A stretch of 33,071 nt of DNA, taken from the IMG/VR virus record IMGVR_UViG_3300039159_000237, positions 1 through 33,071 of that record. One strand, written 5' to 3'. A model generated the notes under the pieces. The model was not told the origin of the DNA, ran no database searches, and worked only from the letters and a program-made list of their open reading frames with translations. Position numbers and translations under genes: made by a program. This document shows positions 1 through 33,071 of the stretch, one piece after another (within the stretch, counting starts at the first letter, position 1; every line of letters starts with the position of its first letter). The DNA comes from a virus.

Positions 1-1685
1 GAACTAGCTCCACCACCGCCACCGCCACCCGCTAAGGATACAAAGTTAGGGGCAGTACCTATTCCTCCATTACTGCCAGATGTTCCCTGTGAGCCGCCTG
101 AACGACCGGAAAGAGCAAAAGCACCAGTACCTCCAAATCCTCCGGTAGCTGTCACATTAGCTGAGCTAATCCCACCACCTCCGGCTCCTCCTCCAGCTGT
201 TATAATACCCCCAGCTGCGGAAGCTCCACCACCAGTATTTCCAACATTACCAACGCCGCCAGGAAACTGACCAGTCGTAGGGACAGTTCCTGCTGATCCA
301 GTAGCAGTAGTACCTCCACCTCCTCCACTTCCTCCTGGGGCACTACATAATACTGAACCAGAACTAACAGAAGAAGCACTGCCTCCAGTACCGTTGCTTC
401 CATTACTAGAGGCAACGGTTTGGGCAGCACCACCAATACCTCCAGCACCGACACTAATAGTTAAGGTGGTATTAGGTAGGGAAACAGCGTTAAAAATACA
501 GGTAGATAAACTACCGCCTGAACCGCCTCCACCACCTGCTGCTGCTGTAGATGTAAGACCTAATCTACCACTACCACCACCACCACCACCACCTAAACAT
601 TGGATCTCAACAGTTCTTACCCAACTAGGAACTACATAAGTGGTTGATGATGTGAAGTCAGTGATTACAGTAAGTTCATCTCGAATAGCAGTTAGACCTA
701 GACCCAGGTTAGTCCTAGCTTCTAAGGCTGTATTAGAGCCAGTACCACCTTGAGCAATGCTTAATTGCTCTAGATTACTAAGAGCATCTGTTATCCCATA
801 ACCACTTAAGGTAGTAGGTCTACCAGTAGTAATCTTAGAGAAATCCAGTGATGGTATATCTGCTGCTACTAATGAGGTTCCACTGGTTATTAAACCCTTA
901 ACGTTATAAGTAACTTTAGTTGAGGTACCCGCAGTGGCTACACTAGCTAAGGTTAAAACAGTACTACCCAAAGGGCTAGTTACATCTCCAGTACGTGCTG
1001 GTAACCGTCCTGCTGGAAGAGTACCAGAACTTATATTAGAGGCATTAGTGGTATCAACAGTGGCAGAAGCCGCTAGTCCTGATATATCTGCTGAGGTTAG
1101 AATTACGTTTCCTGTTCTACCAGCTACACTACTGGCATATGGAGGGAGTTGAGCAACTGGTATCTTACTACCACTGTCAAGACTAGCTACTCCACTAGCT
1201 GCCCCTATAAGGCTTGAGTTAATAGGTGTATAACCTAGAGCGGCTTGTTTATTATTAAAGATAGCCCAATCAGTTGAGGTTAGGAATCCACTAACTAATG
1301 AGGTAGCTGCAGGTATACTTAAGGCTGGAGTAGTTCCTCCTGTAGAAACAATTGGACTACTACCTGTAACATTAGTAACAGTCCCTAGGTTAGCTGTATA
1401 ACCAGAAGGATTGGCAGCTGGGTAAGCTCCTAGGTTAGTAAGTGCTTGAGCCGCAGTTGTTGCTCCAGTACCTCCAGTAAGTACTGGTACAGCAGTTGAT
1501 AAAGTATAGGTACTAAGAGTTACTCCAGCTATAGTCCCTCCAGTTATGGAGATTGCAGAAGATGCTTGGGTAGCTATAGTACCTAAACCTAAGGCTGTCC
1601 TAGCCCCACTTGCAGTAATACTATTGGTTCCTCCATTAGCTATAGATAAGGGGGCTCCTAAGTTAAGTGAATTCTTTATATCCAT
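1..1685 (-). CDS. Tail fibre protein with glycine-rich tip (partial, 3' end outside window)
   Basis: About 561 residues are visible, and the frame is still open at the window edge, so the C-terminus is missing. It starts MDIKNSLNLGAPLSIANGGT and carries the fibre repeats GGTG..T..AR/QALTNLG, GYTPIN, and SLDFSKITTGRPTTLSGYG. The second part, from about residue 350, is extremely glycine-rich, with long GGGGG runs. It follows a short segment with an aromatic and Val-rich strand (VPSWVRTVEIQCLGG), as in glycine-rich phage fibre tips and adhesins. The N-terminal two thirds is clearly paralogous to the next fibre gene (1745-4210). It lacks a roughly 45-residue module found there and has a different tip. 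The likely role is receptor binding at the host surface. The ATG at 1685 was chosen because it aligns with the paralogue's start. A TAAGG Shine-Dalgarno-like sequence lies rather far upstream. Confidence 0.85.
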   Translation of the reverse strand, partial: MDIKNSLNLGAPLSIANGGTNSITASGARTALGLGTIATQASSAISITGGTIAGVTLSTYTLSTAVPVLTGGTGATTAAQALTNLGAYPAANPSGYTANLGTVTNVTGSSPIVSTGGTTPALSIPAATSLVSGFLTSTDWAIFNNKQAALGYTPINSSLIGAASGVASLDSGSKIPVAQLPPYASSVAGRTGNVILTSADISGLAASATVDTTNASNISSGTLPAGRLPARTGDVTSPLGSTVLTLASVATAGTSTKVTYNVKGLITSGTSLVAADIPSLDFSKITTGRPTTLSGYGITDALSNLEQLSIAQGGTGSNTALEARTNLGLGLTAIRDELTVITDFTSSTTYVVPSWVRTVEIQCLGGGGGGGSGRLGLTSTAAAGGGGGSGGSLSTCIFNAVSLPNTTLTISVGAGGIGGAAQTVASSNGSNGTGGSASSVSSGSVLCSAPGGSGGGGGTTATGSAGTVPTTGQFPGGVGNVGNTGGGASAAGGIITAGGGAGGGGISSANVTATGGFGGTGAFALSGRSGGSQGTSGSNGGIGTAPNFVSLAGGGGGGGAS

Positions 1686-1744
1686 ACATTTATATAAACC
1701 TTATTTAATTTAATCTTTTATCTTCCTTTATCTTCCTTTATTAC

Positions 1745-4210
1745 TTATAGTCTGTTTTCTGTCAGTTCTATATTAGACATCCATTTAATACTGCCAGTAA
1801 TACCAGCTACTGTTACGACTAATCCACTACTGGTACTAGTAGTAACAGTGACAGTACCCCCACCCATATCATTACCTAGACTAGTGACTGTAGGAGTTCC
1901 TATAAAAGCTATAGTAGTCGTAGCACTACCTACTTTGACAATACCTTCTATGGCCCATACTGCACCTAAGAATGCTGACCCTCTGCTAGCTGTTACATAA
2001 CCCTTATACACATTAGTTGTGTTTACTTGAAGATTAAATATAACTAAAGAAGTTGCCGTAGTGTTAACAGTTGTAATGGTTTTAACGCTTTGGCAAGCCT
2101 GAGTATAACCTATACTACCAGTAAAGGAATTAGAGAAGACTATCTCATTATTCCTAGCTGCATAACCCCCACTACCTAAACAAATAGCTTGTGAGACAAG
2201 CATAGTATTAGACTCACCTATAGCAAAGCTATTATTTGAGCTAGAGTTTAAGCTATTGTTATATCCTATAGCAGCACTCCTAAAACCAGAGATACTGTTA
2301 AGTTCTCCTGCAGCAAATGAGCTAGTAGAGGTAATACTATTGTTCTTACCTAAAGCACAAGAGGCTTCTGCTGAAGAAGTATTACTAACACCAGCTGTAA
2401 AGGAAGAAATACCTGAGCTTGTATTAGAACTCCCAATAGCTGTTGAGAAGCTGTTACTAGATATATTGTTAAATCCAATTCCTACTGAGTTTGCACCTGA
2501 TGAGTTATTACCTTGTCCTATGGCAATAGTAGTGTTACCAGTAGAGGAGTTACTCTGTCCTATAGCTAAAGAAGATGTAGCTGAGGCAGTATTAGAAAAT
2601 CCTAAAGATAAAGAGCCGTAACCAGAGCTAGTGTTAGTATCACCTATAGCCATGCTAAAATCATTATTAGCAGTATTATTGGCTCCAACCACAAAGGAAG
2701 TACCACCAGAGGCTACTTGGGTAACTAAGGTTCTAGTTAATTGTAAATCAGTAGCTCCAACACCTCTCGCATTTCCACCTATTGTTCTTAAGGCTCCTCC
2801 AGTAATAGTTAATATAGTACTTCTAAGAAAGGCACTTAGGGTAGAACCATCTATAGTTCCGCCTGTAACACTGATGGAAGTGCTATCTTGAGTACTCATA
2901 GTACCAAGACCTAAGTTAGTCCTGGCCGCTGCATTAGTAACGGCTCCAGTACCTCCACTACTTATTGGGATTATGGTAGCAGTATTAAAAGCATCTGTTA
3001 TTCCATATCCGCTTAGAGTAGTAGGTCGGCCAGTTGTAATCTTAGAGAAATCTAAGGAGGGGATATCAGCAGCTAATAGAGCAGCACCACTAGTTACTAA
3101 ACCTTTAGCATTATAAGTAACTTTAGGTGAAGTACCAGCAGTAGCAACAGAGGCAAGAGTTAATACAGTATTACCAGCAACAGTGGTAGCATCACCAGTA
3201 AATGCTGGTAACCTACCAGCGGCTAGAGTGCCAGTTGTTATGTTAGCTGCATTAGTAGTATCAGTAGTAGCTGATATAGCTAGACCTGATATGTCTGCTG
3301 AGGTTAAAGTTACTAATCCAGTTTTACCAGCTACACTATCTACAGCACCTGATGTGATATAGATATATGCACTACCACTCCATCTATATGCTTTATTAGT
3401 ATTAAGAGCTACATAAATCTTACCTGTCTCACCAGTAGCAGGAAAAGCAGCTAAGGTGGCTGCTTCTAATACGTCATCTACATAAGAAGGAAGTTGGGCT
3501 GCAGGTACTCTACCAGTACCATCTAAACCAGCCACTCCATTAATAGCCCCAATAGCTGTTGGGTTTATAGGTGTATAACCTAAAGCATTTTGCTTAGCAT
3601 TAAAAATGGCCCAGTCTACTGAGGTTAAGTGTCCACTAACCAAAGTCGTAGCCGCAGCCATACTTAATACTGGGGTACTTCCCCCAGTAGAACTAATAGG
3701 GGCGGTTCCTGTTACATTAGTAACAGTACCAACATTATTTGTATAACCAGAAGGGTTATTACTAGGGTAAGCTCCTAAATTAGTGAGAGCTTGGGCCGCA
3801 GTAGTTGAACCCGTACCTCCATTAGCTATAGAAAGGGGATCGAGTAAAGTTAATGTCCCTTGTAAGAAAGCATTATTAATAGTTACTCCAGTTATAGTTC
3901 CACCTGCTATAGAAACAGAAGAACTACTCTGGGTAGATAAATCATTTAAGCCTAGGTTAGTCCTAGCAGCAGCAGGGGTGATAGCTCCTGTACCGCCCTG
4001 AGTGATGGGTACTGGAGTATTAAGTATATAGTTACTGATACTGACTGCTGATAATGTACCCCCAGTAACGTTAAGAGTATTAGAGTTTTGAGTAGCTAAG
4101 GTACCTAATCCCAAGTTAGTTCTAGCTTGAGAAGGGGTACTAGAATTAGTACCCCCATAAGTAATAGCTAATGGTTCCCCTAATGTTAAATTATGTACTA
4201 TATTAGCCAT
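1745..4210 (-). CDS. Tail fibre protein with YadA-like beta-roll repeats
   Basis: This 821-residue fibre protein starts MANIVHNLTLGEPLAITYGG. Residues 1-500 hold three or more GGTG...ARTNLGLG..(S/A)TQ repeats, GYTPINPTAIGA, and a module with SYVDDVLEAA, ATGETGKIYVA and NKAYRWSGSAY (about 240-280). That module is widespread in T4-like and other phage fibres. Residues about 510-695 are a run of 13-14-residue repeats of the type SLAIGQSNSSTGN, SAAIGYNNSLN and SFAIGESN. This is the pattern of the YadA/Hia head left-handed beta-roll of trimeric adhesins. The last 120 residues are a beta-rich tip without a recognised domain. The protein is probably trimeric and binds the host surface. It lies just upstream of its paralogue (1-1685) on the same strand, probably in one operon. 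The fibre call is strong; the receptor is unknown. Confidence 0.9.
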   Translation of the reverse strand: MANIVHNLTLGEPLAITYGGTNSSTPSQARTNLGLGTLATQNSNTLNVTGGTLSAVSISNYILNTPVPITQGGTGAITPAAARTNLGLNDLSTQSSSSVSIAGGTITGVTINNAFLQGTLTLLDPLSIANGGTGSTTAAQALTNLGAYPSNNPSGYTNNVGTVTNVTGTAPISSTGGSTPVLSMAAATTLVSGHLTSVDWAIFNAKQNALGYTPINPTAIGAINGVAGLDGTGRVPAAQLPSYVDDVLEAATLAAFPATGETGKIYVALNTNKAYRWSGSAYIYITSGAVDSVAGKTGLVTLTSADISGLAISATTDTTNAANITTGTLAAGRLPAFTGDATTVAGNTVLTLASVATAGTSPKVTYNAKGLVTSGAALLAADIPSLDFSKITTGRPTTLSGYGITDAFNTATIIPISSGGTGAVTNAAARTNLGLGTMSTQDSTSISVTGGTIDGSTLSAFLRSTILTITGGALRTIGGNARGVGATDLQLTRTLVTQVASGGTSFVVGANNTANNDFSMAIGDTNTSSGYGSLSLGFSNTASATSSLAIGQSNSSTGNTTIAIGQGNNSSGANSVGIGFNNISSNSFSTAIGSSNTSSGISSFTAGVSNTSSAEASCALGKNNSITSTSSFAAGELNSISGFRSAAIGYNNSLNSSSNNSFAIGESNTMLVSQAICLGSGGYAARNNEIVFSNSFTGSIGYTQACQSVKTITTVNTTATSLVIFNLQVNTTNVYKGYVTASRGSAFLGAVWAIEGIVKVGSATTTIAFIGTPTVTSLGNDMGGGTVTVTTSTSSGLVVTVAGITGSIKWMSNIELTENRL

Positions 4211-4225
4211 TATTATATATCTCTA

Positions 4226-4810
4226 TTAAGGTGCTATTGGGAATTGAGGTAGGTCTAGTATCTCTTTATCTTTGATAAGATTCATGTAGTCCCTTAGGGC
4301 TTTTCTATAAGCAATCCAAGGAGCTCTCTCTTCATCGGTGAAGGGGTAATCAGGCATGATAGACCAATCACTCTTAGCTAGTAAAGTATTACGGAATCTC
4401 TTAATTAGGTCCTTAATAAATTCCTTATCTGCTAAGAGAGGCATAGCTATTAGCATAAGCTTCCTATCCTTTTTACTGGCGGCTAGATAAGTGATTAGCT
4501 CTGCATACTTAGGACTACGAGGAGCCGGGGCTACTTCTTCTATAGGAACTTCCACTTCATTAGCTTTAGCTTCTACAATCTCTATATATGAATCTCCTAG
4601 AGACCATCTAAGATCATCATCTAATAGATCAGGCTGGTTAGTAGCTGAGTTACCTTCTACATAAGTAACCCTTTCTGTAGGAACATATTGAACTTGAGTG
4701 TACTTAGTATGTAGAGAGTATTCTGGAACTAACTTTAGAAAGTTTTCTAGAGTGAGTTCTAATAGACCATTAACTAATACTAGTTCTGGTGTCTGTATAA
4801 ATGATTTCAT
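4226..4810 (-). CDS. Phage tail fibre/tail assembly chaperone-like protein
   Basis: This is a 194-residue protein. The C-terminal third contains DWSIMPDYPF (from residue 148), then W..YRKALRDYMNLIKD (from 165) and LPQFPIAP. The tDW..lpD...W..YR.aLRD pattern is typical of the phage tail-assembly chaperone family that usually sits beside fibre genes (I recall Pfam Phage_tail_APC). The middle has an acidic, proline-containing linker (VEVPIEEVAPAPRSP) followed by a Lys-rich helical stretch. It lies four bases downstream of one fibre gene and 15 bases upstream of another, so it probably assists trimerisation or attachment of these fibres. The N-terminal half (residues 1-95) is not recognised and may be specific to this phage. 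The family call rests on the C-terminal motif only. Confidence 0.75.
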   Translation of the reverse strand: MKSFIQTPELVLVNGLLELTLENFLKLVPEYSLHTKYTQVQYVPTERVTYVEGNSATNQPDLLDDDLRWSLGDSYIEIVEAKANEVEVPIEEVAPAPRSPKYAELITYLAASKKDRKLMLIAMPLLADKEFIKDLIKRFRNTLLAKSDWSIMPDYPFTDEERAPWIAYRKALRDYMNLIKDKEILDLPQFPIAP

Positions 4811-4814
4811 ATTC

Positions 4815-7073
4815 TTATTTGACTCTTATGTAATAGTTAGTTGTGTGGCAAGAAGGTCTGTTATCAAAAGGAACACCACTGCCAGTATTAGACGTACCAA
4901 GAGCAGTAGCTTCAATAGCATTGCTATTTCTTTTACTGATTGGTTGACCATTATTATAAGCGGTACCATTACCTACAGACCAGGTATTATCATATCTCCA
5001 AAACTCATTAGTACCTTCGTGTCTGTTACTAGTATTAACTGCATAGAGAACAGACTCACGGTCTCCTGATACATCCCCATTAACCATCAACTCATAACTA
5101 ACAACTTGGTGTTCATGGGGGTTAGGACTTACAGGGTGCGCATGTATGGGCATGTTAGCATTACTAAGAACAATGCTATTACTACCACCGGGACCAGCAA
5201 CACCATTCTCTCCTTGGAGGAACCTATCTCTGAAGTCAGGTACTGGATTCCCCGTCCACCACCAACCAGCTTGAGCTGCTTGACCATTACAAAGAGCCCA
5301 TACAAATCCAAATCCATCAGTGACTACACCAGCTGCAGACCAGTTCATCCTAATAGTTCCTAAAGGTTGGAGACTTTCTGCAAAGGCTCTTACCCAAGCT
5401 GTCGTAGCAACTGAGGTATCATTATCATTAAGAGGAGGCGTAGTTACTGTAACTCCACCAGGAACATTAAGGGCTCCATTAACAGTGAGGTCATATTCTA
5501 CTACTACATTACCTTTGATAATAGTATCAGGTTGTAGAAGAATGATAGAAGTTATAGAGTTAGCATTAGTAGTAGCATAAGCAAAGGCTTTACCAGTAGG
5601 AGGCTTAATAGCTACTGAGGTGAAGGGATAATGGTTGATTCCACATGTGGGGTCAACATATAACCATACAGTTTGGTTAGCAGGTATCTCTATATCTCCA
5701 GCAGCAATAGTGCAATTAATAGAGGTATTAACTCTAATGCGTCCTGTACCATGGTCAATGATACGGGTGCCAACTCTAGCTGTAAGGGTAGGGAATATAT
5801 CACCACCTATTATCACATCATCAAGTACATCACGTACCCAGGAGGTAGTAGCTAATTGGTTGTCACTACTCAGTTGAGCAGGAATAGGGCCTCTAGCAAT
5901 ACCAGTAAAGGTAGCACCATCTTTCCTAGCATATTGAGTAAGGTCACCACCACCAGCTAATGCAGAAGTAACTACACCTTGAACAAAGGAAGTAGAGGCC
6001 GCTTTATTAGAACTATCACTAGGGGCAAGAGGTGCTACTAATATGTTAGCTAAAGTGAAGTCTTGAGTAGTTCCTGTTTGATAAGCATTAGAAGTACTTT
6101 CTAGAACTACATCATTAGAAGTGCCACCACCACCTAGTCTAGAGTTAACCCATGCAGTAGTAGCTACTGTAGTGTCATTAACAGAAGATAAGGGAGTAGG
6201 ACTTCTAACAGGGCCAGTAAAGATAGCACCAGATAACTTGGCATAAGAGGAGAGGTCAGTACCTGATAGGTCTAAACCAGTAATAGCTCCAGCTAATACA
6301 GTGACCGTACCAATGACTCTAATAGCACCACCAGTAGGATACACGTTTGTATGTCCAACTATTCCATTACTATCAACGGTGATGTAGTAAGTACCACTAG
6401 AAGGAAGACTAATAGTCCCTATAAGTACATTGACTACATTACCATTAGGAAGGGTAACAGTACCCGCGCTATGGTTAATAGAAGTACCCACTCCAGCAGT
6501 TAGGGTAATAGTTGATAGTCCAAGACCATTAGAGTTAAGAACATTCTTAACAAATTGGGTAGTGGCTAGTTTAGAACTACTATCATTAACCGCTGCGGTA
6601 GGAGCCGTAGGACTTACAGTGAAGTCATTAAGACTAGTAAAGGTATTAGCACTATCTCTTAGTGCTGCATTACCTGAGGTACCTAGAATGGATTTAACCC
6701 ATTGAGTAGTAGGAACCTTAGAACTATTCTCACCTAAAGGTATTACAGCCGATATAGTTGGGGCAAGAGTAAAGTTATTATTAGTACCTGTAAAGTTATT
6801 ATCTACAGACTTTCTAGCATAATCACTTAGGTTAACCCCTGTAACGTTAGCTATAGCCTGTTGTACAAATCTAGTACTAGCTGCTAAGTCTGAGGTATCC
6901 GCAGTACCTTGAGAGGGCATAGGTACTCTAAGAGCATTACCCCCAGGAGTTACTCCATCTCCTACAAATACCATCTTATTATCAGTGGTATAAATCATCT
7001 CTCCTTGTAAAGGAGTTAACTGGAGCCTTTGAGTCTCTGGCCCTTGTCGAAGTTGTAATTGAATAATAGCCAT
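4815..7073 (-). CDS. Tail fibre/tip protein with Mtd-like N-terminus and tail-collar-like C-terminus
   Basis: This is a 752-residue protein. The N-terminus (IQLQLRQGPETQRLQLTPLQ, GEMIYTTDNKMVFVGDGVTP) matches the short beta-rich attachment module found at the start of many fibres, including major tropism determinant proteins. The middle has five or so copies of a repeat with SS(N/K)xxA(S/T)T.(F/W)V followed by YARKDGATFTG-like segments, which is typical shaft architecture. The last 180 residues contain VPDFRDRFLQGENG, NANMPIHAHPVSP and GVPFDNRPSCHTTNYYIRVK. These are the conserved features of phage tail-collar/receptor tip domains, whose HxH metal-binding motif appears here as H.HP and PHEHQ. 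The role is probably host attachment. A start at ATG 7073 gives the complete N-terminal module. It lies in the minus-strand fibre operon, downstream of the coiled-coil gene. Confidence 0.9.
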   Translation of the reverse strand: MAIIQLQLRQGPETQRLQLTPLQGEMIYTTDNKMVFVGDGVTPGGNALRVPMPSQGTADTSDLAASTRFVQQAIANVTGVNLSDYARKSVDNNFTGTNNNFTLAPTISAVIPLGENSSKVPTTQWVKSILGTSGNAALRDSANTFTSLNDFTVSPTAPTAAVNDSSSKLATTQFVKNVLNSNGLGLSTITLTAGVGTSINHSAGTVTLPNGNVVNVLIGTISLPSSGTYYITVDSNGIVGHTNVYPTGGAIRVIGTVTVLAGAITGLDLSGTDLSSYAKLSGAIFTGPVRSPTPLSSVNDTTVATTAWVNSRLGGGGTSNDVVLESTSNAYQTGTTQDFTLANILVAPLAPSDSSNKAASTSFVQGVVTSALAGGGDLTQYARKDGATFTGIARGPIPAQLSSDNQLATTSWVRDVLDDVIIGGDIFPTLTARVGTRIIDHGTGRIRVNTSINCTIAAGDIEIPANQTVWLYVDPTCGINHYPFTSVAIKPPTGKAFAYATTNANSITSIILLQPDTIIKGNVVVEYDLTVNGALNVPGGVTVTTPPLNDNDTSVATTAWVRAFAESLQPLGTIRMNWSAAGVVTDGFGFVWALCNGQAAQAGWWWTGNPVPDFRDRFLQGENGVAGPGGSNSIVLSNANMPIHAHPVSPNPHEHQVVSYELMVNGDVSGDRESVLYAVNTSNRHEGTNEFWRYDNTWSVGNGTAYNNGQPISKRNSNAIEATALGTSNTGSGVPFDNRPSCHTTNYYIRVK

Positions 7074-7122
7074 GTGTGTATGTGTGTTTTAGATAATATG
7101 GTTAACTTAAATACTAAAAGGA

Positions 7123-7752
7123 TTAAACAAGAAAGGTACCTAGTTGTAAGTTGGCATCAGCTCCTACTGGAAAGGCAACATCTATAAAGGGCCCACAGAA
7201 TAAGCTTAAGGGTAATCCCCATACTAAGGTATTAGTTTCATCATCATAACCTAGAAGCAGGTCTCCTTGATTGTCAGGGGGTCTAGGGACTAGTAAACAG
7301 TTACCAACTCTTATACAATCGATAACATCATCTATATCATCTACAGAAGTATTAAGGCTTGTTTGTAATAGGTTAATCCTATTATTAATAAGGGTATCTT
7401 GTGCTAAGAGACCATTTATCTGTACAGTGTGTTGGTTGACTAAGGCTCTTAAGTCAGAGGTGTCCTCGGTTATCTCAGCTCTTAATATATTAATTGAGTT
7501 AGCAACATGACCTTGTTGTCCTAACACTTGTTCTTGTAAGTCAGATATCTGGTTAGTTATCTGGAGAAGGGAAGAGGTAAGACCTTGTATAGCAGGTATG
7601 GTGGCTACTGTTTGTGCTAGGTCGTATATGGTACTAGCTGATTGAGTACCTACATGATTAGCTCTCTGCTGAAGAGCCAGCCAGTTGCTATCCACTTCGG
7701 CACAACTCATTGGCCTTCCTAACTGGCTGATTAGCAGCACTCCATTAGGCAT
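7123..7752 (-). CDS. Tail protein with long coiled coil, probable fibre connector
   Basis: This is a 209-residue protein. Near the N-terminus is GRPMSCAEVDSNWLAL, a version of the (S/T)..EVD.N(F/W)..L segment often seen at the start of phage fibre and baseplate-associated proteins. Residues about 45-150 are almost entirely helical, with regular spacing of I/L/V and many Q/N (LLQITNQISDLQEQVLGQQ, INNRINLLQTSLN). This predicts a trimeric coiled coil. The C-terminus turns to beta-rich (GDLLLGYDDETNTLVWGLPL). It is the first gene of the minus-strand operon. Its start is well supported by AAGGAG ending nine bases before the ATG. A structural role linking fibres to the tail fits the position and architecture, but no specific family can be named. 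Confidence 0.7.
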   Translation of the reverse strand: MPNGVLLISQLGRPMSCAEVDSNWLALQQRANHVGTQSASTIYDLAQTVATIPAIQGLTSSLLQITNQISDLQEQVLGQQGHVANSINILRAEITEDTSDLRALVNQHTVQINGLLAQDTLINNRINLLQTSLNTSVDDIDDVIDCIRVGNCLLVPRPPDNQGDLLLGYDDETNTLVWGLPLSLFCGPFIDVAFPVGADANLQLGTFLV

Positions 7753-7942
7753 TTAATTTACTCCTTTTTCATATGTGACATTGATTGATAAGGGGATAAG
7801 ATGGGTAGGTGGTTGTGTGATAAGACTATAATACTAAGAAGTTATAACTGATAATAGGAGTAAAGGTAAGCATATAACACTCCCACCTTAATAACTGCTC
7901 TTTCTAATAGTATGGATCTACCTAATAAGGAGATCATAGCAG
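7753..7942. promoter_or_regulatory. Divergent intergenic region between tail and DNA-metabolism genes
   Basis: This is a 190-base gap between outward-facing genes, so promoters for both directions would be expected here. I see strong ribosome binding sites at both edges: AAGGAG before the minus-strand gene, and AATAAGGAG about ten bases before the ATG at 7943. A TATAAT hexamer lies at 7827-7832 on the plus strand, but no good -35 box lies at the right distance. No terminator is visible. Confidence 0.35.
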
Positions 7943-8992
7943 ATGAATGTATTAACAAGGTATGGTGGAGTAACCTTATCTAGTCTAAGTGTGGGTAGTA
8001 GAGTAATAGCTGGAGATGATGTTAGACAACCTAATCTTAGTGGTGATGAGGCTCTTATTACTTCTATAGAAATAGGGGAAAAGGATCTATATAAAATTAC
8101 ACTTACTGATGGCACAGAACTCGAAAGGGGTTTAGATTCCTTATGGCAGGTTAAAGAAGAGAGCGCTTCTATCTGGTCTATAGTAGTTCTAGATGAGCTT
8201 CTAACCTGGTTTCCTAATAAGATAGATCCCTATTATTGTGCTTGTAGTTCTAATCCTTATATAAAAGCTAGGTATGAAATAAGACAGGTTCAATACTATA
8301 TACCTTTCTCTAACATACTTCTTGATTCTATTCCACCATATTGGATAGGTGTCTTTGCTACTAAGGGATGTTTGGAAGGGCCAGAGCCTTTCCTTTACTT
8401 AGATAGAGAAGAGGCCTCTAGGATAAGAGATCAAGGTTCATGGGACTTCATTCTTATGGAGCCTTATACAACTACTCCTGATAAATACTTCTTTAGAAGT
8501 TATACCTATATCAATGAAAGGAGTAAGTTATCTATTGAATTAGAAAACTTGGGCCTTCTCTTTAAGAGTAAGGAAGAAAGACTAATTCATAACTCTTACA
8601 TCTATAGTGATTTTAGAGATAGGGTTAATCTCATACAAGGGATTATGGATAGTGTAGGTTATATAGACCCTATTACTGGGATAAGTATTGCTCTCTTATC
8701 TAATCAAGGTATAGCTAAACAATTAGAGTTCATAGTTAGAACCTTAGGTGGCACTACTACGACTTATTATGATAGTAAGGTAAGAGAGTATTTAGTCAGT
8801 GTATATCTACCTAGGACTGAAACCCCTTTCTCTAGACCTAGCTTAGTTAATAGGTACACATACTTTGAACCTAAGTTAACCCCTATATATATTGAGAGTA
8901 TAGAAAGGCTGGATGAAAGGGGTCTTGTTACTAGTATTAATCTAGAGAATAATCAACCTTATATTACAGATGAATTCTTAGTTATTTATTAA
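7943..8992 (+). CDS. Free-standing, splicing-defective intein-like protein (Hint + LAGLIDADG)
   Basis: This 349-residue protein looks like a whole intein without exteins. Residues 1-70 resemble the Hint N-terminal half of phage inteins: VLTRYGGVTLSSLSVGSRVI, ALITSIEIGEKDLYKITLTD, then GLDSLWQV. It begins directly after where the catalytic Cys and the G-D/E-T segment should be, and the block B His (usually DHLW) is replaced by Ser. Residues 122-132 (PYWIGVFATKG) and 220-231 (LIQGIMDSVGYI) match the two LAGLIDADG helices. The first lacks its acidic residue; the second keeps Asp. The end, NNQPYITDEFLVIY, corresponds to the usual HLYLTDDFIVTHN, but the terminal His-Asn is gone. It has its own RBS (AAGGAG) and a stop just upstream in frame. 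It is predicted to be unable to splice; DNA cleavage is possible but uncertain. It sits next to phoH, which is uninterrupted. Confidence 0.75.
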   Translation: MNVLTRYGGVTLSSLSVGSRVIAGDDVRQPNLSGDEALITSIEIGEKDLYKITLTDGTELERGLDSLWQVKEESASIWSIVVLDELLTWFPNKIDPYYCACSSNPYIKARYEIRQVQYYIPFSNILLDSIPPYWIGVFATKGCLEGPEPFLYLDREEASRIRDQGSWDFILMEPYTTTPDKYFFRSYTYINERSKLSIELENLGLLFKSKEERLIHNSYIYSDFRDRVNLIQGIMDSVGYIDPITGISIALLSNQGIAKQLEFIVRTLGGTTTTYYDSKVREYLVSVYLPRTETPFSRPSLVNRYTYFEPKLTPIYIESIERLDERGLVTSINLENNQPYITDEFLVIY

Positions 8993-9167
8993 TGGGGGGA
9001 AGGAAAGCGCCCACATGTTTTCTAATTTACCTATTGATTACTTTAACTATATGTTGTACATCTATATGTAGGACTATCCTTCCAGTAATGACTAGAGCAC
9101 TTCCTTCAGCAGTGATAGGAACATTCTCTTCAGTCGTGACTGGAGCTAATTCAACTACATAGAGGTT
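8993..9167. other. Gap between intein-like gene and phoH, with a doubtful antisense ORF
   Basis: No clear gene lies here on the plus strand. An 18-codon ORF (ATG at 9016) follows AAGGAAA, and a 24-codon ORF ends at the TAG just before phoH; both could be chance. On the minus strand a 60-codon frame runs from TTG 9209 to 9027. Its last 40 codons read like protein (ELAPVTTEENVPITAEGSAL), but it overlaps the phoH start and has only a GGGG-type weak RBS. I do not call it a gene. Confidence 0.25.
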
Positions 9168-9977
9168 ATGATTATGCCAAGAGGTAGAAGTAACAAGAAC
9201 AGAAGTCAATCAACCCCACAAGACCTAGCCATGCCTAGGTCTTGTTCTTTTAAAGGGGCAATATCTCCTGCTATAGCTCCTGGTACTAGTATAGAAACTA
9301 AGTCCTTTATTAAACCCTGTACACTTAATCAAAGACTATTTGTTAAAGCTATTAAGAATAGTGATGTAATTATAGGTGTGGGCCCGTCCGGATGTGGGAA
9401 GACCTTGCTCGCCATACACACAGCTATCACTCTTATTAATAGTGAAGACTCACCTATTGATAGGCTTATATATATAAGACCTAATGTAGATAGGGCAGAC
9501 GAAGTTGGGCTGGGTTATTTACCTGGTAGTGAAATAGAAAAGACAAAGCCTTTAGCTTATCCAGTCTTGGATAACCTAATGATGTTTATGAGTAAGGCTA
9601 GTGCCGAGTATCTCATAGATAGCGGGAAGGTGGAAGTTCTTACTATGTCTATGCTTAGAGGTAGGTCATTTCCTAATTGTGTTCTATGCCTTGATGAGAG
9701 CCAAAATAGTACACCAGGAGGTATGAAAACTCTTCTTACTCGTATAGGTGAAAATAGTAAAGCTATTATATTAGGAGATACTTCTCAGAGGGATAGACCT
9801 GATAGAGATACTGATGGATTATCTGATTTAGTTAGAAGGGTGCAGCCAGTTCTTAAGATGCCTCTTGATGATAATTACTATATAGATATGGTTAAGTTTA
9901 CTAGAGAGGATGTAGTAAGAAATGGAGTTATTAAAACCATACTTAGAATATATGAAGGGGAAGAAGATGATCAGTAA
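9168..9977 (+). CDS. phoH: PhoH-like P-loop ATPase
   Basis: This is a 269-residue PhoH family protein, the usual length for the phage ATPase form. Walker A is GPSGCGKT (residues 72-79). The family signature GLGYLPGSEIEKTKPLAYPV follows at about 114-133, then RGRSFPNCVLCLDESQN with the Walker B Asp-Glu at 176-177, and LGDTSQRD (sensor-like). PhoH proteins are ATPases related to superfamily 1 helicases. They are common in phages, and an RNA-related role is suggested in the literature but not settled. The first 45 residues are basic, Ser-rich and variable. The ATG at 9168 follows AGAGG closely; the in-frame ATG at 9174 is an alternative. No intein interrupts the Walker A loop, although an intein-like gene lies directly upstream. 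Confidence 0.93.
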   Translation: MIMPRGRSNKNRSQSTPQDLAMPRSCSFKGAISPAIAPGTSIETKSFIKPCTLNQRLFVKAIKNSDVIIGVGPSGCGKTLLAIHTAITLINSEDSPIDRLIYIRPNVDRADEVGLGYLPGSEIEKTKPLAYPVLDNLMMFMSKASAEYLIDSGKVEVLTMSMLRGRSFPNCVLCLDESQNSTPGGMKTLLTRIGENSKAIILGDTSQRDRPDRDTDGLSDLVRRVQPVLKMPLDDNYYIDMVKFTREDVVRNGVIKTILRIYEGEEDDQ

Positions 9978-10030
9978 TAAAGACTGGGTATCCCTTATCC
10001 TTTTATTACTTAACTCATATAGGTAACCTG

Positions 10031-10423
10031 ATGACTTTAATTAAAGGTGTAGAAACTACTAAGGAATACTTTAGTAGAAAGTTAATGGATGCTTGCTGTG
10101 CAATATTGGAAATTCAATATGATAGCAAGAAAATATCTATTATCTTTAGTGATAAGTGTGGAGCAGATTATACTTTCTATTGGTCTGATAAAGAGGCCAG
10201 ACAAGAACAAGGTAAAGTGAATGAGTTTATTAAAATGGTATATTGTGCAGTACCTGTATGTCTCTCTGTGGTACCTAACAGTCCTTATACTGAAGCTGAA
10301 CTAGGCAGCATGGCACAAGCTATTGTTGACCTAACTACAGACTCTATACATAGATTTGAACAGGACTTAAGACCTTCTGTTTATCAGTTAGCTCTAGCTC
10401 AAATAAGAAGAGCGGCTGAATAA
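10031..10423 (+). CDS. Hypothetical protein
   Basis: This is a 130-residue protein of unknown function. It has three Cys in the first 70 residues (DACCAIL, DKCGADY) and a mixed alpha/beta core (AILEIQYDSKKISIIFSD). A helical C-terminus (AIVDLTTDSIHRFEQDLRPS) follows, ending in a basic helix (QIRRAAE). There is no signal peptide or membrane segment. It lies 53 bases after phoH on the same strand, probably co-transcribed, and is followed by a purine-rich simple repeat. A weak AGG precedes the ATG by about seven bases. Codon use matches the neighbouring phage genes, which supports it being real. Confidence 0.7.
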   Translation: MTLIKGVETTKEYFSRKLMDACCAILEIQYDSKKISIIFSDKCGADYTFYWSDKEARQEQGKVNEFIKMVYCAVPVCLSVVPNSPYTEAELGSMAQAIVDLTTDSIHRFEQDLRPSVYQLALAQIRRAAE

Positions 10424-10424
10424 A

Positions 10425-10490
10425 GATATATATATATATAGAGATAGAGAGAGATAGAGATAAGGATAGGCAGAGATAGATAAATAGATA
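10425..10490. repeat. Low-complexity AT/GA microsatellite
   Basis: A TA-dinucleotide run of about ten bases passes into irregular GAGATA/GATAGA hexamer repeats. It lies directly after the stop of the 130-residue gene and before a terminator on the other strand. It has no coding potential. Confidence 0.8.
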
Positions 10491-10515
10491 TAAAAAAGAG
10501 GGGTGGATGCCCCTC
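10491..10515 (-). terminator. Rho-independent terminator, minus strand
   Basis: Read on the minus strand, GAGGGG pairs with CCCCTC around the loop CATCCA, followed by six T (10492-10497 on the plus strand are all A). It lies 130 bases beyond the stop of the 51-residue minus-strand gene at 10647-10802, so it probably ends that transcript. Confidence 0.8.
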
Positions 10516-10556
10516 ATAGACTTATACTGATTAAGGAAACCCAGTACGTCATAGTT

Positions 10557-10584
10557 TTGACTATATCACGTATTAGAGATAAAT
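10557..10584 (+). promoter_or_regulatory. Possible sigma70-like promoter upstream of thyX
   Basis: TTGACT (10557-10562) and ATAAAT (10579-10584) are separated by 16 bases. It would drive the thyX operon with a leader of about 280 bases that contains the perfect palindrome at 10601-10636. The evidence is sequence match only, in an AT-rich region where chance hits are common. Confidence 0.25.
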
Positions 10585-10600
10585 GCAAAGTTATATAAAC

Positions 10601-10636
10601 ATTTATAGTCATATATAAGAATATATGACTATAAAT
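10601..10636. repeat. Perfect 16-bp inverted repeat with 4-base loop
   Basis: The arm ATTTATAGTCATATAT (10601-10616) is followed by AAGA and by its exact reverse complement (10621-10636). It lies ten bases beyond the stop of the 51-residue minus-strand gene, and on the plus strand in the leader of thyX. It could be a transcript-stabilising or terminating hairpin, or a protein-binding site. Confidence 0.9.
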
Positions 10637-10646
10637 CCCTAGAAGC

Positions 10647-10802
10647 TTATTGAACTGCTGCTTGAGGCACTTTAGCTGCTTCATCAAGAATCAATGCTTT
10701 GAATAGTTCTAGGGCTTGAACTAGGGCTTGATGATCTTGTCTTGTACCCTTATACTGAGATGCGATAGTATCTAAGTAGTTGTAGGCTTCTTCATTCGAC
10801 AT
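10647..10802 (-). CDS. Small hypothetical protein (51 residues)
   Basis: This is a short ORF on the minus strand. Its product starts MSNEEAYNYLDTIASQYKG, continues RQDHQALVQALELFKALI and ends KVPQAAVQ. It is predicted to be almost fully helical, with a regular hydrophobic pattern (Y, L, I / L, A, L, L, F, L, I). Small proteins of this look are common in large phages, often named only as hypothetical. Support comes from the sensible composition, a TAAGG ribosome binding site ten to eleven bases upstream, and its own hairpin (10601-10636) and terminator (10491-10515) downstream. It lies in an otherwise empty gap and is transcribed against the surrounding plus-strand genes. The function is unknown. 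Confidence 0.65.
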   Translation of the reverse strand: MSNEEAYNYLDTIASQYKGTRQDHQALVQALELFKALILDEAAKVPQAAVQ

Positions 10803-10872
10803 AGGTTATATACCTTATTTATCTAATTGATTACCTCCATGATATACAAATACGCTTCCATAGTCAATCAAT

Positions 10873-12447
10873 ATGTTTAAACTTTCCCTCTCTAGTGATA
10901 CAGGTTATGTTGAGCTAGCTGATCCAGCTACAGGTATTAAGGTAGGTTCTCTTCTTTATGGTCTAGATAAACGCCCTACGGTTATAGCTATGTCTTTAGC
11001 TAGATATAGTAGGAGTAATGCATCTATGGGTGATATATCAAAAGAACTTCTAGGTAAAGATAATGAGGCTAAACTAGAAAATATAGCTATTAAGTATGGT
11101 CATGCTAGTGTGGCTGGTATGGCCCATATAGCCTTCTGTGCTGAGGATATATCTACTCTAGATGCTATGAGGTTCTTTTATGAGTGCTCTGTCCTTGATG
11201 GTCAACATAGGAGCACTAGGTATCAAGATTTCTCTAATGCTAGATTCCTGGCAGTACCAAGTAATATGGGTAATGCAGAGGTTAGAGAACTCTATAAACA
11301 GATAGTTAATAAACAACTTAAAGATTATAAAGAAGTTAATGCCTCTACTAAAGAAGCCCTATCAAAAAGGTTTGATATACAAGAGAGCAATAATAGAGAG
11401 AATAGTTCTTTAGTTGTAAGAACACTTGATTGTACTAGGTATTTATTACCTCTAGCTTTGAAGGATGGTTTTGGTGCTGTAATAAGTGCTAGAGAAATAT
11501 CTTCTAGATATATTAGTAAACTGCTTGGTAGTAAAGACCCTGTATCTAAAAGACTGGGTGAACTACTAATAGACCTCTTTACTAAAGAAGGTGAAGGTTA
11601 TACCCCTGAGTGTGCCTCTCTTATTAAACATACTGAGGCTAAGAAAACCCCCACTAAAGAAGCTATTCAGTTCTTAGAGAGTAGGAATAACCAAGAGTAT
11701 AAACGTTGGCCTGAAAGGATGGGTTCACCTAGTAGTGACTTAATGGTTAATGAGGTAGCACATATGGATGCACTTGTACTTAACCTAGAATTACTAATGG
11801 ATCCTTTGAGAATTGATCCTTCTCCTTGTAGTAATGTCACTATGAATCTATTAGGTAACATTATCTTTAAAGGCTTTAATCATCATAATGAACTAGGTAA
11901 TCCTTATCTATCTGGGTCTATTGCTATACAAGGTATGGCTGATATAGGTAGCATTAAGGATTTAATTAGACATAGAAGTCTAAGAAGGTTTGTTCCTCTA
12001 TTTGAGGATGAGACTAATATGATTAAGGAATTAGATAGACCTAGTGATAAATGCTATTATCTACCACCTTATTTCTATGATGAAGGGATGGATAAGCTAA
12101 GAGAAGATTATACTAATAGGCTTACTAATACTTATGAAAGTATTAAGGATTGGTATACTAAGGCTATCTCCTGTATGGAAGTAGAAGTAGCTAATCATTA
12201 TGTTAAAAGATTACTACCTCATGCCCATGCTACTCAGTATATACTGAGCGGGAGTATGGCTGATATTGCTTATATGTGCAGTCTTAGGAAAGGTGTAGGA
12301 GGCCACATACAATATAGAATGATGGCTGAGAATATCATTTCCAGACTAACTTACGACTTCCCTTTATGGGATGGTTTATTTAATGAGTTTAAATCAGGGG
12401 ATCTAGTAGATCCTTTTAGCAGAGAACAATTCTTAGGGAGAAGTTAA
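10873..12447 (+). CDS. thyX: FAD-dependent thymidylate synthase, double-length
   Basis: ThyX makes dTMP from dUMP using methylenetetrahydrofolate, FAD and NADPH. At 524 residues it is about twice the length of a usual bacterial ThyX and looks like two ThyX-like halves. The first half has YGHASVAGMAHIAF (about 75-88) and the motif QHRSTRYQDFS (111-121), a shortened form of the RHRxxSxxExSxRY signature. This is followed by CTRYLLPLALKDGFGAVISA (187-206). The second half has a Gly-rich GSIAIQGMADIGSIKDL, RHRSLRRFVP (366-375) and VKRLLPHAHATQYILSGSMA (443-462), matching the ARxxLP...N.R region. Family members of this length are known in some phages and uncultured bacteria. Which half carries which residues of the active site is not clear. 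There is no obvious RBS before the ATG. It is the first gene of a tight four-gene set. Confidence 0.85.
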   Translation: MFKLSLSSDTGYVELADPATGIKVGSLLYGLDKRPTVIAMSLARYSRSNASMGDISKELLGKDNEAKLENIAIKYGHASVAGMAHIAFCAEDISTLDAMRFFYECSVLDGQHRSTRYQDFSNARFLAVPSNMGNAEVRELYKQIVNKQLKDYKEVNASTKEALSKRFDIQESNNRENSSLVVRTLDCTRYLLPLALKDGFGAVISAREISSRYISKLLGSKDPVSKRLGELLIDLFTKEGEGYTPECASLIKHTEAKKTPTKEAIQFLESRNNQEYKRWPERMGSPSSDLMVNEVAHMDALVLNLELLMDPLRIDPSPCSNVTMNLLGNIIFKGFNHHNELGNPYLSGSIAIQGMADIGSIKDLIRHRSLRRFVPLFEDETNMIKELDRPSDKCYYLPPYFYDEGMDKLREDYTNRLTNTYESIKDWYTKAISCMEVEVANHYVKRLLPHAHATQYILSGSMADIAYMCSLRKGVGGHIQYRMMAENIISRLTYDFPLWDGLFNEFKSGDLVDPFSREQFLGRS

Positions 12448-12451
12448 TTTA

Positions 12452-12952
12452 ATGTTTAGTAAAGAAGAGATCTTAGAAGTAAAAGTTAATGAAGGTTTAA
12501 TTAGAAAGTATATGGATTATGTTTCTCTTCTAGCAGAAGGGGAAAGTTCTGATACCACTCTTGGTGACCTTATTAATAAGATCAGTCAAGGAGAGTGTGG
12601 AAATTGTTCTCTATTAGAAAGTGTAAATGGTGTATTAGATGCTTTTATTTTTAATGCTAGTTATAGCATTGAGGAGATGATTGCTAGTGCTAATAACAGT
12701 ATACCTAGTAGAATGGCTGAGCTTAAACTGGAGTTAGATCCGGAGGCTTATGCTACGGTTGAAACGGCGGTTACTCGTATGAGTAATCTCCCTAAGATTA
12801 ACTTAGAGCAGTCTATGGAACAATCTTTTCAGTTAGCTTCTATAAGCAGTTCTTTACCAGAGGCCCTAAAGAGTATGTCTGAAAAAGAAGTGACTGATAT
12901 GGTTATGGAGTTAGTTAGAATTAATCAAGTGCTTAGGTCTAATCTTAAATGA
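12452..12952 (+). CDS. Hypothetical helical protein
   Basis: This is a 166-residue protein of unknown function. It is mostly helical, with a CGNC motif (GECGNCSLLESVNG) at about residue 49 and a Met/Glu-rich C-terminal half (ALKSMSEKEVTDMVMELVRI). It starts four bases after the thyX stop, with GGGAGAAG as a ribosome binding site, and its own stop overlaps the next start (ATGA). It is therefore translated as part of the thyX operon. The CxxC could be redox-active or one half of a metal site; there is no further support. Confidence 0.75.
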   Translation: MFSKEEILEVKVNEGLIRKYMDYVSLLAEGESSDTTLGDLINKISQGECGNCSLLESVNGVLDAFIFNASYSIEEMIASANNSIPSRMAELKLELDPEAYATVETAVTRMSNLPKINLEQSMEQSFQLASISSSLPEALKSMSEKEVTDMVMELVRINQVLRSNLK

Positions 12953-13320
12953 GTGGGGCTCTCCTAAAGGCTATGAAGAATGGCTGTATAGGTAATCTAC
13001 CTAATAGGAGAGTCAAGAGAGTTAAGCTAGAGGATTACTATTCTAATACTACTCATAGTAGTGAATTAGTTAAGACTCTAGCTATCTCTTTAGTTATGGG
13101 TAGAGATAAAGTCTATACAGAAAAGTGGTTAATACTAAAAGGTTCTATTACTATAGAGCTAATTGATAGTTATTCTCTTTTATATTTAAGAGATCCTCCA
13201 CTATCTATAAATGACCTACTACTTATTGACCACTCCATATTAATAACTAGTAATACTTATATAAGTAACCTAGATAAATTAAGAGAAGAAATACTAGTAG
13301 AAATAAGGGGGATGGAGTAA
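12949..13320 (+). CDS. Hypothetical protein
   Basis: This is a 123-residue protein. The basic N-terminus (PNRRVKRVKLEDYYS) precedes an alpha/beta segment (TEKWLILKGSITIELIDSYS) and a Leu/Ile-rich C-terminus (SINDLLLIDHSILITSNTYI). The start overlaps the previous stop as ATGA, and its stop overlaps the next start as TAATG, which indicates translational coupling. There is no recognised domain and no membrane segment. Confidence 0.7.
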   Translation: MSGALLKAMKNGCIGNLPNRRVKRVKLEDYYSNTTHSSELVKTLAISLVMGRDKVYTEKWLILKGSITIELIDSYSLLYLRDPPLSINDLLLIDHSILITSNTYISNLDKLREEILVEIRGME

Positions 13321-13553
13321 TGATTGAGAATGGTTTCTATATGGATTATTATGTTAATAATCCATATGATGTGGATCTAACTATACTTAGTGATATTGAT
13401 AATCTAAATAAGATGAAGATCCTTCCTCAACATACTGTTAGGATTGGTATCCATGTACCTAAAGGATTTAAACCCTTTTCTAGGAATAGCACCCTGAAAG
13501 GGAAACCAATAGTATGGATAGGAACATTGGATGTAGATGCTCCTGATTTATAA
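13320..13553 (+). CDS. Small hypothetical protein
   Basis: This is a 77-residue protein, probably a small beta-rich fold (YYVNNPYDVDLTILSDIDNL, TVRIGIHVPKGFKPFS, KPIVWIGTLDVDAPD). It is coupled to the previous gene by TAATG and is the last gene of the thyX set. Its stop directly abuts the stop of the converging minus-strand gene. The function is unknown. Confidence 0.65.
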   Translation: MIENGFYMDYYVNNPYDVDLTILSDIDNLNKMKILPQHTVRIGIHVPKGFKPFSRNSTLKGKPIVWIGTLDVDAPDL

Positions 13554-13988
13554 TTAATATCCCACTAAAACTATAGATACTTCTGAAAAGTCTTCCTTAA
13601 GGAGACTTTTCAGCCATAGATTATCTAGGGTAGCTATAGATGTATTTATTACTTGAGTCTCACATTGTCTTACTCCTAAGTCTAGAAATAGAACATTAAG
13701 GGGTAACCAATAATCTGGTTGAGTAGAATATATTACCTTCCCACATTCTACCTTTACTAATATACAAACTAGCTGGCTAATTCCTACCTTATCTAAATAG
13801 ATACATTTCTCTTCACAAGGAGCTAATCCTATAGAGAGTTTAGTGGCCCTACCTCCTATAAGTTCTATATTCTGGGCTCTAGTTAGCTCATGTATATAAC
13901 CTTCTGTGAGATTGGCACAGGTAGGATTTCTAGCTTTAGTATTCATTAAACCTAGAGAATAGGATAGATAATTAGGAGGACATTCCAT
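13554..13988 (-). CDS. Cysteine-containing hypothetical protein
   Basis: This 144-residue minus-strand protein lies between plus-strand operons. It contains seven Cys (for example MECPPN, NPTCAN, APCEEKC, QLVCILVKVECG, RQCET), and the middle and end are beta-rich (LSIGLAPC, KVIYSTQPDYWLPLNVLFLD). The start is supported by AAGGA five to seven bases before the ATG. No transmembrane or signal segment is seen. The Cys spacing does not fit a standard zinc ribbon. Its coding sequence contains the 31-base palindrome at 13583-13613. The function is unknown. Confidence 0.65.
   Translation of the reverse strand: MECPPNYLSYSLGLMNTKARNPTCANLTEGYIHELTRAQNIELIGGRATKLSIGLAPCEEKCIYLDKVGISQLVCILVKVECGKVIYSTQPDYWLPLNVLFLDLGVRQCETQVINTSIATLDNLWLKSLLKEDFSEVSIVLVGY
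13583..13613. repeat. 31-base palindrome within a coding sequence
   Basis: CTGAAAAGTCT (13583-13593) and AGACTTTTCAG (13603-13613) are exact reverse complements. They flank TCCTTAAGG, whose core is itself a palindrome (CCTTAAGG). It lies 29 bases inside the end of the 144-residue gene and just beyond the end of the converging plus-strand operon. It may act as a terminator or pause hairpin for the plus strand. Confidence 0.85.
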
Positions 13989-14005
13989 GTAGTTCCTTTA
14001 TAAAG

Positions 14006-14039
14006 ATATAGATTGATATGCTGATATATTAATCTATAT
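14006..14039. promoter_or_regulatory. Inverted repeat in divergent intergenic region (possible operator)
   Basis: ATATAGATTGATAT (14006-14019) and ATATTAATCTATAT (14026-14039) are inverted copies with one mismatch and a six-base spacer. They lie between the divergent genes 13554-13988 and 14073-14678. The position suits a repressor site controlling both, or a hairpin in the leader of the nuclease-recA operon. No regulator is identified. Confidence 0.4.
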
Positions 14040-14072
14040 AGAATTCTAGTGACCTTATATAGTAAGGATAAT

Positions 14073-14678
14073 ATGCATAATGATGGAGAAGATGAAGATG
14101 GAGATGGAGAAGAACCTAAATTTAATGCTATGGAGGATGAAGAGATACTCATTTGTCCTAGCCCTTATGATACTAATTGTAGATGGCTGGATATTAAGTG
14201 TTCTTCCTGTAAGGTAATCAATAGGTCTAGCAAGGCATTACATTATAGTCCTCTTAGTAGGTTATTACCTAAACATCCTTTATTAATGGCAGAGGAGAAG
14301 GATAAGAAGGAAGCTAGGAAGTTATTAGCTAAGGAGAAGAAGAGTAGCTCTGCTTCTATTAAAGGAAGAACTAATAATAGACTGGGTAAGAAAGCTGAAA
14401 GAGTTGCTATGAAAGATATAGGTGCTAAGGCTACTATAGCTTCTGGCTCTGTATGTGGGGATGGTGATGCATATATAAGTGCTGGCGATCTTAAGTTACA
14501 GATAGAACATAAGCTTAGAATATCTAGTAAGGGTAGACTCGGCATTACTAAAGAGGAATGGGATAAAGGTAAAAGACAGGGTATAGACCTATTTGTTATA
14601 TCCTCTGAGGATCAAAGAATAGTAATAATGAGTGATGAATTATTTAAGACTTTAATGGAGATTATTAATAATGGCTAA
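14073..14678 (+). CDS. PD-(D/E)XK nuclease, Hjc-like, with N-terminal Cys4 motif
   Basis: This is a 201-residue protein when started at ATG 14073, which has TAAGGA six bases upstream; a GTG at 14049 would add eight residues. After an acidic N-terminus come four Cys (C-x7-C-x6-C-x2-C, residues 28-46), a possible zinc site. A Lys-rich linker follows. The nuclease core is NRLGKKAERVAMKDIGAKAT with Glu about 109, ASGS, then GDLKLQIEHK holding Asp 139, Glu 145 and Lys 147. This order (E, S, D, ExK) is that of archaeal Hjc-type Holliday junction resolvases and related phage nucleases. The last part (GIDLFVISSEDQRIVIMSDE) fits the closing strands. It overlaps recA by eight bases, so it probably acts in recombination. 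Junction specificity is inferred, not shown. Confidence 0.7.
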   Translation: MHNDGEDEDGDGEEPKFNAMEDEEILICPSPYDTNCRWLDIKCSSCKVINRSSKALHYSPLSRLLPKHPLLMAEEKDKKEARKLLAKEKKSSSASIKGRTNNRLGKKAERVAMKDIGAKATIASGSVCGDGDAYISAGDLKLQIEHKLRISSKGRLGITKEEWDKGKRQGIDLFVISSEDQRIVIMSDELFKTLMEIINNG

Positions 14679-16932
14679 GGCAACAACTAAGGAATCAACT
14701 AAGGCAACACCTAAGGAATCACCTATTGAGGATTTAGATAGTAAGCTAAAGGAATATGAGGCCTTAGATAAACAACTGGCAGCTATTGGGGGTTCTTATA
14801 AAGGGCTTACTGGTAAGAATAAGAAGATGACTAATACTCTTACCTTCATTTCTACTGGTTGTATCTCTATAGATAGGGCTATAAAAGGTTTAGTACCTGG
14901 TAGGATCTATGAGATATTTGGTAAGACTGGAGTATGTAAATCATCTGTTACTCTAGCTATGATGGCAGCTATGCAAAGGGCGGGCCATGTTTGTATGTGG
15001 ATAGATGTGGAGGCTTGCTTCACTGAAGAGTATGCCAGTATGTGTGGTGTAGATGTTGAGAAGCTTATCCTTATACGTCCTGATAATATGAATGAGGCAT
15101 TAGAGGCAATAAGGGTAGCCTCATCCTCTGGCTTAGTTAAGTTTATTGGATTAGACAGCGTAGCTGCAATGGTGCCTAAGGATGAGTTTGATAAGGATGT
15201 AGGTGGTGGAATGCTAGGCACTAGAGCTAGGTTACTATCAAGTGCCTTACCTCAAATAGTTAAACACTGCGGAGATACTGGTTGTATCCTTATGTGTATC
15301 AATCAAGTACGTGCTGCAAACCTTATGGGATATGGATGCTTCCATGAGGATACCTTAGTAACCTTTAGTGATGGTTCTTTAGTACCTATTAAGAAGGTAG
15401 TAGAAGATAAAATGGTAGGCCCAGTACTTAGCTATGATGATACCTCTGGTCAATTCATATCTAAGAAGATAACTAATTGGTTTAATAACGGTAAGTTAGA
15501 TTTATCTAATGAGACTTGGCATAACTTTATAACCTCCTCTGCTGGAGGTCGAGGTGGGCGTATGGGTTTCTCTTGTACTCCTAATCATGAAGTACTAACT
15601 TCTGAGGGCTATAAGAAAGCTCAAGAGTTAACAGTAGGTACCAAGCTTATTTCTTACTATGAGAGTAAGTGGTTAAATAACCCTGTTATTAGTGATATTA
15701 TTTATGGCTCATTATTGGGAGATGGAGGTTTAATACGTAGAGATACTTCTACAGCTGCCTTGGGGTTACAGAACAATAAACAGAAGGAATACTTAGATTG
15801 GAAGATGAATATCCTTTCTGGTTTAGATTGGAAACCTCGGGGTATTAGTTTTAATAGCTCTTTTTCTACTGAGTTATCTTTACTAAAAGATAAGTTCTAT
15901 AGGTGGCATGGAAAGAGAGAAAGAAGGATGATCCCAGATGATCTAATTCTTACTCCTTTAATGGCTGCTGTGTGGTATATGGATGATGGTTCTATCGACC
16001 TTAAGGATTATCATAAAAGGGGTAAAGTCTCTGCTTATAGATTAACTACTATTTATGATGAACAGTTAAGAGAAGCGCAGCTAAATAAGTATAAAGAGGT
16101 CTGGTCTTCTTTCTTAGGTGTAGCAGTAGATAAAGTAGATTCTAGAGGTAGTATTTACTTTGATACTCAAGCCTTTTCTATCTTATGTGAGAAGATACAT
16201 AAGTATGTTCCACCTTCTATGCAATATAAACTACTAGAGGAGTATAGAGGTAAGTATAAAGAAGTTGAGGTAGGTAATGTTAATTCTACAACTCATCCAT
16301 ATGAAGTAGAAATCTTATCAATAGATGTCTTATCTCCTAGGAAACTTAGGGTTAAGACTAAATATGATATAGAGGTAGAAGGAACTCATAACTATCTAGT
16401 GGGCGGAGGTAATAGAGGTGTAGTTGTACATAACTCTAAGTCAACCACAACAGGGGGTGCAGCACTTCCTTATTACTCTTCAGTTAGAATGGAGATGAAT
16501 AGAAGTGGCTATATTGAGGGTAAGGGTGATGAGAAAATAGGTATGGAAATTAAACTCCAAACTATTAAGAATAAGACCTATACTCCTTTTAAGACAGCTA
16601 CCCTTACTTTCATCTATCCTACTGAGGATGGTAAAGGAGGCTTAGACCTAATAGCAGATGTAGTAACTAATGCTGTTGAGTTAGGTGTTATTGTTAAGGC
16701 AGGTTCTTGGATGAGATATGGTGAGAGTATATCTATTCAGGGTGAACCTAAGTTTAAGACTCTATTAGAAAGTGATCCAGTATTACTATCTGAGATTAGA
16801 GAGAAGACAATGGAACTTATTAATAATAGTAATAATAATAGTAATAATAATAATAATAGTGAGAGTGATATAGATGATGGAACAGGAAGTGAAGACTCCT
16901 CAAGTGAAAAAGAGGGCCAGGAAGAGCCCTAA
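14671..16932 (+). CDS. recA: RecA-family recombinase precursor containing an intein
   Basis: This 753-residue precursor would give a 387-residue RecA after loss of the 366-residue intein. RecA pairs homologous DNA strands using ATP. The N-extein shows STGCISIDRAIKGLVPGRIY, the P-loop GKTGVCKS (84-91), IDVEACF, the Walker B-like FIGLDSVAAMVP (159-168), GTRARLLSSALPQI and CINQVRAANLMGYG, which leads into loop L2. After the intein, STTTGGAALPYYSSVRMEM completes L2, followed by the closing RecA core. The second Gly of the usual GxxxxGK is Cys here (C89). T4 UvsX also departs from Gly at this place, so activity is not excluded. The N-terminus (1-45) is Lys/Glu-rich. The C-terminus is a poly-Asn tract followed by an acidic tail, as RecA often has. 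The end overlaps the next gene by 59 bases. Confidence 0.92.
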   Translation: MAKATTKESTKATPKESPIEDLDSKLKEYEALDKQLAAIGGSYKGLTGKNKKMTNTLTFISTGCISIDRAIKGLVPGRIYEIFGKTGVCKSSVTLAMMAAMQRAGHVCMWIDVEACFTEEYASMCGVDVEKLILIRPDNMNEALEAIRVASSSGLVKFIGLDSVAAMVPKDEFDKDVGGGMLGTRARLLSSALPQIVKHCGDTGCILMCINQVRAANLMGYGCFHEDTLVTFSDGSLVPIKKVVEDKMVGPVLSYDDTSGQFISKKITNWFNNGKLDLSNETWHNFITSSAGGRGGRMGFSCTPNHEVLTSEGYKKAQELTVGTKLISYYESKWLNNPVISDIIYGSLLGDGGLIRRDTSTAALGLQNNKQKEYLDWKMNILSGLDWKPRGISFNSSFSTELSLLKDKFYRWHGKRERRMIPDDLILTPLMAAVWYMDDGSIDLKDYHKRGKVSAYRLTTIYDEQLREAQLNKYKEVWSSFLGVAVDKVDSRGSIYFDTQAFSILCEKIHKYVPPSMQYKLLEEYRGKYKEVEVGNVNSTTHPYEVEILSIDVLSPRKLRVKTKYDIEVEGTHNYLVGGGNRGVVVHNSKSTTTGGAALPYYSSVRMEMNRSGYIEGKGDEKIGMEIKLQTIKNKTYTPFKTATLTFIYPTEDGKGGLDLIADVVTNAVELGVIVKAGSWMRYGESISIQGEPKFKTLLESDPVLLSEIREKTMELINNSNNNSNNNNNSESDIDDGTGSEDSSSEKEGQEEP
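15337..16434 (+). other. Intein in RecA with LAGLIDADG homing endonuclease
   Basis: This encodes residues 223-588 of the precursor. It begins at Cys (CFHEDTLVTFSDGSLVPIKK, block A) after ...ANLMGYG. Block B is seen as FSCTPNHEVLTSEGYKKAQ, with the TPNH signature. The endonuclease helices are DIIYGSLLGDGGL (about residue 345) and PLMAAVWYMDDGSID (about 428), both with the acidic residue kept. The end is GTHNYLVGGGNRGVVVHN followed by Ser as the +1 residue. All splicing residues are present (Cys1, TxxH, C-terminal His-Asn, +1 Ser), so it should be splicing-competent, and the endonuclease also looks intact. It sits in the DNA-binding L2 loop, a classic conserved site for inteins. Confidence 0.93.
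16820..16860 (+). repeat. AAT/AGT trinucleotide repeat encoding poly-Asn
   Basis: An in-frame run of AAT with interspersed AGT codons encodes an Asn/Ser tract near the RecA C-terminus, between the folded core and the acidic tail. It is prone to slippage in whole codons, so linker length may vary between relatives. Confidence 0.85.
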
Positions 16933-17317
16933 TATTAATAATAGTAAGTTTGCTAATCTTAGCATTAGCGATCTTATAGCTAGGTCTAGTGAGCTTATTG
17001 CAGAGCTAGAAGATATTAAGTTGGAGTTAGGTAAAGCAGTAGAAGCCTTTAAAGAGATTGGTATTACTGTGGGTGGAGGTGGTGGAGGAACTCTGAATCA
17101 AGCTGTTCCTACTAATCCTTATTACTCTGGAAGTCTTAATCCATCTATAGAGCCAACTCAATTAGCCTTACCTGAAGGGTCTCCTAAGGACTTAGGTAAT
17201 AATATGGAATATTCCTTTAAGGTAATGGCTCCTGAGGATTCTGTAGAGGATATTAAAGGGGTAATAGCAGAACAAGTTAAAGCTTTAGAGAGCATTACTA
17301 ATACAATTAAAGTATAG
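16874..17317 (+). CDS. Hypothetical protein with basic N-terminus and coiled coil
   Basis: This 147-residue protein begins inside the 3' end of recA in another frame (59-base overlap). The N-terminus is basic (VKKRARKSPNINN). A coiled-coil helix follows (SISDLIARSSELIAELEDIK, LELGKAVEAFKEI), then a Gly-rich linker (VGGGGGGTL), a Pro/Ser-rich low-complexity part, and a short C-terminal helix (IKGVIAEQVKALESITNTI). The GAGAGTGAT before the start is a weak RBS, and no better start exists. It may be an accessory protein co-made with RecA; no family is recognised. It is the last phage gene before the IsrB element. Confidence 0.65.
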   Translation: MMEQEVKTPQVKKRARKSPNINNSKFANLSISDLIARSSELIAELEDIKLELGKAVEAFKEIGITVGGGGGGTLNQAVPTNPYYSGSLNPSIEPTQLALPEGSPKDLGNNMEYSFKVMAPEDSVEDIKGVIAEQVKALESITNTIKV

Positions 17318-17341
17318 AATTAAAAGGTTCATATAAATACT

Positions 17342-17565
17342 ATCCCTCGTCACTAACTCCGGGCTGAAGCCACGGAGCTTGTCTGAACCAATTCAGACAA
17401 CTTAAGTAGCGACTAGCCCATTGAGTCACCAGATGTTACAGATTTCCGAATACTTCTCTAGTTCGGATTGACTCTAAGCCTGATTGGTTCGGGCGTTGCA
17501 TTATGGCAAGACATATTTCTGGTGATGGGCGAAGAGACTTAAACAAGTAATTGGGTTATACCAAA
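17342..17565 (+). ncRNA. Candidate omega-RNA (HEARO-like) guiding IsrB
   Basis: This 224-base non-coding stretch directly before isrB has a strong nested fold. CTCCG/CGGAG (17357-17361/17373-17377) encloses GGC-TGAA-GCC. TTGTCTGAA pairs with TTCAGACAA (17379-17387/17392-17400) around CCAA. TCCGAA pairs with TTCGGA (17445-17450/17462-17467). The long-range helix TCACCAGA/TCTGGTGA (17426-17433/17518-17525) is continued by GCCCA/TGGGC (17416-17420/17526-17530). A multi-helix RNA with a long-range closing stem just upstream of the ORF is the known architecture of omega-RNAs of IscB/IsrB. The guide would be the bases just 5' of the scaffold, that is, flanking phage DNA. The exact ends are uncertain. 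Confidence 0.75.
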
Positions 17566-18660
17566 ATGCGAATTCCAGTTGTCGATCAAGGTCATGAGCC
17601 ACTCATGCCTACCACCCCTGCACGAGCGAGGAAATGGCTTGCCTCTGGTAAAGCCATCAAGCGCTGGTCTGATTGTGGTCAGTTCTATGTGCAACTCACC
17701 GTAGAACCATCCGGCTATGCCACCCAATCTATTGTTGTCGGGATTGACCCCGGCAAGAAGTATTCAGGGATTGGCGTTCAATCAACGCGCTTCACGCTGT
17801 ACACCGCTCATCTAATTCTGCCGTTCCAAACGGTTAGAGACAGGATGGACTCACGCCGCTTGATGCGACGGGCACGTAGAGGGCGCAGAATCAACCGTAA
17901 GGTGAAGTTCAATCAACGCGCCCATCGTCAGAAACGATTCTCGAATCGACGGCAAAGTAAGCTTGCTCCTTCAATTAGAGCTAATCGTCAGCTTGAACTC
18001 AGAATTGTGTCTGAACTCTGTCAGATTTACCCAGTCAAAGCTATTCGATATGAATATGTTCGAGCTGATGTAGATCTCACCAGTGGGCGTAAGAAGGCTC
18101 GTTCAGGTAAAGGGTTTAGTGCTGTGATGGTGGGTCAGAAATGGATGCTGGAGCAGTTGAAACAATTTGCTCCTGTCAGCACTATTGAGGGCTATCAAAC
18201 TGCCTCAACTCGCAAGTATCTAGGGCTGAGCAAGGACAAAGTAAATAAGTCGAAGGCTGAGTTCAACACTCATGCTGTCGATGGAGTGGCAATAGCTGCT
18301 TCCTACTTTGTTAGATATCAACAGTATCACAGGGTTGGTGAAGATGGTGGTGATTGGGTAGGTAATGTTTTCATCACGCCTGCACCATTCCTTGTCATTT
18401 GTCGTCCACCTTACAGTCGTCGCCAGCTTCACTTAATGGTTCCTGCCATTGGTGGAGTAAGGCGTAAATATGGTGGGTCTACGACTCGCCACGGGGTTCG
18501 TAAGGGTGACTTAGTTAATTCCCCCAAAGGGATTGGCTATGTTTCTGGCGACACCAAAACACAGATATCTGTTAGCAATGCCAACTGGAAACGGTTGGGG
18601 CGGATATCGGCTAAAAAGGTGCAATTAATCCGTAGGTCAAACGGCTTGATTGTAGCTTGA
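17566..18660 (+). CDS. isrB: IsrB: RNA-guided RuvC nickase (IscB relative without HNH)
   Basis: This is a 364-residue protein. The ATG at 17566 is preferred over TTG 17551, because IscB/IsrB proteins begin a few residues before the PLMP motif. The PLMP domain is VVDQGHEPLMPTTPARARKW. RuvC-I is VVGIDPGKKYSG (Asp 61). An Arg-rich bridge helix follows (RRLMRRARRGRRINRK). RuvC-II is IRYEYV (Glu 163). RuvC-III is NTHAVDGVAIAA (His 236, Asp 239). Only about 70 residues separate RuvC-II and -III, containing VGQKWMLEQL, with no HNH motif; this and the length identify IsrB rather than IscB. The C-terminus (KYGGSTTRHGVRKGDLV, GRISAKKVQLIRRSNGL) matches the target-adjacent-motif interaction region. IsrB proteins nick DNA guided by omega-RNA. 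All RuvC residues are kept, so it is probably active. Confidence 0.9.
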   Translation: MRIPVVDQGHEPLMPTTPARARKWLASGKAIKRWSDCGQFYVQLTVEPSGYATQSIVVGIDPGKKYSGIGVQSTRFTLYTAHLILPFQTVRDRMDSRRLMRRARRGRRINRKVKFNQRAHRQKRFSNRRQSKLAPSIRANRQLELRIVSELCQIYPVKAIRYEYVRADVDLTSGRKKARSGKGFSAVMVGQKWMLEQLKQFAPVSTIEGYQTASTRKYLGLSKDKVNKSKAEFNTHAVDGVAIAASYFVRYQQYHRVGEDGGDWVGNVFITPAPFLVICRPPYSRRQLHLMVPAIGGVRRKYGGSTTRHGVRKGDLVNSPKGIGYVSGDTKTQISVSNANWKRLGRISAKKVQLIRRSNGLIVA

Positions 18661-18675
18661 TAGCTTGAAGTAAAG

Positions 18676-18701
18676 CCGTCCTCCGCTTTGCTAAAAGACG
18701 G
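18676..18701 (+). other. Right-end hairpin of the IsrB element
   Basis: CCGTC (18676-18680) pairs with GACGG (18697-18701) around CTCCGCTTTGCTAAAA, followed by GGGTTTCCACC. Subterminal hairpins of this type mark the right end of IS200/IS605-family elements, where they are recognised by TnpA. It lies 16 bases after the isrB stop. Confidence 0.65.
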
Positions 18702-18735
18702 GGTTTCCACCTACATTTTTGATGAGGGTTTAATT

Positions 18736-19290
18736 ATGTCTACTACTATTATTGATCCTGTTGATTATGGTTTAGTTTGTATTGGTATAGACCCTGGTAA
18801 GAAGGGCGGCTTATCTTTAGTATCATCTCTTATAGGAGTAATAGATAGTATAGAAATGCCTATACTAAAAGGGGAATTAGATCTCTCTTATATCACCTGT
18901 CTATTAATTAAATGGATAGATAAATATGGGGTGTCCTTTATAGTTACAGAAGCCCAACAAGCTATGGGAGGACAAGGAGTTACTTCTACCTTCACTACTG
19001 GGTATAACTATGGACTCTTATTAGGAGTAGCTAGTACTATTGGAACTCCAATCATTAAGGTAAGACCTAAAGAATGGCAAGCCATTATTAAGGATGACCT
19101 AGTAATAATGCAAGAGTTGATAGACCATACAATGAAGATGACTAAAAAGAAAAGTCTTAGTGCCTGTAATAACTTATATCCTCTTATTCCCTTAGTAACT
19201 GCTAGAGGTAGATGGATGGATGGTATATCAGACTCTATTCTTATAGCCACTTATGGGTGTTTAAAAATCAAAGTAATCAAAGTAATATAA
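18736..19290 (+). CDS. RuvC-like Holliday junction resolvase
   Basis: This 184-residue protein has a RuvC/RNase H-like fold. Motifs are CIGIDPGKKGGLSLV (Asp 19), IVTEAQQAMGGQGVTSTFTT (Glu 72) with YNYGLLLGV, a conserved VRPKEWQ, and WMDGISDSILIATYG (Asp 162, Asp 166). This is the phage form of RuvC, where the GQG..S....G.N.G segment after motif II is typical. It should cut recombination or replication junctions as a dimer. The ATG at 18736 follows GAGGG and is chosen over an ATG at 18688, because the extra 16 residues would come from the IsrB element's right end. The final residues KIKVIKVI are encoded by a 9-base tandem repeat that runs on past the stop. Confidence 0.85.
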   Translation: MSTTIIDPVDYGLVCIGIDPGKKGGLSLVSSLIGVIDSIEMPILKGELDLSYITCLLIKWIDKYGVSFIVTEAQQAMGGQGVTSTFTTGYNYGLLLGVASTIGTPIIKVRPKEWQAIIKDDLVIMQELIDHTMKMTKKKSLSACNNLYPLIPLVTARGRWMDGISDSILIATYGCLKIKVIKVI

Positions 19291-19340
19291 GTAATATAAG
19301 TAATATAAGTAATATAAGTAATATAAGTAATCAAAGTAAT
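19267..19340 (+). repeat. 9-base tandem repeat spanning the end of the ruvC-like gene
   Basis: About eight units of AAGTAATAT or AAGTAATCA run from inside the ruvC-like gene into the intergenic region. Units with TCA encode K-V-I, while the TATA variant creates the TAA stop. The number and type of units therefore set the protein's C-terminal length. Followed by two GGGTATATA copies. Confidence 0.85.
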
Positions 19341-19396
19341 GGGTATATAATTGGGTATATAGACTTTATATAACTGATTAAAGGGAATATATTAAA

Positions 19397-20470
19397 TTGA
19401 TTATTAAAGAAGTAGCTTTAGATTCTAAGCCTAGTTATTACTCAGTAAGTAGATTAAAGACTTACTCCCAATGTAGTGAGTATTTTAAGAAGCAGTATGT
19501 AGACCTAGATTATGTTAGGGACTTTAGTCCTTCCACCTTAACAGGTTCATTAATACATGATGCATTAGAATTCTATTACTTAGGTAATTCTAAGAGTGTA
19601 ATAGAAGGTTTTATACTTAATGGTGAGAGTAGTCTAATAAACTTGAAGGTAGTTCAAGAGAGTGATATGGAGGTTATCTCCACGTATCTAAATGAATATG
19701 CTATAGAGTTAGCTACCTTATATAAAAGAGCTTCGGCTAGTTATAAGGGTAATGATGCTATTAGAACTAAGAGTGGGGATGTACCTGTTAACCCTACTAT
19801 GACTTCTGTATGGAAGAGCTATCTAAAAGATTCAGGTCTCTATGGTAAAAAAGATCTGGTAGATACTTTTATTAGTGATAAGAATGAGGGAATTAACTTC
19901 TCTGTATGTGATGCTTATGCAGAAGCATACAGTCTCTGTGCTAATTATACCTATCCAGATATGGGAACTACTATAGCTACTGAGCTAGGTATCTCTGTAT
20001 GGGATAAGAATACTAGCATTCTTAATAATCCAGTTCTTATGCCAGAGATTCATGGGGGAGATGATGGTATATATCTAAGTGGGTATATAGACTTAATAAG
20101 TAAAGTGGGCCCCAATGATGATGACATACTTATATGTGATCATAAGAGTGGTAAAGAAGAATTTAATACTTCCACTGTTCTACATAATGTACAGTTATTA
20201 TCTTATGTATATGCTTATGAAGTTCTTACAGGTATTAAAGCTAAATACATAGGGATTAATAATATAAGGGCGGGCACTTTAGTTAAGGTGGAAACTCCTA
20301 ATGATGAGTTTGTAAGAGACATACTCCTTACTCTATTTGCTAATCATAATGGTATTAAGAACTCTTACTTTACTAAGAAGAGGCCAGAGTCTTATTCACC
20401 TTGTTTAGCTATGTTTGGTAAGGTCTGTCCTTATCTAGGTAAATGCTGGCCTGAGTCTGTTCCTCAATAG
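19397..20470 (+). CDS. Cas4/RecB-like PD-(D/E)XK nuclease with probable Fe-S cluster
   Basis: This is a 357-residue protein. The start is TTG 19397, with AAGGGA ten bases upstream. The N-terminus SVSRLKTYSQCSEYF holds the first Cys (26). TGSLIHDALEFYYLG gives the RecB-family His (54). The catalytic core is LSGYIDLIS (Asp 232), ILICDHKSGK (Asp 248, Lys 250) and NVQLLSYVYAYEV (the QxxxY motif, about 266). Three Cys near the end (SPCLAMFGKVCPYLGKCW) complete a C...C-x7-C-x5-C pattern like the iron-sulphur site of Cas4, AddB and related nucleases. Family members are DNA exonucleases or flap nucleases. Here it probably processes ends for RecA-dependent recombination. No Cas genes or CRISPR array are nearby, so it is not an adaptation Cas4. 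The middle (about 95-200) is variable. Confidence 0.82.
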   Translation: MIIKEVALDSKPSYYSVSRLKTYSQCSEYFKKQYVDLDYVRDFSPSTLTGSLIHDALEFYYLGNSKSVIEGFILNGESSLINLKVVQESDMEVISTYLNEYAIELATLYKRASASYKGNDAIRTKSGDVPVNPTMTSVWKSYLKDSGLYGKKDLVDTFISDKNEGINFSVCDAYAEAYSLCANYTYPDMGTTIATELGISVWDKNTSILNNPVLMPEIHGGDDGIYLSGYIDLISKVGPNDDDILICDHKSGKEEFNTSTVLHNVQLLSYVYAYEVLTGIKAKYIGINNIRAGTLVKVETPNDEFVRDILLTLFANHNGIKNSYFTKKRPESYSPCLAMFGKVCPYLGKCWPESVPQ

Positions 20471-20493
20471 ATAGAAATTACATATAAATAATG

Positions 20494-20525
20494 AGAGGCC
20501 CCTATATAGGAGCCTCTTTGCTTTT
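20494..20525 (+). terminator. Rho-independent terminator
   Basis: AGAGGC-C-CCTA (20494-20504) pairs with TAGG-A-GCCTCT (20507-20517) with one mismatch, followed by TTTGCTTTT. It lies 24 bases after the Cas4-like gene and ends the recA-to-nuclease transcript. Confidence 0.8.
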
Positions 20526-20551
20526 CCTTTGTATTACATTTAATAGAAGTC

Positions 20552-20580
20552 TTGCAATTAATGGGCATTATAGGTTATAT
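20552..20580 (+). promoter_or_regulatory. Possible sigma70-like promoter
   Basis: TTGCAA (20552-20557), a 17-base spacer, then TTATAT (20575-20580), just after a terminator and before two plus-strand genes. The leader to the next ATG would be about 165 bases. The call rests on box match and position. Confidence 0.4.
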
Positions 20581-20752
20581 ATAAATTGTACACCTATATA
20601 CTAAAACGTACTTTGGGATTAAATACATCCTTGAATATGTAAGAAGGAAAGTTAATATTATAGCGGCCCCTCACACTGGAATTGACTCACTGACTAAGTA
20701 TTTAAAGACTGGCTTCCCTTGGAAGAAGGACTTTTATTGCGAAGTTTTAGAT

Positions 20753-21007
20753 ATGACATTTACTTATCAACAAGTAGCAGATGCACTTAAGCAGATAAAG
20801 GTTACTGACCCTAAACTACATCGTATTGGTTCATACCGATGGATGTCTTATAGGAGTAGGAATGATATAGCTAATAGCTTATATATGGATTCATCAACCT
20901 TGAAAAGGTTTTGGGATAAATTCTCTTGTTTATTAATGAACTATTTAGTACATGGAGAGGATGTTATCTCTCTTATGGATTCAGTAGATCTAATCATACA
21001 GGACTAA
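20753..21007 (+). CDS. Small hypothetical protein, possible helix-turn-helix
   Basis: This is an 84-residue protein. It begins FTYQQVADALKQIKV, is basic and Tyr/Arg-rich in the middle (HRIGSYRWMSYRSRNDIA), and continues with NSLYMDSSTLKRFWDKFSCL. The segment ND-IA-NSLYMDSSTLKRF could be a helix-turn-helix (IA..L.....TL.RF), which is tentative. There is no good RBS before the ATG at 20753. The same frame stays open for another 168 bases upstream (to a stop at 20582) but without ATG, GTG or TTG. It lies three bases before the next gene, so they are co-transcribed. The function is unknown. Confidence 0.55.
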   Translation: MTFTYQQVADALKQIKVTDPKLHRIGSYRWMSYRSRNDIANSLYMDSSTLKRFWDKFSCLLMNYLVHGEDVISLMDSVDLIIQD

Positions 21008-21010
21008 TAT

Positions 21011-21718
21011 ATGTCCGAAGAGAATAAGGAAATAGTCATTGGTATTAATAATTGGGTAACTAGATATAGAAGAGAATTATTATCATCAGAAATGCTAGGT
21101 ATGGAGCCATGGAGCTCCTTATTAGTAGAGATACAAGAGTTAGCCCTAATGCTAGATAAAGCTGGGTCTGAGGCTCCTCTAAAGATAGAGAAGCTTAATC
21201 CTGTTGATGCTAGTGGTATGGGTAAAGCTATCATTAAAATGAATAGAGAGGGCTTATCTTATAAAGAGATATCTGATAGTCTAGCTTTATCTACTGGTAT
21301 GGAACTAGAACCTAGGGATATAAAGATATGGTTAGAAACTTATAATCATTCTTCTGTATCTAGTAAGGCTAGTCTAGTTAGAGGTTCTGTATTTGAAACT
21401 AAGGGAAGGTTAGAAGAAGTACATCTACTTATTCATAAACATATAGAAGATATTGAGATGATGGATGAGGAACAATTTACTAGAGCTAAGACTACAAAGG
21501 CTCAAGTAATGTTAGATGTATATAAAGAGATGAGACAACTATATAAAGATGCTAACCAATTAGTAAATGCAGTTCAACAACTGAATACTATTAAGGAGTT
21601 TCAAGAGGTGGTCTTAAATATAATAAGTGATATCAGTCCTCAGGCTTATCATCAAATATTAAAAGAACTCAAACAAAGGAAAGCCTTGATGAGTTCATTA
21701 ATGCCTGATGATATTTAA
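21011..21718 (+). CDS. Hypothetical protein with helix-turn-helix
   Basis: This 235-residue protein is almost entirely helical. Residues about 70-111 (GMGKAIIKMNREGLSYKEIS, DSLALSTGMELEPRDIKIWL) have the pattern of a sigma/MerR-like helix-turn-helix with a G-x-S/T-xxEI turn. The C-terminal half is a long helix set with Gln/Leu heptads (KEMRQLYKDANQLVNAVQQL). HTH plus an oligomerising helical part would suit a transcription regulator or a terminase small subunit, but nothing decides between them. It ends by sharing the bases TTAA with the stop of the giant minus-strand gene (four-base overlap, convergent). Confidence 0.65.
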   Translation: MSEENKEIVIGINNWVTRYRRELLSSEMLGMEPWSSLLVEIQELALMLDKAGSEAPLKIEKLNPVDASGMGKAIIKMNREGLSYKEISDSLALSTGMELEPRDIKIWLETYNHSSVSSKASLVRGSVFETKGRLEEVHLLIHKHIEDIEMMDEEQFTRAKTTKAQVMLDVYKEMRQLYKDANQLVNAVQQLNTIKEFQEVVLNIISDISPQAYHQILKELKQRKALMSSLMPDDI

Positions 21719-24700
21719 TCAGGAGTAGCTGTACTTGGATTTAATATAGAGTAATTAGCTATCTCTGATGCTGTACTGGTATGAGAGGTAGTTATTACTT
21801 TATTACCAGCTATAGAAGATACATTAGTCTGTATATTAATTCCTCTTCTTATTAAACCTAAATCTCTAGTTTGATTAATATTAGCAGAAGTAGGTATTTT
21901 ATTAACAGGAATTTTAATAGATATGCCTTTAGTATTAGCCTCTACATCTCTTTGTTTTAGATGGGCCATTTCTTCTATACGACTAGCTAAATGAGTAGCT
22001 TGTAATAACTCATTCTGATTATTAGAGTTTCTTCTAGCAGATGCTGAGGGAGTATTCTTAATTGCTTTAGCTTCTTCTACTGCCTTTAATGTTTTTACTG
22101 CGGCCTGAGCTCTTTGATTCCTATAGTTATTATCTAATCTTTTTATCTGATTATAATCAGCACTTTGAGTAATCATTCCTTGCCATAGGTATCTACCTAT
22201 AATAGTCTGATTATAATACTGAGACCTGATCCTTATCTCTCTATCAATGAGAGGGTCAGTCATAGTTCCTGGTCTGATTAGGTAACTTAGGTCACCGCCT
22301 TTAGCTAGGAGTACTGAGTTGGAATTAGATATACCATGCATAGAATCAGAGGTAAAGAATTGACTAGTAGCTGAACCAGTATAGTCTTCTGCTGCTGATA
22401 ATCTATTAGCATATTCATTCTTTATAGCTTCTCCTGCAGTACCTACAAAGAAGGGGCCTTGAGATAACTTAGCATCTAGTTGTAACCATTCCCCCGGTTT
22501 ATTAACCATCATGCCTAAGACTCCACCAATGATTGGTACTTGGCCCATCTGGTTAATAATAGCAGTGGTAAAGTTAGAGGCTTGGTTAGGTGCTACAGCT
22601 CCTATTAATGCTCCTGCACCACCCATAATGGCTGCACCACTAGCTACTAAAACTATGGCAGGTACAGCTATTAAAGAAGTACTTGCCAAGCCTAAGGCAA
22701 GCACAGCACCTCCTATTCCTAAACCTAAACCTCCTAATATAGAAGAGGCGGCTCTTCCTCCACCCACTGAATCTCCAATACCTTTTAGGGTTTTACCTAT
22801 AAATTCAGATGTGCCTCTCCAAGCATTACCTACACTCTTAGCTAAGCCCTCTTTAGTTTCTTTGGACATAAAGGCATAACCAAGACCTACCACTATTGCA
22901 CTTACCGCTAGAATAGCAGCACCAAAGACCCAAGCAGGAGCACTTATAATAGCCCCTCCAACTGCAGCAGCTCCTAATCCAAAGGAACCTACAGTGGCTA
23001 ATCCTCCTAAGCCTCCAGTGGCAGCTAGAGCAGCACCACCTATTCCTGCTGATATACCTCCAGCATTTAATAATGCTAAGCTAACCCCGGTACCTATACC
23101 TATATTAGTAGTTACCATACCAGCTTCATTAGCAGCGTTTAGTCTTTGTGCTTCTGTATAGGTAGAAGAATTATAAGAGGCACCTAATCTAGAATAAGCT
23201 CCATATATATTAAGGGTATCTACCATATCATTGATAGTACCAAAGAGTTCTAAGGCTCTCCCGACTCCTTTCATAGCTAAACCAGTATTCTTATTAAACC
23301 TAGCATTAACTCTATTGGTAGCCCCAGTACTTAATGCAGGAGGAATATCTAAAGCAGAGTTCCTTCTAAGTACTGACTTCTTAGGTTTCTCTATTACCCT
23401 ATTAGTTGTATTATTAGCATGAAAGGTTTCTGTTTCTACTGTCTCAGGAAACCTAGGGCTTCTTGAATTGAGAGGGTTTTCATTGCTAGGAGAATACTCT
23501 ACAGGTCTTAATAAACTTCTATCTCCCATCTTGTTATCAATGTAATAACCATCCTTAGTAATAGTCCCCATACTAGTAGAGTTACCTCCGTTAGTAGATA
23601 CAGACAATTCATTAGGAGTATCTCCAGCATAGGCCTCTAACCTATCCACACCTAATGCAGTAAGCTTGCTCTTATTACCTCTTAACTTATTCTCAAACTC
23701 TTTTATATATAAATCTATATCTGCCTTAAGTTTAGCAGGGGCCTTATCTTTAATAGCTCTTAGTGTTTCTATAGTATCTTCTATTTCTTCTATAGCATCT
23801 ATTAACCTAAGTGCATTCTTTTTAACTCTATTAGTACCTTCTAATCTTAATACAGGGTCAGGGTCAATAGACATAGATTGATATGCTACCTTACTAGGTA
23901 ATACGGGCACTGCTAAAAGAGTTCTAGTAGCTCTAGTCACATAATCTAAAGCTAGGTCTGCTAAATCTTCTGTAGCCGTATTCATTACTCTAACAGAAGC
24001 TACAGTTCTATTAACCATAGAAGGGCTCATAACTGTTCTAGGAGGTGCTCCTTTTTTATATTGAGGAGATACAACTGCTATATCTTTCTCACTAGGAGAA
24101 TTAAGTTTCTCATTGCCTAACCTTTTAATTATTGAGGATAGAGAATGAGTAATTCTATTTACTAAATCTAATGTGGGAGTAATGCCTAGTCCACCTAAGT
24201 TATGTCTGAGAACATACATGGGGGATTGAGGGTCTGCTTGTAAGTCAAATAGAATCTTATTAGAAAGATACTGCATGGTCTCTATAGGCCCTAGCTTCAT
24301 ACCTCCTGATAACATATCAGAAGCATCCACATTGCCAGAGAACATCTTGCCCTTAATCTCAGCCTCTAGGGTAGTTTTAATACTCTCTCTAAACCTAGCT
24401 TTAAGTGAAGCCTTATAAGATTCACCTACCATATCTACAGAGCCTCTACTAGATATAGCCCCTCTAAGCATAGAAATAGCTTCATCAGGGTCTGTAGTAT
24501 TAGCCATCTTAACTATGGTATCTGTATCTACATAGTTTCCTCCTAAGAGGGAGACCAGTTTTATCTTGCCATCTACAAGACCATGTTCTTCTACTAAGAA
24601 ACTAAGTGCTGGTATCTGTCTAACATCTATAGTTACATCATTAAGTGCTTTGATATAAGAGTCTATAAACTCATCAAACTGGCTCTCAAACTGAAGGGTA

Positions 24701-27700
24701 AGTTTTTGAACTACCTTATCTTTAGTGGCAGATACATCTGGATTACTAAATAGAACCTCTAACTCTTTATTAAAGGAAGTAGCATTAGCCTCACTAGTAA
24801 GATGGGCCGCTAAACTTATTACCTTGCCATCACCAGGAGAAGTCTTAAATTGAGTTAAGGTCATGTTAATAGATGTTTGTAGTTCTATTAACTTATTTTC
24901 TAGCACTCTTCCATGTAGAAGAGGAGAACCTACTTCTTGATTAATATCAAAGTATGTGGCACCTTTATTAATAAATATCTTAGGTTTATCATGTACATAC
25001 ACAACAGCTCCACCAGGGGCTCTTAATGGGTCAGCATTTATAGTTCCAACAGTCTTAACCTTTTTACCTACAGGCACCTCTTTAATTTCATACCAATCAT
25101 CAGTATAAAAATCATCTACTTGTTTCATTAAAGCACTGGTCTCTTGGTTGCCCGCCCAGTTACCTAATGAGTGTAATACTCCAATACCTAAGACACCCGC
25201 AGCAGCTAATATAAATGGTACCTTAATAGCCATAGGAACCCAAGACATTGAAGAGCCCGCTAATGACATGGCACTATTAATAGATTGGAATAAAGGATTA
25301 GTAGGGCCTTCAGTTTCTGGTGTTCTCATCAGAGATAATGTGGCATACTCAGATTCATCGCTTATGTTTTGAGGTGAAGCTGTTCTAGTATCCTTATTAC
25401 TTCTGCCACTAAATATATTGACAGTATTAATAACTATATTCTTACTAACTAAACCAAAGGCATCATCCATTAAGGTTTTAAGGGCATCTTTATTACCCTC
25501 TAGATACTTCTGAAGCATTCCCTTATTACTGAGGAGATGATTATCCATACCTTCTAGTAACATATTAGACATGATGGAAGAGGTAGGTTGATATGCCATA
25601 TGTCTACTTCTATTCTGTCTATCTCTCATAACAGCAGCAAGTAAGGGGTCAGCCCCTACCTGTTTTATTACTTGTCTATCCATGACAGAGAACTTTCTTC
25701 TCTTCATTAAAGGTTGTTGATGTGCTGTAAGAGATAAAAGATTAACAGCTGTATTCTTTAGAGTAGCTCTGTTTAGAGGTTTACCATTTATCATCTGCTC
25801 ATTAAGCTTTCTAAACTGAGCCCTTAATTCCATAAGGTTATCTAAGTTACCTGCAAGGGCTTCCTTAAACATATAGGAGGCACCCATAGAGTATACAGAA
25901 GTAGATATGTCAGCACCTGGAGTTTGTAACTGTATATACATATTAGTTCTACTTCCATACTCTCCTGTCCTATAAGTGAAACCAACAGGAGTAGCTAAGT
26001 TTAAGAAGGGATTAGGAGCATTCACTACAAACATTGACTGAACATTCTTTAGTAATGCATCTGTTTTTGAGTAAGCACTATTGGTAGGATTAATCATACG
26101 GAGATACTTAACTAAAGTATTACCCCCACCAAAGGCTGAATCATCTCTATGTACTGCATCTAAAGACTTATTATCTTTATAGACACCATCAGTAAAGGTT
26201 AGTAATCTAATAGCATTAGCTATGCTACCACCTACCTGTTCTCCCACATTCATACCTAAAAAGTTACCTCTATCTAATGAGGTATACATATGAGTAAGAG
26301 GGCCTTCTGGGTCTCCATTACCTATGGCAGTAGCAATAGTAGTAAAGACTATGCTTGGAAGCATTATAGCTAGAGTAGTTCTTTTTATCCTATTAGTAGC
26401 TAAGGTATTAAAAGTTCTATTAGATATGAAAGCTCCTCTACCTGCTTTCATATTACTTACTAATTCTTTAGTCTCAGATATAGCCTCTCCTGCTCTTAAT
26501 CTCTCACCTAATTCTTGAGCATTATTAACTGACTTAGCAGTATTAAGAGAGTTATCTGCCATGTAGTTAGCAGCTTTAGCTACAAAACCCACATCAGTAG
26601 CTTCAGGTACTTGTTTAAAGAATGTGTTAGCCCTAACGTTTTCCATACGGGTTACTCTTAATATGGCATCCATATCCTTATCAAGACCAGCTGCCCAGAA
26701 GTTAACCCAAGTATTTTTAATCTTCTTAAGTATAGAGGGTGACTCTCCCTCAACTATGATAGGTCTGGTAGCATTCATCTTTTCCCATTTCTCTATAGTC
26801 TCTGTATAAGACAGACCCATATTACCTATGGAGGCTGCTATACTACCCGCAGCTACGGCATAGAGACCTACTGTACCTATCCTTATAGCAGCATCAGCAT
26901 CCATTCCATTAGATATACCAAACTTACTATCACTCATTAGGTAACCTATCCCAGCAGCTACTAGGAAGGGCATAGCTTTAACCTTAGATTTTAATATCCT
27001 ATTAGCCATAGGATTAGAAGCTATAGAAGATAAGGTATTAGTTATCCTTGGATATGTTTTTCTAAATTGGTCAGTAACATTAGCTAACTTCTGAGAGGCT
27101 TTAGAGATGGAGGGTATTCTACTTATAGAGTTAGATAAGTCTGGTAGATGTCTAGTTATAAGTCTACCTGCAGTATTAATTAATGGCATTCTTATAGAGT
27201 GCATAGCCTGATAAAGGATATTAGAAGCCGCCCCTAATCCGGCTCCTATCCATTGACCTGAACTAGTATTACCTTCTCTATTTTTACTATCAGAGTTTAT
27301 AGCTCCTATAAAGCCACCAACTAAGGAACCTACTGCAGCCCCTGCCACCCCTTTAATTAAGAATTGACTAGCTACTCTGGCTTTATTAATAGAAGGGGCA
27401 GTAATAGTATTACCTACCTCTATAGAGGCGGTTCCTCTAGCCCTGGAATTTAATAACTGGGGAGCTACTTTATAGGCTAGGTAAGCATCACTTCCAAACA
27501 TCCATTGGATTACTTTTATAGGAGTACTAATAAATAACTCATTACCTATATCACTAACTGTCTTTGTTAGTTTAAGTAATGTATCTACTGAACCTCTATG
27601 TCCTATATCCCAATTCTTACCCATCATCTTAGGTAATAAATTGGTACCTTCTGTAAATGCTTTTACTGCATATAAACCTATATATGAAGAAGCTATAGCA

Positions 27701-30700
27701 CCTTGTAAGTTTCCATAATTATCTAGAAGGTTATTCTTATCGTTATAAGCAAAACCAAATACTCCTTGACCTGGTATATATTTGACAGGGAGACCCACTG
27801 AAAAGTTCATACCAAGGAGAGGGGCTGATTGAATACCTATAGAAAATGAGGTTTGTGTCTCCATGTCTCCTATTCTCTCAGTGGATTCTGATAAGAAGAA
27901 CTGAAGGAAAGGTAATGGTGATTGTTTAGCTATTACAGAGGTAGTCTTATTAGAGGCATCTCCTGCTATTAAATTAAGTACTTTAGAATACTCTCCAGCA
28001 TATAAACCAGCCATTAACTCTTCTTTAGAGGCAGAGTATAAACCCTTTGCTTTAATAAGACTTTTAAAGGTTTCTAATTCTGAGGCTAGCTGCATATTAA
28101 TTGGGTCAGCTATAGGGCCAGACTTACCAAGGTTAGTCATCTTCATTCCCATAGCGGAAGTTAAAGAGCCCATTACTCCACCTGCTAGGAACCCTACTAG
28201 TCCTCCTCCAAAACCTTTTATTCTACTACCTAGAAGAGCTCCTCCTATAGCATAAGCAGCAGGGTCTAAAGAGCCACTTGTTTCTCTAGCTGTATTAAGA
28301 GCAGCCGCAGTTAACTTAGAACCAGCCCATATAGCTGCTCCTAATGCTGTATATATAATGGCAGTATTTCTAAAGGTATTACCTGATAGTTTAATTACAT
28401 CAAACTTGAATAAAGATGACATGCCCTCATCAGAAGCTTCCCTTATTAAATCAAGTCCTACATTCATTCCTCTGGCAGTGCCTTCTAATCTAAAAGCACC
28501 AGTACCTTTGAAGTCAATAAGCTCATCAGCCTTAATAACAGTATTAGTAGGAATATGGGTTAAGGATAAATCCCCCATATTATTAGCAAGAGTAGAGGCT
28601 CTAAATCCATAAGTAAATGAGTTGACCTCTTGCATGGATTCAGCTAGCCATTTAGAAGCCCATAGAGTAGCTAGAGATACTCCAGTAGTAGTGGCTATTC
28701 TACCTGTAAGTCCTCCAGGAGCAAATAGGCCAGACTCACCAGTAAACTGTACATTGAATCCTAAGTCTTCTTTAGTCTCATTCATTCCTCCAGCAGTTAA
28801 GGCAGTCCTTACCTGTGTAAATAAGCTAACACCTGAGGTGGATTTAGCTAGATTATCTAAAGTAGAAGTAACTGCTAAAGCTACGGCCACATAAGTAAAT
28901 AACTTATTCTTAGTTATCTTAGAAGCTGGGTCTATCTTACTAATATTATTTATATTGTTTAGTCTTTTATTAAGAGTAGATGTAGAAGTAAGAGACATTA
29001 CCCCTAAAGAAGCTGACCTAAAACTAGTGCTCATTGAAGAGAGTACTTGGGCCCCTGCTTCTCCTTGAAGAGAGGTAGTTCTTACTGGGTCACTAAGGGT
29101 AGATATAGCTTTGAAGAAAGCATCATCCCCATTAAGTAAATTAAAAACTCCTATCTCTCTAGTAAAAGGGTCTAAATGAGAACCTAATCTTCCATTGATA
29201 TAAGCTTCTTTATGGATGAAGGTATCTAAAGCTTCACCATAAAGACCTAATACTTCTCCTTCACCTCTAATATCAGATAATACTTTCTGAAGTTCAGAGG
29301 CATTGATATCATCCGCATAATTAATAAACTTATGATTAGGAGTATTCATAGCCCCTAATCCAAACTCCATAGCATTAAAAGCATTAGTACTAGCTTTAAA
29401 ACTATCTAGTATCTTCTTTCTATCTCTAAGGCCTTGTACTGCCTCTACAGGAGACTTAACTACAAGGTTCCAGAATGTATGTATACGGTCAGTAATATTC
29501 TTACTAGTACGTGCTAAGCCTGTGTCAGTTGTAGTATTAGAGTTAACTTCATATCTAGCTAGTAAGTTGGCCGCACCTCCATTACCAAGGACTATATTTC
29601 TCATCATCTTAGTAGCATCTTCAAAGGAGAAGACATCCCCTACGGCTTTATAAGGTTTAACCCCATTGCCATAACTTTGTAGTTGACCTCCATTGAATGC
29701 AGAAAATACTCTCCATCTAAAAGGATTAAGGGGTACCTGATCTAATACTCCTTGTAATGCTTTGGCTACTTTTATCTGTCTTTCCTCACCAGCATTACCA
29801 ATGACAAACTTAACTGATGAGATGGCTGTTCCAAACTCAAACTTATCTGATTTAATCCTTCTACCTTGAGCATCAAGTAAAGAATCAGTAGAGTTATCAA
29901 TTCCTGCTATGTGATTAAAGAAGGTATCTATAGAGTTACCCCCTTGCCATGCCCTAGCATTTATAATCCTATTGTTTAACTTTGTATGTCTAGCACTCAG
30001 TTTGGATAAAAGATCTGTATCATCATTGGCCTTAAGTACTCTTAATAATCTATTCTTTTCTCCAGCAGATATAGTATTATTCTTAACTCCAGATATTCTC
30101 CTTTGATTATCTTCTAAAGCCCTGTCAGTCCTAGATATAAGAGTCTTGGAGCTAGCATAAGCTTTCTCATAATGACTAGCTGCACTATTCCTAGCATTAA
30201 ACAAGATATTAATCTGATGAGGATTATCTAAATTATTAATAATATCTAGCTGAGAAGTATCTCCAAACTTAGCTATAAGTCTGACAGGGCTACCTATCTC
30301 TTCTATAAGATTGTCTATAGATTGTACAAATGCTTTATCATGTCCATCTTTATAAGGATTAACCATATCTACTAGGAATGGTTTCATTATCCCTGTAAGT
30401 AAATGGTCAGCTCTCTTTCTAAATAAGGAAGTCATGTGATAAGGAGAGAGGGCAAAGTTCTCTGTATCATAATAAGAGCCGCCCCTTTTATTAGCCGCAG
30501 CTATATCAAGTAAGAGATTAGCTTTTAGAGAATTAACATTAGGGGCTCCTCTACCTAAACCTAATACTGAGTGTCTTACTAAAGAAGGAAACATCTCTCC
30601 ATATTTACTAATACCTTTAGCATCAGTAGGTATGGCAGTGTTTAACATGGCATCTACAGATTCTTTAGCACCTTCACTAATAAGAAGGTTAATGGGTTCC

Positions 30701-32490
30701 CCTACCGTAAGATATAGGGCTACCGCAGAAGCTGTCTGAAGAGCAAATGCACTACCAGCACCTAAGAGAGTTTCAAATAGTCCTGGTTGGCTATCCCCTG
30801 CTTTATAGGCTTGATCCTTATTATTTAAGGTATCTATTACTGTATTAATACCAGTGACATCATTACCTGCTGTATAGAAAAGGAAGCCCCTATCTAAAAG
30901 AGTACCAAAGCCAGCAGCTATAGATGGGAGAGCCCCTAACTCATCCTTATAAGCACGTCCCCAACCAAGAGGCATAGCTATATATTCATTGAAGGCGGCA
31001 CCTAATCCTGGTGTTTGTAACTCCCTATCATAATCAAGGAAGGCAGATGGAATAGAAGTGGGTACCATGCCAGTCTTAATAACCATAGCCATCTTATAGG
31101 TGGAGGAGGCTATAGATTGGTCTGTATCCATAGATACTCTATCTCCATTTCCAGACTGCCTCATGGAGTTATTATAAAGGGATCTAGCATAGAAATAAGA
31201 AGCGCCTAGATTAGAAGATATAAGGATTCCTCTATCAGGGTCAGCAAACATGGAGGCCATATTAGAAGATATACCTGTAGCTTCTAACCTAGCTTTATTA
31301 ATATGCTTATCAGTTTTAGTGACCTCTTGTACGTAACCTCCATCTATAAGAGATTGGAAGTCTTTACCTAATTGCTTGATAATACGAGGATCTTTAACTA
31401 CTGCATTTATTTCTATCTGGCTAAGTACTGCATTGCTAGTGAAGTTATGAGAACCTATAGTTGCAAAGTTATCTCCTATTTTTATAGATTTGAGGTGAGT
31501 TAGTAATTGTTGATCTCCTGCAGGAGTATAAACTTTACCCCCTGCGGCTATTATCTTTCCTATAGATTCAGCTGAGTAGGCTTCCCCTTTATTATTACTA
31601 GATGTTCTATTAAGAGGGTCTATATGGTTAGCAGGAGCAGTTATAAGGCTTACACTACTACCTTTTCTAGCAGCATCTACCAAAGCCTCAACTATCTTAG
31701 GATCATTTATGTATGGGGCAGATATTTGGATATCTTTACCACCTCTGGAGTTCTCTTTAATAAGATGAGATATTATGTTCCCACTATCTCCTTGGGCCCC
31801 ACCTACTATAAAGTTCTCAGTGCTTCTAGAAACCCCAGTCTTAGCAATAGTTTGGTGTATCTGATTAAGTTCAACAAATAACTTAGGATCTTTAATTATT
31901 AAACCTACGTTAGCCTGATATCTAGGAGGGGTAAAGCTAAGTAGATTTTGTAGAATTGTTCCTTTACTTGCTTCAGAGATAGTTAGTCTAAGCTTATCTA
32001 TAGGATTGAGATAAGTATCTCTAGCTTTTACATCAGATAAATTCAAGCCGGTATCTAAAGCTATGGCAGATAAGTTACCCGTTCCTAAGAAAGCTACATT
32101 ACTGCCATCTCTCTGCTCAAAGAAGACCTTACCGTGGTACTTAGTAGCTGCTCTAGATATGTTACCTCCAGCACCCCTCAAACTAGATGCCAGTTTATCT
32201 AGCTTGGCACTAGCAGTAGCACTATTGGAATACTGATTATCGTCTATATCTGGAACAATAGTGGGTTGAGTAGTGCTAATTTTATCTTTGTATAAGTCTA
32301 AGGCTCTAGGTGCGGGAGTGTTATAAAAACCTCCATATAGACTTCCTTTATCCGCTGATTGAAGAAAGTTAGTAACTCCACTACCATAATTAGATATAGA
32401 AATATATTCCATACCTTGACTATAAGTATCAGAAGGATATAAAGATCTTCCATCTAAAGTACCCATTAATGGTGAAGTTGAGTTGTCCAT
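21715..32490 (-). CDS. Giant 3591-residue protein with N-terminal phospholipase-D-like domain
   Basis: One uninterrupted ORF of 10.8 kb. The N-terminal 400 residues contain two HKD-like motifs: YHGKVFF...FLGTGNLS (His 119, Lys 121, Asn 139), and HLKSIKIGDNFATIGSHNFT (from about 331). Together these form a PLD-type phosphodiesterase, which can be a nuclease or phospholipase. The Asp of the usual HxKx4D is shifted or absent in both. The rest has no recognised domain. It has many Gly/Ala-rich hydrophobic stretches that could be membrane helices, for instance MAIKVPFILAAAGVLGIGVL (about 2417), IISAPAWVFGAAILAVSAIV (about 3175) and LIAVPAIVLVASGAAIMGGA (about 3275), separated by long helical soluble parts. 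Size, architecture and position near tail genes suggest a virion protein, perhaps ejected into the host. This is inference. No strong RBS precedes the ATG. Confidence 0.85.
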   Translation of the reverse strand: MDNSTSPLMGTLDGRSLYPSDTYSQGMEYISISNYGSGVTNFLQSADKGSLYGGFYNTPAPRALDLYKDKISTTQPTIVPDIDDNQYSNSATASAKLDKLASSLRGAGGNISRAATKYHGKVFFEQRDGSNVAFLGTGNLSAIALDTGLNLSDVKARDTYLNPIDKLRLTISEASKGTILQNLLSFTPPRYQANVGLIIKDPKLFVELNQIHQTIAKTGVSRSTENFIVGGAQGDSGNIISHLIKENSRGGKDIQISAPYINDPKIVEALVDAARKGSSVSLITAPANHIDPLNRTSSNNKGEAYSAESIGKIIAAGGKVYTPAGDQQLLTHLKSIKIGDNFATIGSHNFTSNAVLSQIEINAVVKDPRIIKQLGKDFQSLIDGGYVQEVTKTDKHINKARLEATGISSNMASMFADPDRGILISSNLGASYFYARSLYNNSMRQSGNGDRVSMDTDQSIASSTYKMAMVIKTGMVPTSIPSAFLDYDRELQTPGLGAAFNEYIAMPLGWGRAYKDELGALPSIAAGFGTLLDRGFLFYTAGNDVTGINTVIDTLNNKDQAYKAGDSQPGLFETLLGAGSAFALQTASAVALYLTVGEPINLLISEGAKESVDAMLNTAIPTDAKGISKYGEMFPSLVRHSVLGLGRGAPNVNSLKANLLLDIAAANKRGGSYYDTENFALSPYHMTSLFRKRADHLLTGIMKPFLVDMVNPYKDGHDKAFVQSIDNLIEEIGSPVRLIAKFGDTSQLDIINNLDNPHQINILFNARNSAASHYEKAYASSKTLISRTDRALEDNQRRISGVKNNTISAGEKNRLLRVLKANDDTDLLSKLSARHTKLNNRIINARAWQGGNSIDTFFNHIAGIDNSTDSLLDAQGRRIKSDKFEFGTAISSVKFVIGNAGEERQIKVAKALQGVLDQVPLNPFRWRVFSAFNGGQLQSYGNGVKPYKAVGDVFSFEDATKMMRNIVLGNGGAANLLARYEVNSNTTTDTGLARTSKNITDRIHTFWNLVVKSPVEAVQGLRDRKKILDSFKASTNAFNAMEFGLGAMNTPNHKFINYADDINASELQKVLSDIRGEGEVLGLYGEALDTFIHKEAYINGRLGSHLDPFTREIGVFNLLNGDDAFFKAISTLSDPVRTTSLQGEAGAQVLSSMSTSFRSASLGVMSLTSTSTLNKRLNNINNISKIDPASKITKNKLFTYVAVALAVTSTLDNLAKSTSGVSLFTQVRTALTAGGMNETKEDLGFNVQFTGESGLFAPGGLTGRIATTTGVSLATLWASKWLAESMQEVNSFTYGFRASTLANNMGDLSLTHIPTNTVIKADELIDFKGTGAFRLEGTARGMNVGLDLIREASDEGMSSLFKFDVIKLSGNTFRNTAIIYTALGAAIWAGSKLTAAALNTARETSGSLDPAAYAIGGALLGSRIKGFGGGLVGFLAGGVMGSLTSAMGMKMTNLGKSGPIADPINMQLASELETFKSLIKAKGLYSASKEELMAGLYAGEYSKVLNLIAGDASNKTTSVIAKQSPLPFLQFFLSESTERIGDMETQTSFSIGIQSAPLLGMNFSVGLPVKYIPGQGVFGFAYNDKNNLLDNYGNLQGAIASSYIGLYAVKAFTEGTNLLPKMMGKNWDIGHRGSVDTLLKLTKTVSDIGNELFISTPIKVIQWMFGSDAYLAYKVAPQLLNSRARGTASIEVGNTITAPSINKARVASQFLIKGVAGAAVGSLVGGFIGAINSDSKNREGNTSSGQWIGAGLGAASNILYQAMHSIRMPLINTAGRLITRHLPDLSNSISRIPSISKASQKLANVTDQFRKTYPRITNTLSSIASNPMANRILKSKVKAMPFLVAAGIGYLMSDSKFGISNGMDADAAIRIGTVGLYAVAAGSIAASIGNMGLSYTETIEKWEKMNATRPIIVEGESPSILKKIKNTWVNFWAAGLDKDMDAILRVTRMENVRANTFFKQVPEATDVGFVAKAANYMADNSLNTAKSVNNAQELGERLRAGEAISETKELVSNMKAGRGAFISNRTFNTLATNRIKRTTLAIMLPSIVFTTIATAIGNGDPEGPLTHMYTSLDRGNFLGMNVGEQVGGSIANAIRLLTFTDGVYKDNKSLDAVHRDDSAFGGGNTLVKYLRMINPTNSAYSKTDALLKNVQSMFVVNAPNPFLNLATPVGFTYRTGEYGSRTNMYIQLQTPGADISTSVYSMGASYMFKEALAGNLDNLMELRAQFRKLNEQMINGKPLNRATLKNTAVNLLSLTAHQQPLMKRRKFSVMDRQVIKQVGADPLLAAVMRDRQNRSRHMAYQPTSSIMSNMLLEGMDNHLLSNKGMLQKYLEGNKDALKTLMDDAFGLVSKNIVINTVNIFSGRSNKDTRTASPQNISDESEYATLSLMRTPETEGPTNPLFQSINSAMSLAGSSMSWVPMAIKVPFILAAAGVLGIGVLHSLGNWAGNQETSALMKQVDDFYTDDWYEIKEVPVGKKVKTVGTINADPLRAPGGAVVYVHDKPKIFINKGATYFDINQEVGSPLLHGRVLENKLIELQTSINMTLTQFKTSPGDGKVISLAAHLTSEANATSFNKELEVLFSNPDVSATKDKVVQKLTLQFESQFDEFIDSYIKALNDVTIDVRQIPALSFLVEEHGLVDGKIKLVSLLGGNYVDTDTIVKMANTTDPDEAISMLRGAISSRGSVDMVGESYKASLKARFRESIKTTLEAEIKGKMFSGNVDASDMLSGGMKLGPIETMQYLSNKILFDLQADPQSPMYVLRHNLGGLGITPTLDLVNRITHSLSSIIKRLGNEKLNSPSEKDIAVVSPQYKKGAPPRTVMSPSMVNRTVASVRVMNTATEDLADLALDYVTRATRTLLAVPVLPSKVAYQSMSIDPDPVLRLEGTNRVKKNALRLIDAIEEIEDTIETLRAIKDKAPAKLKADIDLYIKEFENKLRGNKSKLTALGVDRLEAYAGDTPNELSVSTNGGNSTSMGTITKDGYYIDNKMGDRSLLRPVEYSPSNENPLNSRSPRFPETVETETFHANNTTNRVIEKPKKSVLRRNSALDIPPALSTGATNRVNARFNKNTGLAMKGVGRALELFGTINDMVDTLNIYGAYSRLGASYNSSTYTEAQRLNAANEAGMVTTNIGIGTGVSLALLNAGGISAGIGGAALAATGGLGGLATVGSFGLGAAAVGGAIISAPAWVFGAAILAVSAIVVGLGYAFMSKETKEGLAKSVGNAWRGTSEFIGKTLKGIGDSVGGGRAASSILGGLGLGIGGAVLALGLASTSLIAVPAIVLVASGAAIMGGAGALIGAVAPNQASNFTTAIINQMGQVPIIGGVLGMMVNKPGEWLQLDAKLSQGPFFVGTAGEAIKNEYANRLSAAEDYTGSATSQFFTSDSMHGISNSNSVLLAKGGDLSYLIRPGTMTDPLIDREIRIRSQYYNQTIIGRYLWQGMITQSADYNQIKRLDNNYRNQRAQAAVKTLKAVEEAKAIKNTPSASARRNSNNQNELLQATHLASRIEEMAHLKQRDVEANTKGISIKIPVNKIPTSANINQTRDLGLIRRGINIQTNVSSIAGNKVITTSHTSTASEIANYSILNPSTATPD

Positions 32491-32496
32491 ATAATT

Positions 32497-32537
32497 AAAA
32501 GTCCCACACTAGTTAATTAAATACTAGGTGGGACTTT
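32497..32537 (-). terminator. Strong hairpin terminator just before the giant gene
   Basis: AAAGTCCCAC (32498-32507) pairs perfectly with GTGGGACTTT (32528-32537), extended by CTAG/CTAG (32509-32512/32524-32527) around an AT loop. On the minus strand it is followed by TTTTAATTAT. It ends the gene at 32555-33071 but stands only seven bases before the giant gene's ATG. Confidence 0.8.
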
Positions 32538-32554
32538 ATATGTATTAGTAGGCT

Positions 32555-33071
32555 TTAGACTGCGGCAGTAAGTAACTTCTTGGGTAGTATATCCTCATAC
32601 TCACTATTGAGATGCTTATCAATCTGCCATCTTAACTTGGAAGGTGTAATCTTTAATATGTCGGTATAGATGGTTTGAGCTAAGTCCTGGGTGGATTGAT
32701 ATGAAAGCTTGTATCTAATCTCCAATCCACTTATTTGCTTATTCATATATTTATCACTACCCATCATTGATAGCTGCCACTCAGCTTCTGGTGTAATACC
32801 TAGAGGAGAAGTAAACCTAAAGTCTATTGGCTTACCAGGGAAGGCATTAGCTATGACTTCTAAGTACTTCTTATCGAATAGGGTCTGAGATATATCTTCT
32901 AGAGTGATAGCATGGGCCTTTAACTCATACACCCTAACACATTTAGGGAAGATCTGGACAAGGTCAGTTCTTCTGCTCTTACAACCATCAGCAGAGTCGT
33001 AAGGATTTAACATCCTAAGCTCTGATATGAAGTGCATAGTGGAGTAAGAAGCATAGCTGATTAACTGGTCT
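32555..33071 (-). CDS. Possible PD-(D/E)XK nuclease (partial, 5' end outside window)
   Basis: At least 172 codons are open. An ATG at 33037 exists, but the frame continues without a stop (DQLISYASYST before that Met) to the window edge, so the true start may lie beyond it. RRTDLVQIFPKCVRVYELKA is a good match to the D...ExK core of PD-(D/E)XK nucleases: Asp, then a strand ending Glu-Leu-Lys. It is followed by ITLEDISQTLFDKKY, a helix as in nucleases where an EIK is followed by a D.L..Q helix. The C-terminal half (SGLEIRYKLSYQSTQDLAQT, ITPSKLRWQIDKHL) is unrecognised. The function is therefore tentative. A terminator follows 18 bases after the stop. Confidence 0.55.
   Translation of the reverse strand, partial: DQLISYASYSTMHFISELRMLNPYDSADGCKSRRTDLVQIFPKCVRVYELKAHAITLEDISQTLFDKKYLEVIANAFPGKPIDFRFTSPLGITPEAEWQLSMMGSDKYMNKQISGLEIRYKLSYQSTQDLAQTIYTDILKITPSKLRWQIDKHLNSEYEDILPKKLLTAAV

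What the first reader, a model, noticed from the sequence alone, without database searches (positions are those of the whole stretch)
17342..18710. IsrB/omega-RNA element inserted in a phage recombination operon
The insert carries an IsrB nickase (PLMP domain, complete RuvC triad, no HNH), an upstream structured RNA and an IS605-type right-end hairpin, with foreign base and codon use. It lies between recA-linked genes and a ruvC-like gene in a large phage. RNA-guided nickases of this group are known mainly from bacterial chromosomes. In a phage it could promote its own spread by nicking sister genomes, or could be used against competing phages.
Basis: partly seen in the sequence, partly recalled or inferred. 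Interest (0 to 1): 0.85.

Follow-up and report, generated by a model that had tools for sequence, protein, structure and literature searches.

The report
Host-derived RNA-guided nickase element in cyanophage
A virus of cyanobacteria carries a complete mobile element from its host that encodes an RNA-guided DNA-nicking enzyme (IsrB) and its guide RNA, in a position from which it should nick virus copies lacking it; such elements are already known in cyanobacteria and a few of their viruses.

Summary
At 17349-18721 lies an intact HEARO/IsrB element: a conserved ωRNA (all 53 consensus pairs kept), a 364-aa IsrB with PLMP domain, RuvC residues and no HNH, and a right-end hairpin, inserted directly 5' of ATGA in a 45-bp gap between recA/orf147 and a RuvC resolvase gene. 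Base and codon use are foreign. Nearest relatives are cyanobacterial chromosomal copies (82%). Phage copies, including Ma-LMM01's, fall in several host clades, which suggests repeated host-to-phage entry. The window's own empty site was not found, but two LMM01-group sites are filled in some phages and precisely empty in others, each time at ATGA. So this is a new member of a known kind; one paper even reports a host IsrB element jumping into phage Mic1. Best mechanism: the guide copies the left flank and the TAM is ATGA, so IsrB nicks element-free sister genomes and favours its own retention or spread. The geometry is shown; the activity is inferred. Unexpected by-product: in LMM01-group phages the ωRNA is preceded by CRISPR-like arrays of up to 11 ωRNA 5' ends; one array guide equals Microcystis ndhH directly before ATGA. 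That may be a guide array or a fossil of past insertions.

The parts
17329..17348 (+). predicted guide (last 20 nt of the left flank, TCATATAAATACTATCCCTC), transcribed 5' of the omegaRNA scaffold
   Evidence: position by analogy with DtIsrB (20-nt guide directly 5' of the scaffold, PMC9581776); sequence; not tested
17349..17565 (+). omegaRNA (HEARO) scaffold and left end
   Evidence: RF02033 hit; consensus with 53 pairs, all kept here; fold z -4.1; alignment A3
17566..18660 (+). IsrB, 364 aa: PLMP domain, split RuvC, bridge helix, TAM-interacting domain, no HNH
   Evidence: dN 0.14 against dS about 2 versus the nearest chromosomal copy
18661..18721 (+). right end with hairpin CCGTC..GACGG, ending TTTTTG
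   Evidence: comparison with chromosomal and phage copies; single-sequence fold weak
18722..18725 (+). ATGA directly after the right end: target-adjacent motif of the empty site
   Evidence: ATGA borders the right end in nearly all close copies and at both empty sites of sister phages; NTGA TAM known for DtIsrB (PMC9581776)
14671..16932 (+). flank: recA interrupted by a LAGLIDADG intein
   Evidence: Pfam RecA 5e-50, LAGLIDADG_2 4.7e-12, intein splicing
16874..17317 (+). flank: orf147, no known relatives
   Evidence: no match in phages, viral contigs or PHROGs
18736..19290 (+). flank: RuvC-type Holliday junction resolvase gene, left intact
   Evidence: phrog_1770 2.7e-19; about 30% identical to LMM01 gp126

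Best explanation
It is a complete, recently acquired HEARO/IsrB mobile element from a cyanobacterial chromosome, inserted without visible loss directly before an ATGA in the gap upstream of a phage ruvC gene. It carries no transposase, so it must have moved with a TnpA supplied in trans (inferred). Transcription through the left flank gives an omegaRNA whose guide is that flank (TCATATAAATACTATCCCTC). IsrB with this RNA should bind and nick only the element-free allele, where the guide match is followed by the TAM ATGA. In the filled allele the match is followed by GTCA, which is no NTG TAM, so the carrier is spared. In a cell with many replicating phage genomes, a nick in the empty allele becomes a break at the next fork and is repaired by the phage's own recombination (RecA, RuvC, PD-(D/E)XK nuclease) from an element-bearing copy: retention after excision, and drive through co-infecting phages. 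Shown: anatomy, foreign origin, intact protein and RNA, insertion rule at ATGA, self-protecting geometry, filled/empty polymorphism in related phages. Inferred: activity, the mobilising transposase, and the drive.
For: Protein, fold and catalytic residues. RNA. Foreign GC and codons. Nearest relatives are cyanobacterial chromosomal copies (82% Hydrococcus). In the tree the window lies in a 21-row set (100/99) of 18 chromosomal and 3 phage copies, and starred branches force at least 5 label changes among phage copies. Ends and ATGA. Filled and precisely empty versions of two LMM01-group sites, both at ATGA. RuvC homologues of LMM01, MaMV-DL01 and other relatives have other genes, not this element, upstream. 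Observed jump of host IsrB (with 207 bp upstream and 59 bp downstream) into Mic1 at ATGA: PMC11237433. IsrB nicks the non-target strand at NTGA: PMC9581776. TnpB of IS200/605 acts as a gene drive in plasmids: PMC11870625.
Against: No close relative of this phage with the empty site was found. IsrB nicks one strand only, so it may drive less well than TnpB. No TnpA gene was recognised in the parts of the 33-kb contig examined. No expression data. The Mic1 insertion was associated with a loss of phage fitness, so such insertions can be passive and harmful.
Confidence: 0.68

Rival explanations
1. Passive passenger: the element landed in the phage by chance through host TnpA during infection, does nothing for itself or the phage, and will be lost.
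For: Foreign codon use says recent arrival. In LMM01-group phages the sites are polymorphic and one copy is a remnant holding an HNH gene. The Mic1 insertion came with a burst size of about 2 instead of about 450 (PMC11237433).
Against: Protein and RNA are fully intact, and phage copies persist in several groups with clade structure.
Confidence: 0.27
2. Domesticated phage gene: IsrB and its RNA serve the phage against rival phages or the host.
For: In LMM01-group phages the omegaRNA is preceded by arrays of extra 5' ends, and one guide equals host ndhH directly before ATGA.
Against: The window copy has a single left end whose guide is its own flank, keeps both mobile ends and has host-like codons. 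No match of its guide to other DNA was found beyond chance in the loci held.
Confidence: 0.05

Closest known systems
IsrB of Desulfovirgula thermocuniculi (DtIsrB, PDB 8dmb)
   Same: full-length match, same domains, omegaRNA directly upstream, no HNH, NTGA-type TAM
   Different: the window has Arg346 where DtIsrB has the TAM-reading Gln326; the Q326R mutant of DtIsrB also accepted NTGG (PMC9581776), so a relaxed NTGR TAM is predicted; omegaRNA about 217 nt plus guide instead of 284
IsrB/HEARO elements on cyanobacterial chromosomes (L012-L028)
   Same: about 74-82% protein identity, same RNA fold, same ends, same ATGA
   Different: this copy is in a phage
IsrB (RRXRR protein) of Microcystis phages Ma-LMM01, MaMV-DC, CH01, CH02, DH01
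   Same: 65-66% identity, same layout, same insertion rule, related phage group
   Different: another insertion site, another host clade, and (shown for LMM01) extra left-end copies upstream, which the window lacks
Host orf2067 inserted in Mic1 gp49 (PMC11237433)
   Same: host IsrB element moved into a cyanophage at ATGA
   Different: there it broke a tnpB gene and was associated with reduced infectivity; here it sits between genes
TnpB as gene drive of IS200/605 in plasmids (PMC11870625)
   Same: guide copied from the insertion site, attack on element-free copies
   Different: TnpB cuts both strands; IsrB nicks one

Membership tests
IsrB | N-terminal PLMP domain | tested here: met
   PLMPT motif at residues 12-16; RRXRR profile from residue 3; alignment to DtIsrB from residue 2
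IsrB | complete RuvC I-III residues | tested here: met
   D61, E163, H236, D239 invariant in 32 sequences
IsrB | no HNH domain | tested here: met
   full-length alignment to DtIsrB; model shows only a low-confidence linker (about 169-183) between RuvC-II and RuvC-III; closer to 8dmb than to any IscB
IsrB | omegaRNA (HEARO) upstream | tested here: met
   score below Rfam's gathering value but like that of chromosomal relatives
IsrB | NTGA-type TAM beside the insertion | tested here: met
   ATGA at 18722-18725; ATGA at most copies and at sister-phage empty sites
IsrB | RNA-guided nicking of the non-target strand | not testable with these tools
   needs biochemistry
IS200/IS605-type element | Y1 transposase TnpA in the element | tested here: not met
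   IsrB is the only recognisable gene between 17349 and 18721; many IscB/IsrB elements lack tnpA, so it can only be a non-autonomous relative
IS200/IS605-type element | precise insertion at a fixed tetranucleotide without target duplication | tested here: inconclusive
   met at two LMM01-group sites, with small flank differences in some phages; no empty version of the window's own site was found

The most novel reading that the evidence does not exclude
In cyanophages the IsrB element can become a multi-guide system. In LMM01-group phages the intact omegaRNA is preceded by tandem copies of its own 5' strand and hairpin, separated by short variable spacers, as in a CRISPR array. One guide is identical over about 30 nt to Microcystis ndhH directly before ATGA. 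A second recurring guide matches, with one mismatch in 19, the start of a small ORF about 1.1 kb away, again before ATGA. The arrays would let one scaffold use several guides, including host-directed ones: an independent route from omegaRNA to a CRISPR-like array. The window's element, with one guide, would be the simple starting state.
Probability: 0.15. Interest if true: 0.9.

Novelty: new member of a known kind. Interest (0 to 1): 0.47.

Why it matters
The copy shows a complete RNA-guided nickase element that came from host chromosomes into a phage and sits where its guide spares the carrier and marks element-free genomes. Phages replicate to many copies and recombine, so they are a good place to test whether a nickase (not a double-strand cutter) can drive its own inheritance. 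The related Microcystis phages add a testable lead on how single ωRNA guides may multiply into arrays, a step proposed for the origin of CRISPR.

Tried and rejected
Empty site of the window itself: joined flanks gave no match in viral contigs; RuvC, orf147 and PD-(D/E)XK proteins found no close relatives, only distant ones through an alignment; the genome search draws no relatives for a virus record. HNH/IscB: rejected. Degenerate ωRNA because of the sub-threshold Rfam score: rejected. Defence use in the window: no support. Array guides other than ndhH and the small-ORF start: CACACCTATYGTCGGTAATG and TTATAGAGGCAAGGCTAG not found before NTG(A) in 12 Microcystis genomes; the scaffold-proximal guide CCCTATATCTGGAGT found only at the level of the reversed control; one L101 spacer matches a host stretch but not in the TAM register.

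Full report
WHAT IS THERE. The window is a 33-kb virus record. The element spans 17349-18721. Its ORF, ATG 17566 to stop 18660, is an IsrB: RRXRR profile, full-length match to DtIsrB 8dmb at 9e-44, predicted fold closest to 8dmb, catalytic D61, E163, H236 and D239 invariant among 32 homologues, no HNH. Upstream lies a HEARO RNA. Its Rfam score of 37.4 is below the gathering score, but so are those of the chromosomal relatives that matched (38-69). In a 20-sequence alignment 38 of 53 pairs show compensatory change and the window breaks none. The protein evolves under purifying selection (dN about 0.14, dS about 2 against the nearest copy; mostly history on chromosomes).

ENDS AND TARGET. Alignment with copies from phages and chromosomes puts the left end at GTCACTAAC (17349) and the right end at TTTTTG (18721), directly before ATGA. 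In 46 of 70 copies the first ATGA after the right end opens a reading frame of at least 50 codons, against 23% for ATGA in the flanks, so copies tend to sit just before start codons. In the window ATGA lies 14 bp before the ruvC start and overlaps its likely ribosome site (GAGGG). The joined flanks give the modelled empty site ...AATACTATCCCTC-ATGAGGG....

FOREIGN ORIGIN. GC is 47.8% against 37.3 +/- 2.4%. IsrB uses mainly CGN arginine codons, whereas in every other gene tabulated AGR outnumbers CGN. The nearest relatives are cyanobacterial chromosomal copies, up to 82%. In an 88-row tree the window lies in a supported set of 18 chromosomal and 3 phage copies; the LMM01 copy lies with Microcystis chromosomes; starred branches force at least five label changes. 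This suggests several independent entries into phages, though the direction of each is not proven.

THE PHAGE. RuvC, PD-(D/E)XK, p84, p235 and the giant minus-strand gene are syntenic with LMM01-group phages at about 25-40% identity; Microcoleus phage My-WqHQDG keeps the PD-(D/E)XK gene and relatives of the others nearby, some reversed. None of the RuvC homologues in the annotated relatives has an IsrB upstream, but the upstream genes differ, so this is not a true empty site.

EMPTY SITES IN RELATED PHAGES. Before gp170, LMM01 is filled while four IMG/VR contigs read straight from the gp172 stop into ATGAATACTAAG or ATGAATATTAAG (L117, L120, L121, L123). Before gp173 the reverse holds: LMM01, MaMV-DL01, L122 and L123 are empty (...CAGACTTAAGT-ATGACAGC; the bases just before ATGA vary) while L117 and L119-L121 end in ...TTTTTCA-ATGACAGC. 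L100 keeps the left flank exactly (CAGACTTAAGT-GTCACTAAC); others lost AGT. In MaMV-DL01 a gene for an HTH/HNH_3 protein lies between left-end and right-end remnants at the gp170 site.

MECHANISM. From the published biochemistry (PMC9581776), the guide is the 20 nt before the scaffold and the TAM follows the target. In the filled allele the guide match is followed by GTCA, in the empty allele by ATGA. IsrB should therefore nick only element-free genomes. Fork collapse and recombinational repair then copy the element. Each step after binding is inference; TnpB provides the precedent in plasmids (PMC11870625). In the alignment to 8dmb the residue matching Gln326 is Arg346 in the window, where at least 90% of relatives have Gln; the residue match rests on my own numbering of the 8dmb chain. 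The DtIsrB Q326R mutant tolerated NTGG, so the window's TAM may be relaxed.

WHAT IS KNOWN. Phage IsrB is not new: it is annotated as RRXRR in LMM01, is in PHROGs, and a host copy was seen entering Mic1 at ATGA (PMC11237433). The window is a new, divergent, probably independent case.

THE BY-PRODUCT. In LMM01-group phages the intact ωRNA is preceded by extra copies of its first 11-35 nt with variable spacers: 11 left ends in L096, 10 in L100, 8 in L102, 6 in L101, 5 in L098 and 4 in LMM01 itself, counting the functional one. Only 3 chromosomal loci show even one extra copy. The unit search required the first 11 bases, so the conservation of that part cannot be used as evidence. One guide, CCCTTTTTCTACATTTTCCGGGAACGGGAG, equals Microcystis ndhH (PF00346, 7.9e-104) followed by ATGA; a match at this place was found in all 12 Microcystis genomes searched. 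A second, GGCGACAGGAGCAAAATCT, has a one-mismatch site before ATGA in 3 of 12 genomes, none in the reversed control, about 1.1 kb from the ndhH site; part of it overlaps the left-end hairpin, so it is weaker. The scaffold-proximal guide is shared by LMM01 and several site-B phages, so the array seems to travel with the element. Two readings remain: a working multi-guide array, or flanks of former insertions kept when the element moved with an upstream false end (the ndhH flank CACAAACTCCC resembles the left end CACTAACCCC). I favour the second.

Noticed in passing
L096:3359-3790, L100:3439-3779, L102:3441-3779, L101:3553-3779, L098:3612-3780, L006:7677-7781 (Ma-LMM01): CRISPR-like arrays of 4-11 copies of the omegaRNA 5' end (GTCACTAACCC..) with variable, partly shared spacers upstream of IsrB in Microcystis phages; nearly absent from chromosomal copies.
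   Followed up: partly
L096:3514-3553; L124:1501-1521: One array guide is identical over about 30 nt to Microcystis ndhH and is followed there by ATGA; match found in all 12 Microcystis genomes searched.
   Followed up: partly
L006:7677-7714; L176, L204-L206: A second recurring array guide (GGCGACAGGAGCAAAATCT) has a one-mismatch host site before ATGA, at the start codon of a 59-codon ORF about 1.1 kb from the ndhH site, in 3 of 12 genomes.
   Followed up: partly
L008:3348-4176 and 1024-1243 (MaMV-DL01): At the LMM01 IsrB site an HTH/HNH_3 gene sits between left-end and right-end remnants; a second IsrB remnant lies about 2 kb upstream.
   Followed up: partly
L007:2501-2799 (phage Mic1): ORF-less HEARO element (omegaRNA plus right end only), directly before the ATGA start of Mic1_19: a MITE-like form; the preceding gene starts after a similar right end.
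   Followed up: no
70 copies in L006, L012-L101 and window: The ATGA after the right end opens an ORF of 50 or more codons in 46 of 70 copies against 23% background: elements sit just before start codons.
   Followed up: partly
window 14671-16932: recA carries an in-frame LAGLIDADG intein.
   Followed up: no
window 17344-17348 joined to 18722-18728: The modelled empty site contains a perfect 12-bp palindrome CCCTCATGAGGG split by the element.
   Followed up: no
window 19275-19335: Short tandem repeat (AATATAAGT) directly after the ruvC gene.
   Followed up: no
window 7943-8992: ORF of 349 aa before phoH whose ends look intein-like (Hint) by eye; no Pfam match at E 0.01.
   Followed up: no

What the first reader, a model, noticed from the sequence alone, without database searches (positions are those of the whole stretch)
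17342..17565. Structured omega-RNA candidate with a long-range pseudo-continuous helix
Five helices are exact by eye, including TCACCAGA/TCTGGTGA 84 bases apart, continued by GCCCA/TGGGC. There is no ORF here, and the RNA runs up to the isrB start.
Basis: seen in the sequence. Interest (0 to 1): 0.7.

Follow-up and report, generated by a model that had tools for sequence, protein, structure and literature searches.

The report
Cyanophage IsrB element's guide-RNA scaffold
The stretch encodes the guide-RNA scaffold of an IsrB "OMEGA" nickase, a small RNA-guided relative of Cas9, inside a mobile element that a cyanobacterial virus has picked up; the RNA is real and strongly supported, but it is a new copy of a known kind of system.

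Summary
All named helices are present, TCACCAGA/TCTGGTGA lie exactly 84 bases apart, no plausible gene covers the stretch, and the RNA folds 4.4 sd better than shuffles. Rfam HEARO (RF02033) aligns end to end at 17349-17544, but at 37.4 bits, well under its cut-off of 83. A covariance model built from 25 relatives without the window scores it 211 bits. Of 52 window-derived pairs, 41 show compensatory changes. The two long-range helices stay paired in 94-98% of cells, and two pseudoknots matching those described for DtIsrB omegaRNA covary as well. The scaffold starts at 17349, not 17342; the predicted guide is the 20 bases before it, and the last hairpin abuts the isrB start (17566). The whole unit is a 1373-bp element, 17349-18721, inserted directly before ATGA. 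IsrB is intact and about 80% identical to cyanobacterial copies. Relatives show exact empty sites, left-flank|ATGA, and ATGA is usually a gene's start codon. Likeliest mechanism: an RNA-guided homing/retention nickase moved by a transposase acting in trans. A published laboratory case reports an IsrB element jumping from Microcystis into a phage at ATGA. Verdict: real, new member of a known kind. Transcription and nicking remain untested.

The parts
17349..18721 (+). Whole IsrB mobile element (1373 bp): left end GTCACTAAC..., omegaRNA scaffold, isrB, right end ...CATTTTTG
   Evidence: Boundaries by analogy with exact empty sites of relatives, the same ends in 37 elements tabulated, and GC 47.8% against 37.5% for the rest of the window
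17329..17348 (+). Predicted 20-nt guide (TCATATAAATACTATCCCTC): phage DNA flanking the left end
   Evidence: Position by analogy with DtIsrB omegaRNA (20-nt guide 5' of scaffold, PMC9581776); guide length not tested here
17349..17565 (+). omegaRNA (HEARO) scaffold up to the isrB start codon
   Evidence: Rfam RF02033 17349-17544, 37.4 bits, full length; leave-window-out covariance model 211.4 bits, E 4.6e-48
17349..17413 (+). Closing stem 17349-17355/17407-17413, enclosing two hairpins 17357-17377 and 17379-17400 (guide-adaptor region)
   Evidence: Covariation: 4 of 6, 7 of 8 and 6 of 9 pairs with double changes
17416..17530 (+).
   Evidence: 93.5% and 97.6% of cells paired; 3 of 5 and 7 of 8 pairs with compensatory changes
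17387..17488 (+). Adaptor-type pseudoknot: hairpin loop 17387-17392 (ACCAAT) with hairpin loop 17483-17488 (ATTGGT)
   Evidence: 95.2% of cells paired, compensatory changes in 3 of 6 pairs; divergent relatives swap both loops together
17445..17467 (+). Hairpin TCCGAA/TTCGGA
   Evidence: 99.5% of cells paired, double changes in 6 of 6 pairs
17455..17537 (+). Nexus-type pseudoknot: loop 17455-17459 (TCTCT) with 17533-17537 (AGAGA)
   Evidence: 100% of cells paired; middle pair C-G 19, U-A 10, G-C 2
17478..17509 (+). Hairpins 17478-17494 and 17496-17509
   Evidence: Covariation in 5 of 6 and 3 of 4 pairs
17551..17564 (+). Terminal hairpin TTGG-GTTATA-CCAA directly before the isrB ATG
   Evidence: Kept in relatives as TTGG/CCAA, GGA/TCC, GGT/ACC, TGGA/TCCA
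17566..18660 (+). isrB, 364 aa: RRXRR/PLMP domain, RuvC acidic residues D61, E163, D239 present; no HNH
   Evidence: Pfam PF14239 166 bits; phmmer E 9e-44 to DtIsrB 8dmb; invariant D61/E163/D239
18661..18721 (+). Right end with hairpin CCGTC/GACGG (18676-18680/18697-18701) and terminal ...CATTTTTG
   Evidence: Same form in most of the close relatives listed
18722..18725 (+). ATGA: target-adjacent motif at the right junction
   Evidence: ATGA at the right junction of all elements tabulated; NTGA TAM known for DtIsrB

Best explanation
17349-17565 is the scaffold of the omegaRNA of an intact IsrB element carried by an LMM01-like cyanophage. The phage DNA just left of the element (about 17329-17348) is transcribed as the guide. 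IsrB binds the RNA, finds the same sequence followed by ATGA, and nicks the non-target strand. Because guide plus TAM equal the element-free version of the very site where the element sits, the complex would attack element-free copies of that locus (sister genomes after excision, or related phages in the same cell). Repair from the filled copy would then spread or retain the element. Movement to new sites would need an HUH transposase (TnpA) supplied in trans. Shown: RNA structure and covariation, intact IsrB, element ends, exact empty sites in relatives, ATGA at the junction. Inferred: transcription, guide length, nicking, homing.
For: Full-length RF02033 match; leave-window-out model 211 bits; 41 of 52 pairs covary; two pseudoknots corresponding to those described for DtIsrB omegaRNA covary (description in PMC9581776); terminal hairpin reaches the start codon, as DtIsrB SL7 does. 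IsrB 79-83% identical to many cyanobacterial IsrBs, with RuvC residues and PLMP motif. Uninterrupted empty sites left|ATGA at three cyanobacterial insertion loci with the adjacent 20 nt intact or nearly so. Published: an IsrB gene with 207 bp upstream and 59 bp downstream moved from Microcystis into phage Mic1 at ATGA in the laboratory (PMC11237433).
Against: No transcript data. No TnpA in the 33-kb fragment, so mobility is inferred. No element-free relative of this phage locus was found, so the empty site of this insertion is itself predicted. A nickase is a weaker homing agent than a double-strand cutter. A TATAAATA box (17332-17339) lies inside the predicted guide; if transcription starts from it, the guide would be too short.
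Confidence: 0.85

Rival explanations
1. The RNA is only the transposon left end plus a translational leader of isrB; the structure is conserved for transposition and isrB autoregulation, and no guide RNA acts in the phage.
For: The first hairpins coincide with the element's left end; the terminal hairpin abuts the start codon. In DtIsrB, SL1 is dispensable for nicking and the terminal hairpin contains the Shine-Dalgarno sequence. No TnpA and no transcript evidence here.
Against: Both pseudoknots needed for DtIsrB nicking are conserved with compensatory changes (requirement reported in PMC9581776), which a simple leader or end would not need, and IsrB keeps its RuvC residues.
Confidence: 0.05
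2. A silent passenger: a recent transfer from a cyanobacterial host that has no activity in the phage.
For: GC 47.8% against 37.5%, about 80% identity to host copies, only one phage with this insertion found. A sister phage carries an IsrB relic replaced by an HNH gene.
Against: ORF and RNA are both undamaged: a 211-bit model match with no non-standard pair marked.
Confidence: 0.1
3. Chance secondary structure in non-coding DNA.
For: Rfam score is below the curated threshold and a default scan returns nothing.
Against: Fold z -4.4; covariation far beyond shuffles and slid controls; leave-window-out model E 4.6e-48.
Confidence: 0.001

Closest known systems
HEARO RNA (Rfam RF02033)
   Same: Full-length alignment in model order, same consensus helices, followed by an RRXRR-type ORF
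   Different: 37.4 bits, below the gathering score of 83; it belongs to a cyanobacterial/cyanophage subgroup that the Rfam model scores poorly in this case
DtIsrB omegaRNA-nickase (Desulfovirgula thermocuniculi; PDB 8DMB, PMC9581776)
   Same: Protein homologous over its length (E 9e-44), PLMP domain, RuvC, no HNH; two pseudoknots and a terminal hairpin at the start codon in corresponding places; ATGA fits the NTGA TAM
   Different: Shorter scaffold (217 against 262 nt). The TAM-reading Gln326 is Arg346 here, a change that lets DtIsrB accept NTGG as well as NTGA
IsrB element that jumped into Microcystis phage Mic1 (PMC11237433)
   Same: Phage-borne, IsrB with about 0.2 kb upstream and about 60 bp downstream, inserted at ATGA
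   Different: There it disrupted a tnpB-like gene and lowered infectivity; here it sits between genes. That paper does not describe the upstream 207 bp as an omegaRNA in the passages read
IsrB of Microcystis phages LMM01, MaMV-DC, CH01, CH02
   Same: 65-66% identical IsrB, same RNA fold, same ends
   Different: Different locus in the phage genome; those carry a repeated left end that the window element lacks

Membership tests
HEARO / omegaRNA | Covariance-model match over the full consensus | tested here: met
   1-211 of 211 aligned, E 1.2e-5 in a 2-kb search, but 37.4 bits against gathering 83; leave-window-out subgroup model 211 bits
HEARO / omegaRNA | Conserved secondary structure with compensatory changes | tested here: met
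   41 of 52 pairs; RNAalifold 40 of 49
HEARO / omegaRNA | Adaptor and nexus pseudoknots as described for DtIsrB omegaRNA | tested here: met
   95% and 100% of cells paired, with compensatory changes
HEARO / omegaRNA | Lies directly upstream of an iscB/isrB gene on the same strand | tested here: met
   isrB starts at 17566
HEARO / omegaRNA | Transcribed, with a 5' guide taken from flanking DNA | not testable with these tools
   No RNA data; the guide is predicted from position only
IsrB (OMEGA nickase) | PLMP and split RuvC with acidic residues, no HNH, about 350 aa | tested here: met
   364 aa; PF14239; D61, E163, D239; homologous to 8dmb over 2-361
IsrB (OMEGA nickase) | RNA-guided non-target-strand nicking with NTGA TAM | not testable with these tools
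   Only the genomic junction ATGA is seen
IS200/IS605-type element | Precise insertion without target duplication, fixed ends, specific target motif | tested here: met
   Exact empty sites at three loci of relatives; ATGA at all tabulated junctions
IS200/IS605-type element | TnpA (Y1 transposase) in cis | tested here: not met
   No PF01797 match in the 33-kb record, so it is filed as a non-autonomous IsrB element rather than a complete IS

The most novel reading that the evidence does not exclude
The phage IsrB is an RNA-guided homing nickase for translation-start regions: its guide copies the stretch just before a gene and its TAM is often the start codon plus A, so it spreads between phages and hosts without breaking coding sequences. 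In this copy, Arg in place of Gln at the TAM-reading position would also admit NTGG sites.
Probability: 0.25. Interest if true: 0.6.

Novelty: new member of a known kind. Interest (0 to 1): 0.35.

Why it matters
The case shows a complete, apparently intact OMEGA nickase system in a cyanophage that default Rfam annotation misses. Exact ends and empty sites make the homing idea directly testable. The strong association of these insertions with gene start codons (25 of 36 against 18% of background ATGA sites) suggests how such an element stays tolerable to phages and hosts.

Tried and rejected
Default Rfam scan: no hit, which alone would have wrongly suggested no HEARO. Searches for element-free relatives of this phage locus with three flanking proteins found none. 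The predicted empty junction TACTATCCCTCATGA hit 17 viral contigs, but flanks agree at no more than 31 of 55 bases, so these are chance or unrelated. MaMV-DL01 looked like an empty site of the LMM01 insertion but is a relic with an HNH gene in place of most of IsrB. TATAAATA as a phage late promoter: only 3 copies in the window against 8 expected by chance, so no support by count. No second target of the guide in the window with up to 3 mismatches. No TnpA. Structure prediction was not run because homology to a solved IsrB was already clear.

Full report
What was claimed.

The observation. All of this is in the sequence. The octamers lie at 17426-17433 and 17518-17525 with 84 bases between them; GCCCA/TGGGC are at 17416-17420 and 17526-17530. 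The stretch folds at -71.9 kcal/mol, 4.4 standard deviations below dinucleotide shuffles. Other frames there are 20-62 aa and mostly on the other strand. The scaffold really starts at 17349.

Is it an omegaRNA? A default Rfam scan finds nothing. With a permissive threshold, HEARO RF02033 aligns over its full length at 17349-17544, 37.4 bits, E 1.2e-5, but below the curated 83 bits. Close IsrB relatives were then gathered from cyanobacterial genomes and viral contigs. In a 31-sequence alignment, 41 of 52 window-derived pairs show compensatory changes and 92% of cells pair; no shuffle matches this, and sliding the partners by one base halves it. RNAalifold on its own finds 40 of 49 pairs compensated. 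A covariance model built without the window finds it at 211 bits, E 4.6e-48, as the only hit in 33 kb, and also finds the RNA in more distant IsrB loci.

Pseudoknots. PMC9581776 describes an adaptor pseudoknot between two hairpin loops and a nexus pseudoknot in the DtIsrB omegaRNA, both needed for nicking. The window has loop ACCAAT (17387-17392) against loop ATTGGT (17483-17488), and loop TCTCT (17455-17459) against AGAGA (17533-17537). Across relatives they pair in 95% and 100% of cells with compensatory changes. A terminal hairpin TTGG-GTTATA-CCAA directly before the ATG is kept by double changes (GGA/TCC, GGT/ACC), so the RNA does run to the isrB start. Equating these with the named DtIsrB pseudoknots is my inference from position.

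The protein. isrB (17566-18660, 364 aa) matches RRXRR and DtIsrB over its length, is 79-83% identical to many cyanobacterial IsrBs, and keeps D61, E163 and D239. Where DtIsrB has Gln326, which reads the fourth TAM base, this protein has Arg346; 64 loci in the scan have Gln, and among true relatives only L045 also has Arg. In DtIsrB the Q326R mutant also accepts NTGG. A wider TAM here is therefore a prediction, not a result.

The element. Right ends of the tabulated relatives all abut ATGA. For three Planktothrix-type insertions, relatives hold uninterrupted sites in which the left flank runs straight into ATGA, with no duplication or loss. By the same rule the window element is 17349-18721 (1373 bp, GC 47.8% against 37.5% elsewhere), and the predicted empty site is TACTATCCCTC|ATGAGGG. 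ATGA opens a frame of at least 60 codons in 25 of 36 relatives against 18% of background ATGA sites; no resample of 20,000 reached 25. So these elements mostly sit exactly at gene starts. That may reflect survival of harmless insertions as much as preference, and some of the 36 loci are closely related. In the window itself ATGA is not the start codon of the next gene, which begins 14 bases further on.

The host. Neighbouring genes (PD-(D/E)XK nuclease, Holliday junction resolvase) match Microcystis phage LMM01 relatives and a Microcoleus phage at about 30-42% identity; LMM01 has the two in the same order but without IsrB at that place. LMM01 has its own IsrB elsewhere.

Mechanism. The best reading is an RNA-guided nickase aimed at the element-free form of its own insertion site, promoting retention or homing, with movement to new sites needing TnpA in trans (none found in cis). 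Direct precedent: an IsrB gene with 207 bp upstream and 59 bp downstream moved from Microcystis into phage Mic1 at ATGA in the laboratory (PMC11237433). HEARO systems on viral fragments are also known (over 16%, PMC9755519). From memory, not checked here, the original HEARO description already noted integration before ATGA/GTGA.

Limits. There is no expression or activity evidence. The guide length is assumed. A TATAAATA box inside the predicted guide could shorten it if it is a promoter. The window is a fragment with no close relative available.

Verdict. Observation and interpretation both stand; new member of a known kind, of moderate interest.

Noticed in passing
L006 2675-2790; also L011, L012, L013, L098, L104, L106, L144 just upstream of the omegaRNA: Microcystis phages carry a variable tandem series (up to about 7 units, roughly 19-55 nt or longer) of the omegaRNA 5' end (GTCACTAACCCC...) with differing sequence between, before the one complete scaffold. 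It looks like a CRISPR-like or repeated left-end array; origin and function unknown.
   Followed up: partly
L010 1541-2440 (MaMV-DL01): Most of the IsrB gene and scaffold is replaced by an HNH-type (homing endonuclease-like, by eye) gene, leaving relics of both ends: one selfish element inside another.
   Followed up: partly
window 14671-16932: The UvsX/RecA gene holds an intein with a LAGLIDADG endonuclease, so two homing-type elements lie within about 1 kb of each other.
   Followed up: no
window 18601-18603 (codon for Arg346 of IsrB): Arg at the TAM-reading position where nearly all relatives have Gln; the same change widens the TAM of DtIsrB.
   Followed up: partly
window 17344-17348 joined to 18722-18728: The predicted empty site is a perfect 12-base palindrome, CCCTC|ATGAGGG, split by the element.
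   Followed up: no
window 17332-17339 and 20483-20490: TATAAATA, resembling a T4-type late promoter box, in two intergenic regions on the + strand; one lies inside the predicted guide.
   Followed up: no
window 7943-8992: 349-aa ORF with a weak match to a terminase family in its middle and an N-terminus that looks Hint/intein-like by eye; possibly an intein-related remnant.
   Followed up: no
L106 2441-2546: A second, partial omegaRNA relic about 230 bases upstream of the complete one.
   Followed up: no
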